From Caldifarciminota bacterium (GTDB taxonomy: Bacteria; Hydrothermota; Tepidihabitantia; SM23-42): a stretch of 53,742 bases of DNA. Below are positions 1 to 53,742 of the stretch, piece after piece. Position numbers and translations under genes: made by a program. The stretch is taken from NCBI GenBank assembly GCA_020353055.1, contig CP070686.1, forward strand, positions 165,920 to 219,661. Direction: 5' to 3'. The notes under the pieces are model-generated. The model did no database searches and was not told the DNA's origin. It saw only the letters and a program-made list of their open reading frames with translations. How positions within the stretch are numbered: position 1 is the first letter of the stretch; each line of letters opens with the position of its first letter.

Positions 1-553
1 CATCATTCAGTTGCGCAGCATACTCTTTGAACTGCGGATATTGTTCGGCCGCGTACTTGCTCTGGAAGTGATTGAGGATCACCGCGATTATGGCGGTCGG
101 GCCAACGCTTTCCTGCAGGTAATCACGTGCATCTACCCCGAGTTTTTTCCGGAAATTAGCCATACCCTCGCGGATGCCCGTTACCCACTTGATCTTCAAT
201 TCCATCACTTCCGGAATGTCAAGCGGTATGATGTCAAAGGCGACGATAACGAGTTCGGTGTTATCCTTGAAGAATTGGACCGCGGTGTGGATTACTTTGC
301 GGATATGTTTTTCAATAGGAAGGTCTTCGTCGCCGACTGGTTTTATCGTTTTGAAGTAACGGTCATAACACTCGTTAATTATCGCTTTCAGTATTCCTGC
401 TTTCTCTCCGAAGTAGTAGTTGATCATCGAGATGTTCACTTCGGCTTTTCTGGCGATTTCCCTGACGCCGACCGCGGCATAGCCTTTGCGCGCGAACAGG
501 GCCAGGGCTGCTTCGAAAATCCGTTGTTTGGCTACCTTATGTTGTTCAGTCAT
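1..553 (-). CDS. TetR family transcriptional regulator (3' end cut by window edge)
   Basis: About 184 codons are visible, read from an ATG at 553; the stop lies outside the window. The first 50 residues form a typical TetR DNA-binding head: a helix-turn-helix with the segment GYAAVGVREIARKAEVN followed by INYYFGEKAGIL, the recognition-helix signature of the family. The remainder is the variable ligand-binding helical domain, which gives no clue to the ligand. The start has a good Shine-Dalgarno (GGGAGG) and overlaps the stop of a 48-codon ORF just upstream. A consensus promoter and a palindromic operator lie further upstream, so autorepression is likely. Any genes it co-transcribes would lie outside the window on the left. 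Confidence 0.9.
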   Translation of the reverse strand, partial: MTEQHKVAKQRIFEAALALFARKGYAAVGVREIARKAEVNISMINYYFGEKAGILKAIINECYDRYFKTIKPVGDEDLPIEKHIRKVIHTAVQFFKDNTELVIVAFDIIPLDIPEVMELKIKWVTGIREGMANFRKKLGVDARDYLQESVGPTAIIAVILNHFQSKYAAEQYPQFKEYAAQLND

Positions 554-692
554 CACGCTTGCCTCCCTCAGAGTTGAACGTTCGTTTTAAACGAGCATTT
601 GTACGCCATATCGTAATTGCATCTATCAAATACCTCTCACAGGATATCTCACAGTAGTTAGTGGATGCTGCGCACGAGATTGAGGTGCTCAT
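546..692 (-). CDS. 48-codon leader ORF upstream of and overlapping tetR-type gene
   Basis: The ATG at 692 follows a strong Shine-Dalgarno (AAAAGGAGG, 4-nt spacing) on the transcript made from the consensus promoter at 741-768. The 48-residue product is Cys/Ser rich near its N-terminus, with no recognisable domain or membrane segment. Its TGA lies inside the sequence ATGACTGA that starts the regulator, an 8-nt overlap suited to translational coupling. It may be a real small protein, a leader that sets regulator translation, or a fortuitous frame. The ribosome site and stop/start overlap argue for translation. I know of no homologue. Confidence 0.5.
   Translation of the reverse strand: MSTSISCAASTNYCEISCERYLIDAITIWRTNARLKRTFNSEGGKRDD
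582..594. promoter_or_regulatory. Short perfect dyad, possible second TetR operator
   Basis: The sequence TCGTTT-T-AAACGA is a perfect inverted repeat with a single central base, inside the leader ORF and about 30 bp before the regulator start codon. It shares the AAACGA/TCGTTT element with the main operator near the transcription start. Function is inferred from similarity only. Confidence 0.35.
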
Positions 693-710
693 AGAGCCTC
701 CTTTTACTCA

Positions 711-733
711 AACGATTGTTTTAGTCAATCGTT
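711..733. promoter_or_regulatory. TetR-type operator over the transcription start
   Basis: Perfect 8-bp arms AACGATTG and CAATCGTT are separated by 7 bp. The dyad begins about 8 bp downstream of the -10 hexamer, so it covers the predicted +1 to +23. A repressor bound here would block the promoter of its own gene, the usual TetR family arrangement. Confidence 0.65.
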
Positions 734-740
734 CGTTTAT

Positions 741-768
741 ATTATAGCAAACAAAGGGGTCTTGTCAA
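741..768 (-). promoter_or_regulatory. Consensus sigma70 promoter for leader ORF and TetR gene
   Basis: On the minus strand TTGACA (768-763) and TATAAT (746-741) are both exact consensus, with a 16-bp spacer. Transcription should begin near 734, inside the operator. Such a strong promoter makes sense if it is normally repressed. Confidence 0.8.
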
Positions 769-792
769 GGGGTAAAATGCATACTTTCGAGG

Positions 793-1782
793 TTACTGGA
801 AAGAACGGCGTGCTTTGAGTTTTTCGATCGTTGCCATGCGATCGAGGCTCTGCCCTTTCTTGAGGAAAAAATTTGTGATCAAATACAATTCCGCGCTGCA
901 AATGATGGCAATTGGCACATAGACCGCGGTTTCATGCCATGATTCTTCCGATTGCATATCTGCCCAGGGAGAAAAGAGTCCAACCGCAGTCACAAAGGAT
1001 CCTGCCAGACCGACGGCCACGCCCAGTGTCCCCAGCAGCAGTTCGTTAGCGGTTTTCTTCGCATACTTTACATCATCCTCCGTGATCGGGTAGCCAGCAT
1101 TATCAAAGGCGATTATATCCCTGCCGAGCGCTTCGGAGAGCACCTCATGTGATCGTGATTGCTGCCTGGCCCAGGCATAACCAAGTCCTGCGCCGATTGC
1201 CGCTCCGCCTGCTGTTGCCAGAGGATTGATTTTATAGAATTTGCGGGTGATCACGACCGGGACAGAAGTGCAGCCGCCATTGCCAACCCAGCATCCTACT
1301 GGTATGCCGATGGTATCGACTTCAGTCCTCACTTTGCGCGTTATCAAAGCAGCGGCATAGGCGCCAGTGGCGCAGCCTGCGGTCACACAGCACGATGTTG
1401 TAATGAGCTGCCTGTTCTTTAATTCTTTGGCAGCCTTTTGAACGTCTTTTTGCGAGATGATCGGCCAGCCGACTTCAAATTCTTCGATGAATGCTCTCCG
1501 GAAGTTCTCGTCTTGAATGATCAACCGGAAATTGCGGATGTAATAATCCATGGCATCGAATGCTTCCCGCTCAATGGAGACTGCTGAATCATGGACACTC
1601 TCGTTTTGCATTATGCTCATGTGGGCGGTTATCTTGTTTTCGGATTCAGTGAAGTGAACCGAGATAAAATCTTCGATGTCGCAAAAAAGACAATACTTCT
1701 TTGCCTCCAATGAATCGATTTCACTTCCGACTATTGAGTTGACTGCGAGCTGTCCACAGACGCAGAGAACGATCAGCATCAC
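793..1782 (-). CDS. Hypothetical membrane protein with Cys-containing segments
   Basis: A 329-residue product that I do not recognise. The start is GTG at 1782 or the adjacent ATG at 1779, with GGGAGG upstream. The N-terminus looks like a short signal peptide. Likely membrane segments lie around residues 126-146 (Cys/Ala rich), 190-206 (a Gly/Ala-rich glycine-zipper-like stretch), 247-269 and 288-308. Between the first two is a short Cys/Gly/Val-rich loop with two cysteines. The first 120 residues are soluble and acidic, presumably extracytoplasmic. It has its own promoter and no partner on the same strand. Its 3' end lies 25 bp from the TetR -35 box, so read-through into that promoter is possible. 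Confidence 0.65.
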   Translation of the reverse strand: MMLIVLCVCGQLAVNSIVGSEIDSLEAKKYCLFCDIEDFISVHFTESENKITAHMSIMQNESVHDSAVSIEREAFDAMDYYIRNFRLIIQDENFRRAFIEEFEVGWPIISQKDVQKAAKELKNRQLITTSCCVTAGCATGAYAAALITRKVRTEVDTIGIPVGCWVGNGGCTSVPVVITRKFYKINPLATAGGAAIGAGLGYAWARQQSRSHEVLSEALGRDIIAFDNAGYPITEDDVKYAKKTANELLLGTLGVAVGLAGSFVTAVGLFSPWADMQSEESWHETAVYVPIAIICSAELYLITNFFLKKGQSLDRMATIEKLKARRSFQ

Positions 1783-1848
1783 TATCCTATCCTCCCTGGA
1801 TGGTCAGTATGCTATCCCATATGTTACTCATATGGATATAATTTGCAT

Positions 1849-1877
1849 ATCATATGAAAGGAACGGGTGGATGTCAA
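1849..1877 (-). promoter_or_regulatory. Sigma70 promoter for the membrane protein gene
   Basis: TTGACA (1877-1872), a 17-bp spacer and TATGAT (1854-1849) on the minus strand. The roughly 60-nt leader holds further CATATG palindromes (1818-1823 and 1829-1834; a third, 1851-1856, overlaps the -10). These could be an operator or simple AT-rich sequence. Confidence 0.65.
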
Positions 1878-1928
1878 GCGATAATGGAGATGGATAATAA
1901 AAGTATTAACGGCGGTGGCTTATCGCGA

Positions 1929-2603
1929 TCAGAGATTGTTTGATTTGCTGGTTATGGTGGGATTTTGCGGGTCATTATTGTCGATAACCATATCGGCAAT
2001 TCTCTTCGGCTTCGCTTGCTTGAGATAGATCTTTTGCCCTGGCATGTAACGTTTCTCATAGCGTTCGACGATTGTTTCTTTTGAGCCGAAAAGCTCTAAG
2101 TCCCGACTCAGGGCACGGCTCAGGGAGACGTCAAAATCTATGTGGACGAAGATGCGTAAATCCCAGTGTTCGTCGAGTTCGGGGCGCATAAGAAAGACAC
2201 CATCGAATAGAAGGATCGCATCGGGAGATGCGCGCAACACCGGTGATAACCAAACTGAATCTTTGCGGAAATCAAAGGTTGTGGTTCGGTAATCATATGT
2301 TCCACGCGGCCCGAGCGGCTGCAAGAGGTATTGCTTAATGGCATCATTATCAAAGGAATCGTAGTAATAGCCTTCGGGAGAGAGGTTGCCCCGGCGGTAC
2401 CGCTCTTTCCTCGGTCTATGAAAACCGTCGATGGATGCCCGGATTACTGATCTACCCTTATTCTTCAGGGCATCGGCGATCTCATCCGCCAGTATGGTCT
2501 TGCCCGCGGCATCGATGCCATCGATAGCGACTCTTAATGGATGCTTGTATTCGATGCTTCCGAGCATCTGCGTTAGAAAATCTATCAGTACACTGCGCAG
2601 CAT
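1929..2603 (-). CDS. Uridine-kinase-like P-loop kinase
   Basis: A 224-residue protein of the uridine kinase/phosphoribulokinase-like P-loop family, expected to phosphorylate a nucleoside or similar small molecule in the cytoplasm. The Walker A motif GIDAAGKT is at residues 29-36. SIDGFHRPRKERYRRG follows, the substrate-loop region typical of this family, and LLFDGVFLMRPEL matches the Walker B/lid region. The length fits bacterial uridine-kinase-like proteins, but the true substrate cannot be read. The ATG at 2603 lies 8 nt downstream of a perfect TATAAT and no Shine-Dalgarno is present, so the message is probably leaderless. It is transcribed divergently from the GNAT gene at 2735. Confidence 0.8.
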   Translation of the reverse strand: MLRSVLIDFLTQMLGSIEYKHPLRVAIDGIDAAGKTILADEIADALKNKGRSVIRASIDGFHRPRKERYRRGNLSPEGYYYDSFDNDAIKQYLLQPLGPRGTYDYRTTTFDFRKDSVWLSPVLRASPDAILLFDGVFLMRPELDEHWDLRIFVHIDFDVSLSRALSRDLELFGSKETIVERYEKRYMPGQKIYLKQAKPKRIADMVIDNNDPQNPTITSKSNNL

Positions 2604-2611
2604 GATTGTGA

Positions 2612-2642
2612 ATTATAACTATGAGGCAGCGTAAATCAACAA
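2612..2642 (-). promoter_or_regulatory. Promoter for leaderless kinase mRNA
   Basis: TATAAT (2617-2612) is exact; the -35 is weak (TTGTTG at 2642-2637, 19-bp spacer). Only 8 nt separate the -10 from the ATG at 2603. Confidence 0.5.
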
Positions 2643-2681
2643 GTGGAGTTGCTGCGCAAACGAACAATTCACCCACTGCAA

Positions 2682-2709
2682 TTGACAATTTCCACGCATC
2701 CGCTATAAT
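2682..2709 (+). promoter_or_regulatory. Consensus sigma70 promoter for GNAT gene
   Basis: TTGACA (2682-2687), 16-bp spacer, TATAAT (2704-2709). It lies inside the longest open frame that starts at 2621, which rules out that long start and places the true start at the TTG at 2735 or the ATG at 2762. Confidence 0.8.
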
Positions 2710-2734
2710 ACTACAAATCCAACCGGGAATTATT

Positions 2735-3478
2735 TTGATAAGAAAAATTGAAGAAATATCAATGAACGCCTGGCCCGCGTTGCAGACGGTGCTCTATGAC
2801 GGCTGGGTACTGAGGTATGCTGATGGTTATACCAGAAGAGCAAATTCAGTAAACCCGATCTACTCTTCTTCTGTTGATCTGAACACCAAGATAGAGTATT
2901 GCGAAAAATCCTACGCGCGAAGAGGGTTACGTACGATTTTCAAGATGACAGACGAGGTGTGCCCATCTGATCTTGACCGTGTCCTCCAGGATAAAGGATA
3001 TATCCGTGAAGCTGAGACTTCGGTTCAGATACTACGATTGAATTCAATCAATCTGAATGTTCACAGCGGCGTCGAAATGGACGGCACGCTGGACGATTCA
3101 TGGCTCGATGCGTTCTTCCGTATGAGCGGCGCCGACGTTAAGTACAGAAATACGTTGAGTTCAATACTCACCAGAGGGCCAATGGAAAGATGCCTTGCGC
3201 AAATCGAGCGCAGCGGCAAGATAATTGCCTGTGGTGTCGGAGTCAGGGAAGATACAACGGTCGGCCTATTCGACATAATCGTTGACCAACAGCTCAGGGG
3301 TATGGGATTGGGCAGGCTAATAACCGAGAGTATGCTCGCCTGGGCGAAAAAAGCTGGGGCAGAAACGTCATACCTGCAGGTTATGGTGGACAACCGACAG
3401 GCCCTTGCGCTATACGAAAAGCTTGGTTTCAGGGAAGAGTACCGTTACTGGTACCGGGTGAACCATTGTCGTAGATAA
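2735..3478 (+). CDS. GNAT family N-acetyltransferase
   Basis: A 247-residue acetyltransferase. The frame is open from 2621, but the consensus promoter at 2682-2709 shows transcription starts near 2716. I chose TTG at 2735 because the protein then begins IRKIEEISMNAWPALQ, close to how I recall members of this GNAT subfamily beginning. The C-terminal GNAT fold carries the acetyl-CoA loop RGMGLG at about residues 188-193 and the usual ending with YEKLGFREEYRYWYR. The N-terminal half looks like a degenerate second GNAT-like unit. Substrate unknown. Its last 50 bp overlap the 3' end of another GNAT gene on the opposite strand. Confidence 0.8.
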   Translation: MIRKIEEISMNAWPALQTVLYDGWVLRYADGYTRRANSVNPIYSSSVDLNTKIEYCEKSYARRGLRTIFKMTDEVCPSDLDRVLQDKGYIREAETSVQILRLNSINLNVHSGVEMDGTLDDSWLDAFFRMSGADVKYRNTLSSILTRGPMERCLAQIERSGKIIACGVGVREDTTVGLFDIIVDQQLRGMGLGRLITESMLAWAKKAGAETSYLQVMVDNRQALALYEKLGFREEYRYWYRVNHCRR

Positions 3479-3968
3479 GTTGCATGAGATAGACATCCAA
3501 GAGCCTGCCGAATTTTGCACCCACTTCTTTCATTATACCAACGTGCTTGAAGCCAAGTGATTCATGGAGATGAACGCTTATTGCATTGCCTTCGGCAATA
3601 CGTGCGATCACCGTATGTAGACCGACCTGTTTCCCTTTTTCGAGAATCTTCTTCAACAACTCACGGCCGATGCCTTTGCTTTGATGAGATTCCCTGACGT
3701 ATAAAGAAATCTCGGCCGTGTTTGAATATGCACAGCGATCTGACCATTTGCTGAGTGCTGCCCAGCCGACTACTTGTCCGGAAAGTTCTGCTACGAAAAC
3801 CGGATTGCTGGAACCGTGCTCTTTGAACCACCTCTCCTGCTCCACGATTCCCTTCGGATCAGTGTCAAATGTTGCGACAGTCTTCAGAATCGCTTCATTG
3901 TATATCTCGGTAATTGCGCGCAGGTCTTCGATCGTCGCCTGCCTGATGATTAATGCTTTGCCATCCAT
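3429..3968 (-). CDS. GNAT acetyltransferase, phosphinothricin acetyltransferase-like
   Basis: A 179-residue single-domain GNAT. IRQATIEDLRAITEIYNEAI at the N-terminus and QSKGIGRELL at about residues 96-105 are typical of the phosphinothricin/methionine-sulfoximine acetyltransferase group, which acetylates small amino compounds. The substrate here cannot be assigned. The frame extends upstream to 4007, but that codon lies in the -35 box of an excellent promoter, so the ATG at 3968 is the real start. It lies 10 nt after the -10 with no Shine-Dalgarno, giving a nearly leaderless mRNA. Confidence 0.85.
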   Translation of the reverse strand: MDGKALIIRQATIEDLRAITEIYNEAILKTVATFDTDPKGIVEQERWFKEHGSSNPVFVAELSGQVVGWAALSKWSDRCAYSNTAEISLYVRESHQSKGIGRELLKKILEKGKQVGLHTVIARIAEGNAISVHLHESLGFKHVGIMKEVGAKFGRLLDVYLMQLIYDNGSPGTSNGTLP

Positions 3969-3978
3969 GCTGTACAAG

Positions 3979-4007
3979 AGAATATCCCACTGCCGAGTCA
4001 CTGTCAA
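3979..4007 (-). promoter_or_regulatory. Promoter for near-leaderless GNAT mRNA
   Basis: TTGACA (4007-4002), 17-bp spacer, TATTCT (3984-3979), then 10 nt to the ATG at 3968. It decides the start codon of the gene. Confidence 0.7.
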
Positions 4008-4079
4008 TAAGAGGTTCAGGAATTAACCTCTGAGTCTACTGTATCAAGCGCTTTCTGTTTGGTCATCGACGGTGAGTCA

Positions 4080-4107
4080 TTGACAGATAAGTCTATTGTT
4101 TTATAAT
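4080..4107 (+). promoter_or_regulatory. Consensus promoter for FG-GAP protein gene
   Basis: TTGACA (4080-4085), 16-bp spacer, TATAAT (4102-4107). The leader is about 40 nt and includes the Shine-Dalgarno GAGGAGG at 4141-4147. Confidence 0.8.
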
Positions 4108-4153
4108 GAATCGTTAAACTCACAAAGTCTTGTCAGTGAGGAGGAGGCAAGAA

Positions 4154-5659
4154 ATGCAAGCAAAGTTATTGTTTGGAATATTCTGTTCGCTCTCACTTCT
4201 GATTGCACAGAGTGTACTATGGTCCTACTACACAACGACCGGCGGAACCTATGTCCATTTCAGGGCAACGCGTACGATCTCCGATGTTAACGGTGATGAC
4301 CATGATGATGTCATTACCGTATCAGAAAACGACACCCTTTTTTGTTTCTCTGGGACATCCGGTTCAGTGATATGGCGGTTTGCGGCTGATCCCTGTTATG
4401 TTGAACGTGGTTTGATATCGGTGCCTGACCTTGATGGTGACTCTATTGAGGACGTCGTGCTCGGGACTATCTGGGGTACCCGTTCGGTGTTTGCGATATC
4501 CGGTGTTGATGGCAGTGTTATCTGGCAGTATGACACGCATGAATACGGCGATGGAGGTTGGATCTATGAAGTGGCGCCGATGGAGGATATTAATGGCGAC
4601 ACGGTTGTTGATATCCTCGCGTCTGCTGGTGGTCCTGATGCGGAGCGTGTTTACCTGTTCAATGGTATTACAGGTGCGAAGATATGGGAGTATGCGGCAG
4701 GTTACGCATGTTTTGCGGTACGGGCGATTGGTGACATAAACGGCGACAGCATACCCGATGTCGCTGCCGCAACGGGGAATTATGTGCCGGCCGCATACAA
4801 GGTAATATTCTTAAATGGAATGACCGGGGACCTTATACGCGAAGTAGCATTAACATCTTCGGGCCTGACCGTCGTCCCGGTCGGCGACATAAATGATGAT
4901 ATGATAACGGATGTAGCATGCGGTACCAGCGATGGCACGATCCTTGCTCTTTCCGGAGCCGATGGGAGTGCAATATGGACCATCAGCACAGGCGCAATGG
5001 TCTGGGACTTGAATCTGCTACCTGATGTTGACAGCAGCGGATATCCGGAACTGCTGCCTTCTGGTGTGCTTCTGTACAGTTTTACCTGCCTTGATGCCGA
5101 GGACGGGGGTGTCTTGTGGCAAACACCTGCCGTTGACCAAATATTCGTGAGCGTGGCGATTCCAGATATCAACGGCGACGATATATGGGACGTCGTGGGC
5201 GGGACCGGCTACACGAGCAGCATGTTGTATACCCTGGATGGCTACTCGGGCGCTGTGATCTGGGATTATGCGATCGGCAGTCCGGTTGAATCTGCGTATT
5301 GGATCGAGGACATCGATGGCAACGGAATTCCCGATATACTGGTTGGTACACGGCATGGTTGGTTTTATGCGTTTAGTGATGGCAACGTACCCGTACTTGA
5401 GGATACTCTGGTGGTGAAGGATTTCACACAGTTAGTGAGCAGTTTTGGCACGCTGGAAATAAGACACAGTATGCCCTATGGCGAACCGCTACACGTTGAT
5501 GTCTATTCAGTTCTGGGGCAGAAGGTGATCAGTTCCCAGGTATGCTGCGACAAAAATCCCATCAGCATCGACGTCAATGGATTACCCGCTGGAACGTATT
5601 TTGGACGGTTATATAATGAAGGATTCGATCAGAGTCTGAAATTCGTTGTCTTCAACTGA
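4154..5659 (+). CDS. Secreted FG-GAP/VCBS-repeat protein with C-terminal sorting domain
   Basis: A 501-residue exported protein. The ATG at 4154 follows GAGGAGG and begins a clear signal peptide (MQAKLLFGIFCSLSLLIAQS). The body holds about eight repeats with calcium-loop-like motifs D-x-NGD-x-x-x-D (for example DVNGDDHDDV, DINGDTVVDI, DINGDSIPDV), alternating with GxDGSxIW segments as in PQQ-type blades; together they predict an integrin-like beta-propeller. The last 70 residues, with LHVDVYSVLGQKV and LPAGTYFGRLYN, match the type IX secretion C-terminal sorting domain pattern of FCB-group bacteria. Role inferred: cell-surface adhesin or binding protein. A TPR protein gene follows 41 bp downstream. 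Confidence 0.8.
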   Translation: MQAKLLFGIFCSLSLLIAQSVLWSYYTTTGGTYVHFRATRTISDVNGDDHDDVITVSENDTLFCFSGTSGSVIWRFAADPCYVERGLISVPDLDGDSIEDVVLGTIWGTRSVFAISGVDGSVIWQYDTHEYGDGGWIYEVAPMEDINGDTVVDILASAGGPDAERVYLFNGITGAKIWEYAAGYACFAVRAIGDINGDSIPDVAAATGNYVPAAYKVIFLNGMTGDLIREVALTSSGLTVVPVGDINDDMITDVACGTSDGTILALSGADGSAIWTISTGAMVWDLNLLPDVDSSGYPELLPSGVLLYSFTCLDAEDGGVLWQTPAVDQIFVSVAIPDINGDDIWDVVGGTGYTSSMLYTLDGYSGAVIWDYAIGSPVESAYWIEDIDGNGIPDILVGTRHGWFYAFSDGNVPVLEDTLVVKDFTQLVSSFGTLEIRHSMPYGEPLHVDVYSVLGQKVISSQVCCDKNPISIDVNGLPAGTYFGRLYNEGFDQSLKFVVFN

Positions 5660-5700
5660 CCGCGATGGCTTTGCGCGATTCAAGGATTCGGGGAGGTTTT

Positions 5701-6927
5701 ATGCGTAGAACATTACTGGGTTTGCTTTTCGTGGCGATATGTTTTCTTCAGGCCGATGTCTTTAGGTTCCTGAACACGGCACGTATCGCTTACTTCAATG
5801 AAAAAGACTACGGCCGGGCTAGGAAGGCGTGCCTCGAAGGATTAGAAATAGAATCCGGTAATGTTGAATTGCTTGCATTGCTGGGTGGTTCAGAAATGGG
5901 TCTGGGAAATTGGGGTGCTTCTGCAGACGCATTTGTGAGAGCGTTTGCCGTAGACACGTCGAAGACCCTTGACTGGATCGACGCACAGCCCGAGGGCAGG
6001 AAATACTATTTTCAGGCGTTCTACTTCCATGCCCGCGAACTGTTCGAGCAGGAGGCATATGTTGAAGCCCTGAGCCGCTTGAATCATGATGGTGTCTTCG
6101 GTATCGATGACATCAACGTGTATATCCTCAGGGGAGCAACGCTTTACAAACTTGAACGGTTTGATGAAGCAAATGGTGAATATTTGAAGGTACTTAATCT
6201 TGATCCACAGAATCCTGATGTTAATTACCTGATCGCAAAATCTCTTTTTGACAACGAAGATTACGAAGGTTGCCTGACGTATTTTTCTACGGCAATCAGA
6301 TACTACAGTATCAAGTATGAGCGGTTAGGTAGGATACTCTTTCAAAACATGCTTGAGATCGACAGCCTACTCGCACGGAAGATTGTGATCTCATGGTTGA
6401 ACGGCGATACCGAAGAACTTGAAAGAGTGCTGATCGAGAACCTTGGTTTCCGCGATGGTATTGCCGTGCAGGGAGCGAATGTCGAGCAATTTGCCGAGGC
6501 CTCCGCAGATCTTGGAAGGAGTCACTACTATTACAGTATGGCTCATTACAACCTGAAGGATGATACGCTGGCTCTAGAAAATATGGTGCTGAGTGTAAAG
6601 TACCAACCCAACGATTTCGATGCGCTGTACTTTGCTGGCGAGATGAATGTGCGGCTCGGGCGATATGGTGAAGCTATACCCTATCTGGATAGGCTCGCCA
6701 GACTCTCCCCTGACGATAAGTACGCGTGGTTTTATCTTGGCGTATGCTACACCGAAACGAAACAATACAAGAAGGCCATCGATGCTTACGAGAACAGAAT
6801 GCTTAAACTGGATCCTGAAAATATCGATGTAATAAACAATCTTGCCTACGTCTATCGCGAGATGGGTGATAACGAAAAGGCACTGCAGTGGTTAATTCGG
6901 GCTGAAGAATTGCAGAAAAAAAACTAG
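5701..6927 (+). CDS. Exported TPR-repeat protein
   Basis: A 408-residue protein. The ATG at 5701 follows GGGGAGG and starts a signal peptide (MRRTLLGLLFVAICFLQADV), so the protein works in the periplasm or on the membrane. Several tetratricopeptide repeats are visible, such as ARIAYFNEKDYGRARKACLEGL at the start, AIPYLDRLARLSPDDKYAWFYLGVCY and AIDAYENRMLKLDPENIDVINNLAYVY near the end. TPRs mediate protein binding; the partner is unknown. The gene lies 41 bp after the FG-GAP gene with no intervening terminator and is probably co-transcribed, which suggests a role in assembling or scaffolding the secreted protein. Confidence 0.75.
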   Translation: MRRTLLGLLFVAICFLQADVFRFLNTARIAYFNEKDYGRARKACLEGLEIESGNVELLALLGGSEMGLGNWGASADAFVRAFAVDTSKTLDWIDAQPEGRKYYFQAFYFHARELFEQEAYVEALSRLNHDGVFGIDDINVYILRGATLYKLERFDEANGEYLKVLNLDPQNPDVNYLIAKSLFDNEDYEGCLTYFSTAIRYYSIKYERLGRILFQNMLEIDSLLARKIVISWLNGDTEELERVLIENLGFRDGIAVQGANVEQFAEASADLGRSHYYYSMAHYNLKDDTLALENMVLSVKYQPNDFDALYFAGEMNVRLGRYGEAIPYLDRLARLSPDDKYAWFYLGVCYTETKQYKKAIDAYENRMLKLDPENIDVINNLAYVYREMGDNEKALQWLIRAEELQKKN

Positions 6928-6941
6928 CGGGATAAAACCAG

Positions 6942-8597
6942 TTACTCGAATCTGAAATGCTTTTCCGTGAAAAGCCTAATGCATGCATCAACGGCATCAA
7001 CGTCATATATGATACCTTTGTTCTTTGATATCTCCTCGAGCGTGTATTCCAGGCTGTAAGCGGGCCGATACGGACGGTGGGAGGAAATCGCCTCCACGAC
7101 GTCCGCCACCGACAAGATGCGTGTTTCGAGCAGGATGTTTTCCTCGCTTAATCCCTGCGGATAGCCAGAGCCATCGATCCGCTCGTGGTGTTGGAGCACA
7201 ATATCCGAGATCGGCCAGGGGAATTCTATCGCTTTGAGTATATCACTGGCGACTCTCGGGTGCGTCTTGATAATTGTGAATTCAGCCGGGCTGAGACGTG
7301 TCGGTTTACTTAAAATTTCTGAGGGAACTGCTAATTTTCCTATATCATGTAGCATACCGGCAAGCCGCAAGCCGTTCACCTGTTCTTCATTCAAATCCAT
7401 TTCCTGCGCGATGGCCGAGGCGAGAACTGTCACCCGACGCTGATGGTCAGTAGTGTAAGGGTCTCTTTTACCAACTGCCGATGCAAGTGCGTTAACCGTC
7501 TGTTCGAATATCGTCGATAATTTCTTGTAACTTTCCTGTAATTCTTCGGCCGCTTTTCTTCCTTGTGCGCGCGTGTGTAAAGAGACTATACCGTAGGCAA
7601 GGTCGTCGGATAGTTCGGTAAGCAGTTTGACTTCTTCGGCGTCAAAAACATCTGAACCAGCAGAATAGATGTTCAGCGTGCCGAATATGTGATCGTCTTC
7701 TTTGAGGGGAAGCACGATCATCGCAGCATATCCACGTTTCACGGCCTGGCTATGCCACGAAGCCTGAATCGGGTGGGCATCCAGTCGTCTTATAATCTGT
7801 GGCTTTCGTGTGATGATGGCCTCGCTCACTGGTTCACGTTCTTCGGGGGGAAGGCGTATCGCCATGACGTCGAGGTATCCCTGTTCATACCCCGCATGTG
7901 CAAGTGGAAGTACGGGTCCTCTATTGTCGCCGGGTGCCTCGCCGACCCAGGCGAACTTGTACCCGCCGAGATTTACGATTATCTCACAGATATCGGAAAG
8001 TAACTTCTTTTCATCGGTGGCCCGGACGAGAACTTGATCGCACTCGGTCACCACCTTCAATGCACGGTTAAGTTTCTTTAGGAGTTCTTCGGATTTCCTA
8101 CGCTCAGTAATGTCACGGATAATGCCCAGTGTGCCGAGGAATTTTTTATCCGTTTCATCAACTTCCTTATCATAATGCCCCGTTGAACTGACATCACCGA
8201 AGGCAATAACAGTGCCTATCCTTTCGTCCATACCCTGCCGTTTTCTCTTGAGCAGCAACCTTATTTCAAGGTCAGTCGTCTTGCGGTCGCCGGTTCTTCG
8301 TTCGTCAAAGAGTTTTGGAGCATCTTCATCGCCTGTCTTCTTGCCACTATATGCAGGCAGGACATAGTTGCGGGCGAATAATTTTACGTCATCCGGGTGT
8401 ACTATCTTGCTGAAGTGTTCGCCGATAAGTTCCTCGGGTTCATAACCAAGACTGCGCACGGAATCGTTGACGAAAAGAAATATACCTTCAGGATCGATGC
8501 GGTAGACTATATCGGGGAGCGTTTTTACTACTGATAGGTAGCGCTCGACCTGACGTCTGGTAGCATTGTCGTCGCTTATATTGTTATTTGCCTTCAT
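6942..8597 (-). CDS. PAS-GAF-HD-GYP response protein (c-di-GMP phosphodiesterase type)
   Basis: A 551-residue cytoplasmic sensor. Domains in order: PAS (about 20-165, with an Asp/Arg-rich insertion in its second half), GAF (about 180-335), a short coiled linker, and HD-GYP (about 370-540). The catalytic signatures HDIGKLAVPSEIL and HHERIDGSGYP are intact, so cyclic-di-GMP hydrolysis is expected from the family. I chose the ATG at 8597; a TTG at 8621 is in frame but neither has a Shine-Dalgarno. The stop of a 41-codon upstream ORF (TAA) lies one base before the ATG (TAATATG), so re-initiation may set its translation. A paralogue with the same ending lies at 17429. Confidence 0.85.
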   Translation of the reverse strand: MKANNNISDDNATRRQVERYLSVVKTLPDIVYRIDPEGIFLFVNDSVRSLGYEPEELIGEHFSKIVHPDDVKLFARNYVLPAYSGKKTGDEDAPKLFDERRTGDRKTTDLEIRLLLKRKRQGMDERIGTVIAFGDVSSTGHYDKEVDETDKKFLGTLGIIRDITERRKSEELLKKLNRALKVVTECDQVLVRATDEKKLLSDICEIIVNLGGYKFAWVGEAPGDNRGPVLPLAHAGYEQGYLDVMAIRLPPEEREPVSEAIITRKPQIIRRLDAHPIQASWHSQAVKRGYAAMIVLPLKEDDHIFGTLNIYSAGSDVFDAEEVKLLTELSDDLAYGIVSLHTRAQGRKAAEELQESYKKLSTIFEQTVNALASAVGKRDPYTTDHQRRVTVLASAIAQEMDLNEEQVNGLRLAGMLHDIGKLAVPSEILSKPTRLSPAEFTIIKTHPRVASDILKAIEFPWPISDIVLQHHERIDGSGYPQGLSEENILLETRILSVADVVEAISSHRPYRPAYSLEYTLEEISKNKGIIYDVDAVDACIRLFTEKHFRFE

Positions 8598-8598
8598 A

Positions 8599-8724
8599 TT
8601 AGGTGATGGGCTCTGCTGCAAGTTGCATGGAGAGGGTCGATCCGCTCGGGTATGTGATCTGGAAGCAGCAATCTCGGGGAATAGGAATGTCGATTATTGG
8701 CAGATTTTGGGGGGTCCGTAGCAT
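8599..8724 (-). CDS. 41-codon upstream ORF of the HD-GYP gene
   Basis: The ATG at 8724 lies 10 nt after the -10 of the only good promoter upstream of the HD-GYP gene, so the mRNA would begin almost at this codon. The ORF runs 41 codons and stops at TAA, one base before the main ATG. The product is Pro/Ile rich with a CC pair; no domain is recognised. Translation is inferred from position only. Confidence 0.4.
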   Translation of the reverse strand: MLRTPQNLPIIDIPIPRDCCFQITYPSGSTLSMQLAAEPIT

Positions 8725-8734
8725 GATTGGCAAA

Positions 8735-8762
8735 AGTATACTGATTATGCTACTTTTGTCAA
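8735..8762 (-). promoter_or_regulatory. Promoter for the upstream ORF and HD-GYP gene
   Basis: TTGACA (8762-8757), 16-bp spacer, TATACT (8740-8735) on the minus strand, with a predicted start near 8728. The space between this and the divergent promoter at 8901 contains a small nested dyad (GGGCA 8787-8791 with TGCCC 8807-8811, and CAGT/ACTG inside it) that could be an operator. Confidence 0.7.
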
Positions 8763-8900
8763 GAACAAATGCCAATGCATACTCTAGGGCAGTGATATAC
8801 TGTAGTTGCCCGAACGGATGATAATTATACATACGCGAAGATTTCCGTAAGAATAATGCACTAAAACATCCGGCACGTTAGCCTGAAGCGACTGGTCAGC

Positions 8901-8928
8901 TTGACACAGTGAAAGATTGAATTATAAT
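8901..8928 (+). promoter_or_regulatory. Consensus promoter for GYD-domain gene
   Basis: TTGACA (8901-8906), 16-bp spacer, TATAAT (8923-8928). The leader is about 13 nt and carries AGGAGGTGAT directly before the ATG at 8948. Confidence 0.8.
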
Positions 8929-8947
8929 AATACAATCAGGAGGTGAT

Positions 8948-9244
8948 ATGGCAACATACATTCTGGTAACAAAATTATCTCCCGAGTTGACCAGGGATCT
9001 TAAGAAAAGGGCAGAGATCGGTCGCAAATGGATGGAACGCGTCAAAAAGGACTGCCCGGAAGTGAAATTCTTGGGACACTATGCCCTTCTTGGTCCGTAT
9101 GATTTTCTCGATATATATGAAGCTCCAGATGAAGAGACCGCGGCCAAGGTTTCGATGATAAGCCTTTCCGGCGGCGCAACTTCAGCCGAGTCCTGGACCG
9201 CTATCCCATACAAGAAGTTTCTGGACCTGATCAAACATCTTTGA
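8948..9244 (+). CDS. GYD domain protein
   Basis: A 98-residue single-domain cytoplasmic protein. It begins MATYILVTKLSPE and has LGHYALLGPYDFLDIYEAPD in the middle, the Gly-x-Tyr-Asp-Phe core that names the GYD family; these are small ferredoxin-like alpha/beta folds of unknown function related to dimeric alpha-beta barrels. The end, ESWTAIPYKKFLDLI, is also typical. The start is fixed by an excellent Shine-Dalgarno (AGGAGGTGAT). It stands alone with its own strong promoter, so it is probably expressed at high level. No enzymatic role can be assigned. Confidence 0.85.
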   Translation: MATYILVTKLSPELTRDLKKRAEIGRKWMERVKKDCPEVKFLGHYALLGPYDFLDIYEAPDEETAAKVSMISLSGGATSAESWTAIPYKKFLDLIKHL

Positions 9245-9317
9245 TTGAACGAACATAGAGGCGCTGGCTCTGAGATCTGGAGTCGTCGGGGTATTGCGGG
9301 TTTGAGTTGGTGGGATC

Positions 9318-9968
9318 TCAGATCTTCTTGAAGAATTTCGAGAGCCAGCCTTCGTCTTTTGTTGTTTCTTCAATCTTTTGGTGTGGAGGTTTTTTTATTT
9401 CTTTTTTTCCTTCTGCTTTCTCTTTTTTCGGTGAGACTACTTTGACCAGCCCGGAGGAGATCATACCGTAGAAAATCTTCGCAGTTTCGAATTCTGGTAT
9501 GCTTGACTTTCGGGCGATCTGCTTGACCGTCAATATACCATCCACGAAGGAAAGCACTTTCCACTCACGCGGATTCAATTGAATTTTTTCAACTCCTTCC
9601 TGAGGTACTTCCACGATCTCGATGGTAACGTCGAAGGACGGTATCAACTTCTGAATCCTGGTTAATTCATCGATGCGCCGAGCCGCTTCAAGGATAACTT
9701 GTTGAATCGGTAAATCTACTGTATGCTGTGGTATTTCTTCTCCGGGGTTGAATGTGAAGCGTCCCTTTTTCCAGCCCAAAATCGTATCAATGGAAGGTTC
9801 TCCTTGCATTGAATTTGTCTGTGCATGAGCTACTTTCCCGCTTTTGAAACAAACGATGCCAACATCATCTGCTGTTTGGATTCTAAGAACGCCATCTTTC
9901 TGACCCAGCTGAACCAGCTGGAAGACGTCGGTTATTTCAAAATCCTGTAGATCGCCAGCCAGCGACAT
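9318..9968 (-). CDS. DUF4388 (PatA-like N-terminal) domain protein
   Basis: A 216-residue protein. Residues 1-100 (MSLAGDLQDFEITDVFQLVQLGQKDGVL...CFKSGKVAHA) match the DUF4388/PatA-N pattern found in signalling and gliding proteins of many deep-branching bacteria. Residues about 130-180 form a winged-helix-like segment (LNPREWKVLSFVDGILTVKQIARKS). The tail is Lys/Glu rich and ends WLSKFFKKI, a possible amphipathic membrane-binding helix. The ATG overlaps the accA stop by one base (TAATG), so it is translationally coupled and last in the operon. Regulatory role inferred; no ligand known. Confidence 0.75.
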   Translation of the reverse strand: MSLAGDLQDFEITDVFQLVQLGQKDGVLRIQTADDVGIVCFKSGKVAHAQTNSMQGEPSIDTILGWKKGRFTFNPGEEIPQHTVDLPIQQVILEAARRIDELTRIQKLIPSFDVTIEIVEVPQEGVEKIQLNPREWKVLSFVDGILTVKQIARKSSIPEFETAKIFYGMISSGLVKVVSPKKEKAEGKKEIKKPPHQKIEETTKDEGWLSKFFKKI

Positions 9969-10909
9969 TAGGTTTTGTAGACTCCCATGTTTCTGAATTT
10001 CTGGATTCTCGACTGAATTAATTCGGGGATCGGGATACCGACGAGTTCATCGAGGTTTTTTATGACGGCTGACCGGATGTTCTTTGCCGTTGTTTCGTAG
10101 TCCATGTGTGCGCCGCCAACAGGTTCTGGGATCGTTGCGTCGATGATATGCATCGTCTGCATATCCTGAGCAGTCATCTTAAGGGCTTCAGCCGCATCCT
10201 TGTTTTTTGATGCGTCACGCCAGAGTATTGATGCACAACCCTCCGGCGTGATGACTGAGTATACCGCATTTTCCATCATCAGAATCCGGTCACCCAGAGC
10301 TATTGCCAGGGCGCCTCCAGAGCCGCCTTCGCCAAGGATGATGACGAGAATCGGCGTGGGCAGCGTGGCGCACTCAAATAGATTCGAGGCGATGGCCTCG
10401 GCCTGTCCTCTTTCTTCGGCCCCGACGCCTGGAAATGCTCCTGGAGTATCGACCATGGTCACAACCGGCATTTTGAATTTTGCGGCCATTCGCATGATGC
10501 GCATCGCTTTGCGATAGCCCTCGGGATGTGGCATGCCGAAATTGCGCCTTATCTTTTCTTTTGTATCCCGTCCCTTCTGGTGGGCAATGATGGCGATGCG
10601 ATGCTGGTTGATTCCGGCGATGCCCGAGACTATTGCATGGTCATCAGCGAACCGCCTGTCCCCGTGTAGTTCCAGGAAATCGTCGGTTATCAGTTCTATT
10701 ATATCAAGCGGATAGGGTCTTCGCGGATGGCGGGCGAGCTGGACCCTCTGCCATCGCGTTAGATTCGAATATATTGTTTTTTTGAGTTTTTCAGCTTGAG
10801 CTTTCAGACGTTGTATTTCGTCGTCGACTCCCTTGAGGCCGCGTAATTCCTCGATCTTCTTTTCCAATTCGACGATCGGTCTTTCGAATTCAAGCCAGAT
10901 TCCGTTCAC
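9968..10909 (-). CDS. accA: Acetyl-CoA carboxylase carboxyltransferase subunit alpha
   Basis: A 313-residue protein of normal length for AccA, the alpha subunit of the carboxyltransferase that moves CO2 from biotin to acetyl-CoA to make malonyl-CoA for fatty-acid synthesis. The N-terminal helical segment (FERPIVELEKKIEELRGLKG), HPRRPYPLDIIELITDDFLELHGDR, GMPHPEGYRKAMRIMRMAAKF and the oxyanion-hole region GEGGSGGALAIALGDRI are all intact. The start is GTG at 10909, overlapping the upstream TAG (TAGTG). No accB, accC or accD is present in the window. It is cotranscribed with an outer-membrane protein gene and two regulatory-looking genes, an unusual setting. Confidence 0.95.
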   Translation of the reverse strand: MNGIWLEFERPIVELEKKIEELRGLKGVDDEIQRLKAQAEKLKKTIYSNLTRWQRVQLARHPRRPYPLDIIELITDDFLELHGDRRFADDHAIVSGIAGINQHRIAIIAHQKGRDTKEKIRRNFGMPHPEGYRKAMRIMRMAAKFKMPVVTMVDTPGAFPGVGAEERGQAEAIASNLFECATLPTPILVIILGEGGSGGALAIALGDRILMMENAVYSVITPEGCASILWRDASKNKDAAEALKMTAQDMQTMHIIDATIPEPVGGAHMDYETTAKNIRSAVIKNLDELVGIPIPELIQSRIQKFRNMGVYKT

Positions 10910-11742
10910 TACAGGCCTATCTTCAGGGCTATGTTATTGACCATGCCCAGGTTCTTCGGGTAGAAAGAACCGCCGTATTTCACTTCAAGAGCACCGACAG
11001 CAATACTCAGACCAAAACCCGGGTAGAACTCGTCTCTGTAATTCGCCGCAGCGCTTAACGTCAGCCGCTGGTGCACTGGCATTGAAGCACCGATACCGAA
11101 TTCGAACGCCGCGTCGTTGATCAAGTAGCGCAGATCACCGCTGAGTGTCAATTTATTTACTTGTTGAAAACCCCCAACATTCAAACACGCCGGAAGGTTA
11201 ACCTCACCGTTGTTGATCATCATCTTCGTGCCGAAATTCGTTGCGCCGAACGTTATGCCGCTCGTCGCGCTTCGGTAAGCAAAGGCGATGTCCATGGCGA
11301 GTGCATAGTCTGAGTAGATATAGATATTCTCCGTTACGTACTTGAGATTTATACCGATTCTTCCTTGTGAAGAAACATCCACCGATGCACCAAGGATGAG
11401 CGAAAAATCATATGCCCTGTAATTGATCAACGGGTCTTCGGTCGGATAGTCTGGGCGGTATTCTATTTCGCCGTAATCGAAATTGACGATGCCCAATCCA
11501 AAGTGCACTTCTTTGAATTTCTTGCTCAGTGATAGTGAGACGCTCTGCATGCCGAGATAGAATCGGTTGTATGAGCATTGGACAGTATAATTGTCGCCCG
11601 CTTCGAAGTTTGATGGGTTATAGAAAATTGCCTCTTCTCTACTAGCCATGGCAAAGCTCGTTGTAACACCGACCGGTGATGCCGGCATCAACAACGATTT
11701 CACTCCTGCCGCGGCAATTATGATAAGCATAAAGGTATTCAT
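10909..11742 (-). CDS. PorV/PorQ-like outer-membrane beta-barrel protein
   Basis: A 277-residue exported protein. The N-terminus (MNTFMLIIIAAAGVKSLLMPAS) is a signal peptide, then VGVTTSFAMASREEAIFYNPSNFEA, the PorV/FadL-like start in which the N-terminal strands close the barrel. Alternating hydrophobic/polar strands run to the end, which finishes on a short strand after KYGGSFYPKNLG. In FCB bacteria PorV/PorQ proteins belong to type IX secretion; whether this one does cannot be told. The ATG directly follows the upstream TAA (TAAATG). It overlaps the accA start. Confidence 0.7.
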   Translation of the reverse strand: MNTFMLIIIAAAGVKSLLMPASPVGVTTSFAMASREEAIFYNPSNFEAGDNYTVQCSYNRFYLGMQSVSLSLSKKFKEVHFGLGIVNFDYGEIEYRPDYPTEDPLINYRAYDFSLILGASVDVSSQGRIGINLKYVTENIYIYSDYALAMDIAFAYRSATSGITFGATNFGTKMMINNGEVNLPACLNVGGFQQVNKLTLSGDLRYLINDAAFEFGIGASMPVHQRLTLSAAANYRDEFYPGFGLSIAVGALEVKYGGSFYPKNLGMVNNIALKIGL

Positions 11743-12870
11743 TTATTCCTCGATTATTTCAACGTTGGCCCTGGGCAGAGTGACCTTTCTTTTGTCTTCG
11801 AGTTCCACATCCAGGACACGTACTTTGGCTTCGGTGTCGATTTTGGACAATGCCACGGGCAAGTCCACGACCCTGCCGATCAAACCAAAATAAGGTTCTC
11901 TAATTATTCTCACTTTTGTGCCGTTCTCAAGTCCGCTACCGGTTGACAGGTCGGCCGTCTTTTTGGTCACAGCCTTTGTTTCGAGTGGCACGATAAGTTC
12001 CGGCCGCATAACACCCGCCCTTATCTGGGTGGCTCCATTCATTGAAGTCTTGCGGCCAACAAGTGACTTCAGCAGTTCAAAGGTGCGCTCGGCCATGCGT
12101 AACTTGCCAAAGCCTTCTGTTGCGATCAGTGTAATGCCTACGTTTTCCGAACCGGTGATCGCGACCCCTATGTCATACCCCATGAATCTCTTGAGATCTT
12201 GGTCTTCTATGCCGCCAACTACCACGCCTTTTGCACCAACATCACGTGCTTTTTCCAGAGCATCGTATTCAGCTATTGAACCACCGATGATGACTTTATC
12301 CTTGAACGATTTATCGATACTGTCCGGGGTGAGAACGTCATTTGGGTCATCGACTGCCATTGCGATCTCGCCGATGGTTTCGCCGCCGATGCCGAAAATT
12401 CCCTGGATAAAACTACCTGCGGTTCTGATTTCAACGCCCTCTTTTTTTATGATGTCGGTTACTTCACCGTCGATATATGCAATGACCTCAACTGGAATGG
12501 GCGGTTCGCGCAGGATGACCTGGCCGGTGATCTTGGAGATGCTTTCGATTTCGCCTTCAATCGGACTCTTTACCTGTGATTTGAAGAGTCCAAAAAGACC
12601 TTTACTTTGGGCGCAGACCTCTTCTTTACAGCATCTTTCGCCCGGTTTCTTCAACATCACATCGTCAATTTCGGCCGGAAGAACACCCAGCAGGCCTGCG
12701 ACATTGACTGTCTGTACATTGCCCGGTAGATTTGTACGGGCGACGACTTGTTCGGCAGACACCTTGGAGCCTTTTTCTACAACAATTTCTCCAGGTAATG
12801 GAAGGCGGCGTTGTTTGGTCAATACTGTATATGCAAGAACTTTAAGACCCGGAGTATATGCATGTGCCAA
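11743..12870 (-). CDS. Conserved protein with barrel-sandwich N-terminus and C-terminal KOW motif
   Basis: A 375-residue cytoplasmic protein that I recognise only by parts. Residues 20-180 read like barrel-sandwich (biotinyl/lipoyl or RnfC-like) beta structure: LPLPGEIVVEKGSKVSAEQVVA, then VKSPIEGEIESISKITGQVILREPP. There are three close cysteines (80, 81, 86). Residues about 195-285 look like a Rossmann-like unit with many Gly/Val strands. From about 318, TKVRIIREPYFGLIGRVVDLP is a KOW-type motif as in NusG-like and ribosomal proteins. The start is TTG at 12870, fixed by GGAGG six bases upstream. It is first gene of the accA operon. Function unknown. Confidence 0.65.
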   Translation of the reverse strand: MAHAYTPGLKVLAYTVLTKQRRLPLPGEIVVEKGSKVSAEQVVARTNLPGNVQTVNVAGLLGVLPAEIDDVMLKKPGERCCKEEVCAQSKGLFGLFKSQVKSPIEGEIESISKITGQVILREPPIPVEVIAYIDGEVTDIIKKEGVEIRTAGSFIQGIFGIGGETIGEIAMAVDDPNDVLTPDSIDKSFKDKVIIGGSIAEYDALEKARDVGAKGVVVGGIEDQDLKRFMGYDIGVAITGSENVGITLIATEGFGKLRMAERTFELLKSLVGRKTSMNGATQIRAGVMRPELIVPLETKAVTKKTADLSTGSGLENGTKVRIIREPYFGLIGRVVDLPVALSKIDTEAKVRVLDVELEDKRKVTLPRANVEIIEE

Positions 12871-12893
12871 TTTATGCCTCCTTTGATATGACT

Positions 12894-12921
12894 ATATTAA
12901 TCATATTTTCATAGAGGTCAA
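12894..12921 (-). promoter_or_regulatory. Promoter of the KOW protein-accA operon
   Basis: TTGACC (12921-12916), 16-bp spacer, TAATAT (12899-12894) on the minus strand; predicted start near 12887, giving a 17-nt leader with GGAGG. Confidence 0.65.
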
Positions 12922-12984
12922 GAGGATAAAAATATGCGACCGTGATATTGATTAATGCAGGCATGGGTCGGAGGCGCAGCGATG

Positions 12985-13830
12985 CTATCTATTTCGGCGT
13001 CGTTGTATCAACTTTTTTACCTGCCTTAAATTCATAAGGTCTTCCTTCAAATCTGTACGCGGGGTTTCCATGATAATGGGCAAATCTTGCAGGGCAGGAT
13101 GCTGGAGAATATGAGACATGCCTCTGCCGATCTTTCCCTGAGCGATGTGCCAGTGCCGGTCACGATGCGAACCACAATCGGTTTTAGAATCGTTGAGATG
13201 GATCAGAGAAAGCCGGCGCAACCCGACGCTGCGGTCGAATTCAGAGATGGTAGTATTGACTGCCTTCTCAGTACGAAGGTCGTAGCCTGCCGCAAATGCG
13301 TGGGCAGTGTCCAGAACGACACCGACCCTGTCGTCCTGCTCGATACCACCGATGATCTCCTTCAGTTGCCGGAAATCATGACCGAGCTCATTGCCGCTGC
13401 CGGCTGTATTCTCGAGTAGAATCTTTATATCATTCGGGGCTCGGTGAAGTGCTCGGTTGATGCCCCGACTCATCTGCTTCAATCCCCTGGATGGGTCAGG
13501 CGCCGAACCAACATGCATAATAAGGAAGGCAGCACCTATTCTGGCACTCCGTTTCAGTCCATCGACCAGAGAGTCCAGGGAGCGTCTAAATAAAATTCTA
13601 TCCATTGACGCGAGGTTTACGAGATAGGGCATGTGGACGAAGAGAGGCCAGATGTCGTGCATCTCGATCTCCAGTCTGAATAGTGCGATGTCATGATCAT
13701 CAAGTGGGCGGTATTTCCATCCTCTTGGATTGCGTGAGAAAATCTGAATGGTTTCGCAATTGCGCTCTTGAGCCCGGGCAACAACATTCTTAAAGCCGCC
13801 CCTGATCGAAACATGGAAGCCGAATCTCAT
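12985..13830 (-). CDS. nfo: Deoxyribonuclease IV (apurinic/apyrimidinic endonuclease)
   Basis: A 281-residue TIM-barrel AP endonuclease that cuts 5' of abasic sites in base-excision repair. The start (MRFGFHVSIRGGF) and the metal-binding motifs are clear: FVHMPYLVNLAS, LIMHVGS, ILLENTAGSGNELG, VVLDTAHAFAAGYD, LIHLNDSKTDCGSHRDRHWH and PIIMETP supply the His, Glu and Asp ligands of the three-zinc site. The length matches the E. coli enzyme (285). The ATG at 13830 has no convincing Shine-Dalgarno or promoter directly before it. Two GC-rich hairpins lie just upstream, between it and the topA/flavin reductase transcription unit. Confidence 0.92.
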   Translation of the reverse strand: MRFGFHVSIRGGFKNVVARAQERNCETIQIFSRNPRGWKYRPLDDHDIALFRLEIEMHDIWPLFVHMPYLVNLASMDRILFRRSLDSLVDGLKRSARIGAAFLIMHVGSAPDPSRGLKQMSRGINRALHRAPNDIKILLENTAGSGNELGHDFRQLKEIIGGIEQDDRVGVVLDTAHAFAAGYDLRTEKAVNTTISEFDRSVGLRRLSLIHLNDSKTDCGSHRDRHWHIAQGKIGRGMSHILQHPALQDLPIIMETPRTDLKEDLMNLRQVKKLIQRRRNR

Positions 13831-13848
13831 TTCAGAAGATGATTATCC

Positions 13849-13887
13849 CGCCCTTCGGGCGAGGATTCTCGTCCTTCCGGGACGGGA
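13849..13887. terminator. Two adjacent GC-rich hairpins
   Basis: Hairpin 1 pairs CGCCC (13849-13853) with GGGCG (13857-13861) over a TTC loop. Hairpin 2 pairs TCTCGTCC (13867-13874) with GGACGGGA (13880-13887) over TTCCG, with one wobble pair. They lie downstream of the flavin reductase stop on the minus strand and upstream of nfo. A terminator without a T-run or a small dispersed repeat are both possible. Confidence 0.4.
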
Positions 13888-13938
13888 CGGAGATAGCATA
13901 AAAAATGCCAGAGATAAGAAGATATCAAAGTCTGGATG

Positions 13939-14484
13939 CTAGTCTTTCTTATGGATCGATAGGGTATCTGGGTCGATGGTCAGGTACCGGTCTTTACCAA
14001 AATACATGACCGGTTTCACTTTCCTTTCGTCGACGAACCCTTTTTCACGCAGGAATTCTTCATCAATATGTATGCATAGGACCTGGCCGACGAGTAGGAA
14101 ATGGTCGCCGTACTCGTGTAGTGCGTACTTTTTACACTCGTAAACACCATAGCTTGCCGACATTATCACTCCATCCACCTTGTTCGCTGGTTCCGTTGCT
14201 ATCTTGAAGTGTGTAAGTTTCTCGATGTCACGGCCCGATGTGCTGCCCAGTTTGGCGATCAGCCTTGCCTGGTCATGCATCAGGAAATTGACCGTAAAGC
14301 CTTGTTCACCGTTCAGTAACTCGAATGTGTATCTTTTTGGAGATATGAGGACACCATATAAAGGTGGTTCAGCCGAAACCGGAGTGTGCCAAGCAGCTGG
14401 CATCAGGTTTTTCCCGACACCGATCACGGCCACAGCTTGCGGGAAGAGATAGTAGAATTTTTCGAATACCGCGGCGGCAAGCAC
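13939..14484 (-). CDS. Flavin reductase-like FMN-binding protein
   Basis: A 181-residue split-barrel flavin reductase domain protein. The pattern PQAVAVIGVGKNLMPAAWHTPVSAEPPLYGVLISPKRYTFELL matches the FMN-binding core, with GEQGFTVNFL and GDHFLLVGQVL following as expected. Such proteins pass electrons from NAD(P)H-reduced FMN to partners or bind flavin in small oxidoreductases; the partner here is unknown. The GTG at 14484 overlaps the topA TAG (TAGTG), so it is translationally coupled to topA. The link with a topoisomerase has no obvious functional logic and probably reflects compact gene packing. Confidence 0.85.
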   Translation of the reverse strand: MLAAAVFEKFYYLFPQAVAVIGVGKNLMPAAWHTPVSAEPPLYGVLISPKRYTFELLNGEQGFTVNFLMHDQARLIAKLGSTSGRDIEKLTHFKIATEPANKVDGVIMSASYGVYECKKYALHEYGDHFLLVGQVLCIHIDEEFLREKGFVDERKVKPVMYFGKDRYLTIDPDTLSIHKKD

Positions 14485-16640
14485 TATTTCTTCTTCTTCT
14501 TGGGCTTATCACAATCAGGGCAAGAATTCTTGCCCCGTTTCGAGATCATGCCCTTGCCGCAGGATGGGCACTTCTCGTCAACCGGTGGATAGAATGAGGA
14601 AAAATCGCAACTTTTACATTTGTAGATTTTTCCACGCTTTGTGGAGATGATAATCATTTCGGCGCCACAATTGCGGCAGGGTACTTCGTAAACGACGTTT
14701 TCGGTATGACGGCATTCAGGGTACCCCGAGCACGCCAGGAACTTGCCGAATCGGCCGTGACGCGTGATGAGATCGCGGTCGCACTCAGGACACTTCTTAT
14801 TACTTTTTTCAACAACGAGGTTCTCCGAGTGTTTACATTCGGGAAATCCTGAACAGGCCAGGAACTTTCCGTACTTGCCCCACCTGATGATCATCGGCTG
14901 TCCGCATTTTGGGCATTTCTTATCGGTCTTTTCAACGGCCTCTTCTTTGAGCTTGTCCGCTTCTTTTTTGGCATCGTTCAATTTGACAACAAATGGATCG
15001 TAGAATTCCCGGACCACGCTCTGCCATGCTTTCATGCCGTTTTCGATCTGGTCGAATTCCTTCTCCATCCTGGCGGTGAAGGAAACCGCAAAGATATTCG
15101 GGAAGCGCGGTATGATTATTTTGTATACCTGTCTGCCCAGTTCCGTGGGTGTGATCCTGCCGGCATTCTTTAGTACATAACGGCGTTCGAATAGGGTTTG
15201 TATAATGTGTGCATAGGTTGAGGGTCTGCCAATGCCGTTCTCCTCGAGTCTTTTTATGAGGGAGGCTTCGGTGTAACGAGGCGCGGGTTCGGTCTTCTTT
15301 TCCTCGAATTCGATTTCAGTCATTGTTACCTTGTCGCCGACTTTGACCTTCGGTACTGTTCCACGTTCGGTAACCTCGCCGGTCAGGATTTGATAGCCCG
15401 GGAATACGTTCTTCAGTTCATCGGCGCGGAAATCCACCCCGGCGTTGCTCGCTATGACCTCTTTCTGACGGTAGCACGCGGTGGCCATCTGGGATGCCAT
15501 GTAACGATTATAGATCAATCTGTAGATTTTGTACTGGTCTGGGGTCAGGTGTTCTTTTATTCCATCCGGATCAAGCCGTATTTTCGTTGGTCTGATCGCC
15601 TCATGCCCTGCTTGGGCACCCTTGCGATCTTTGAATTTTCGGATTTCTTTGTTGAGATACTCTTCTCCATATTTATCAGCGATGAACTCACGCAGGCTAT
15701 TAAGAGCATCAGCATTGACACGTATCGAATCGGTTCTCATGTAGGTGATCACACCAATGCGTCCTTCGGGCAAGCTGATACCTTCGTAGAGGCTCTGCGC
15801 GATGTGCATTGTCTTTCGTGCCGACATACTGAATCGTTTCGATGCTTCCTGTTCGAGGGTCGAGGTTATGAAAGGCGGCGGTGGTGTTCTTGTCGGATTC
15901 GTAGTCCGAAATGATGTCACCATGAATTCGGTTCCTTTTTGAAACAGCCCCTGAAGACGGTTTAATTCTTCTTTACTCGATATCTTGCGAGGCTTACCGT
16001 CGATACGATAGAGTGCCGCCATGAAATTCTCATTATCCTGCGTTTCGAATTGAGCAGTTGCCGTCCAGTATGGAGTTGGAATGAAATTCTCGATCTCTAT
16101 TTCACGTTCACATATCAGACGCAGCGCGACGCTCTGCACACGCCCGGCCGAGAGCCCACGTTTTATGATTTTCCACAATATCGGGCTTGTGTAGTAACCC
16201 ACGATCCGGTCGAGGATGCGTCTAGCCTTGTGTGCATCGACGAGGTTCTGGTTAATGGTCGTTGGGTTCGCCAGTGCCTGCCGGACATGTTCGGGCGTTA
16301 TTTCATAGAAGAGTGCACGTTTAACAACGGCACCATTTGAATTCAGGATCTCGGAGAGATGCTGCGCGATCGCCTCACCCTCGCGGTCAGGGTCCGGGGC
16401 CAGAAAAATTTCGGAAGACTTCTTGCATACTTTCTTTATTTCATTTATGATTTTGGCCTTGCCTCTGATCTTAATATACTGCGGTGAGAAGTTGTTCTCG
16501 ACGTCGACACCCAATTTGGATTTGGGCAAGTCCTTGATGTGTCCCTTTGAGGACACCAATACATATTGTGAACCAAGAAAACCCTTGATCGTCTTGGATT
16601 TGGTCGGTGATTCAACGATTATAACTTTCTTTTTTGCCAC
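14484..16640 (-). CDS. topA: DNA topoisomerase I with four C-terminal zinc-finger-like repeats
   Basis: A 718-residue type IA topoisomerase that relaxes negatively supercoiled DNA. The Toprim motifs IIVESPTKSKTI near the start and DPDREGEAIA at about 83-92, and the active-site region IGVITYMRTDS with the catalytic Tyr near residue 300, are intact. The C-terminus has four zinc-binding units: CPKCG...CSGFPEC, CPECD...CSGYPEC, CRNCG...CKSC and CPSCG...CPDC. The frame extends two codons to a TTG at 16646, but that overlaps the -10 box. The GTG at 16640, 5 nt after TATAAT with no Shine-Dalgarno, is the likely leaderless start. Confidence 0.95.
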   Translation of the reverse strand: MAKKKVIIVESPTKSKTIKGFLGSQYVLVSSKGHIKDLPKSKLGVDVENNFSPQYIKIRGKAKIINEIKKVCKKSSEIFLAPDPDREGEAIAQHLSEILNSNGAVVKRALFYEITPEHVRQALANPTTINQNLVDAHKARRILDRIVGYYTSPILWKIIKRGLSAGRVQSVALRLICEREIEIENFIPTPYWTATAQFETQDNENFMAALYRIDGKPRKISSKEELNRLQGLFQKGTEFMVTSFRTTNPTRTPPPPFITSTLEQEASKRFSMSARKTMHIAQSLYEGISLPEGRIGVITYMRTDSIRVNADALNSLREFIADKYGEEYLNKEIRKFKDRKGAQAGHEAIRPTKIRLDPDGIKEHLTPDQYKIYRLIYNRYMASQMATACYRQKEVIASNAGVDFRADELKNVFPGYQILTGEVTERGTVPKVKVGDKVTMTEIEFEEKKTEPAPRYTEASLIKRLEENGIGRPSTYAHIIQTLFERRYVLKNAGRITPTELGRQVYKIIIPRFPNIFAVSFTARMEKEFDQIENGMKAWQSVVREFYDPFVVKLNDAKKEADKLKEEAVEKTDKKCPKCGQPMIIRWGKYGKFLACSGFPECKHSENLVVEKSNKKCPECDRDLITRHGRFGKFLACSGYPECRHTENVVYEVPCRNCGAEMIIISTKRGKIYKCKSCDFSSFYPPVDEKCPSCGKGMISKRGKNSCPDCDKPKKKKK

Positions 16641-16645
16641 GGACA

Positions 16646-16673
16646 ATTATATAGCAAATCGACTCGTCGTCAA
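16646..16673 (-). promoter_or_regulatory. Promoter for leaderless topA mRNA
   Basis: TTGACG (16673-16668), 16-bp spacer, TATAAT (16651-16646), then 5 nt to GTG at 16640. It is back to back with the divergent promoter at 16700. Confidence 0.75.
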
Positions 16674-16699
16674 GAACTGCGGAATTTACTACCTCTTTA

Positions 16700-16727
16700 T
16701 TGACATCACACGGGGTATAGTTATAAT
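16700..16727 (+). promoter_or_regulatory. Consensus promoter for the V4R-like/HD-GYP operon
   Basis: TTGACA (16700-16705), 16-bp spacer, TATAAT (16722-16727). The leader, about 40 nt, ends in GGAGGAGAGG before the ATG of a 29-codon ORF at 16775. Confidence 0.8.
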
Positions 16728-16774
16728 TGCACAGGATAACCGCGAAAGTCCTGCGGTATCGGAGGAGAGGCGTC

Positions 16775-16864
16775 ATGCAAATTTCAGTCTCAGCCTATCA
16801 CACTGCAAATCTTTTTTCGGCTACACTCATAGCGGCGATCCTGCTCCTGGAATGTCAATGCTGA
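16775..16864 (+). CDS. 29-codon hydrophobic upstream ORF coupled to the V4R-like gene
   Basis: The ATG at 16775 follows GGAGGAGAGG, the only strong ribosome site on this transcript. The 29-residue product has a hydrophobic core (LFSATLIAAILLLE) and ends CQC, like a tiny membrane peptide. Its TGA overlaps the next gene's start in ATGCTGA (7 nt), whereas that next start has only a weak site of its own. Translational coupling is a likely function; a small membrane protein is possible. Confidence 0.5.
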   Translation: MQISVSAYHTANLFSATLIAAILLLECQC

Positions 16865-17457
16865 CCAGGCAGGATTTTCAGGAGATAGTCAAACTCGAAG
16901 GACAGGTCCGGGGATCAGCCCTTAACACGGATGCTGCCTGCATCAAAAGTCAGGAGGGCAGAGAGGGTTTGCATAGAGTTGAACAAAGATTTCGAATGTT
17001 GGGTTATCCCTTGGAGTACCGTCACATAAAGGATATGGGTTGGTATCCGATCAGTTTGCGTGTACTCTCATTATGTATCATGAAAGATGTTTTCAAACTT
17101 GATGATTCCGATATGAAAAAAATGGGTGATACGGCGCCGAAATTCTCGTTCATCGTTAAGGTTTTCATGAAATTCACCAACCTCAGGGATATTGCCCTCG
17201 ACAATGTTCCTGGCTACTGGCGTATGCACTACAGTGTTGGTGATATGAACGTCGGCGAGATCAATGAAAATAAAGGATACGTAACCGTACAACTTGTCGA
17301 TTTCAATATTCATCCCATCCTGTGCGCTTATTTCGAAGGATATTTCCGTAGATTACTACAATTCGGTTTTGTGGATGGACATCTCGATAGTGAAGAAACA
17401 AAGTGTATACATAGAGGCGATGTTTCTCATGAATACCGCATCAGCTGGAAGAAATAG
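16858..17457 (+). CDS. V4R/HNOB-like sensory domain protein (tentative)
   Basis: A 199-residue cytoplasmic protein. The ATG at 16858 (another at 16852) overlaps the stop of the 29-codon ORF; the frame is open much further upstream, but that part is antisense to topA and precedes the promoter. Landmarks: EIVKLEGQVRGSALNTDAACI at the start, MGWYPISLRVLSLCIMKDVF, then PKFSFIVKVFMKFTN, and at the end EETKCIHRGDVSHEYRISW. The ending resembles the C-x(3)-GD-x(3)-E signature of small-molecule-binding V4R/heme-NO-binding-type domains. It overlaps the following HD-GYP gene by 29 bp, so it may supply a sensory input to cyclic-di-GMP turnover. Confidence 0.5.
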   Translation: MLTRQDFQEIVKLEGQVRGSALNTDAACIKSQEGREGLHRVEQRFRMLGYPLEYRHIKDMGWYPISLRVLSLCIMKDVFKLDDSDMKKMGDTAPKFSFIVKVFMKFTNLRDIALDNVPGYWRMHYSVGDMNVGEINENKGYVTVQLVDFNIHPILCAYFEGYFRRLLQFGFVDGHLDSEETKCIHRGDVSHEYRISWKK

Positions 17458-19327
17458 TTACGGAAAGCGCGTGCGGACGCTCGTTGCCAACCAGAGCGAC
17501 CTGTTCGCCATGGAAAGGTACATCAACGACATCTGGCGGTTCCTGCCGATCCCGGTTGCTTATCTGAATCCTCTCGGTGTGATATTAGACGTTAGTAATT
17601 CACTGGAAAACATGTTACATTACCGGAAAGAAGAATTGATCGGCGGCACGTTGATAGGTCTCTTCGCCGAGCAGGAAAAGATGCGGCAAATACAGAAACT
17701 TACTTTGGAGAAGAGCCGTGTCAGCGATCATCAGGGTGTAGTAAGAAATAAGGAAGGACAAAGTATTCCCGTTAACATTTCTACATTAATAAGGAAGGAT
17801 GAGCAGGGTGAAACAATCGGATATTTTGTTGCCTTGCTCGATATCTCAAAACGCTTATCTGCGGAGCAGGCCTTCAGCGCTTCCGAGTCCCAATATCGGG
17901 CAACGTTGAATTCAATTGGAGATGGAATCCACGTGGTGGACAAGGATCTGCATATCATGATGATAAACGACGCTTTGCGTTCGCGAATAAAAGAACTCGG
18001 GATTGATTTCGAGCCCGTGGGAAGAAAGATCGGCGACGTCTTTAAATTCTTGCCGGATACAGTTAACAAAGAGTATGCAGAGGTCTTTGACAGAGGGAAG
18101 TTGCTGGTTACCGAGGAAACGGTGCAGGTGGGTAATCGTGAATTCGTTTCCGAAGTACGCAAGATCCCGATATTCGACGGCGATCTGGTTAATCAGGTGG
18201 TCACGGTCATCCACGACATAACTGCTCAAAAACGCGACGAACAGGTCAAGGCAGTGCTCTACAAGGTATCAAGAGAGGTTAATACCGCTTTGGATCTGCG
18301 TGAACTCTTCGACATGATACAGCGCAGCCTTGGTGCGATTATCGATACACGGAATTTCTTCATTGCTCTGCGCAATAAAGGAGATCGGGCTATTTCTCTG
18401 GCATACTTTGTCGATGAAAGAGAGGATTTCAAGTCCTTACCATCAGGCAGGACGCTCACTTCTTATGTGATCGACAACAACCGCCCTCTTCTTGTTACGG
18501 AAAATGATATCAAGCAGATGAAGCGAGCCGGACAGATCGATACCGTGGACATACCGGCAAAGGTATGGCTGGGAGTTCCCCTCAGGGTGAAGGATAACGT
18601 TGTTGGTGCGCTCGTTGTACACAACTATCATGACCCCTCGGTCTACACAAGGAAGGATATGGAAATCCTTGAATTCGTGTCGGAACAGGTTGCCGCGGCT
18701 ATTGAACGAAAGAAAGTAGACGAAGAGGTAGAATTGAATTTTCAGAGGTTGAAGAAAACCTCAACGAGTATCATCTTCACCATGGCGAAGATCCTGGAAT
18801 TACGTGACCCCTACACTGCAGGTCATCAGCAACGCGTTGCAAGGCTTGCGTGTGCAATCGCTCGAGAGATGGGGCTCAACGAGGAAGAGGTCGACGGTAT
18901 CTTCATGGCGGCTTTGATCCATGATATTGGCAAGATCTATGTGCCGGCAGAGATACTCAACCGTCCCGCAAAGCTCAACGAGACCGAGATGGACCTGGTA
19001 AAAACACATCCCAGCATAGGTTATGATATTGTTAAGGAGATAGATTTCTCACAGCCGGTCGATCGCATCGTCGTACAGCACCACGAACGCATCGACGGTT
19101 CCGGCTATCCCAATGGCATTGACGGGAGTGATATGATACTGCAGGCAAGGATTCTGGCGGTCGCCGATGTTGTTGAGGCGATGGCCTCACACCGTCCCTA
19201 TCGCCCTGCCCTGAGCCTCGATGAGACCCTCAGTGAGATAGACAAATACCGCGATGTACTATACGATGGCCAGGTTGTTGATGCTTGCATGAAAATATTC
19301 AGAGACAGCACTTTCAGGTTTGATTGA
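17429..19327 (+). CDS. PAS-PAS-GAF-HD-GYP protein (c-di-GMP phosphodiesterase type)
   Basis: A 632-residue sensor/effector. The ATG at 17429 (or 17420) lies inside the end of the previous gene; the open frame upstream is shadow. Domains: PAS (about 25-135), second PAS (about 150-270), GAF (about 285-430), HD-GYP (about 455-620). The catalytic motifs HDIGKIYVPAEIL and HHERIDGSGYP are intact. The C-terminal 180 residues are strongly similar to the paralogue at 6942-8597, down to the final FRF(D/E). The overlap with the V4R-like gene implies coupled synthesis. No membrane segment is seen, so it is cytoplasmic. Confidence 0.85.
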   Translation: MNTASAGRNSYGKRVRTLVANQSDLFAMERYINDIWRFLPIPVAYLNPLGVILDVSNSLENMLHYRKEELIGGTLIGLFAEQEKMRQIQKLTLEKSRVSDHQGVVRNKEGQSIPVNISTLIRKDEQGETIGYFVALLDISKRLSAEQAFSASESQYRATLNSIGDGIHVVDKDLHIMMINDALRSRIKELGIDFEPVGRKIGDVFKFLPDTVNKEYAEVFDRGKLLVTEETVQVGNREFVSEVRKIPIFDGDLVNQVVTVIHDITAQKRDEQVKAVLYKVSREVNTALDLRELFDMIQRSLGAIIDTRNFFIALRNKGDRAISLAYFVDEREDFKSLPSGRTLTSYVIDNNRPLLVTENDIKQMKRAGQIDTVDIPAKVWLGVPLRVKDNVVGALVVHNYHDPSVYTRKDMEILEFVSEQVAAAIERKKVDEEVELNFQRLKKTSTSIIFTMAKILELRDPYTAGHQQRVARLACAIAREMGLNEEEVDGIFMAALIHDIGKIYVPAEILNRPAKLNETEMDLVKTHPSIGYDIVKEIDFSQPVDRIVVQHHERIDGSGYPNGIDGSDMILQARILAVADVVEAMASHRPYRPALSLDETLSEIDKYRDVLYDGQVVDACMKIFRDSTFRFD

Positions 19328-19401
19328 GCTTCGGCAATCCTTTTTATCCACACAGGGATTGATTTTCACGTGGGTAGATTTATCATTATCAGGAGATATG
19401 T

Positions 19402-20187
19402 ATGAACCTGCTGCCATTGCAGAAAGGCGTATTGTACGGACCGATCGCCTCTCGTCGTCTGGGGAAAAGCCTCGGTATAAATCTAATGCCGACGGACTAC
19501 AAATTATGCAGCTTTAATTGTGTTTATTGTCATTACGGTTGGACAAAAGTGCATACCCTGGATGCGGAAGCGTACGCGGACGATATGCCGCGGTTTGATG
19601 ACGTCACCGGTGCTGTCGGGAATGCGCTCGCCTCCGAACTGGAGTTCGATTATCTGACGTTTTCGGGTAATGGCGAACCGACTCTGCATCCACAATTCGC
19701 GTCGCTGGTGGCACAGATAGCAGAAATGCGTGACCGATACCGGCCGGGACTGAAGATCGCGCTGCTTTCTAACTCTTCTGGTTTGAACATCTCCGAAGTC
19801 AAAGAAAGCATCAGGCGTATCGATGTACCGGTGTTCAAACTAGATGCGGGGATCGAGGGTATCTTCAAGGATATCAACCGGCCGTGTACGGGAATTAATC
19901 TTAAAGATATCACAGCGAATCTGCATTCATTGCGCGGTTTTATCATTCAGACGGTTCTGATAAACGGGATGCCCGGTAATGTTGAGGAGGAGGATCTCGA
20001 TGCGTATTTTGACCTGGTCGAAGATGTCCGGCCCGAGGGCGTGCATATCTACTCGATCGATCGACCCGTGCCCAATGAAGCCATTGCACGCGTCCTGCCC
20101 GGAAAACTCGAGCAGATAGCCGAACTGGGCAAAAACAGGACCGGTATCGATTTCAAAGCGTTTTTTCTGCGTCAGGAAGCATATTGA
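19402..20187 (+). CDS. Radical SAM protein
   Basis: A 261-residue radical SAM enzyme with the cluster motif CSFNCVYC (Cys36, Cys40, Cys43) and a SAM-binding GNGEPTLHP segment. The N-terminus VLYGPIASRRLGKSLGINLMP is typical of a widespread subfamily (COG0731-like) found in bacteria and archaea whose reaction is not settled. The length is at the short end and there is no extra C-terminal cluster domain, so it probably carries only one Fe-S cluster. The ATG at 19402 has AGGAGA upstream. A moderate promoter (TTGATT 19359, TATCAT 19381) lies so close that the Shine-Dalgarno would be at the very 5' end; read-through from the HD-GYP gene is an alternative. Confidence 0.85.
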   Translation: MNLLPLQKGVLYGPIASRRLGKSLGINLMPTDYKLCSFNCVYCHYGWTKVHTLDAEAYADDMPRFDDVTGAVGNALASELEFDYLTFSGNGEPTLHPQFASLVAQIAEMRDRYRPGLKIALLSNSSGLNISEVKESIRRIDVPVFKLDAGIEGIFKDINRPCTGINLKDITANLHSLRGFIIQTVLINGMPGNVEEEDLDAYFDLVEDVRPEGVHIYSIDRPVPNEAIARVLPGKLEQIAELGKNRTGIDFKAFFLRQEAY

Positions 20188-20263
20188 TGATTCGACGGTA
20201 TTCATCGATGGCGGATTTTAGCAGACCCATGACAAATCGTTTAAATCTTGAGTTTTTTAATAT

Positions 20264-20292
20264 TTGACATGATTTGTGAGTTATGATATAAT
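20264..20292 (+). promoter_or_regulatory. Promoter for leaderless STAND/BTAD regulator mRNA
   Basis: TTGACA (20264-20269), 17-bp spacer, TATAAT (20287-20292), then 6 nt to the ATG at 20299. The spacer contains TTTGTGAG (20273-20280), an octamer also present in the promoter of the TonB-dependent receptor at 26944-26951. Confidence 0.75.
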
Positions 20293-20298
20293 CCCGTT

Positions 20299-23200
20299 AT
20301 GAAAGATACTGAGCTGATCTTAAAGACAAAGCTCGATACGCCCCGGACAAAAGGCAGAATCCTGCGCAGGGAACGGTTGCTGAATATTCTAAGACAAAAC
20401 CCGGATAAAAAGTTGATACTCATTTGCGCGGATGCAGGATATGGCAAGACCACGCTGCTGGCGCAGTTCTGTCAGGAAATACAGGATTCCTATTTGTTCT
20501 ACGACCTCGACGCCCAGGATAGTGATGTGTCGACATTCTTCAATTGCCTGATTGATGGGGTAAGAAAGCATGCACCCCGCTTCGGACAAAGGGTGAAGGC
20601 TGTGCTTTCTGAAAAACGCAGCAAAGAAACGGTCGCGGGGACGTTCATCAATGAATTTGTTGAGAACATAAAGGACGAATTTTTCTTCATTTTCGATGAT
20701 TATCACCGGTTACGTAAAGACCGTAAGATAACAGGCATTATTAATTACTTCTTGCGTCATCTGCCGGTCAATCTGCATTTCGTGATATCCTCGCGGACAA
20801 CGCCGCCGTTGTATCTCTCCTATTATCTTGCAAAACAGGAATTATTGCATCTCGGCAAAGAGCACTTGCAGTTTGATGTCAAGGAGACTCAGGCGCTGTT
20901 GCTCGATCTGTACGGGCTGGACATTAGTGAGGACGATATAATGAGAATCGCCGAACTGTCGGAAGGGTGGGTAACCGTCATCCAGCTCATTCTGCAGAAG
21001 ATAAGTGCTACACCCGGAGTTCATGTAAAGGATACGTTGAACAAATATATCGCGTCGGGAGAGGATGTTTTTGACTATTTTGCCAAAGAAGTTTTTCAAA
21101 ATCAGAACAAAACGGTTCGTGATTTTCTTCTTCAGGCATCCATTCTTGAGTACTTGAATGCTGACATCTGCGATACCGTCCTGCGTATTCAAGGATCGGA
21201 GCAGATAATCAATCTCTTGGAGACGGAGCACATATTCGTACTTCGTACTGGCGATAATTTGCTCTTTCATCCCTTGTTCCAGGAGTTCTTGCATAAGCGG
21301 TTGGCTGATTACTGGAAATCTGCGGCCATCAGGAAGCTTCATATTACGGCAGGCAAGTATTTTGTGGAACATGAAGATTATGCCTCTGCAGTTCATCATC
21401 TTGTGAGTGCAGGTCGCTACGCCCGGGCTGCAAAGATTTTACAGAAACATGCTGGACAGTGGTCTTCGTCAGGCGAAAACGCGAACTTCGTGCAGCTTGT
21501 AGAAAAACTTCCCGAATCATGCATTGACAAATATCCGTATCTCCGACTCAAGAAAGCCAGTATGTGTTTTGAATTAATGAAGGTTGAACAAGGTTTGAAG
21601 GATGTCAATAAAGCCATGAGACGTCTGCGGAGAAGTAACGACCGCAAGGGGATGATAAAAGCGTACAAGATGAAGTCAGTTGCGAATCATTGCCTGATGC
21701 ATACATCGAAAGCGCTGTACTACGCTAAGAAAGCTTACAGTTTGGTCGGCAAAAGGCGATCACGGCAAAAGGCCATGATCATGATGCAACTCGGTACTGC
21801 GTACCGAGTGTTAGGCTTATTCCGCAAGGCTCAGGTTGTGTTCAGAGAGGCGCTCGATATGGTGCGTATCTTGAAGGATGATGCATTGGAGATCAAGGCG
21901 CTTCAGAGTTTGGGGATGTTGTACTACAATATGTCTGAGTTCAAGGAAGCGGAAAGGTTTTTCATGGAAATAGCGACAAGATTCCATGATCAAATATATC
22001 CTCTTGAATTGGCTTATACATATCGCAACATAGGGTCGATTGCCGTCGACAATGGTAATGTTGCAAGGGCTCTGCATTACATTGAGCGCTCATCGAATGT
22101 TGCTCAGCAGTATAGTGAAAGATACTTGAATAGTTATCTTACGCTGTTGAAAGGGAGGGTCAGTGTCCTGCAGAGCAACTATGAGCAGGCGGTTGATTTC
22201 TTTAAGGAAGTTATTGATTATAACCGAGAGAGCGATGTTAAGATCACGGACCTTTATGCAGCGCTGGATCTAGTCGATGTGTACCTGAAGATGGGTGATA
22301 TACAGCGCGCCCGTGAACAGTTGAATTTCGCCGAGTCGGTTCTTGCGGGGAGTCAGGAAATACCCCAGCACGTCGTAGGTTTTCAGACCGTTAAGGGAAG
22401 AGTCGAGACCGCCGAAGGAGAATTCATCAAGGCTCGGGCTTCGCTCGATAGTGCGCTGCGGATCAGCAGAAAAGTCTACGATCCGGTCCAGGTTATGGCG
22501 ATCTACTACGCGTTGAGCGAATGTATGCTGGCAGACGGCAATATCTCGCAGGCACTTGAATTCTTCAAAAAATGCCTCGACGTCGCTCAGAAGTATGGTT
22601 TCGAGACCTATCTGGTGTTGCAGGGACGTTCGAGTATCAGGCTTTTTGAGTTGGCACTTGAGCAGGAATACAAGACCGATCTTCTGCTGAACATAATACA
22701 ACTAATCGATACGGAGAAAGCCAGGGATATCGTGAGCCGGTTCGATATCGAGCAAGGCAGTTTCGATTTCGAATGCCGCTATTTCGGATCATTTGAGATA
22801 AGAGATAGCAGCGGCAACATAATTACTCCTCGCTGGAGGACGGCTCGCACCAAGGCTATTTTTGTTGCGCTCAGTATGAATCATCCGAAAGGATGTACAA
22901 AAGAGATGCTTGTTGATATATGCTGGCCACGGAAGAGACTCGACCAGGCAGTACGGAGCCTGCAGGTAGAGATATCGTCGCTCAGGAAATTGACGCACAG
23001 CATGATCGCCCGGAGAGCCAGATCGCTGAGTCCAATAATGTATCGTGATAATCACTACATGCTGAATCCTCGCTTTATCATAAAACGCGACATCACTCAA
23101 TTCGAAAAACTGGTGCACGAGGCAATGGCCCTGGAATCTACTGATCAGCGGCGGAGCAGGGAGTTATATGCTCAGGCGGATGATCTTTACCGGGGAGATT

Positions 23201-23523
23201 TCTGCGAAGGCTTTGTCGAGGATTGGTATTCTAACATTAGATCCTACTACCGGGAGATGATCTTGAATGTTCTGAAAAAACTGGCCCGATTCAGCTACCG
23301 TGAGCAAAATCTGGAAAACGCATTGTCGTTGTACCGACGTGCTCAAGACATTGACCGCTATGATGAGATGGTTCACATTGGCATAATGCGATGCCTGTCC
23401 TTCCTTCGGGACAAGGAGGGCGTGCAACGACAGTATCAGATACTTACGAGAGCGTTGAAGGACCTCGATATTAATATACCGTCGCGCGAAGCAACAGAGA
23501 TATACCAGGAGAGTTTGAAATAG
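20299..23523 (+). CDS. MalT-like STAND ATPase regulator with TPRs and C-terminal BTAD domain (copy 1)
   Basis: A 1,074-residue signal-transducing ATPase. A P-loop ATPase unit with Walker A ADAGYGKTT (44-52) and Walker B-like FFFIFDDYH near 130 resembles the MalT N-terminus. A long helical TPR region follows (about 380-860). The end has an OmpR-type winged helix (about 880-970, WRTARTKAIFVALS...VRSLQVEISSLRKL) and a BTAD helical domain to the C-terminus. So the DNA-binding part is of the SARP type, not the LuxR type of MalT. Inducer-driven, ATP-dependent oligomerisation and promoter activation are inferred from the family. The mRNA is probably leaderless. Confidence 0.85.
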   Translation: MKDTELILKTKLDTPRTKGRILRRERLLNILRQNPDKKLILICADAGYGKTTLLAQFCQEIQDSYLFYDLDAQDSDVSTFFNCLIDGVRKHAPRFGQRVKAVLSEKRSKETVAGTFINEFVENIKDEFFFIFDDYHRLRKDRKITGIINYFLRHLPVNLHFVISSRTTPPLYLSYYLAKQELLHLGKEHLQFDVKETQALLLDLYGLDISEDDIMRIAELSEGWVTVIQLILQKISATPGVHVKDTLNKYIASGEDVFDYFAKEVFQNQNKTVRDFLLQASILEYLNADICDTVLRIQGSEQIINLLETEHIFVLRTGDNLLFHPLFQEFLHKRLADYWKSAAIRKLHITAGKYFVEHEDYASAVHHLVSAGRYARAAKILQKHAGQWSSSGENANFVQLVEKLPESCIDKYPYLRLKKASMCFELMKVEQGLKDVNKAMRRLRRSNDRKGMIKAYKMKSVANHCLMHTSKALYYAKKAYSLVGKRRSRQKAMIMMQLGTAYRVLGLFRKAQVVFREALDMVRILKDDALEIKALQSLGMLYYNMSEFKEAERFFMEIATRFHDQIYPLELAYTYRNIGSIAVDNGNVARALHYIERSSNVAQQYSERYLNSYLTLLKGRVSVLQSNYEQAVDFFKEVIDYNRESDVKITDLYAALDLVDVYLKMGDIQRAREQLNFAESVLAGSQEIPQHVVGFQTVKGRVETAEGEFIKARASLDSALRISRKVYDPVQVMAIYYALSECMLADGNISQALEFFKKCLDVAQKYGFETYLVLQGRSSIRLFELALEQEYKTDLLLNIIQLIDTEKARDIVSRFDIEQGSFDFECRYFGSFEIRDSSGNIITPRWRTARTKAIFVALSMNHPKGCTKEMLVDICWPRKRLDQAVRSLQVEISSLRKLTHSMIARRARSLSPIMYRDNHYMLNPRFIIKRDITQFEKLVHEAMALESTDQRRSRELYAQADDLYRGDFCEGFVEDWYSNIRSYYREMILNVLKKLARFSYREQNLENALSLYRRAQDIDRYDEMVHIGIMRCLSFLRDKEGVQRQYQILTRALKDLDINIPSREATEIYQESLK

Positions 23524-23579
23524 CATGATACTTTCTTCTTTTCTCCGGAAGGATGCGACCTTATGGGTTGTGAGAAATC

Positions 23580-26500
23580 ATGAAAAGAACTAACTTGATA
23601 ATTCAAACGAAGCTTGAACCGCCCCGGGTTAAGGGTACGATACTTCGCCGTGAACGTTTGTTAAGTCTCCTTCGCGATAATCTTGACAAGAAACTCATTC
23701 TGCTCTGCGCCGATGCTGGTTATGGAAAAACGACATTGCTTGCTCAGTTCTGTGAAGAGCAATCGATTCCGTTTGTGTATTATGATCTGGACGAGTCCGA
23801 CAGCAACATGGCTACATTCTTCAGCTACCTGGTCGCCGGCGTGAGAAAACACGATAATCGTTTTGGCAAAGTCATCGAGGAACTTATTACGCAGATCGGT
23901 AATGTCGACATCCTGGTCGGTACATTTATCAATCAATTTGTCAAGAGCATAAAGAAAGAATTCTATATCATTCTCGATGATTTTCATTATTTTCAAAATA
24001 ACCGTAAGATATGCAGTGCGATAGACTATTTCCTGCGCCATATGCCAAAGAATCTCCATTTTGTTATTTCATCACGTGCGGTGCCAAACATTAACCTCGC
24101 ATACCTTATGGCAAAACAGGAGTTGCTGAAAATCGAGAAGGACAATCTGCGCTTCAGTTATGAAGAAATACAATCACTCCTGAACGCAGTCCATGGTTTG
24201 AGGATCGCTCCAGACGACGTGAAGCGTATCGCCGAGTTCTCTGAGGGCTGGGTTACTGTTCTGCAACTTATACTTCAAAAGATACGTTCGTCCGGTGAGG
24301 ATTCGACCCAGGATACCCTTAATAGCTACGCCGCATCAGATGAGAATATTTTTAATTATTTCGCTCGAGAAGTCTTTGAACAAACTCCGAGGTCAATCAA
24401 GGAATTCTTACTGAAAACGTCGGTTCTGGACTATCTGAACCCTAAAGTCTGTGATCACCTTTTGAACATAAGGAGTTCGAAAAAAATCGTTGGATTTCTT
24501 GATGCAGAGAACATGTTCATTTCGAAAGTTGGGGAAAATTACCAGTACCATCCGATTTTTCACGAATTTCTGCGTAAAATGCTCGGGCAGTATTTCACCA
24601 GTAAAATTGTCAAGCAACTTCATTACAAGGCCGGCATGCACCTTTTTGCTCAGAAGGACTACGGTGCTGCGGTGAAGCATCTCGTGGCGGCAGAGCGCTA
24701 TGCGAAGGCGGCACAGATTCTGGAAAAGAATAATCAGCACTGGATGAGGCGCGCAGATTATACTGGGTTTATTCAGTTGGTTGATATTTTCCCGGCGGCG
24801 ATCCTCGATAAATACCCGTATCTGATCCTTCGCAAAGCAGATGCGCTCGATAACCTGGATAAGAAAACACAGTCCCTTAGACTCACCGAATCAGCGTTGA
24901 AGGCGTTCCGGCAGAAGAGGGACAATCGCGGCACGGCCGAGGCTCTCATATCAAAAGCACTTGTCTATTACACGCAGGGGCAACGGCGCCGGGGTATATA
25001 CTACGCGAACAAATCGTATGAATTGGTGAAAAAAAGAGACTCGCTACTGAAAGCGGATGTGCTCATGAAATTGGGTAGCATGTACCGCGACGTTTGCCAA
25101 TTCGAAAAAGCACAGGACTGTTTCGAAAAGGCGCTGAAAATTCTTCGCAGATTCGAAGACCGCGAACTCGAAGAATCGCTCTTAACGAGAATTGCGTTGC
25201 TCCATTTCACAATGTCAAATTTCAAAGAGGCCGACAGACTATTCATGGAAATTCTTGGTAGGTTTGGCGATCTGCTCTACGGTTTGAATCTGATATACAA
25301 ATACAGCACGGTTGTTGCCATTAAGTGTGACCTGGGTGATTATTCCGCGGCGTGGGATTACTTGAGCCGCGCGGAGGATTTGCTGCAGAGATACAATGAC
25401 CCGTGGATAACGAAGTATCTGGTATACATGAGAGGAAAGTTGCATTGGGCCGAAGGTAATTTTAGAAAGGCGATCGAATGTCTGAATGAAGCACTGGAGA
25501 AGTATCGAACGTTCTCAAGAATTCTGGATCCCTATATTTTTAGCGATATCATCGATTCTCATTTGAGGCTGGGTGAAGTCAGTCAGGCGCGTGCTGCATT
25601 TTCGCAAATGGATGAGGTCCTTGATATCATAAATGAAGCTCCGAATCTACTCGTTAGCTACCTGACAGTGCGTGGATCGTTGGAGTCTGCTGAGGGAAAG
25701 TATGACGAGGCAGTTGCATCTTTAAAGGATGCTCTGAGAAAAGCACGTACCGTTGAGAAGAATTATCTGGTGATGACTACGTATTTCGAAATTAGCAAAT
25801 GTCATTATAAAAAGGGTGCTCACGAACAGGCTCTGTCATCCTTCAGGAAATGCCTCGAGATTGCGCGCAGTAATGATTATCGTGCTTACCTTTTACTGGA
25901 AGCCCGCAATAGTGTCGACCTGTTCAGGTTAGCATTAGAAAATGACTGCATAGTCGATTTCGTCGTGCGCATACTTGAACAGGCCGATAGCGAGCAGGCA
26001 AAGGATCTGGTCAATTGGCTGCACATCAAACGAGGGATGTACGATCTCGAGTGCCGGCTATTCGGTAAATTGGATATCAGGGATGCGAACGGCCGCGATG
26101 TAATACCGTCGTGGCGCACGAAAATAACGCGGGAACTCTTCGTACTCTTCATCGCCGGGCACCGCAAGAAATACACGAAAGACCAGATGATCGATACATT
26201 CTGGCCGCATAAGAACCTGCGGGGCGCTGCCCACAGCTTGCACGTAGAAATATCCGCTCTTCGAAATACGATGAAGGAAATGCTCCGGACCGACATCGAT
26301 AAGCAGAAACTAATACTTTTCGAGAATCAACAGTACTTCTTGAACCCCAAAGTATATATCAGCACCGATGTGCAGGAATTTGAACGATTGGTTAGTCAGT
26401 CCGCTGCCGCCCTCGCTCAGAACCGCCAGAAAGCCAGGCAATTATATAACAAAGCGCTGGATCTTTATCGCGGTGATTTTGTCGAAGATATTACATCGCA

Positions 26501-26801
26501 GTGGTGTGAAGACATCAGGGCGTACTACAGAAAAATTGCACTGGAGATTCTGAAGAACCTTGGACAGATGTGTTACGAGGACAAATCATTTGCCGAGAGT
26601 CAACGGTTCTTACGCCGAGCCCTCGATATCGACGGTTCTGACGAATCAATTCACGTCGCAATCATGCGCTGCCTGCAGGCAATCGGCGACAAGGATGGGA
26701 TACAGAGACAATACAAGAAACTTGTGAAGACATTGGATAACCTTGGGGTTTCAGTGCCCTCGCGGGAGGCAACCGAGATCTACCAGGCAAGTCTAAGCTG
26801 A
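23580..26801 (+). CDS. MalT-like STAND ATPase regulator with TPRs and C-terminal BTAD domain (copy 2)
   Basis: A 1,073-residue paralogue of the preceding gene, colinear along its full length; the start (IIQTKLEPPRVKGTILRRERLL) and the end (VPSREATEIYQASL) are nearly the same as in copy 1. Walker A ADAGYGKTT is at 44-52. The winged helix (WRTKITRELFVLFIAGH...LHVEISALRNTM) and BTAD domain are intact. The sensor TPR region has diverged most, which suggests different inducers or heteromer formation. It lies 56 bp after copy 1, likely in the same transcript. Its ATG lacks a strong Shine-Dalgarno; TTGTGAG lies just upstream. Confidence 0.85.
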   Translation: MKRTNLIIQTKLEPPRVKGTILRRERLLSLLRDNLDKKLILLCADAGYGKTTLLAQFCEEQSIPFVYYDLDESDSNMATFFSYLVAGVRKHDNRFGKVIEELITQIGNVDILVGTFINQFVKSIKKEFYIILDDFHYFQNNRKICSAIDYFLRHMPKNLHFVISSRAVPNINLAYLMAKQELLKIEKDNLRFSYEEIQSLLNAVHGLRIAPDDVKRIAEFSEGWVTVLQLILQKIRSSGEDSTQDTLNSYAASDENIFNYFAREVFEQTPRSIKEFLLKTSVLDYLNPKVCDHLLNIRSSKKIVGFLDAENMFISKVGENYQYHPIFHEFLRKMLGQYFTSKIVKQLHYKAGMHLFAQKDYGAAVKHLVAAERYAKAAQILEKNNQHWMRRADYTGFIQLVDIFPAAILDKYPYLILRKADALDNLDKKTQSLRLTESALKAFRQKRDNRGTAEALISKALVYYTQGQRRRGIYYANKSYELVKKRDSLLKADVLMKLGSMYRDVCQFEKAQDCFEKALKILRRFEDRELEESLLTRIALLHFTMSNFKEADRLFMEILGRFGDLLYGLNLIYKYSTVVAIKCDLGDYSAAWDYLSRAEDLLQRYNDPWITKYLVYMRGKLHWAEGNFRKAIECLNEALEKYRTFSRILDPYIFSDIIDSHLRLGEVSQARAAFSQMDEVLDIINEAPNLLVSYLTVRGSLESAEGKYDEAVASLKDALRKARTVEKNYLVMTTYFEISKCHYKKGAHEQALSSFRKCLEIARSNDYRAYLLLEARNSVDLFRLALENDCIVDFVVRILEQADSEQAKDLVNWLHIKRGMYDLECRLFGKLDIRDANGRDVIPSWRTKITRELFVLFIAGHRKKYTKDQMIDTFWPHKNLRGAAHSLHVEISALRNTMKEMLRTDIDKQKLILFENQQYFLNPKVYISTDVQEFERLVSQSAAALAQNRQKARQLYNKALDLYRGDFVEDITSQWCEDIRAYYRKIALEILKNLGQMCYEDKSFAESQRFLRRALDIDGSDESIHVAIMRCLQAIGDKDGIQRQYKKLVKTLDNLGVSVPSREATEIYQASLS

Positions 26802-26934
26802 AGTATTCTCCAACGTAGTAACGATATAATGTAGAATCACTTAAACAAACGATAGTTTAAATCTGTAGCGTGTCCATTAAATACTTTACCTGATACCACG
26901 ATAACAGACCGCATATATTAAATTTGAGAGAATA

Positions 26935-26951
26935 TGTGAGTATTTTGTGAG
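26935..26951 (+). promoter_or_regulatory. Candidate SARP/BTAD activator site: direct TGTGAG repeats 11 bp apart
   Basis: TGTGAG occurs at 26935-26940 and 26946-26951, one helical turn apart, where the -35 box of the receptor gene would be. Possible -10 hexamers TAATAC (26953) and TAGCAT (26961) are poor. SARP-type winged-helix regulators are known to bind direct repeats with 11-bp periodicity near -35. Assignment to the adjacent regulators is inference. Confidence 0.4.
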
Positions 26952-26984
26952 GTAATACACTAGCATTATGTGCGGAGGTGAAAC

Positions 26985-29777
26985 ATGAAGAAACTGATTG
27001 GCATAATGCTGGTTGGTGTGCTGCTCTTTGGTGCTGAATACGGCAGAATTACCGGCCAGGTTGTTGATGCCGAAACCGGAACACCCTTGATCGGGGCCGA
27101 CGTAATGATCGAAGGCACTGATCTGGGTGCCGCGACAGACGAGAACGGTGAATTCGTAGTTCTCTACGTTCCTGCTGGAACTTATCGGATTACCTCATCC
27201 TATATCAGCTATGATCCCCTTTCTTTCGCCAACGTAGTTGTCAATGCCGAATTGACTACAGTACTCAACTTCCGCCTGCCTCCGACCGTAATAGAGGTGA
27301 AAGGTGTAACTGCCATCGCGGAACGCGAAGCAATAGTGCGTGACGCAGTGCATACGAGACGGGCAGTTACTTCGACGGAAATGGATCGTTTACCTATTAC
27401 AACGGTAAACCAGGTAATCGCTCTGCAGGCTGGAGTAGTGACGAGTAAGAGAGGGACACATCTACGCGGTGGACGGGATGGTGAGATATCGTATTTTGTT
27501 GATGGTATCGTGACCAAGGTACCAAACAACAACTTGCAGTCATCGATCATCAACCCCTCAGCCGTGGAAGAGGTAGCCGTTGTCAGCGGCGGTTTCGATG
27601 CGGAATATGGTGATGCGCTTTCGGGTGTCGTGAACATCGTTACACGTGAAGGTGGTTCAAAGATAGCGGGTAGCGTCAGTTATCTAACGGATGAAATGTT
27701 CACGGATTGGCAGGATCAGATTAATTATGGTTACAACCAGTACGAGTTTTCGCTGGGTGGACCGATGCCTGTTGCACCGAGAGTCCGCTACTTCGTATCA
27801 GGCGAGATGATGATGACCGATGCGCAGCATCAAGAAGGACTGTTTAAGATATCGGCGCCGAGGATTGATTATCGCGCTCAGGCAAGGCTTTCCTATCACT
27901 TGCCCAGCGCAAAGGGTAAATTGACCTTCACCGGATTCACTGAGAGACGTCAATGGGTGATCTGGTCGACAATCACCGGCACGGGCCAGTACGACCTGAA
28001 GTACTTTGATCAGAAACCGATAAACCGGATAAAAACGTGGATGCTTTCATCGACATTCAACTACATGCTCACTCCTCAAACACTCACTTCACTGAAGGTC
28101 GGGATGACACATTATGATCGCTTCTACGGAAACCGCGATTACGCTTGGGAAGAAGAAAACAACCGGCAGTGGTACGAAGATTATCGCTGCTACGCTGAGC
28201 AGTTGTTTCCACTCTTATCCGAGGTTTCGAAAGATGGCTACAAGGTTATCAATGGCGATTCGATATTTGTTCGGGATGTTTTGATTGATAGTCTAATGCC
28301 CTATCACGTAGAATATACCAACCGTGATGTCCAGGCACTAAGGCATAATCCCTATGGAGTTGAGGGATTCTTCTATACATTTGGTGACTTTCGATCCTGG
28401 AGCGTCTGGAACAATGATGATATCCAGGCCCGGTTCGACGTCAGTCACGCCGTGGGCAAAGTTCATGAGTTCAAGACCGGGTTTGATCTGACGCGCTATG
28501 AGATGCAGTTCTTCCAGAATACTCTGCCCTGGGTTGCAAATCCTTTCTGGGACTATTACGACCGCAGTCCTTGGAAGGTCGCTGCATACATACAGGACAA
28601 AATGGATTTCGAGGGGCTGGTGGCACGTATCGGGTTGCGCTTCGATTATTTCGATGCACAAACATCGACCTTTCAGAATCCCGAAGACTATCTGAACGAT
28701 CAACTTGTGTCTTCAGAGGCATCTTATCAAATATCACCGCGTCTCGGATTCTCATTGCCGGTTACCGACCGGATGAAACTGCGCTTCAACTACGGGCAAT
28801 ACTTCCAGTTACCGGCATTGGCTAACATGTACACGTCGACCGATACGCAGGTGGTCAGGGTCTTGATAAGCCGGGGTAACGCGGTTCTCGGTAATGTGCT
28901 TATCGAACCTGAAAGGACCGTACTGTACGAACTCGGTATTGAAAACCAGTTCACTGAAAATGTACTGTTCGGTTTCACTGCGTACTTCAAGGATATCTAC
29001 GACCTTAATCAGGTGCGCGAAGTGGTTGCCATTCCCTACTCCTATTATCAATACCAGAACGTGGACTACGGCAATGTCAAAGGGTTCGAGGTCAACGTAC
29101 AAAAGCGCATGACCAACATGTGGGCATTAGGCGTGAGCTATACGCTGCAGTTCGCAAAAGGAACGGCCGCAAGTGCCTTCGAGTGGTATCAGGATCATTA
29201 CTTCTACAATATCGCTGTGCCGGTGATCGACTACTGGCTTGATTTTGACGAGCGTCATATTCTGAATGCAAACCTTGATTTTGAGTTGCCCGGTGATTTC
29301 TTTCTGATTCCGCTGCAGGATTTCAACAACTCATTCGTCTTCTCTTATCACTCAGGCACGCCATACACGCCGCGTGACCTGCGAGGGAATCGATTGGGTG
29401 ACGAAAACTCGGCACGCGTACCAAGCTACGTCAACATCGACTGGAATTTCAGCCGTCGACTCAGGCTCGGACCGGTAAGTTTCGTGGTCAGGGGTATGCT
29501 GCTCAATCTCCTCAACAGCGAGCAGATTGTCGAAGTTCATGAGACGACCGGACATCCGACAGCTCACGGAGATCCTGAACCGTCACTTGATCAATTTGGC
29601 TTTACGTCAATTGCGAGCACGCGTTATTCGCCTCAATCTGATTTTAATCACGATGGTCTGGTTGTTCCTCGCGAGGCGAAGCAATCTTATATCGACTGTC
29701 AGAACGATTACTACTTTGACGCACGCAATTATCTTCCTGGGTTCCGTGCCCGTTTTGGTGTGGGGCTCATGTTCTGA
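26985..29777 (+). CDS. TonB-dependent receptor with carboxypeptidase-regulatory-like N-terminal domain
   Basis: A 930-residue outer-membrane receptor. The ATG at 26985 has GGAGGTG upstream and starts a signal peptide (MKKLIGIMLVGVLLFGAEYG). Residues 20-105 are a carboxypeptidase-D-regulatory-like domain (ITGQVVDAETGTPLIGADVMIEGTDLGAATDENGEF), as in SusC-like and other FCB receptors. The plug follows (about 130-240; LRGGRDGEISYFVDGI...GGFDAEYGDALSGVVNIVTREG), then a 22-strand-type barrel ending in a Phe (FGVGLMF). It would import a substrate using TonB energy; the substrate is unknown. The placement after the two STAND regulators suggests control by them. Confidence 0.85.
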   Translation: MKKLIGIMLVGVLLFGAEYGRITGQVVDAETGTPLIGADVMIEGTDLGAATDENGEFVVLYVPAGTYRITSSYISYDPLSFANVVVNAELTTVLNFRLPPTVIEVKGVTAIAEREAIVRDAVHTRRAVTSTEMDRLPITTVNQVIALQAGVVTSKRGTHLRGGRDGEISYFVDGIVTKVPNNNLQSSIINPSAVEEVAVVSGGFDAEYGDALSGVVNIVTREGGSKIAGSVSYLTDEMFTDWQDQINYGYNQYEFSLGGPMPVAPRVRYFVSGEMMMTDAQHQEGLFKISAPRIDYRAQARLSYHLPSAKGKLTFTGFTERRQWVIWSTITGTGQYDLKYFDQKPINRIKTWMLSSTFNYMLTPQTLTSLKVGMTHYDRFYGNRDYAWEEENNRQWYEDYRCYAEQLFPLLSEVSKDGYKVINGDSIFVRDVLIDSLMPYHVEYTNRDVQALRHNPYGVEGFFYTFGDFRSWSVWNNDDIQARFDVSHAVGKVHEFKTGFDLTRYEMQFFQNTLPWVANPFWDYYDRSPWKVAAYIQDKMDFEGLVARIGLRFDYFDAQTSTFQNPEDYLNDQLVSSEASYQISPRLGFSLPVTDRMKLRFNYGQYFQLPALANMYTSTDTQVVRVLISRGNAVLGNVLIEPERTVLYELGIENQFTENVLFGFTAYFKDIYDLNQVREVVAIPYSYYQYQNVDYGNVKGFEVNVQKRMTNMWALGVSYTLQFAKGTAASAFEWYQDHYFYNIAVPVIDYWLDFDERHILNANLDFELPGDFFLIPLQDFNNSFVFSYHSGTPYTPRDLRGNRLGDENSARVPSYVNIDWNFSRRLRLGPVSFVVRGMLLNLLNSEQIVEVHETTGHPTAHGDPEPSLDQFGFTSIASTRYSPQSDFNHDGLVVPREAKQSYIDCQNDYYFDARNYLPGFRARFGVGLMF

Positions 29778-29868
29778 TCTGATGAATGAGGTCAAAATTC
29801 AACTGCGCCATACTCATCTTTGAGTATAGTTGAAGCCTGCGATCCACAGACCGACACCTGGGAGAGCA

Positions 29869-29900
29869 AAGCCCCCATGGCGCATGCGCCATGGGGGCTT
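29869..29900. terminator. 32-bp perfect palindrome, likely bidirectional terminator
   Basis: Arms AAGCCCCCATGGCGCA and its exact complement form a self-complementary 32-mer about 90 bp after the receptor stop. RNA would fold into a very stable hairpin with a 4-nt loop on either strand. No U-tract follows, so termination would depend on hairpin strength; a protein-binding dyad is the alternative. Confidence 0.6.
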
Positions 29901-30034
29901 ATCGGGTAAGCACGGCAGATAAGCATGATTGATAGAGATTCTAAAAGTTTTGTTAACAGACGAGTTGCAGGGGGTGCTCCGTACATAACTCGGCAGGATT
30001 ATTATTAGGCGTAATTTTTGAATAGCACTATATC

Positions 30035-30850
30035 ATGAGAAGGATTTCTTTGAAAACAATTGAGAAAAAAAGGTGGTTACTCGACAAGAATATAAAGATA
30101 TTCCGGGTCGAAGAGGCTAGGGAATTCGTTGAGCGTCTTGGGTTGGTTTCTGCCCTCTCCAACGGCGTGTTACCCAGCCTCCAGAGGGCAATATACACTG
30201 ATGATCTGCGCAGTCGGTTTGAAGCCGACCAGAGGTTGTGGGATTTTATTCACGTGTTGATCAACAGGAAATGGGCATTCTACGGCCGCGTACTGGGAGG
30301 CCAAAACACGGTCATATCGATGAAGTTGCTGCCAAGCTTCCTCCGCGTCTATCCGATCCCGGACTACAGAAAGATGCACGAAAAGGGGATGTTGAGCAAT
30401 ATGGCCAGATCGGTAATGGATCTGCTGATGAAGCACGGGCCGCTAATGACTCATGAGATCAGGGACAGGATGGGTATCGGTTCACAGGCGAAGAAGAGGC
30501 AGTCGAATCAGGCACTCGTAGAACTACAGCGCAAACAATTGGTTTGCTGCGCGGGGAAGATCGCTTTCAACAAGTACCGGTGGCGGTTCGCGCTGTGGTC
30601 AGCTACCGAGCAGTGGCTTCCCGAAGAGACAAAAGTACGTGCTCGCATGTTGAGCAGTGATGAGGCAAAAAGGAAATTGATTGAGAAGTATATCTACGCA
30701 ATGACCAAGACGACCGCAAAGAAAATCACGCAGTTCTTCAATATGTCTTTGAATGAGGTGAACAGAATAGTCTGTTCGATGATTGACAAAGAATTGGTTT
30801 CCTCTTATAATCACAAGGGTGAAACGTATCTCTTCAAAGGTAATCTCTAA
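30035..30850 (+). CDS. Winged-helix protein, distantly AlkZ-like (tentative)
   Basis: A 271-residue basic protein. A TTG at 30050 preceded by GAGAAGG may be the true start rather than the ATG at 30035. The N-terminal third (AREFVERLGLVSALSNGVLPSLQRAIY and RLWDFIHVLINRKWAFYGRVLGG) and two helix-turn-helix-like segments (LLMKHGPLMTHEIRDRMGIGS at about 130-150 and TTAKKITQFFNMSLNEVNRIVCSMIDKELV near the end) recall the multi-winged-helix fold of AlkZ/YcaQ-type DNA glycosylases, but no catalytic motif can be confirmed. A DNA-binding role is likely. The promoter of the next gene lies inside its last 70 bp. Confidence 0.45.
   Translation: MRRISLKTIEKKRWLLDKNIKIFRVEEAREFVERLGLVSALSNGVLPSLQRAIYTDDLRSRFEADQRLWDFIHVLINRKWAFYGRVLGGQNTVISMKLLPSFLRVYPIPDYRKMHEKGMLSNMARSVMDLLMKHGPLMTHEIRDRMGIGSQAKKRQSNQALVELQRKQLVCCAGKIAFNKYRWRFALWSATEQWLPEETKVRARMLSSDEAKRKLIEKYIYAMTKTTAKKITQFFNMSLNEVNRIVCSMIDKELVSSYNHKGETYLFKGNL
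30783..30811 (+). promoter_or_regulatory. Promoter for leaderless M20 peptidase mRNA, inside upstream gene
   Basis: TTGACA (30783-30788), 17-bp spacer, TATAAT (30806-30811), then 7 nt to GTG at 30819. It lies wholly within the coding sequence that ends at 30850. Confidence 0.7.
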
Positions 30851-32126
30851 GAAAACCCGGCAGGATAATAGAATTTTGCATCTGAGCGATAGCGGTGACG
30901 GAGCGCAATCGCGCAAATTCAAGAAAAAAGTGCATGGTTTGCGCCGTGAGATTCTGCGGTTCACTAAGGATTTGATCGGGATCGCTACTGAGAATCCACC
31001 GGGCGCAAAGTATTCCGAGTGCATAGAATTCATATCGGCACGTCTGAAAGACTTCGGCCTGCGGACGCGGATAATCAAGATAAGCAGCCATGGTGATAGG
31101 GCGCATCGACGTTATTGTCTTCTTTCCTCTTACGGTAAGGGAAAAAAGAAACTCTATTTTCACGCTCATTACGATGTGGTGCCGGGAACTGACGCAAAAC
31201 ACTTTAAGCCATACATCCGGGGAAACAAACTCTACGGGCGCGGTGCCGCGGATATGAAAGGAGGTCTTGCCGCAATGGTGTATGCGGTGCGGGCGGTGCA
31301 GCTTCTGAATGCCGAGCTGGACGGTCAGATATGTCTGGTAATCGTCCCGGATGAAGAAACCGGCGGGAAAGCGGGTTCTGGTCATCTTTTTGAAAGGGGG
31401 TACATCAAGAAGGAAGATGGTATTGGCATGCTCATGCCGGAACCGACGAGCGGCACGATTTGGAATGCGTGCCGCGGCGCGCTCAGCTTGTCGGTGAAGA
31501 TAAGAGGCAAGCCGGTTCACGTGGTACTGCATAAAGACGGTGTTAATGCATTTGAACAGATGGTGAGTTTATCGGCGGCATTGCTCAAGTACAAAAAGAC
31601 AGTCGAAAGGAGAAAAACGAAATACGCGGTTCTACCCGGCGAATCGAGGAATTCAATACTCATGTTAGGAGGGCTCTGTCAATGCGGTACGAATTTCAAT
31701 GTTGTTCCGGGTGTTTGTAAGTTTACCATTGAAAGAAGGATCAATCCGGAAGAGAATTTTGCACGACAGAAGAGGCGTTTGTTGGCAATTTTTGACCGGT
31801 TCCGGCAGACTGGGATGAAGATCGATCTTGAGATTCTTCAGGAAGGTGAGTCGGCTGGCGTTTCTCCTGACAGTGCTCTGGCGCGAGTTCTCGTGCGCAG
31901 TGTGGGTGATGTAACGGGTCAACGTCCAAGGTTCAACATGTGCCCGGGATTGCTCGAGATTCGCTACTATCTGCAGAATGGTATACCGGCTTACGCGTAT
32001 GGACCGGGTTTGCTGGCGAAAGCCCATAATCCGGATGAGTTTGTCCAGGTGGAACGTATGATCGATTGCGCTTCCGTATACGGGCTGACCGCGCTCAGAT
32101 TACTTGCGGGAAAGGACGGATCATGA
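30819..32126 (+). CDS. M20 family metallopeptidase (ArgE/DapE/carboxypeptidase type)
   Basis: A 435-residue cytoplasmic di-zinc amidohydrolase. Metal-binding motifs are intact: FHAHYDVVPG, LYGRGAADMKGGLAAMVYAV and PDEETGGKAGSGHL; the dimerisation domain and the final GPGLLAKAHNPDEFVQVE with its His ligand are also present. These enzymes cleave N-acyl groups from amino acids or short peptides; the substrate cannot be read. GTG at 30819 is chosen because a consensus -10 ends 8 bases before it and no Shine-Dalgarno exists. It overlaps the upstream gene by 32 bp and the downstream GNAT by 4 bp (ATGA). Confidence 0.88.
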   Translation: MKRISSKVISKKTRQDNRILHLSDSGDGAQSRKFKKKVHGLRREILRFTKDLIGIATENPPGAKYSECIEFISARLKDFGLRTRIIKISSHGDRAHRRYCLLSSYGKGKKKLYFHAHYDVVPGTDAKHFKPYIRGNKLYGRGAADMKGGLAAMVYAVRAVQLLNAELDGQICLVIVPDEETGGKAGSGHLFERGYIKKEDGIGMLMPEPTSGTIWNACRGALSLSVKIRGKPVHVVLHKDGVNAFEQMVSLSAALLKYKKTVERRKTKYAVLPGESRNSILMLGGLCQCGTNFNVVPGVCKFTIERRINPEENFARQKRRLLAIFDRFRQTGMKIDLEILQEGESAGVSPDSALARVLVRSVGDVTGQRPRFNMCPGLLEIRYYLQNGIPAYAYGPGLLAKAHNPDEFVQVERMIDCASVYGLTALRLLAGKDGS

Positions 32127-32962
32127 TAAGAATAGAACAGATGAACGACTCCGATATCGGCTTCGCAAAATCGCTCACCGATATAGAAGAATGGGGCCAT
32201 GTCGAAGAGGATTTTGAAAGATTGTACTCCCTCGATCCGGCCGGGTGTTACGTTGCGTGGCTCGGTGATGAAAAAGCAGGAATTGTCACAAGTGTCACTT
32301 ACGGTAACCACTCTTTCCTTGGTAACCTGATCGTGCGAAAAGGAATGCGCGGGAGGGGTATTGGGATCGATCTCATGGAAAAAATCATCGGCCATCTCGA
32401 CCGCAAGGGAGTGAAGACGATCGAACTCGACGGTGTACTACGGGCCGTGCAGACCTACCGGATACTGGGTTTCAGGGACAAATATCTTTCCCTGAGGTTT
32501 GCGCGTCCACCACAGGATAACCCCGATGGTGCACAAAAACCGAAGGCAGGATACACTGGGAATATTGAGGAGGTGTTGCGCTTCGATCGTGAAAAGACCG
32601 GTATGGAACGCGGTCTGTTCTTGAGGCATCTACTAGAAAAACACCCGCATACCACATATACCCTGCACCGGCAGAGAATTACAGCCTACGCAGTGATTCG
32701 CGAGAGGGCAACTGGAGGTTTGCATATTGGTCCCATGGTTGCTGAGAACGAGAGTGCCGCCAACGATTTGACCATTTCGATTTGTGCACAACACGGTAGG
32801 AATGAACTGACCATTGGCGTGCCTGGCATCAATGCGGCAGCGTCACAAATGCTCGTGCGGCACGGGTTCCTGCACTGTCCACCGTCCTTGCGGATGTACC
32901 GTGGACAGAGAATAGACTATGAAAGCAATGTCTACGCAATAGTTTCTGCGGACGTAGGTTAA
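32123..32962 (+). CDS. Two-domain GNAT acetyltransferase
   Basis: A 279-residue protein. The ATG at 32123 overlaps the peptidase stop (ATGA) and follows GGAAAGGACGG. The N-terminal GNAT domain (1-130) has the acetyl-CoA loop RGRGIG at residues 76-81 and TYRILGFRDKYLSLRF. The C-terminal part (160-279; HIGPMVAENESAANDLTI, LVRHGFLHCPPSLRMYRG) matches the YitH-type C-terminal acetyltransferase domain pattern. Coupling to an M20 peptidase suggests that the two act on related acylated amines. A weak AATTAC/GTAATT hairpin lies at the stop codon. Confidence 0.85.
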   Translation: MIRIEQMNDSDIGFAKSLTDIEEWGHVEEDFERLYSLDPAGCYVAWLGDEKAGIVTSVTYGNHSFLGNLIVRKGMRGRGIGIDLMEKIIGHLDRKGVKTIELDGVLRAVQTYRILGFRDKYLSLRFARPPQDNPDGAQKPKAGYTGNIEEVLRFDREKTGMERGLFLRHLLEKHPHTTYTLHRQRITAYAVIRERATGGLHIGPMVAENESAANDLTISICAQHGRNELTIGVPGINAAASQMLVRHGFLHCPPSLRMYRGQRIDYESNVYAIVSADVG

Positions 32963-33008
32963 TTACATTCTTGTAGTAATTGAGGAATTTCCACCGGGTA
33001 ACTTCATA

Positions 33009-33037
33009 TTGACTTCGTGCGTTGGGGGGATTATAAT
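33009..33037 (+). promoter_or_regulatory. Promoter for the MBL-GNAT-GT4-PIG-L unit
   Basis: TTGACT (33009-33014), 17-bp spacer, TATAAT (33032-33037). A GTG lies 5 nt downstream (33043) and opens a 27-codon frame, so the first codon on the RNA may be that GTG. Confidence 0.7.
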
Positions 33038-33042
33038 GATAC

Positions 33043-33126
33043 GTGAACCTGTTCTTCATTCTATATTGGCATGGTAAATATAGCTTTGCTATTTTTCCAG
33101 AGAGCAAAACCTACATCTGTTTGTAG
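33043..33126 (+). CDS. Possible leaderless 27-codon upstream ORF
   Basis: GTG at 33043 lies 5 nt after a perfect TATAAT, the spacing seen for leaderless genes in this window. The product is aromatic and hydrophobic (starts MNLFFILYW if initiated). It stops 18 bp before the MBL start, which has its own AGGA site. Translation is inferred only from promoter spacing. Confidence 0.35.
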   Translation: MNLFFILYWHGKYSFAIFPESKTYICL

Positions 33127-33144
33127 TAACAATCTAGGAATAAT

Positions 33145-33684
33145 ATGGAATTAAAGAGAATCATTGTCGGTGGTCTCGAGAACAATTGCTACATTCTCAA
33201 ATCAGGAACAACCGGCATCATTGTCGATCCGGGCGATGAGGCGCAGAAGATATTGAATGCGGTTGGTGATTTGAAGATCATGTTGATCCTCGCAACACAC
33301 CGGCACTTCGACCATATAACCGCGCTCCAGCAAGTCAAGAAGGCATTGGAGACACGAGCCGCGATCCATCGCCTGGACTGGGTGTCTGGCTTCGATGAAG
33401 AGCTCGAGGATGGGCAGGTCATCGAATTCGGTCGCGATACATTGAAGGTGCTTCACACGCCGGGTCATACGCCAGGTGGTTGCTGTTTTCTAGTCAATGA
33501 CGTGCTGATTTCTGGCGACACCCTGTTTCCAAATGGTCCAGGCAATACTGCTTTCCCAGGCGGTGATGAAAAGGCTATTCTAAAGAGCATACGCGAAAAA
33601 CTGCTGGTCCTGTCTGATGAAACGGTAGTCTATCCCGGGCACGGCCCGAAAACGACAATCGGTAAGGAAAGGTCGCTATATTGA
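33145..33684 (+). CDS. Metallo-beta-lactamase-fold hydrolase, glyoxalase II-like
   Basis: A 179-residue MBL-fold protein. The metal ligands are at the expected places: THRHFDH (His52, His54, Asp56, His57), HTPGHTPG (His108), SGDTLF (Asp125) and YPGHGPKTTIG (His166). The short length and the final GPKTTIG match small glyoxalase II-like thioester hydrolases. The substrate may be a thiol S-conjugate, but this is not proven. The ATG at 33145 follows AGGA. It opens a run of overlapping genes (GNAT, CelD-like, GT4, PIG-L). Confidence 0.88.
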   Translation: MELKRIIVGGLENNCYILKSGTTGIIVDPGDEAQKILNAVGDLKIMLILATHRHFDHITALQQVKKALETRAAIHRLDWVSGFDEELEDGQVIEFGRDTLKVLHTPGHTPGGCCFLVNDVLISGDTLFPNGPGNTAFPGGDEKAILKSIREKLLVLSDETVVYPGHGPKTTIGKERSLY

Positions 33685-34262
33685 AGATTAAAAGGTTTGA
33701 CGGGCTAACTCTTGTCAATAAGAGGGAAGTACTACGTATGTATGCTTTGAGCCTGAGAATTGAGATCCCCGCTGTCAGACCTTCGATTACCGTAAAATTG
33801 TCTTTTGGCGAAAGACCGTTTGAGGTTGATATGTTAAAGGCTTCCGCTATTGCAGAGCGTGCTGCGCGCGGCGATAAGATTTTCGCCGCCTATCATCAGG
33901 GAATCCCGGTTGCCTATCTCTTTACGACAACCAGAGAATGCCGGGTAGGAGAGATTGATGACTGGCTGGAGGTGAAACCGAATGAGGTGTATCTCTACGA
34001 TGCCTATACGCGCCCCAGTTTTCGTGGCAAGAGGATTTATCCGTTCCTGATAACAAAGGTGGCAGAATATTACAGGAACGAAGCATTTGATTACGCGATG
34101 ATTTTTTCTACTGAAAATAACGCAAGTTCAAATAAGGGAATCGAGCGGTGTGGTTTCAATATCTATGAAACGGTTTACTACCGTAATTTCCTTGGTTGGA
34201 AATCGTGGCAAACAAAAATAGGGGAAAGGCATGTCGGCTCACGCCTGCGTATTGAAGACTGA
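33681..34262 (+). CDS. GNAT-like acetyltransferase
   Basis: A 193-residue protein that starts at a TTG overlapping the MBL stop (TTGA). The fold is GNAT-like: a central PNEVYLYDAYTRPSFRGKRIYPFLI with the acetyl-CoA loop reduced to RGKRIY (115-120), then DYAMIFSTENNASSNKGIERCGFN. This form is common among acetyltransferases next to exopolysaccharide or glycan genes. The next gene starts 32 bp before its end. The acceptor is unknown. Confidence 0.75.
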   Translation: MKIKRFDGLTLVNKREVLRMYALSLRIEIPAVRPSITVKLSFGERPFEVDMLKASAIAERAARGDKIFAAYHQGIPVAYLFTTTRECRVGEIDDWLEVKPNEVYLYDAYTRPSFRGKRIYPFLITKVAEYYRNEAFDYAMIFSTENNASSNKGIERCGFNIYETVYYRNFLGWKSWQTKIGERHVGSRLRIED

Positions 34263-35172
34263 ACGGCTTTCTGCGCTGGAAAATGTGTGGAAAGATTTGT
34301 TCGATAGCATTCGCACCCTATCGCCTTTTATGAGTTACGAGTGGTTCTATGTGCTGGCGAGACATTTATTGAAATCCGACCCGGAAATACTGGTATTTCG
34401 CAAGAAAGGCGGCACCGTGGTAGGAATAATTGCTGCGACGGTTGTCCGTGAAAGAGTCGAATTAGTGGGTGATGAACGGGTTACCGACCTGAACGGATTG
34501 CTCTGTGTGCCAGGTTACGAGAAAGAGGTTACAGAGACTTTTGCCGAATTCGTACGACAGAGAGACTTGGGGCTCGATTTGTTCCCACTGGAAGCGGACA
34601 GCATGCTGGTGGCTGGATTGAAAGACCAGATGCCTGAGGTTTCTGTCGAAAAAAAGGACCTCTGTCCCTTGCTCGATCTACCTCGAACATGGGATGATTA
34701 CCTCGGGAACCTTGACGGCAAGTCGCGTCATGAATTGCGGCGCAAGATGAGGAAAATAAACGGTACGGTCATTCAGGATGTCAAAAGTGTGGGTATCGAG
34801 GATTTATTTAGATTAATGACTGTATCAGATAGTAATAAGGAAAGATTTCTTACGCCCGGCATTCTGGCGTTTTTCAAAGATTTGACAGAAACGTTTGGTC
34901 GAAAAGATTGGCTGCGTATGCGCGCCTTGGCTGCCGACAAGCAGACGGTCGGCATGATATTAGCGTTCGCATTGAGAGAACGTATCTACCTTTACAATAT
35001 GGGATTCGACCCCGAGTACCGTAGTATCTCGCCTGGGATCATGACCATCGCGCTCGATATTCAGTCGGCAATTAACGAAGGTTACGATTATTATGATTTT
35101 CTGCGAGGTGATGAAGATTACAAGTATCGTTTGGGCGCAAAGGAGCGCTACACGATGAGGATCAAGCGATGA
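34231..35172 (+). CDS. CelD/BcsL-like GNAT protein
   Basis: A 313-residue protein with two tandem GNAT-like halves: SPFMSYEWFYVLARHLL near the start, KSRHELRRKMRKI in the linker, and IYLYNMGFDPEYRSISPGIMTIALDIQSAINEGYDYYDFLRGDEDYKYRLG near the end. These are hallmarks of the CelD/BcsL (FemAB-related) family often found in polysaccharide or glycolipid clusters. The ATG follows GGGGAAAGGC and lies inside the previous gene; its stop overlaps the next start (ATGA). It may transfer an acyl or aminoacyl group onto a sugar amine. Confidence 0.8.
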   Translation: MSAHACVLKTERLSALENVWKDLFDSIRTLSPFMSYEWFYVLARHLLKSDPEILVFRKKGGTVVGIIAATVVRERVELVGDERVTDLNGLLCVPGYEKEVTETFAEFVRQRDLGLDLFPLEADSMLVAGLKDQMPEVSVEKKDLCPLLDLPRTWDDYLGNLDGKSRHELRRKMRKINGTVIQDVKSVGIEDLFRLMTVSDSNKERFLTPGILAFFKDLTETFGRKDWLRMRALAADKQTVGMILAFALRERIYLYNMGFDPEYRSISPGIMTIALDIQSAINEGYDYYDFLRGDEDYKYRLGAKERYTMRIKR

Positions 35173-36236
35173 GGATTTGTGTTGTATCCTATCACTCGTC
35201 ACCGCTGACTCCCGTCGGTTCAGGAAAATCGGGCGGTATGAGCATCGTGATCCGCAGTCTTTACGACCGGCTGGCGCAGTTTGCGGATATTGACATCTTC
35301 GTTCGCGGAGATGCGGGGGTCATAGAAAAAGGACGTCGCGTAAAGGTAATACAAGTAGGGCAGCGTGATACCCGTCGATTCGCGGAGGAAATAATCTGTC
35401 GTCATAACGCTTGTCACTATGACCTCATGCATACTCATTACTGGTCGTCGGGTGTCGTAGGGTTACACGCGAAGCCCGTATTGAAGATCCCCTGGCTTCA
35501 TACGCTGCATACGGTCGAAATACTGAAGACGGTCCGTCAGGACAGGACCAGAATAGAGATCGAAGAAGAGATAATGCGCAGTTGTGATCTTGTAGTATCT
35601 CCGACCAAACAGGAAGCACTGGCGATCAAATCGCTCTATCCGGATGTCAGGGTGATAGCCATACCGCATGGTGTTGATACCCGGCGGTTTACGCCCAGCC
35701 AGAACGGTCACAAGAATATTCTTTTTGTAGGTAGGGTCGATCCGATAAAAGGAATACATTTTTTGATCGATGCATTGAGACATATGAAAAGCGATATCGG
35801 TCTGACCCTCGTCGGTGGGTCACCCAAAGACACGGGTAATTTCAAGAGCGTACAAACCTACGCGGCCGGTTTACCGGTGGATTTCGTGGGTCAGGTGAGA
35901 CATGATAGACTCTCGGAATATTACAGCAAGACGTCGATGCTTGTTGTTCCGTCCCATTATGAATCATTCGGACTCGTGGGGTTAGAAGCCATGGCTTCTG
36001 GCCGCCCTGTGGTGGGTTTTTCCCATACTGGCTTGCAGGAGACCGTCGGTGATGATGCCGGTATTCTTGTTAAGATGGGCGCGCGCAGCCTCGCCGGTGC
36101 GATTGAGATTCTTTCACGGGGATATGAACTGCGACAGAGAATGGGAATCATTGGTAGGAAAAAAGCGCTGGCTTTTGACTGGTCGCACATCGCGAATAAA
36201 TATAAAACAACATATGAAAGGATCATCGAGAAGTAG
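35169..36236 (+). CDS. GT4 family glycosyltransferase, MshA-like
   Basis: A 355-residue GT-B retaining glycosyltransferase. Near the N-terminus, YHSSPLTPVGSGKSGGMSIVI and HTHYWSSG (88-95) match the MshA/sucrose-phosphate-synthase branch of GT4, which includes the enzyme that makes GlcNAc-inositol-phosphate for mycothiol. GRVDPIKG (188-195) and the EX7E motif (Glu265, Glu273 in HYESFGLVGLEAM) form the nucleotide-sugar site. The start overlaps the CelD-like stop (ATGA), and the end overlaps the PIG-L deacetylase by 23 bp. Donor and acceptor are not determined. Confidence 0.85.
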   Translation: MRICVVSYHSSPLTPVGSGKSGGMSIVIRSLYDRLAQFADIDIFVRGDAGVIEKGRRVKVIQVGQRDTRRFAEEIICRHNACHYDLMHTHYWSSGVVGLHAKPVLKIPWLHTLHTVEILKTVRQDRTRIEIEEEIMRSCDLVVSPTKQEALAIKSLYPDVRVIAIPHGVDTRRFTPSQNGHKNILFVGRVDPIKGIHFLIDALRHMKSDIGLTLVGGSPKDTGNFKSVQTYAAGLPVDFVGQVRHDRLSEYYSKTSMLVVPSHYESFGLVGLEAMASGRPVVGFSHTGLQETVGDDAGILVKMGARSLAGAIEILSRGYELRQRMGIIGRKKALAFDWSHIANKYKTTYERIIEK

Positions 36237-36891
36237 GCTCATCATAATGGCTCATCCTGATGACCCGGAACTTTCCTGTGGCGGGAGCATCGCGGTATGG
36301 GCAAAGAAGGACAGGGTATATAACGTAATTGTATCGTGCGGTGAAAAGGGAACCTGGGACAGGAAGGCTTCCCCGCTTCTGGTTGCCGAAGAGAGGGAAA
36401 AGGAAGCCAAAGAGGCTGCTCAATACCTCGGCGTGAAGCGAGTTATTTTCCTTCGTCACCCGGATGGTGAACTATCCAGCATCAAGACACTCAAACTCGA
36501 ACTTGCCGCACTCATCAGGAGGCTCAAGCCTTACACGATAGTTACCCATGATCCTTGGTCACGTTACTTCCATCCCGACCACCGGGCTACGGCACACGCC
36601 GTTATTGAAGGCATCATGATCGCGCGGGACTGGCATTTCTACCCGTTTCTGCTGGAGATCGGTCTGAAACCTCACCGTCCTAAGGAACTGCTACTGGGTA
36701 TTACCGAGAAAGCTAACTACGTGGTCGACATTACGAAGACATGCGATAAAAAGATTAAGGCGATCGGCATGCACCGCAGCCAGTTAGGTCAGTTGCCGGA
36801 CTGGCAGAAGCGGGTGTGTAACCGTGTTAAAAATGATGGTGCTTCGGCCGGTTACAAATTCGGTGAGGGTTTTTACAAGATGCACGTATGA
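36214..36891 (+). CDS. PIG-L family (LmbE-like) N-acetyl-sugar deacetylase
   Basis: A 225-residue zinc deacetylase. MAHPDDPELSCGGS (His14, Asp16, Asp17) and FHPDHRAT (His120, His123) give the zinc site and catalytic Asp of the PIG-L/MshB/BshB family, which removes acetate from N-acetylglucosaminyl compounds. The ATG at 36214 is inside the GT4 3' end; the longer frame upstream is shadow. Next to a GT4 of the MshA branch, the natural reading is deacetylation of the GT4 product. Last gene of the overlapping run. Confidence 0.88.
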   Translation: MKGSSRSRLIIMAHPDDPELSCGGSIAVWAKKDRVYNVIVSCGEKGTWDRKASPLLVAEEREKEAKEAAQYLGVKRVIFLRHPDGELSSIKTLKLELAALIRRLKPYTIVTHDPWSRYFHPDHRATAHAVIEGIMIARDWHFYPFLLEIGLKPHRPKELLLGITEKANYVVDITKTCDKKIKAIGMHRSQLGQLPDWQKRVCNRVKNDGASAGYKFGEGFYKMHV

Positions 36892-36904
36892 CCGCATAAA
36901 AATC

Positions 36905-36932
36905 TTGAAACGCTTCGAAATATCTGTAGAAT
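36905..36932 (+). promoter_or_regulatory. Promoter for leaderless CDF transporter mRNA
   Basis: TTGAAA (36905-36910), 16-bp spacer, TAGAAT (36927-36932), then 5 nt to GTG at 36938. Confidence 0.65.
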
Positions 36933-36937
36933 AGACT

Positions 36938-37888
36938 GTGGCATCCCACGAGCATAATCATAAACATGGTTTCTCCGAGCGGATCTTTGAGTTCCGTAAC
37001 GTAGAAAAGAAGAAGCTTAGCCTTTCGCTGATCATCACTGCCGTGGTTATGGTGATTGAGATCGTCGGCGGCATACTCTCACACAGTATCGCTCTGATCA
37101 GCGATGCCGGTCACATGTTCACCCATGCGTTCGCGATAACGATCAGTTTGATCGCGATCATCATTGCAGCGCGTCCGCCGTGTCATCACCGAACATTCGG
37201 TTTGTATCGCGCGGAGATACTCGCGGCGTTTATAAACGGGCTCTTTTTACTGGCGGTCGGTGGTTTGATTATATACGAAGCAATTGAGAGGATCATCCGT
37301 CCGGAAGATGTACTGGCTCTCGACATGCTGCTCATTGCACTTCTCGGTCTGGTCGTTAATATCATCAGTATCTTTATACTACATGGCAGTCACAAACGTA
37401 ACATAAATATCAAAGGTGTCTTCTACCATATGATCGCCGATGCTGCATCATCAGTGGGTATCGTGGTTGCGGCCGTTATCATATACTACACAAAATGGAA
37501 CATAATCGACCCGATCGTAAGCATCGGTATTTCATTGGTGATCGTTTTCTGGGCTTGGGGTATTTTGAAGGAATCGGCAAAAATCTTGCTTGAAATGGCG
37601 CCTACCGGATTGAACGTCGACGTTGTCATGGAGGATTTAAAAAACAAATTTCCTGAGATCAAACAGTTGGAGCACGCACATCTCTGGACGATCACCGCGG
37701 ACATGCTGGTCTTTTCTGCTCACATCTTGTTGGACGATACGTATCAGAGCGCCGAGGCGCAGAATCGTCTAATATCGGATATCAACAGTTATTTGGCGAG
37801 TAGGTACCACATCATCGAATCCACAATTCAGATTCTATGTGAGGGAGATTCAGCAACCTGTCCGCTGATCCCGGAGCCTCCTAACTGA
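36938..37888 (+). CDS. Cation diffusion facilitator (CDF) metal exporter
   Basis: A 316-residue inner-membrane transporter with six predicted membrane helices and a His-rich N-terminus (HEHNHKHGF). SDAGHMFTHAF at about 55-65 is the TM2 metal site; the usual zinc-type H-x3-D reads H-x3-H here. The TM5 site HMIADAASS keeps H-x3-D. The C-terminal cytoplasmic domain (about 225-300) is present. The GTG at 36938 follows a -10 by 5 nt without Shine-Dalgarno. The ZIP gene begins one base after its stop, so an exporter and a ZIP-type transporter are made together. Confidence 0.9.
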   Translation: MASHEHNHKHGFSERIFEFRNVEKKKLSLSLIITAVVMVIEIVGGILSHSIALISDAGHMFTHAFAITISLIAIIIAARPPCHHRTFGLYRAEILAAFINGLFLLAVGGLIIYEAIERIIRPEDVLALDMLLIALLGLVVNIISIFILHGSHKRNINIKGVFYHMIADAASSVGIVVAAVIIYYTKWNIIDPIVSIGISLVIVFWAWGILKESAKILLEMAPTGLNVDVVMEDLKNKFPEIKQLEHAHLWTITADMLVFSAHILLDDTYQSAEAQNRLISDINSYLASRYHIIESTIQILCEGDSATCPLIPEPPN

Positions 37889-37889
37889 T

Positions 37890-38633
37890 ATGGTTTTCGC
37901 TTTCACCCTTGGGAGTGTGGTCCTGGTCAGTTTGCTATCCTTGGCCGGTATACTAACCCTGTCCATTAACCGCCGACGGCTGCAGAAGACGTTGATATTT
38001 CTTGTAGCATTTGCCGTTGGTGCCCTGTTTGGTGATGTCTTTATCCACCTGCTACCCGAATCTTTCGAGAAGGTAGGCGTGAACCTGACTACCTCGCTTT
38101 TGGTGATCGGCGGCTTCTTGATCTTTTTTGTTCTGGAAAAATTCATTCGGTGGCGTCATATTGGCAGCGCGGCGCACCGGAAACAGATAAGCCCCGTTGT
38201 GACCATGAATCTGGTGGGTGACGCGGCGCATAACCTGATTGACGGGATGCTCATTGCGGCGAGTTTCATGGTGAGTATTCCAATAGGGATAACAACGACG
38301 CTCGCGATCGTGCTCCACGAGATACCACAGGAGATCGGCGATTTCAGCATTCTCATCCATGGCGGTTTGTCAGTTAAGAGAGCGCTGTCATTTAATTTAC
38401 TTGCCTCACTGATGGCGGTTCTTGGCGCAGTTGTAACGTTGCTGATCGGCAAGCAGTTTCAGAGCTTTGCATCGTTTTTGCTGCCGGTCACGGCGGGAGG
38501 TTTTATCTACATTGCCGGCCCGGATCTGATCCCGGAACTTCAACAGGATGTGAAGGTGTCAAATTCAATATGGCAGTTCTCGGCAATTCTCCTCGGGGTC
38601 ATTATCATGGCGCTGTTGACTTTTCTGGAATAG
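37890..38633 (+). CDS. ZIP family metal transporter
   Basis: A 247-residue membrane protein with about eight helices. The metal-binding helices read GDAAHNLIDGMLIAASF (H-N-x2-D-G) and LHEIPQEIGDFSIL (H-E-x2-Q-E), the conserved ZIP TM4/TM5 signature. It would move divalent metal, commonly zinc, into the cytoplasm. The loop between helices 3 and 4 is short and not His rich. The ATG at 37890 immediately follows the CDF stop (TGATATG), consistent with one operon. Substrate ion not provable from sequence. Confidence 0.88.
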   Translation: MVFAFTLGSVVLVSLLSLAGILTLSINRRRLQKTLIFLVAFAVGALFGDVFIHLLPESFEKVGVNLTTSLLVIGGFLIFFVLEKFIRWRHIGSAAHRKQISPVVTMNLVGDAAHNLIDGMLIAASFMVSIPIGITTTLAIVLHEIPQEIGDFSILIHGGLSVKRALSFNLLASLMAVLGAVVTLLIGKQFQSFASFLLPVTAGGFIYIAGPDLIPELQQDVKVSNSIWQFSAILLGVIIMALLTFLE

Positions 38634-38676
38634 ATATGGAAATTAACCGAGAAAACCTACACTCAACTTCCCTGCA

Positions 38677-39813
38677 TTACGATTTCAATTGATCAAGGTC
38701 GAGTTTTATTGAAAGAAAATTCATTATATCCTTGAGGGCAATGAGCCCCAGTAATTCATCGCCTTCGACGACCATGAGCCGGCTATTGCCGGTGCGATTC
38801 ATCAAAGAAAGTACTTTAATGATGTCGGTGTTCGGGTCAATGGTGTTTTCATTTGAACACGTAGTTGCGACGTCACCGACATTTTTCTGCAACCATTGCT
38901 CCCGTGGTACCTTTCCGATCTGGCGGGTGTTTATGCAGCCGACAAGTTTTTGACCGGCAACCACTGGAAACATTTTGTAGTGATACCTATATATGTATTC
39001 CTCGACGAGATCCTTCACGCTGAGTTCGGGCGCTACGGTTACCGGATCGCGGATCATAAAATCGCTGACGGTTTCGCCTTCAAGTGCCTGACGTGTCATT
39101 AACTGCTGGTAGGACATCCGTGCCGCATTCTGCAGGAACATGCCGATCATAAACCACCATATGCCGCCGATGAGATTTCCGGAGAAGAACTGTATCACAC
39201 CCATGGCAATGAGCACGAAGCCGAATGAGGTACCGATGCGCGATGATACGCGTGTTGCCCAGCCGATATTGCCTTTCCATTTCCACAGTGCCGATCTCAG
39301 GACACGTCCGCCGTCGAGCGGAAATGCAGGTATCAGGTTGAACCCGGCTAGAATCCAATTGATGATCGCGAGGTATCCGATCACGCCGCTGACCGGCACG
39401 GGCCATGCGCCGATCCTTCCCACGGTTCGTATGATGAAAAGAAGAAGTCCGAGGGCGACGCTCGAACCAGGACCGGCAATCGCCATGAGGAATTCTGCCT
39501 TGGCACTCGGCGGCTCTTGTTCCATGTGCGCAACACCTCCGAAGACAAAAAGCGTTATTCCTTTTATCGGCAGGCCGAAACGCCGGGCAACCAACGAATG
39601 TGAGATCTCGTGAAACACGATCGAAAAGAAAAGACCCAGGGCGCCGAAAACGCCCATCCACCAGTAGGTTGCAGCGGTGAGATCTTTGAAATAATGCGGG
39701 AATAATCCCTGGGCAAGCGACCACGTGATAAGGAAGGCGAGTATTAGCCAGCTGATGTCAATCTTGACGTCAAAACCGAACAGACTGAAAAGGCGGATCG
39801 ATCTTCCAAACAT
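38677..39813 (-). CDS. Site-2 protease (M50) with two CBS domains
   Basis: A 378-residue intramembrane zinc metalloprotease. HEISH (His68, Glu69, His72) and NLIPAFPLDGGR (Asp167) are the active-site motifs; about six membrane helices occupy residues 10-235. Two CBS domains follow (about 245-305 and 315-375), which in this class of S2P proteins are thought to sense adenine nucleotides or regulate activity. No PDZ domain. The ATG at 39813 has GGAGG upstream. It lies 19 bp after the thioredoxin reductase fusion on the same strand and is probably co-transcribed. Substrate unknown. Confidence 0.9.
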   Translation of the reverse strand: MFGRSIRLFSLFGFDVKIDISWLILAFLITWSLAQGLFPHYFKDLTAATYWWMGVFGALGLFFSIVFHEISHSLVARRFGLPIKGITLFVFGGVAHMEQEPPSAKAEFLMAIAGPGSSVALGLLLFIIRTVGRIGAWPVPVSGVIGYLAIINWILAGFNLIPAFPLDGGRVLRSALWKWKGNIGWATRVSSRIGTSFGFVLIAMGVIQFFSGNLIGGIWWFMIGMFLQNAARMSYQQLMTRQALEGETVSDFMIRDPVTVAPELSVKDLVEEYIYRYHYKMFPVVAGQKLVGCINTRQIGKVPREQWLQKNVGDVATTCSNENTIDPNTDIIKVLSLMNRTGNSRLMVVEGDELLGLIALKDIMNFLSIKLDLDQLKS

Positions 39814-39832
39814 ATTTATTCCTCCAAATTGG

Positions 39833-41509
39833 TTATTGCTGCCAGGAGTCCGTCAAAGCCTTCTGGACAATAAGCTTATTCTCAATCAGGTAGTTGTAGG
39901 CGGTGAGCGCTGCCTTGGCACCTTCGCCCGCGGCGATTATGATCTGCTTCTGCGGCAGGTCGGTCGCATCGCCGGCCGCAAAGAAACCCGGCACGGAAGT
40001 GCCGTTGTCTCTGGTAACCGGGATCTCACCTTGTTCGTTGAGCTCTAACATTCCTTTCACCGGCGAGGTATTCGGTACGAGACCGATTTCCAGGAATACC
40101 CCGTCGACCCCAATGTCATCCCCTTGCCCGCCGTTTACTGATTGTATCCGGATGGCATTCAGCTTTTTATCGCCAATTATTTCTTTGACGACGGTATTCA
40201 TGTGGACGGTGACGTTTTTCGCGCTGGTGACTTCTTTAACCAGTTCACGATCGGCTCTGAACTTATCCCGCCGGTGGATCAAATGTATCTCAGAAGCGAA
40301 ACTCAGCAGGTCCCTTGCTGATGTGAAAGCAGAATTTCCGCCGCCCACGACCGCAACTTTCTTGCCTTTATATAAAGGCGCATCGCACGTCGCGCAGAAA
40401 GCAACACCGTGTCCCATGAAGCGATCTTCGCCGGGGACACCCAGCTTGCGGTATTGCTTGCCTGCACAATAGATGACGGATTTGCCATTGTAGTATTTCT
40501 TGTCTTCGGTTATCACGGTAAAGACATTATCCTTTTTTTCAATCTTCACCACGGCGGCACCAAGCGCCTCGGCAACAGAAAATAATTCCATGTGCGTGAC
40601 AAACTGCTCAACCATTTCCTTACCATCTATGTTGGGTAGGCCGAGATAATTCTCGACGAGCGCCGTGTAGTTGATCTGGCCTCCGAGGTCCTTTGCCAGA
40701 AGCAGCACATCGAGCGCTTTGCGCGCGGCGTATACCGCCGCCGACATGGCTGCGGTTCCGCCGCCCACGATGATGACGTCGTACTCGTGCTCACTTTCTG
40801 CTTTCCGCACATGACGGTGACCGTGAGCTTCCCTGATGGCTTGTTCAATACGCTTGTATTCCTCGGGGTTGACCGCCTTTAGTACTTCGAGGTATACGCG
40901 ATCCACAGGTAAGGCACCGACGAAAGAGTGCGTTTCGTTAATTATGGTTTTGGGTGTACCCGTGACATCATAGCGTTGAGCAAGTTGGGGGAATTCAGCA
41001 ATTTCTACCATGTCGGCGCGTATGCTGTCACCAACCATAGCGAGCTGCATTGCCGCATGTACGGCACGCGGGCAATACGGACAGGTCAGGGTCGTCATCA
41101 CCTCGATATGTACAGGATGGTTAATGTGGCGTATCATTTCTTCGAATTCACCGGAGATGCCGGATTTGCCGGTTGCGACAATGACGATGGCTTCGATCAG
41201 CGATTGAAATTCATATCCGCTGGTCAATCCATAAAAACGTATGCCATAGTCCTTCTTCCCGATGACTGCGGTTGCAGGTATTTTATCGATGTTATACTTT
41301 ATGACTTTATCGCTGTCACGCACGAAGTCGAAAATCTTCAATTCGATCTTATTGGTGTGTTTGACAATTTCTTCGAGCACGCGTTGTTGATTCCTGCACG
41401 CAGGACAAGCATTCTCCTGAGTAAAATAGAGCACTTCAACGCGGTTGGGAAGTTTCCCGAGTACACGCTTCAAGTCCTTACTTGTTTTGTCATCCATCAA
41501 GTCAGGCAT
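39833..41509 (-). CDS. Fusion of two thioredoxin folds with a thioredoxin reductase
   Basis: A 558-residue flavoprotein. Residues 1-215 contain two thioredoxin-like folds with CPAC (Cys35, Cys38) and CPYC (Cys143, Cys146), the arrangement of archaeal/thermophile protein disulfide oxidoreductase (PDO). Residues 240-550 are a thioredoxin reductase: FAD motif IIVGGGTAAMSAA, redox-active CATC (Cys372, Cys375), NADPH site VAVVGGGNSAF and GFFAAGDAT. AhpF has a comparable order, but there the first fold lacks the CxxC. It should be a one-chain NAD(P)H-to-disulfide relay. The ATG at 41509 is 5 nt after TATAAT: leaderless. Confidence 0.88.
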   Translation of the reverse strand: MPDLMDDKTSKDLKRVLGKLPNRVEVLYFTQENACPACRNQQRVLEEIVKHTNKIELKIFDFVRDSDKVIKYNIDKIPATAVIGKKDYGIRFYGLTSGYEFQSLIEAIVIVATGKSGISGEFEEMIRHINHPVHIEVMTTLTCPYCPRAVHAAMQLAMVGDSIRADMVEIAEFPQLAQRYDVTGTPKTIINETHSFVGALPVDRVYLEVLKAVNPEEYKRIEQAIREAHGHRHVRKAESEHEYDVIIVGGGTAAMSAAVYAARKALDVLLLAKDLGGQINYTALVENYLGLPNIDGKEMVEQFVTHMELFSVAEALGAAVVKIEKKDNVFTVITEDKKYYNGKSVIYCAGKQYRKLGVPGEDRFMGHGVAFCATCDAPLYKGKKVAVVGGGNSAFTSARDLLSFASEIHLIHRRDKFRADRELVKEVTSAKNVTVHMNTVVKEIIGDKKLNAIRIQSVNGGQGDDIGVDGVFLEIGLVPNTSPVKGMLELNEQGEIPVTRDNGTSVPGFFAAGDATDLPQKQIIIAAGEGAKAALTAYNYLIENKLIVQKALTDSWQQ

Positions 41510-41514
41510 GTTAT

Positions 41515-41542
41515 ATTATACTGTCAGTCCTTTTATTGTCAA
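41515..41542 (-). promoter_or_regulatory. Promoter for leaderless thioredoxin reductase fusion mRNA
   Basis: TTGACA (41542-41537), 16-bp spacer, TATAAT (41520-41515), then 5 nt to the ATG. The -10 box contains the stop codon of the upstream ROK kinase gene. Confidence 0.75.
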
Positions 41543-42460
41543 TTTGGCGTAAAGCGCCGCTCCTAATATTCCTGCATCGTCACCAAGTTGCGCCGGTGCA
41601 ATTTTGTGGCGGCGATGTTCGGCACCAAGCGCCATGCTGCTAACGGTCCTGCGTACCGGCTCAAAAAGTATCCTCCCGGCTTGCGCAATGCCACCGGCGA
41701 TAATGATAATATCAGGGTCAAACAGAGCAATTACGTTGGCCACACCCACGCCGATATAGAAGCCCACTTCGGCGAAAACTTCACGGGCTACCGTATCTCC
41801 ACTCTTTGCCGCGCACGCGATCTTTTCAGGTGTCAGGACATCATACTTTGCCAGTGAACTCTTGCGTTTAGCCATCTTTCTCCGGGCGCGGGCGACGATG
41901 TATTTTGCCCCGGCGTAGCGTTCAACATGGCCAGAATGTCCACAGGTGCATTTGGGTCCGTCTAGTTTGATTGTTGTGTGCCCAAACTCACCGGCAAACC
42001 CGTGTGCGCCGAAAAGGAGTTTTCCCTCGCAGATCGCACCGCCACCGACACCAGTTCCCATCGTAAAGAGAAAAACGTTTTTTTTTCGCCGGCCTGCGCC
42101 GTACTTCCATTCTCCCAGGCATATTGCGTTGACGTCGTTTAGTACGTAAACCGGCAGGTTGAATTCGGCACGTAGGATCCGCCCGAGTGGTACATTCTTC
42201 CATCCCTTCAGGTTCGGCGAGTACTTGACAGTTCCTTTTTCAGAATCGATTATGCCTGCGATCCCGATACCGATGGCTTTGGCGTCTTTGCATAGTGGTT
42301 CAACCACCTTTATTATTTGACTGAGCGAGTCCTTTAAGCCGCGCTCAGCCCGGGTCGAAGTCCTCGCCCGGCGGATGATTTTTTGCCCGGTGACCAGTGC
42401 CGTCTTGATATTCGTACCTCCGATATCAACGCCGATGATGCCTCTGCGTGTCTTAGCCAT
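41516..42460 (-). CDS. ROK family sugar kinase
   Basis: A 314-residue ROK protein, probably a glucokinase-type enzyme that phosphorylates hexoses with ATP. The ATP-binding DIGGTN is at 12-17 and the catalytic region VYVLNDVNAICLGEW and FTMGTGVGGGAI are intact. The zinc site reads CTCGHSGHVE; the usual ROK pattern CxCGxxGCxE has Cys where this protein has the last His. The frame extends to 42544, but the ATG at 42460, three codons before the typical GIIGVDIGGTN, follows the upstream stop (TAATCATG). No repressor helix-turn-helix is present, so it is a kinase, not a ROK repressor. Confidence 0.88.
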   Translation of the reverse strand: MAKTRRGIIGVDIGGTNIKTALVTGQKIIRRARTSTRAERGLKDSLSQIIKVVEPLCKDAKAIGIGIAGIIDSEKGTVKYSPNLKGWKNVPLGRILRAEFNLPVYVLNDVNAICLGEWKYGAGRRKKNVFLFTMGTGVGGGAICEGKLLFGAHGFAGEFGHTTIKLDGPKCTCGHSGHVERYAGAKYIVARARRKMAKRKSSLAKYDVLTPEKIACAAKSGDTVAREVFAEVGFYIGVGVANVIALFDPDIIIIAGGIAQAGRILFEPVRRTVSSMALGAEHRRHKIAPAQLGDDAGILGAALYAKLTIKGLTV

Positions 42461-42462
42461 GA

Positions 42463-42783
42463 TTAGGTTCGTGCTTTTGTGATCTTTCTGACGACTGAAA
42501 AGATACTGTAGGAAATGATGATAACAGCGACCACGTAGAACCACGCGGGCAGGTGGTGGCCGAAGATCGCCACATATGTAAAGGGCGCAATGATGATGAT
42601 GCCGAGGACGATGCCGAAATTCCTGGCCTGCACGTAATTCTTATTTCTTACTGCATTGATTATCTTGTATAAAGATAGCCAGAAAGGAATCACCCCGGCA
42701 AAGTATATTATGGCAAATACTACTGGATTGACACCGTGGGTATATTCGATTTGACGTAACCAGTTTTGCAGGTACTCAAACAT
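42463..42783 (-). CDS. Small three-helix membrane protein
   Basis: A 106-residue hypothetical inner-membrane protein. Hydrophobic segments at about residues 20-40 (VVFAIIYFAGVIPFWLSLY), 57-74 and 80-98 predict three helices, with a basic C-terminus (RKITKART). It sits between serS (stop one base before its ATG: TAGCATG) and the ROK kinase, and is surely co-transcribed. Similar small proteins beside serS or kinases are known only as uncharacterised. No function is proposed. Confidence 0.7.
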   Translation of the reverse strand: MFEYLQNWLRQIEYTHGVNPVVFAIIYFAGVIPFWLSLYKIINAVRNKNYVQARNFGIVLGIIIIAPFTYVAIFGHHLPAWFYVVAVIIISYSIFSVVRKITKART

Positions 42784-42784
42784 G

Positions 42785-44053
42785 CTACTTGCCGATGCTG
42801 TCCACTCCTACATATTGCCTCAGAACGTCCGGTATTTTGATGCGCCCATCTTCTGTTTGGTAATTTTCGACGATCGCAATGAAGGTACGGGGCGTTGCGA
42901 GGCCCGAACCATTCATTGTGTACACAAAATCGACCCCCTTGCCTGGCCGTCGATAACGGATATTTGCCCGTCGGGACTGGTATTGCTCGTAGCAGGAAAT
43001 CGAGGATACCTCGAGCCATTCCTTCATGCCCGGAGCATAGACTTCAATATCATAGGTGATGGCCGAGGCAAATGTCATGTCCCCCGTGCAGAGGAGCATA
43101 ATGCGGTAAGGCAACCGTAGTGCTTTGACCGCGGCTTCCGCGTCTTTCAGCATCTTCTCAAATTCTGTGTAACCATTTTCAGGCGTGGCGTACTTGACAA
43201 GTTCCACTTTGTTGAATTGATGCACACGGGTGATGCCCCGTACTTCTTTGCCATAGGAACCGGCTTCACGTCTGAAACATGGTGTGTATGCTACGTAGCG
43301 AACCGGTAATTGTTTCTCCAGGAGTATTTCTTCACGGTGCATGTTCGTAAGCGGGACCTCTGCAGTGGGCGTTAGATAGAAGGCATCATCCCGGCACCGG
43401 TACATGTCAGACTCCAGTTTTGGTAGTTGTCCTGTACCGTAGAGACATTCTGTCGGGTTGAGCACCGGCGGAAAAATCTCGGTGTAGCCGTGCTTCGTTG
43501 TATGCAGGTCAAGAAAGAAATTGATGAGAGCGCGTTCCAGTAAGGCGCCCATTCCTTTGTATAGAATAAATCGGGATCCAGATATCTTGGATGCTCTTTT
43601 GAGATCGAGGATGTCCAGGGCTTCACAAATATCCCAGTGTGGCAGGACTTCGAAATCCGCTTCAGGCGCCTTTGTCAGGCCACGGATAAATCTGTTTGCT
43701 TCGGGACCGGCGCCAACCGGAACGCTTTCGTGCGGAACGTTTGGCAGCCATTGTACGGCGTCTCCAAAATTCTGCTCTGTTTCCCGCTGTTTCTCTTCTT
43801 TTTTCTTAATTTGCTCTGACAGAAGCCGCGCCTGCTCCATGAGTTTTTCCGGTTCTTCACCCTGACGTTTTAGCTTGGCGATCTCTTCAGATAAAGCATT
43901 CCGCTTGCTTTTCAATTCCTGGACCTCGGTCATGCCGGCACGCCGCTGTTTTTCCATCTCGATGATCCTATCCAGATCGATGTCGGAATTCCTCTTCTTT
44001 AATGCTGCGCGGATCCTTTCTGGGTCATCTCTCAACAATTTGAGGTCAATCAT
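42785..44053 (-). CDS. serS: Serine-tRNA ligase
   Basis: A 422-residue class II aminoacyl-tRNA synthetase that charges tRNA-Ser. The N-terminal long coiled-coil arm (about 30-105, Lys/Glu rich) binds the tRNA variable arm. In the catalytic domain, TAEVPLTNMHREEIL, motif 2 CFRREAGSYGKEVRGITRVHQF and motif 3 GSGLATPRTFIAIVENYQ are intact. The length is normal. The ATG at 44053 lies 6 nt after TATAAT with no Shine-Dalgarno, so the mRNA is leaderless. It is divergent from the LarA-like gene and heads an operon with the small membrane protein and ROK kinase. Confidence 0.96.
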   Translation of the reverse strand: MIDLKLLRDDPERIRAALKKRNSDIDLDRIIEMEKQRRAGMTEVQELKSKRNALSEEIAKLKRQGEEPEKLMEQARLLSEQIKKKEEKQRETEQNFGDAVQWLPNVPHESVPVGAGPEANRFIRGLTKAPEADFEVLPHWDICEALDILDLKRASKISGSRFILYKGMGALLERALINFFLDLHTTKHGYTEIFPPVLNPTECLYGTGQLPKLESDMYRCRDDAFYLTPTAEVPLTNMHREEILLEKQLPVRYVAYTPCFRREAGSYGKEVRGITRVHQFNKVELVKYATPENGYTEFEKMLKDAEAAVKALRLPYRIMLLCTGDMTFASAITYDIEVYAPGMKEWLEVSSISCYEQYQSRRANIRYRRPGKGVDFVYTMNGSGLATPRTFIAIVENYQTEDGRIKIPDVLRQYVGVDSIGK

Positions 44054-44059
44054 TGTAGT

Positions 44060-44087
44060 ATTATAGCACTTTTTGTATCCAAGTCAA
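44060..44087 (-). promoter_or_regulatory. Promoter for leaderless serS mRNA
   Basis: TTGACT (44087-44082), 16-bp spacer, TATAAT (44065-44060), then 6 nt to the ATG at 44053. Confidence 0.75.
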
Positions 44088-44127
44088 CAAAAGATATATT
44101 TTTTGACTTCTCGAAAGGCGCTTGGCG

Positions 44128-44155
44128 TTGACACAGGCGCATATTTAGATAGAAT
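44128..44155 (+). promoter_or_regulatory. Promoter for leaderless LarA-like mRNA
   Basis: TTGACA (44128-44133), 16-bp spacer, TAGAAT (44150-44155), then 5 nt to the ATG at 44161. Confidence 0.7.
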
Positions 44156-44160
44156 ATGCC

Positions 44161-45414
44161 ATGGATTTGAAATACGGAAAGAGTTGGATGAGTTTCGACC
44201 CACCGCCCGGATTGATCGGTGTGGCCGAGCCGAAAATTGGTGAGGCGAGACCGCTCGATACGCTCTTGAAGGAGAGTTTTTCGAAACCGGTTGGGCTCGC
44301 TAACTTGAACAAGGTTTTGCGCGGTAACAAGCCGAGAGATGTTGTCATAATTGTATCTGACATAACCAGGAAAATCGCCAATTATGCTGATATTTTGAGA
44401 TTTCTGGTGGCTGAGCTGGTGGATGCGGGCATCGACGAAAGAAATGTCTCTTTTGTCGTTGCCCTGGGCACTCATCGACCGCACACCGCAGAAGAGAATT
44501 CACTGTTGTATGGAAAATTATGCGATGATTTCGCCTTCCTGCAGCATGATTGCCAGCATGATTTCAAAAGAATTGGCACGACATCCACCGGTCTTGAGGT
44601 TTCGGTGAACCGGCGCGTCGCCGAGGCCGATTTCGTGATCGCCACGGGTAGAATAGGTTTTCACTATCTGGCAGGGTTTTCAGGTGGGCGCAAGTCGATT
44701 CTACCTGGCGTCGCATCGTATGAAACGATCCGGAATAATCATAAAAAACTGGTGCGTAACGGTGTGTTCGTTGGCAGGGTCGAGAACAACATCATTGCCC
44801 GGGAAATGGCTGAAGCCGCTGATCTTTTTGGGATCGGGTATCTTTTAAATGTCGTTGAGACCCCAGACCATAAAACGGAGGTGATTTTTTGCGGACATCA
44901 TACGCATGCATTTGATGAGGCGGTGGACTTTTTTGTCAGCCGGCGAAGAAGCAATATCGGCGAATTGGCAGACTGCGCGATCGTATCGGCTGGCGGTTAT
45001 CCGAACGATAAGGATTTTTATCACACTCATAAGGCAATGAACTTGGCGATGCTCGGCCTAAAGGATACCGGAAGTATCATATTAGTCGGTCAGTGCGTTG
45101 AAGGTTTTGGCAATGAGAGGTTTATGAGGCTCATGCGCGAGAATAATATTGATGGACTTGTGGAATATCCGGAGGAAAAAATAGAAGTGGGCGGACATCG
45201 GGCGTTTCTGACCGCGAAGATACTCAAGCGGCACAGGGTCTATGCTTGCACTGATCTGGATCCGGCAGAATTGAAGGCGATCAGCTTCACGCCCATTCAC
45301 AATATACAACAGGGTATCGATGCCGTGAAAAAAGAGCAGCACAACAGCTTCAGGACATTGATCGTGCCCGATGGGCAAGCGGTGCTTCCCTCGTTGAGCG
45401 GATCGAAAGTTTGA
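44161..45414 (+). CDS. LarA-like nickel-pincer racemase/epimerase
   Basis: A 417-residue protein of the lactate racemase LarA family, which uses a nickel-pincer nucleotide cofactor to racemise 2-hydroxyacids. GTHRPHT (His105, His108) and GFHYLAGFSGGRKSILPG (His168, Lys178) with His194 reproduce the relative spacing of LarA His174, Lys184 and His200, so cofactor attachment and catalysis look intact. The family includes several substrate types and this one cannot be assigned. None of the cofactor genes larB, larC or larE is present in the window. Its start is 5 nt after the -10, hence leaderless. The next gene, 20 bp on, is a PpiD-like foldase. Confidence 0.85.
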   Translation: MDLKYGKSWMSFDPPPGLIGVAEPKIGEARPLDTLLKESFSKPVGLANLNKVLRGNKPRDVVIIVSDITRKIANYADILRFLVAELVDAGIDERNVSFVVALGTHRPHTAEENSLLYGKLCDDFAFLQHDCQHDFKRIGTTSTGLEVSVNRRVAEADFVIATGRIGFHYLAGFSGGRKSILPGVASYETIRNNHKKLVRNGVFVGRVENNIIAREMAEAADLFGIGYLLNVVETPDHKTEVIFCGHHTHAFDEAVDFFVSRRRSNIGELADCAIVSAGGYPNDKDFYHTHKAMNLAMLGLKDTGSIILVGQCVEGFGNERFMRLMRENNIDGLVEYPEEKIEVGGHRAFLTAKILKRHRVYACTDLDPAELKAISFTPIHNIQQGIDAVKKEQHNSFRTLIVPDGQAVLPSLSGSKV

Positions 45415-45433
45415 TTTTATATAGGAGGCTAAG

Positions 45434-47137
45434 ATGATGCAAACTCTACGTAAGAAAACACGTTTGGTATTATTTATTGCTCTGGCAGGATTTGCCGGTT
45501 TGATATTTTTCCAATGGGGACTGGACGTTACCGGTATTCGAAACCGGCCGGAGACCGATATTGCCAAGATCGGAAACCAAACCGTATCGTACCAGGAATG
45601 GAGGCGGTTCACACTGCTCAAGGAGAGCGAGAACAAAAATATCACGCCGGATGAGATCTGGATGATGCTCATTGAGGATATCATATGGAGTGATCTCGTC
45701 AGAAAAGAAAGAATCGGAATCAACGACGAAGAGATCTGGGCGATAATACAGAACAATCCACCGCCCGAAATCTTTCAGGCGGAATTCATGCAGGACGAGA
45801 ATGGCGAATTCGATTGGAATAAATACTACCAGTTGATTCAAAATCCCCAGAGTCTGCAGTGGATGTACCAGTATGAGATGCAATTGCGGCAGAACCTGCC
45901 GAAGGAGAAACTGCGCTCGCTCATTTCAACGATGGCATGGGTTTCTCCATATGATGACAGCATGGCGCTTGCAGGGCTCAGCACCAATTATGATATTTCG
46001 TTTCTGAGCGTGCAGATCAACCGTATGCGCGGCATCATCGAGGTTACCGATGAGGAGGTCTCCGAGTATTACAAAACACACCAGGATGAATTCATAGTCC
46101 CGGAATACAAGATCCTGAAATACGTTTTCTTTGAGCGCAAACCCTCGTCCTATGATACGCTGGAAGCCAGACAACGGCTTGAGGATTTTCTCGCCATGGT
46201 TGAAGAGGGGGCGGATTTTACGGAATTGGCGCAGGAGGTTTCTGACGACACAACGATCGATTATGCCTTCGATAATGAGAATATAATGAGACCGTATATG
46301 CGCGAGGTCTACAATGAACTCAGGGACGGACAGGTGTCGGGGATCGTCGACGCGGCGCGCGGTTTTGAGGTGATGAAGCGAGTACGTCCCGGTATGATGC
46401 AGATTGTCAAAGCTAATGTTGTGGTATCGCGGACAACTATCGGTGATATCGCAGACAATATCATGTCTTTCATCGAAACTGCCGAAGACATTGGTTTCGA
46501 TTCTGCGGTGGTGGATTTTGGATTGACCACTCTCAAGACTTATCCCTTGGATAGAGATGAATTGAATTTCCCGGTACGCAGCGTAGATGGATTGGCAGAG
46601 TTTCTTGACAAGGTTAAGGATGGCGAGATAAGTCAACCATTCAGCAGTCTTGGTGGTTATTATGTTTTCGCCCTTGACTCGGTGATTCCTTCAAGCCAGC
46701 CTTCATTGGAGGAAGCTCATACGCGGGTCAAGGCAGCCGCGGAGCGTCAAGCATATGAGAAAACAATGACTCAATACCTCCGCGATCTGCATAGACAGTT
46801 GACTTCTGGAACGCCAATGGAAGCGATCGCGCAGTCGGATACGATTGTGCAGTTCCATCCCGGTATCGTCGGCCAGAACATGTTCAGTTTGCGCAATACT
46901 TACGGTGATAAATTCGTCGGTGCTCTGGCGGCGTTAGAGCAAGGGGAGATGTCCCCACCGGTGATCGAGAGATACAGCGGCTTTATTATACGGTGCGACA
47001 GGAAAAATGCGGTTCCGTTTGATTCTACCATGGTGGGAATGCTGCAGTGGAAGCGCCAGATGATACTCCAGCAGATAAGTCAAACTATCTTTACTCCGGA
47101 AGAACTGGCTGATCACAGAGATAAGTTTTTCGAGTAA
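45434..47137 (+). CDS. PpiD/SurA-like membrane-anchored peptidyl-prolyl isomerase
   Basis: A 567-residue periplasmic foldase anchored by one N-terminal helix (about 10-30, LVLFIALAGFAGLIFFQWGL). The SurA-N/PpiD-type helical domain (45-190) contains IGNQTVSYQEWRRF and the paired helices. Parvulin-like regions lie at about 215-320 (VPEYKILKYVFFERK...GADFTELAQEVSDD) and again near 355-440 (DGEISQPFSSLGGYYVFAL). It would fold outer-membrane proteins after export. The ATG follows AGGAGG. Its stop abuts the stop of lptD on the other strand with no bases between. Confidence 0.8.
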   Translation: MMQTLRKKTRLVLFIALAGFAGLIFFQWGLDVTGIRNRPETDIAKIGNQTVSYQEWRRFTLLKESENKNITPDEIWMMLIEDIIWSDLVRKERIGINDEEIWAIIQNNPPPEIFQAEFMQDENGEFDWNKYYQLIQNPQSLQWMYQYEMQLRQNLPKEKLRSLISTMAWVSPYDDSMALAGLSTNYDISFLSVQINRMRGIIEVTDEEVSEYYKTHQDEFIVPEYKILKYVFFERKPSSYDTLEARQRLEDFLAMVEEGADFTELAQEVSDDTTIDYAFDNENIMRPYMREVYNELRDGQVSGIVDAARGFEVMKRVRPGMMQIVKANVVVSRTTIGDIADNIMSFIETAEDIGFDSAVVDFGLTTLKTYPLDRDELNFPVRSVDGLAEFLDKVKDGEISQPFSSLGGYYVFALDSVIPSSQPSLEEAHTRVKAAAERQAYEKTMTQYLRDLHRQLTSGTPMEAIAQSDTIVQFHPGIVGQNMFSLRNTYGDKFVGALAALEQGEMSPPVIERYSGFIIRCDRKNAVPFDSTMVGMLQWKRQMILQQISQTIFTPEELADHRDKFFE

Positions 47138-47145
47138 TTACTCGA
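47130..47145. terminator. Palindrome spanning two abutting stop codons
   Basis: TCGAGTAATTACTCGA is a perfect 16-bp dyad whose centre is the junction between the TAA of the foldase gene (plus) and the TAA of lptD (minus). It could act as a minimal shared terminator, but the stem is AT-rich in the middle and no U-tract follows on either strand. Confidence 0.4.
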
Positions 47146-49150
47146 GGATATAGCCGAGTAGGCCCTTGCCTATTGATACTTCTGGGATTGATTTTATCTG
47201 AACCTTGAAATCATAGCGCCAATCATCGCCCAGTTGATTGAAGTTGAATACTGCTTCCCAGCAGTGTAAATCCCGCACAACTCCGAAACTGTAATCAACT
47301 AAGCTGTTGGTTTGCCAGTCATAACGTGCTGAATAAGTCAGGCTCCAGTGACTCGTCGGCTTGATATCACCATTGAACCATATCTGGTAGTTGCCGCCTC
47401 GGCGGTAGCTCTGTCCGATGTTCAATGACAGAAAATCGAATTTCAGACCGATATTATTAGTTACATTATATAAATAATCTCTGGTGTAGGGATCGACATT
47501 GCCGTCGATCTGAGTGTTGAAGGTGTTGAACGGCGACGGCAGAGGATTGTACGGTGCCGAGAGAAGGAAGGTGATCTCTGAGAGGGAATCTTTAATGAGA
47601 TCGTAGCCGCTGTTGAGATTGACGCGCAGAATGTTGGATTTTTTCGATTCCTCGCCGATCTTCGCCTCGAATTCCTGATTCAGCCCAAAACCGATTCTGT
47701 TTGTGTGTGCATATGATGGAACTCCCGTTGCGCTGGGAAATCTTCCGAACTCGAACGTTGGAGTGTAGGTATAAGTTATGCTGGGCAGGATCTTGTGAAG
47801 CAGACCGTGCATGCCCAATATATTGAGGCCGAAGACCCGAAAAAAGTTAGTACTTGCGGTTGTGGCAAAGGAATAACCGAACCGTGAGGGCCATTCATTA
47901 CCCAACGTGTCTTCATTGAAGAGCGCAACGTCGAGATCCACCTTCGGCGAAAGCGAAAAGATGCCAAGCACATTTTGCTGTATCGTGGGTGTGGTGTGCA
48001 GATTTGCACCAATTACTTCGCTGGTGTCCTGACTCGTCGTCTGGCGATCCCTGCTGACATGTCCGGAAAGAGCATAGCTCACCGTCGAAAGTAACATGGA
48101 TGAGGGTCCGCTCAATGTGTAATAGGGCAGTTTCAAGGTGACCGTCGTGTCGGTATAATCCTCTCTTCGTTCAAAAGCGAGGGTATTCTTGAATCCGGCA
48201 ATGACGCGGGTAAGCGTTGCCTGCGAAGATATTTCTCTCTCCAACCAGATGGCAGTCGTTTCGGCATAATCCTGGCGATAACTATTATCGCTGACGTATT
48301 TTATGTCAAAGTTGAAACTCGAGCCTAATAGAAAGAGGTCGGACACATTGCGCGCTTCAACGCTGTAACGCACTTTTTCGGATTCGGTATCGCGAATGTA
48401 AGATGCAAAGATTTTTCCTTTGGAAAAAGGTGAGTAGTCCCATACACCTTCGGCCTGCGGCATTATCCCTTTCTTCTCCATGGCATCCAGCTGCAGCGTG
48501 ATGTCGGCGTAGTCCGATATCACAAAGTAATAGGCGAATCCTCTGATGAATTTGCCGAATGTGCTTGAATTACCAATACGAAAAGGCATCAGCCCGGATT
48601 TTCTTCTCGATGAAATGGGGACAAACCAGAATGGCGCGCCGAGGACAGGGATTTCTTGGATATACAGAAAGATCGGCCGTGCTATGACCATATCACCGAG
48701 GTAGACTTTCATTCTGGGCGCGTAGAAGTAATAATGGGGTGGGGAGTCGCCGCATGTGGTGTAAATACCATTGTAGCTGTTTACGGTTTTTTCGTCGATC
48801 CAGTAAATCTCTTCGCCGTCGATATAACCATCCTCGATCTGCGTTCTGCCGCTGGTCATTAAGGCCTTTTGATTTTCAACGTTGTACTTTATGTAGTTGC
48901 CCTGTATGGAATCGTCAAGCTGCTTAAGGTGACATCTGCCAAAGGCCTCCAGATGATTAGTTTCGATATAGTAGTAGGCACTGTCCGAAGTCAGTCTAAT
49001 ATCCTTGTAGGTTATTATGGATGAATCCTTCAGGATAATGACCGAACGTTCCAGATCATACGTTATTGTATTTGCCCGGTAGCGAACAGCGTCGACGGAG
49101 TCACTCAGGGTGGTATCTTGCAGTAACCCCAAGCAAAGGAGCCAGATCAT
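47138..49150 (-). CDS. lptD: LPS-assembly protein LptD-like (OstA/imp)
   Basis: A 670-residue outer-membrane protein that inserts lipopolysaccharide into the outer leaflet. A short signal peptide is followed by an OstA-type beta-jellyroll (about 20-130; YRANTITYDLERSVIILKDSSIITYKDIRLTSDSAYY). GIYTTCGDSPPHYYFYAPRMKV is the conserved Cys-containing junction, and FVPISSRRKSGLMPFRIG opens the barrel, which runs to the C-terminus. Only one cysteine of the Cys pairs known from E. coli is evident in that region. It is shorter than E. coli LptD (784). The ATG overlaps the upstream gene's stop by four bases (ATGA). Confidence 0.88.
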   Translation of the reverse strand: MIWLLCLGLLQDTTLSDSVDAVRYRANTITYDLERSVIILKDSSIITYKDIRLTSDSAYYYIETNHLEAFGRCHLKQLDDSIQGNYIKYNVENQKALMTSGRTQIEDGYIDGEEIYWIDEKTVNSYNGIYTTCGDSPPHYYFYAPRMKVYLGDMVIARPIFLYIQEIPVLGAPFWFVPISSRRKSGLMPFRIGNSSTFGKFIRGFAYYFVISDYADITLQLDAMEKKGIMPQAEGVWDYSPFSKGKIFASYIRDTESEKVRYSVEARNVSDLFLLGSSFNFDIKYVSDNSYRQDYAETTAIWLEREISSQATLTRVIAGFKNTLAFERREDYTDTTVTLKLPYYTLSGPSSMLLSTVSYALSGHVSRDRQTTSQDTSEVIGANLHTTPTIQQNVLGIFSLSPKVDLDVALFNEDTLGNEWPSRFGYSFATTASTNFFRVFGLNILGMHGLLHKILPSITYTYTPTFEFGRFPSATGVPSYAHTNRIGFGLNQEFEAKIGEESKKSNILRVNLNSGYDLIKDSLSEITFLLSAPYNPLPSPFNTFNTQIDGNVDPYTRDYLYNVTNNIGLKFDFLSLNIGQSYRRGGNYQIWFNGDIKPTSHWSLTYSARYDWQTNSLVDYSFGVVRDLHCWEAVFNFNQLGDDWRYDFKVQIKSIPEVSIGKGLLGYILE

Positions 49151-50931
49151 TCTTTGAGAATTTCTTTGTAACTATCCAGCACAACCTTGTAGTATTTCAG
49201 CGCCTTATCTTCCTCGCCGAGAGAACGATATACATCAGCCATGCCTTCGTTAAGCGCGATAACGAGCTCGAGCTCTGCAGCATCTTTCTTTCGCTGACAT
49301 AACTCAAGGGCTTTGTTGTAGTATTCGATACCTGATTCGTAACCACCCTTGCGCACTGCCTGGCGTGCCGACAGCAGTAGGTATTCTATTGCCTTTTTGT
49401 AATTCTCCCCTTCTCCATAGTGGAATGCGGTATGCTCTTCGTGTCCGGCAAGCCTTGAATAGTAATCGGCAAAGCGGATGTGCATGTTCCTTTTGTGGCG
49501 GGTAAGTTCGTAGATCTCGTCGTGCAGTATTGGGTTAACGAAGACATAGTGGTTCATGTGTTTCTTAAGATATCCAATTCTTGTAAAATAATCGAATAAA
49601 TCAATGCTCTGCTTTTCGAGAGGAAATTCGTCAGGTTGAATCTTTATGCCGGCGATCGATAGATTTGCAATGAATTCCTTTTTGTCGCCGAGATTTTCAA
49701 ATCTTCTCTTAATGATCGTTTTAATGTCATGGTAGGATAGGGCAAAGCCAGCGATTGATGTTTCTCCCCGGTATTGTCTGTAGAAATAGGATAATTTTTC
49801 CTCATTGTACAGTCCGATATACTGCAATACATGGAAAGGTGTTGTAGGAGGCAGGCTCATACTCTCACCTGTTGCTTCTTCTATTAACCTTGCCAGGTCT
49901 TTTTTCTCAATTTCTCTGAGCTCGAATTCATGCAGCCCCGAAAGGTTAATATGAGAGAGATATGAACAGAAGATGAAACAGACATCCTCTTCGGCAAGTT
50001 TTGTCATCAAATGCTGCATGAACATCGTAGATGAAGCATCCATATTCTCGGCATCTTCAACTATCAGTGCTACCGGTATGTTCCAGGACATCCGTTTGAA
50101 TATATCGGCAACGGTGTCGGTCAAGACCTCGACCCTCGTTTTCAGTTCTAATTTTTCCAGAATCGATTCTTCGTCGGAAAGACAAAGAAAATCAAGGATG
50201 GTCAAATATGACGTCGCGATATCAACGATGTTCAGGTCCTTCAATTTCTGTTCGATCTTCTTCTGTTTGTCTTCGGTGCTCCGGATACCATCTATCCCCA
50301 GCATTTGGACGACGAGTTCGGTTACCGGCTGAAAAGTTATGCCGCGCATGTAGGAAGGACAGGTTGTGCGGTAAGAGATTTTCTTGCCTTCCCATTGATC
50401 AATCAGTTCGTCAAAGAAAACCGTCTTACCACCGCCTGTAGGACATACGACGAGCAGGGCTTTGGAAACGCTCAGATGATGCTCGAGAGATTCCAGTTGG
50501 CTTCGGCGTGAAATATGTGGCCATCGGGGTTTCGGCGCTGGAGGTGTGATTTCCTTATTTGGTTCCTCAAGTTTGCATACGAGAATTTCATTTGCCATGC
50601 CCTGAATTGAGAGCATCCCCAGGCATGTGACTTTGAAATCATCGATAACGATCTTTTCGATTTCTTCGGATATCAGTATCTCGCCTTTCTCGGCGATCTT
50701 AGAAAGCCCCTTGGCAAGAGCGATATGTTGCGAAAATCCGAAATGCGCATCCGGGTATTTCTCTTTCAGTTCTAGCAGGCAGCAGAGTATATTGCTTTCT
50801 TCACTGCTACCTACGAGGAGATCTTTGTCTGCAGAGTCGATCCGCCCCCAGGATCTTTCCACCGTATCCACGATGTCCGTGAATTGATCCAATGTTAATT
50901 TCTGGGCGTTGATTCCGAAATGAAAATTCAT
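49147..50931 (-). CDS. Degenerate cyclase domain-AAA/STAND ATPase-TPR protein
   Basis: A 594-residue protein. Residues 1-125 look like a class III nucleotidyl cyclase fold that lost its catalytic residues: GINAQKLTLDQF, ALAKGLSKIAEKGEILISEEIEKIV and LSIQGMANEILVCKLEEP align with the ends of such domains, but the metal-binding Asp residues are not seen. Residues 140-420 are an ATPase: P-loop CPTGGGKT (163-170; the first position is Cys instead of Ala/Gly) and Walker B ALIVEDAENMD. TPR-like helices close the protein (about 500-594). The ATG follows AGGA. It lies between cdd and lptD in one operon. Confidence 0.7.
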   Translation of the reverse strand: MNFHFGINAQKLTLDQFTDIVDTVERSWGRIDSADKDLLVGSSEESNILCCLLELKEKYPDAHFGFSQHIALAKGLSKIAEKGEILISEEIEKIVIDDFKVTCLGMLSIQGMANEILVCKLEEPNKEITPPAPKPRWPHISRRSQLESLEHHLSVSKALLVVCPTGGGKTVFFDELIDQWEGKKISYRTTCPSYMRGITFQPVTELVVQMLGIDGIRSTEDKQKKIEQKLKDLNIVDIATSYLTILDFLCLSDEESILEKLELKTRVEVLTDTVADIFKRMSWNIPVALIVEDAENMDASSTMFMQHLMTKLAEEDVCFIFCSYLSHINLSGLHEFELREIEKKDLARLIEEATGESMSLPPTTPFHVLQYIGLYNEEKLSYFYRQYRGETSIAGFALSYHDIKTIIKRRFENLGDKKEFIANLSIAGIKIQPDEFPLEKQSIDLFDYFTRIGYLKKHMNHYVFVNPILHDEIYELTRHKRNMHIRFADYYSRLAGHEEHTAFHYGEGENYKKAIEYLLLSARQAVRKGGYESGIEYYNKALELCQRKKDAAELELVIALNEGMADVYRSLGEEDKALKYYKVVLDSYKEILKE

Positions 50932-50944
50932 TTTATCCTCAGAT

Positions 50945-51370
50945 TCATTTTTTGAGTCGGAAGGGCTGCGTCAGAAGTGTTTTTATTGGATAAAAACGGA
51001 ACTCATCTTTGGTGCTAACAGTAGCAATGATGATATTTGGTGAATGTTCGCTGTACACCTGAAGGCAGGCACCGCAGGGCAGAATCGAATCAATATCTGG
51101 AGAATGGAGTAACAATAACAAGAAATCTTTCTCTCCCTCCGAGACGGCTTTGAACAGTGCGACTCTTTCCGCACACATAGTGAGCGAATAGGAGCTGTTT
51201 TCGACGTTGCAGCCCGTGTATATGTTACCGTTCGCGCAATAGAGCGCGGCGCTGACTGAGATTCCGCTGTAAGGTGCATACACATTTTTGAGTGTCTTTT
51301 TGATACGTCTAAGCAATTCCTTCGATACCTTTTTTGTATTAACAGTCGTCTTTGAGGAAGCTCTTGCCAT
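50945..51370 (-). CDS. cdd: Cytidine deaminase
   Basis: A 141-residue homotetrameric-type cytidine deaminase that converts (deoxy)cytidine to (deoxy)uridine in nucleoside salvage. The zinc site is complete: CNVENSSYSLTMCAERVA (Cys and catalytic Glu of C-A-E) and PCGACLQV (two Cys). The first 18 residues are a basic extension (MARASSKTTVNTKKVSK) that is not usual; an internal start is not obvious. The gene overlaps deoB by 32 bp on the same strand, which pairs two nucleoside salvage steps. Confidence 0.93.
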   Translation of the reverse strand: MARASSKTTVNTKKVSKELLRRIKKTLKNVYAPYSGISVSAALYCANGNIYTGCNVENSSYSLTMCAERVALFKAVSEGEKDFLLLLLHSPDIDSILPCGACLQVYSEHSPNIIIATVSTKDEFRFYPIKTLLTQPFRLKK

Positions 51371-52502
51371 GTCTTATCCCTCCGATCCCAAAGTAATTAG
51401 CCGTCGTTTTGGCCAGATCTGCAAAAGTTTCGCGGGTTCCCAGATTCTGTCCGCTCATGCCATTACGGTAAGCAAGGATTGGTACGTGCTCGCGCGAATG
51501 GTCGGTTGAAGGTGTGGTGGGGTCATTACCGTGATCAGCGGTGATGAACATAATATCTTCGTCGCGGGCTTGTTTGATGATAGAGTCAAGACCCTTATCC
51601 ATTTCAATCAAACCTTTTCTGAAACCCTCGACATCATTTCGGTGCCCCCAATCCATATCAAACTGTACAAAATTGGCAACAATCAAAGTATCATTTTCTT
51701 CTTTCATCGAAGATAGCACAAAGTCAATGCATTCCTGATTATTAACTGAATGAAAAGTTTCGTCAAACCCGCGGTTGCTGAAAAGGTCGTCGACTTTGCC
51801 GATAACTATAACCTTAATGCCATTCTTGTGAGCAATATCAAGGAGGGTAGGCTCGGGTGGTGCCATAGAAAAGTCGCGCCGGTCTTTAGTGCGACTAAAT
51901 TCAGGAAATACACCCGTAAACGGCCGGGCGATTACGCGCGCTACCCCGTATTCACCCTGTAGCAGGGCGCGCGCTGTTTTGCAGAATGAATATAATTCAC
52001 CGAGGCTGAAAACGTCGATGTGGCATGCGACCTGGAAGACGCTGTCCGCAGATGTATAGACGATCGGTTTCTTCTCACGAATATGTTGTTCTCCAAGCCG
52101 TTTGATTATCTCGGTACCCGATGCCGGGAGGTTACCGAGGATTTCATGGCCGATCATTTTCTCAAATCTGGCGATGATGTCTACTGGAAAACCCTTTGGA
52201 AAGGTTGGAAATGGTTTCTCCAGGATCACACCGCACAACTCCCAATGTCCTGATGTTGAGTCTTTGCCAGGGGATTTCTCGGCCATTTTGCCAAAGCTGG
52301 CAAGAGGTTGCGGAACATGCTCGATACCCTTGATGTCGGTTATATTACCAAGACCGAGGCTCTGCAGTACCGGAAGTTTTAGGCCATTACAGCGTTCTGC
52401 GAGATTGACGAGCGTATTGCTTCCTTCATCGCCATACTGCGCGGCGTCCGGAAGTGCGCCGATACCTACTCCGTCCATGATCAGGACGATCGCCCTTTTC
52501 AT
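51339..52502 (-). CDS. deoB: Phosphopentomutase
   Basis: A 387-residue alkaline-phosphatase-superfamily enzyme that interconverts (deoxy)ribose 1-phosphate and 5-phosphate in nucleoside catabolism. IMDGVGIGALPDA at the N-terminus, KDSTSGHWELCG with the catalytic Thr/Ser region, and the metal ligands in FDMDWGHRNDVEGF, TADHGNDPTTPSTDHSREHVPIL are intact. The length is normal. The ATG at 52502 lies 6 nt after TATAAT without Shine-Dalgarno, so the operon mRNA (deoB, cdd, cyclase/AAA protein, lptD) would start leaderless. Confidence 0.96.
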   Translation of the reverse strand: MKRAIVLIMDGVGIGALPDAAQYGDEGSNTLVNLAERCNGLKLPVLQSLGLGNITDIKGIEHVPQPLASFGKMAEKSPGKDSTSGHWELCGVILEKPFPTFPKGFPVDIIARFEKMIGHEILGNLPASGTEIIKRLGEQHIREKKPIVYTSADSVFQVACHIDVFSLGELYSFCKTARALLQGEYGVARVIARPFTGVFPEFSRTKDRRDFSMAPPEPTLLDIAHKNGIKVIVIGKVDDLFSNRGFDETFHSVNNQECIDFVLSSMKEENDTLIVANFVQFDMDWGHRNDVEGFRKGLIEMDKGLDSIIKQARDEDIMFITADHGNDPTTPSTDHSREHVPILAYRNGMSGQNLGTRETFADLAKTTANYFGIGGIRHGKSFLKDDC

Positions 52503-52508
52503 TATGGA

Positions 52509-52536
52509 ATTATATATCTTTTCGTTAAATTGTAAA
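52509..52536 (-). promoter_or_regulatory. Promoter for leaderless deoB operon mRNA
   Basis: TTTACA (52536-52531), 16-bp spacer, TATAAT (52514-52509), then 6 nt to the ATG at 52502. Confidence 0.7.
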
Positions 52537-52559
52537 GAACTCAGACACGCGAACCGGTG

Positions 52560-52815
52560 ACACGGAGAAGGACAGAAGCTGAGAAGATAAGAGGGTAAGA
52601 CAATGGGAAATTGAGAAACGGAGAGGATGAGAAATTCCGAGGTTGAGAAGATTAGAACTTAAGAATCTGAGCACCGAAAATAACGTTCGTCTAAATTTCG
52701 AAATTCGAAATGCGCAATGCGAAATGTAGTTCTAACAAAATTAGCGATATTAGCGAAAGCAACGATACTAACGGGATTAACGAAAATAACGTTCCTAACG
52801 TCTTTCGTTAGAAGT
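52560..52815. repeat. Low-complexity, purine-rich region with degenerate short repeats
   Basis: The 361-bp gap between deoB and the TonB gene holds no gene that I can support. Its first half is purine rich with many GAGAAG/GAGGATGAGAA variants. The second half is a run of degenerate 9-11 bp units of the type ATTAGCGA, ACTAACGG, ATTAACGAAA, ATAACGTTC. AAAATAACGTTC occurs twice (from about 52677 and 52784). An ORF frame crosses it, but only by chance. Confidence 0.55.
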
Positions 52816-52863
52816 GGGAATATTTGCCCGCCGTTTTTGTATATATATTTAGAAGGAGGAAAC

Positions 52864-53481
52864 ATGAAGGATCATAAGAAGATGTACGGAATATATTTGC
52901 GGGCCGGATTGCTCTCCAGCCTCGTGATATTCATAATACTCTTTATACTTGTTCCTTATGCTCAGCCCCTTCCTTATGAACTGAAACATGAGGTAATCAC
53001 TATGGTGGAGGACATTTCTGCATACATTGACAAGTATGAAGAGCCGCCACCTGCGGAGCGCCCCAAGGTTGTTGCCCCGGCCGAGAATATCGGGGATGAG
53101 AATGTCGTTGAAACGATCCCTGAAACCGAGTTCACCGAGAATCCTATCCGGACCAGACCCATAGGTCCCGAGATCGAAATCGTGCCCTATTATAAGGTTG
53201 AAGTGAAACCTCAGCCGGTCGTTCAGGCAAAACCCCGGTATCCTGATCTGGTGCGCCGGGCAGGGATTGAAGGACAGACCGTCGTCAAGGCGTTGGTCGA
53301 CATCGATGGTAGTATCATGGATGTTCAGGTTTTGAAATCGAGCGGAAATCAGATGCTTGATGAAGCAGCACTGGCGGCAGCACGTTCCTGGAGGTTCTCT
53401 CCGGCAAAACAGCGCGACAAGTATGTGCGTGTGTACGTTTCTATCCCGATTAACTTCAAACTAGTAGAGATCGGCTCATAG
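52864..53481 (+). CDS. TonB-type energy transducer
   Basis: A 205-residue protein with one N-terminal membrane helix (about 13-33, LSSLVIFIILFILVPYA), a Pro/Glu-rich periplasmic spacer (50-125) and a C-terminal TonB domain (about 128-203: YPDLVRRAGIEGQTVVKALVDIDGSIMDVQVLKSSGN, then ALAAARSWRFSPAKQ). It links inner-membrane energy to outer-membrane receptors, such as the one at 26985. The open frame starts at 52717, but AGGAGG before the ATG at 52864 and the low-complexity upstream sequence set the true start. No exbB/exbD is in the window. Confidence 0.88.
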   Translation: MKDHKKMYGIYLRAGLLSSLVIFIILFILVPYAQPLPYELKHEVITMVEDISAYIDKYEEPPPAERPKVVAPAENIGDENVVETIPETEFTENPIRTRPIGPEIEIVPYYKVEVKPQPVVQAKPRYPDLVRRAGIEGQTVVKALVDIDGSIMDVQVLKSSGNQMLDEAALAAARSWRFSPAKQRDKYVRVYVSIPINFKLVEIGS

Positions 53482-53507
53482 AGTAGTCAAGATTGTCGCA
53501 AATAGAG

Positions 53508-53539
53508 ATCCCCCCAGCATCTTGTTGATGCTGGGGGAT
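53508..53539. terminator. Strong hairpin between convergent genes
   Basis: CCCCCAGCATC (53511-53521) pairs perfectly with GATGCTGGGGG (53527-53537) over a TTGTT loop, extended by two pairs around a bulged C. A T/G-rich run follows on the plus strand. It sits between the TonB gene and the convergent gene at 53560, so it is probably a bidirectional terminator. Confidence 0.75.
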
Positions 53540-53559
53540 GTTTGTTGTTTGTAGTAGAT

Positions 53560-53742
53560 TTACCGTACGAGGATGAGTTTACCAGTCGCAGTGTTACCAG
53601 CCGCTTCGACGCGGTAGAAGTAAATACCATTAGCGACCTGACGGCCCTGGTTATCAGTACGATCCCAAATCATGGTATGGGTACCAGCCGAAATATTGCT
53701 GAAGTCACTGTCCAAAACACGACGTCCGGCAATATCATAGAC
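53560..53742 (-). CDS. C-terminal part of a secreted protein with FlgD-like/sorting domain (partial)
   Basis: The last 60 codons of a gene whose start is outside the window. The segment VYDIAGRRVLDSD, WDRTDNQGRQVANGIYFYRV and the final TGKLILVR are the FlgD-Ig-like/type IX-type C-terminal domain found at the end of many exported proteins in FCB-group bacteria. The rest of the protein is unknown. It is of the longer form with a WDGxDxxG-like loop, unlike the short version on the FG-GAP protein at 4154. Confidence 0.8.
   Translation of the reverse strand, partial: VYDIAGRRVLDSDFSNISAGTHTMIWDRTDNQGRQVANGIYFYRVEAAGNTATGKLILVR

Follow-up and report, generated by a model that had tools for sequence, protein, structure and literature searches.

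Gene layout and promoter of the operon

The window, a stretch of 53,742 nucleotides, lies in a complete genome of 2.69 Mb (G000) from the candidate phylum WOR-3. An ORF map of positions 33145-36891 identified five plus-strand genes, encoding an MBL-fold hydrolase, a GNAT, a CelD-like protein, a GT4 and a PIG-L protein; family searches returned the same five families that the original prediction had named. The features of the locus are the following:

33009..33037, plus strand: sigma-70-type operon promoter, TTGACT-17-TATAAT, agreeing with the consensus at 11 of 12 positions
33145..33684, plus strand: MBL-fold hydrolase, type-II glyoxalase-II-like, with the HxHxDH site intact (PF00753, Lactamase_B, 1e-25)
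33681..34262, plus strand: single-domain GNAT with a TTG start, proposed N-acyltransferase on the aminoacyl amine (PF00583, Acetyltransf_1, 1.1e-6)
34231..35172, plus strand: CelD-like protein of the double-GNAT type, which we propose to be an aminoacyl-tRNA-dependent ligase acting on the amine of glucosamine (PF13480, Acetyltransf_6/CelD, 7.8e-25)
35169..36236, plus strand: MshA/SPS-branch GT4 that would transfer GlcNAc to a phosphorylated polyol (Glycos_transf_1, 1.6e-30)
36214..36891, plus strand: PIG-L de-N-acetylase with intact HPDD and HPDH motifs (PF02585, 1.2e-29)

The genes had been described as overlapping by 4-32 bp, and this is what we observed: the overlaps measure 4 bp (MBL/GNAT), 32 bp (GNAT/CelD-like), 4 bp (CelD-like/GT4) and 23 bp (GT4/PIG-L). 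The start of the PIG-L gene was set at the ATG at 36214, in agreement with its orthologues; a longer ORF with a GTG start (36049-36891) is in the same frame. Both promoter hexamers remain in register across all 8 congeners, in an intergenic region that otherwise diverges. In the genus of the window, genes for an AlkZ-like protein, an M20 protein and a tandem GNAT (32123-32962) lie upstream of the cassette and CDF/ZIP zinc transporter genes lie downstream; all of these are its neighbours only within the genus.

Conservation of the cassette in two phyla

Orthologues of the PIG-L protein, with 56-86% identity, were found in 20 of 147 WOR-3 genomes, and they stand apart from the next-best WOR-3 PIG-L proteins, which reach 47% and then at most 37%, one short fragment excepted. 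The complete set MBL-GNAT-CelD-GT4-PIG-L is kept together and in order in seven of seven congeners, and the five genes also occur together in other WOR-3 genera and families in which both flanks differ (L053-L056, L059, L061-L063). Thus, the cassette is a genuine unit, and its gene order is not due to chance. One cassette has no GNAT (L064), another is truncated by a contig end (L058) and two appear decayed or broken (L057, L060). An EamA transporter was considered as a sixth component and rejected, as it occurs in 40 of 147 genomes and, in G000, lies far from the cassette; it adjoins the cassette in several f1 genera and in G125. Viral contigs yielded distant PIG-L relatives only and no cassette.

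A PIG-L profile scan recovered CelD-GT4-PIG-L, in the same order, from three Chloroflexota contigs (L082, L091 and L096). Within Dehalococcoidia, the class of L091, a CelD homologue was detected at E<=1e-20 in 161 of 245 genomes. We then mapped 20 Dehalococcoidia regions, picked across a wide range of scores and including two truncated by contig ends (L202, L203); CelD-GT4 was present in 18 of them and CelD-GT4-PIG-L, in order, in 14. Two layouts recur, namely GTP cyclohydrolase I-CelD-GT4-PIG-L and MBL-CelD-GT4-tandem GNAT-PIG-L, and by virtue of the latter all five activities of the WOR-3 operon recur in a second, distantly related phylum.

The tandem GNAT adjoins the GT4 in seven of the 20 regions as well as in L082, and most loci that carry it also carry the MBL gene. 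Its top NCBIfam model is MshD, at 85-114 bits versus a cut-off of 163 (five of the eight loci scanned), and a profile built from eight sequences gave MshD (2c27/1ozp) as top PDB match, in a near tie with 3tt2, an uncharacterised GNAT from Sphaerobacter. In the other layout, GTP cyclohydrolase I lies directly upstream of CelD (L091, L096, L193, L194, L195, L197, L198 and others). DinB/STL transferases adjoin only two Chloroflexota cassettes.

Family and fold assignments

The placement of the GT4 in the MshA/SPS branch, anticipated in the original prediction, is corroborated by structural matches, acceptor-site positions and a quick tree. The closest solved structures to the window GT4 are the sucrose-phosphate synthase Tll1590 (218 bits) and C. 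glutamicum MshA (203 bits). MshA is also its top NCBIfam model, at 163 bits against a cut-off of 462, with the next family at 107 bits; the Chloroflexota cassette GT4s come closer to this cut-off, at 335-393 bits with no other family above 142. The BshA model, in turn, gives 72 bits for the window GT4, below its cut-off of 273.7. The window GT4 also matched GlcN-PG synthase and IagA/BgsA, though weakly. In the tree, which has no bootstrap and several weak branches, the cassette GT4s group with MshA and SPS, apart from BshA and other GT4s.

All 44 aligned cassette GT4s show identity at MshA positions Y110, H133, T134, K139 and R154, a set that is not kept as a whole in BshA or in paralogues. 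Of these, Y110, T134 and R154, together with K78, presumably hold the phosphate of inositol-1-phosphate in MshA. The Lys78 loop is retained by most Chloroflexota GT4s and missing from those of WOR-3, which also vary at the position of Asn25; the acceptor of the WOR-3 enzymes may thus be other than inositol phosphate. Inositol-1-phosphate synthase (PF01658) is encoded in G000, in 140 of 147 WOR-3 genomes and in 233 of 245 Dehalococcoidia genomes, so that the substrate is available and the gene does not discriminate; its co-occurrence with the cassette was therefore rejected as support. In G286 it is located approximately 3 kb from the cassette.

The PIG-L protein, whose family is certain, had been likened to MshB and BshB, a description that our searches do not support in that form: its sequence is closer to that of archaeal diacetylchitobiose deacetylase, Dac (151 bits in the PDB search), than to BshB (75 bits) or MshB (45 bits). 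Among NCBIfam models the best is BshB1, with 95 bits for a cut-off of 182, and the MshB model gives 39 bits for a cut-off of 224. The MBL protein is short, with 52-83% identity to its orthologues (alignment A5), and has 7ev5, 7l0b and 2xf4 as top PDB matches. The AF2 model of the window GNAT (pLDDT 86) was compared to solved structures with Foldseek, where MshD (1ozp) came third among tandem GNATs with a modest score (E 8.9e-6); the resemblance of the WOR-3 single GNAT to MshD is loose. The cassette-bearing WOR-3 genomes that we tested yielded no MshD-like gene.

Neither of the known ligases accompanies the cassette, in line with the earlier observation that none is seen at the locus. A search for MshC in 11 genomes gave nothing above the cut-off, and the match to the MshC model in G000 is a single intact CysRS of 495 residues; a TGA considered to lie inside this CysRS was rejected, since it falls outside the ORF. 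BshC is present in two of 147 WOR-3 genomes (G036 and G037), both with a true BshA and neither with the cassette. These two genomes encode about four DinB-type thiol transferases each. Among the approximately 20 cassette-bearing WOR-3 genomes only one (G039) has such a transferase; there is no enrichment, and DinB/STL transferases were consequently discarded as support for a thiol.

The suggestion that the CelD-like protein might supply an aminoacyl transfer is supported by its predicted fold. In a Foldseek comparison of its confident AF2 model (pLDDT 93.8, pTM 0.90), ranks 1-8 were all taken by aminoacyl-tRNA-dependent enzymes (Sbb17, Sba18 and FemX). The top solved match is Sbb17 with streptothrisamine (E 9.7e-13), a compound with which Sba18 was solved as well; after these two come FemX, FemA and MprF. 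Most CoA-dependent GNATs rank lower, and A-PGS is also among the matches. The acetyltransferase VipF is found at rank 12 (E 6.4e-10). At the sequence level, the CelD and GNAT profiles gave no significant match in the PDB.

FemX-type enzymes have a double-GNAT architecture, with a charged helix for the tRNA in domain 2 and a catalytic lysine, which is Lys305 in FemX and Lys329, adjoining Phe328, in DhpH-C (PMC12945691). The CelD-like protein has a charged helix at residues 163-174 (GKSRHELRRKMR) and, near its C-terminus, K298 within a DYK (Y-K) motif. Eight residues (K298, R166, E168, R171, K172, K203, N256 and E295) do not vary among 46 sequences drawn from the two phyla, and we infer that K298 corresponds to FemX Lys305. 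Polysaccharide-linked proteins also belong to the broad CelD/Acetyltransf_6 family, and neither the donor nor the amino acid is fixed by the fold.

Proposed product and relation to known systems

We propose, with a probability of a little under one half, that the product of the operon is a small aminoacyl-glucosaminyl-polyol conjugate analogous to mycothiol and bacillithiol. We infer each chemical step, as well as the amino acid, the acceptor and what the product is used for, and the scheme would run as follows. With UDP-GlcNAc as donor, the GT4 would attach GlcNAc to a phosphorylated polyol, for which inositol-1-phosphate is the simplest choice; the phosphate would then be lost and PIG-L would strip the N-acetyl group, freeing the glucosamine amine. 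To this amine the CelD-like FemX-fold ligase, filling the role of MshC or BshC, would add an amino acid, for which cysteine delivered by Cys-tRNA is the probable choice, and the GNAT would acetylate the new alpha-amine in the manner of MshD. Finally, the MBL protein could hydrolyse conjugates of the product, thioesters or others, much as glyoxalase II acts on those of glutathione.

A cysteine conjugate would be the most economical version of the product, since the partner enzymes resemble MshA and, in Chloroflexota, also MshD. That it is a thiol of the mycothiol class, reached by a further route in which the FemX-fold ligase joins cysteine from Cys-tRNA to glucosaminyl-inositol or another polyol, is a possibility that we advance tentatively and hold to be less probable than the conjugate as such. 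The lack of DinB enrichment and of an MshD-like gene in the cassette-bearing WOR-3 genomes tested speaks against a thiol, as does the fact that nothing in the sequence points to cysteine. The absence of the GNAT from some cassettes, and the position of GTP cyclohydrolase I, which is not a thiol gene, upstream in several Dehalococcoidia loci, also count against the proposal.

The same enzymes could instead build a membrane glycolipid, a reading that we regard as unlikely. GT4 and PIG-L activities are the first two steps of GPI synthesis; the GT4 would place GlcNAc on an inositol phospholipid, as PIG-A does, PIG-L would deacetylate it and the FemX-fold protein would aminoacylate the glucosamine, as MprF does for phosphatidylglycerol. 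The presence of MprF and A-PGS among the fold matches of the CelD-like protein, and the faint similarity of the GT4 to GlcN-PG synthase and IagA/BgsA, are in keeping with such a lipid. However, the GT4 groups with the soluble MshA and SPS enzymes, which use small phosphorylated acceptors and whose acceptor-site positions it retains; the loci read show neither a flippase nor a lipid gene recurring beside the cassette, and the scheme leaves the MBL and the MshD-like GNAT without a role. An amino-sugar natural product or signal carrying a non-cysteine amino acid, aminoacylated from tRNA in the style of streptothricin, appears rather improbable. In its favour, the leading fold match, Sbb17, is a streptothricin-pathway enzyme, and the sequence does not reveal the amino acid; yet vertical conservation across the genus and in approximately two thirds of Dehalococcoidia fits a core metabolite better, and an MshA-like GT4 with an MshD-like GNAT indicates a mycothiol scaffold.

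A further reading is a cassette for surface polysaccharide or glycan modification. Exosortase/EPS loci do contain CelD, FemAB-like, PIG-L and GT4 proteins, and a weak TIGR03019 match was seen here. The original prediction had set against itself an EPS- or LPS-type GT4 with flippase or polymerase neighbours, and the loci read hold none. No polymerase or flippase was recognised among the ORFs of the mapped loci of the two phyla, whose neighbouring genes were partly family-scanned, and no chain-length gene or recurrent other glycosyltransferase gene stands beside the cassette in the loci read. With these partner genes absent and the GT4 in the wrong branch, away from the EPS families, we rejected the EPS/LPS reading, and a polysaccharide or glycan-modification role in general is very improbable. 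The least probable reading, highly improbable in our view, is that the product is a glycoside of a pterin or a conjugate of some other cofactor. Pterins that carry GlcNAc, limipterin among them, are known, and several Dehalococcoidia have GTP cyclohydrolase I ahead of CelD, but this gene is not beside the cassette in WOR-3 or in the Dehalococcoidia loci with MBL and MshD-like genes. It accompanies threonine-synthesis genes in some loci and may therefore be an unrelated neighbour.

If the proposed aminoacyl-glucosaminyl-polyol conjugate is indeed a thiol, the operon would represent an unrecognised route to a protective thiol in uncultured bacteria, and would provide a candidate thiol for large uncultured groups, namely WOR-3 and much of Dehalococcoidia, for which our literature search found no thiol system. 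Mycothiol genes have been reported from Actinobacteria only (PMC6282198), and the cassette described here would be a mycothiol-like one outside Actinobacteria, in two other phyla. The question of whether MshC is a one-off has been posed before (PMC2922099); a tRNA-dependent ligase replacing MshC would show that the amide bond between cysteine and glucosamine can be made by a second chemistry.

The operon is mycothiol-like in its working as proposed, yet we do not class it as a mycothiol pathway, since MshC was not found and no MshD lies above the cut-off in the cassette-bearing genomes tested. It shares with mycothiol synthesis a GT4 of the MshA branch with the acceptor-site positions kept, a deacetylase of the PIG-L family, a GNAT in the cassette, which in part of the Chloroflexota loci is an MshD-like tandem GNAT, and an inositol-1-phosphate synthase encoded in the cassette genome. 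It differs in that the CelD-like FemX-fold protein stands in place of MshC, the GT4 is under the MshA cut-off and, in WOR-3, without the Lys78 loop, the PIG-L protein is nearer to archaeal Dac than to MshB, and the genes are clustered. With bacillithiol it shares the order of GT4 followed by PIG-L, but its GT4 is not BshA and BshC is absent, and membership in that pathway was rejected.

Archaeal Dac is the closest solved relative of the cassette PIG-L, whose partners, in contrast, are an MshA-like GT4 and CelD, with no chitin catabolic genes recognised nearby. The FemABX/VlmA/Orf11 enzymes, the last represented by Sbb17 and Sba18, differ from the cassette protein in that the latter is a CelD/Acetyltransf_6 member by sequence, only 12-14% identical to them, and is encoded next to MshA-like and PIG-L partners. 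They have in common with it the double-GNAT fold, the charged helix starting domain 2 and the invariant lysine of an aromatic-Lys pair, and the substrate of Sbb17 and Sba18 is an amino sugar, as we propose for the CelD-like protein.

Genes flanking the operon

Near the MBL-GNAT-CelD-GT4-PIG-L operon, the window carries:
32123-32962, tandem GNAT, preceding the operon throughout the genus
36938-38633, CDF zinc exporter and ZIP transporter, 47 bp downstream of the operon
39833-41509, minus strand, glutaredoxin/PDO-like N-terminus fused to thioredoxin reductase, AhpF-like as judged by eye

The tandem GNAT gave no match to models of MshD, the mycothiol synthase. In congeners, CDF, usually accompanied by ZIP, likewise lies downstream of the operon; two of the operon's products, PIG-L and MBL, are metalloenzymes, and zinc can be buffered by thiols of low molecular weight. 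The redox fusion, which stays close to the operon in most congeners, may be a disulfide reductase.

EamA-type transporters and apparently degenerate cassettes in WOR-3

EamA-type transporter orthologues adjoin the cassette in these regions:
L053, 4230-5126
L054, 11192-12088
L058, 3804-4700
L063, 3887-4771

In family f1 they follow the cassette, in f30 they precede it, and they are frequent across the phylum also where the cassette is absent. Apparently decayed or broken cassettes were found in L060 (2441-4706) and L057 (7133-9160), with CelD truncated, GNAT or GT4 missing, and PIG-L still intact.

Candidate thiol-related genes in Chloroflexota and WOR-3

Chloroflexota regions contain:
L082, 1234-1755 and 1877-2563 (minus strand), DinB/mycothiol-S-transferase-like genes beside the cassette
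L200, 9623-10150, DinB/mycothiol-S-transferase-like gene beside the cassette
L203, 3399-4472, minus strand, inositol-1-phosphate synthase of a Dehalococcoidia genome, approximately 3 kb from MBL-CelD-GT4 genes

The DinB-like call rests on a Pfam scan for L082 1877-2563 and on sequence resemblance for the other two. Two WOR-3 genomes, G036 and G037 (L213, L214), encode BshA and BshC scoring above the cut-off, together with several DinB proteins, and a bacillithiol pathway is probably present within the same phylum as the window.
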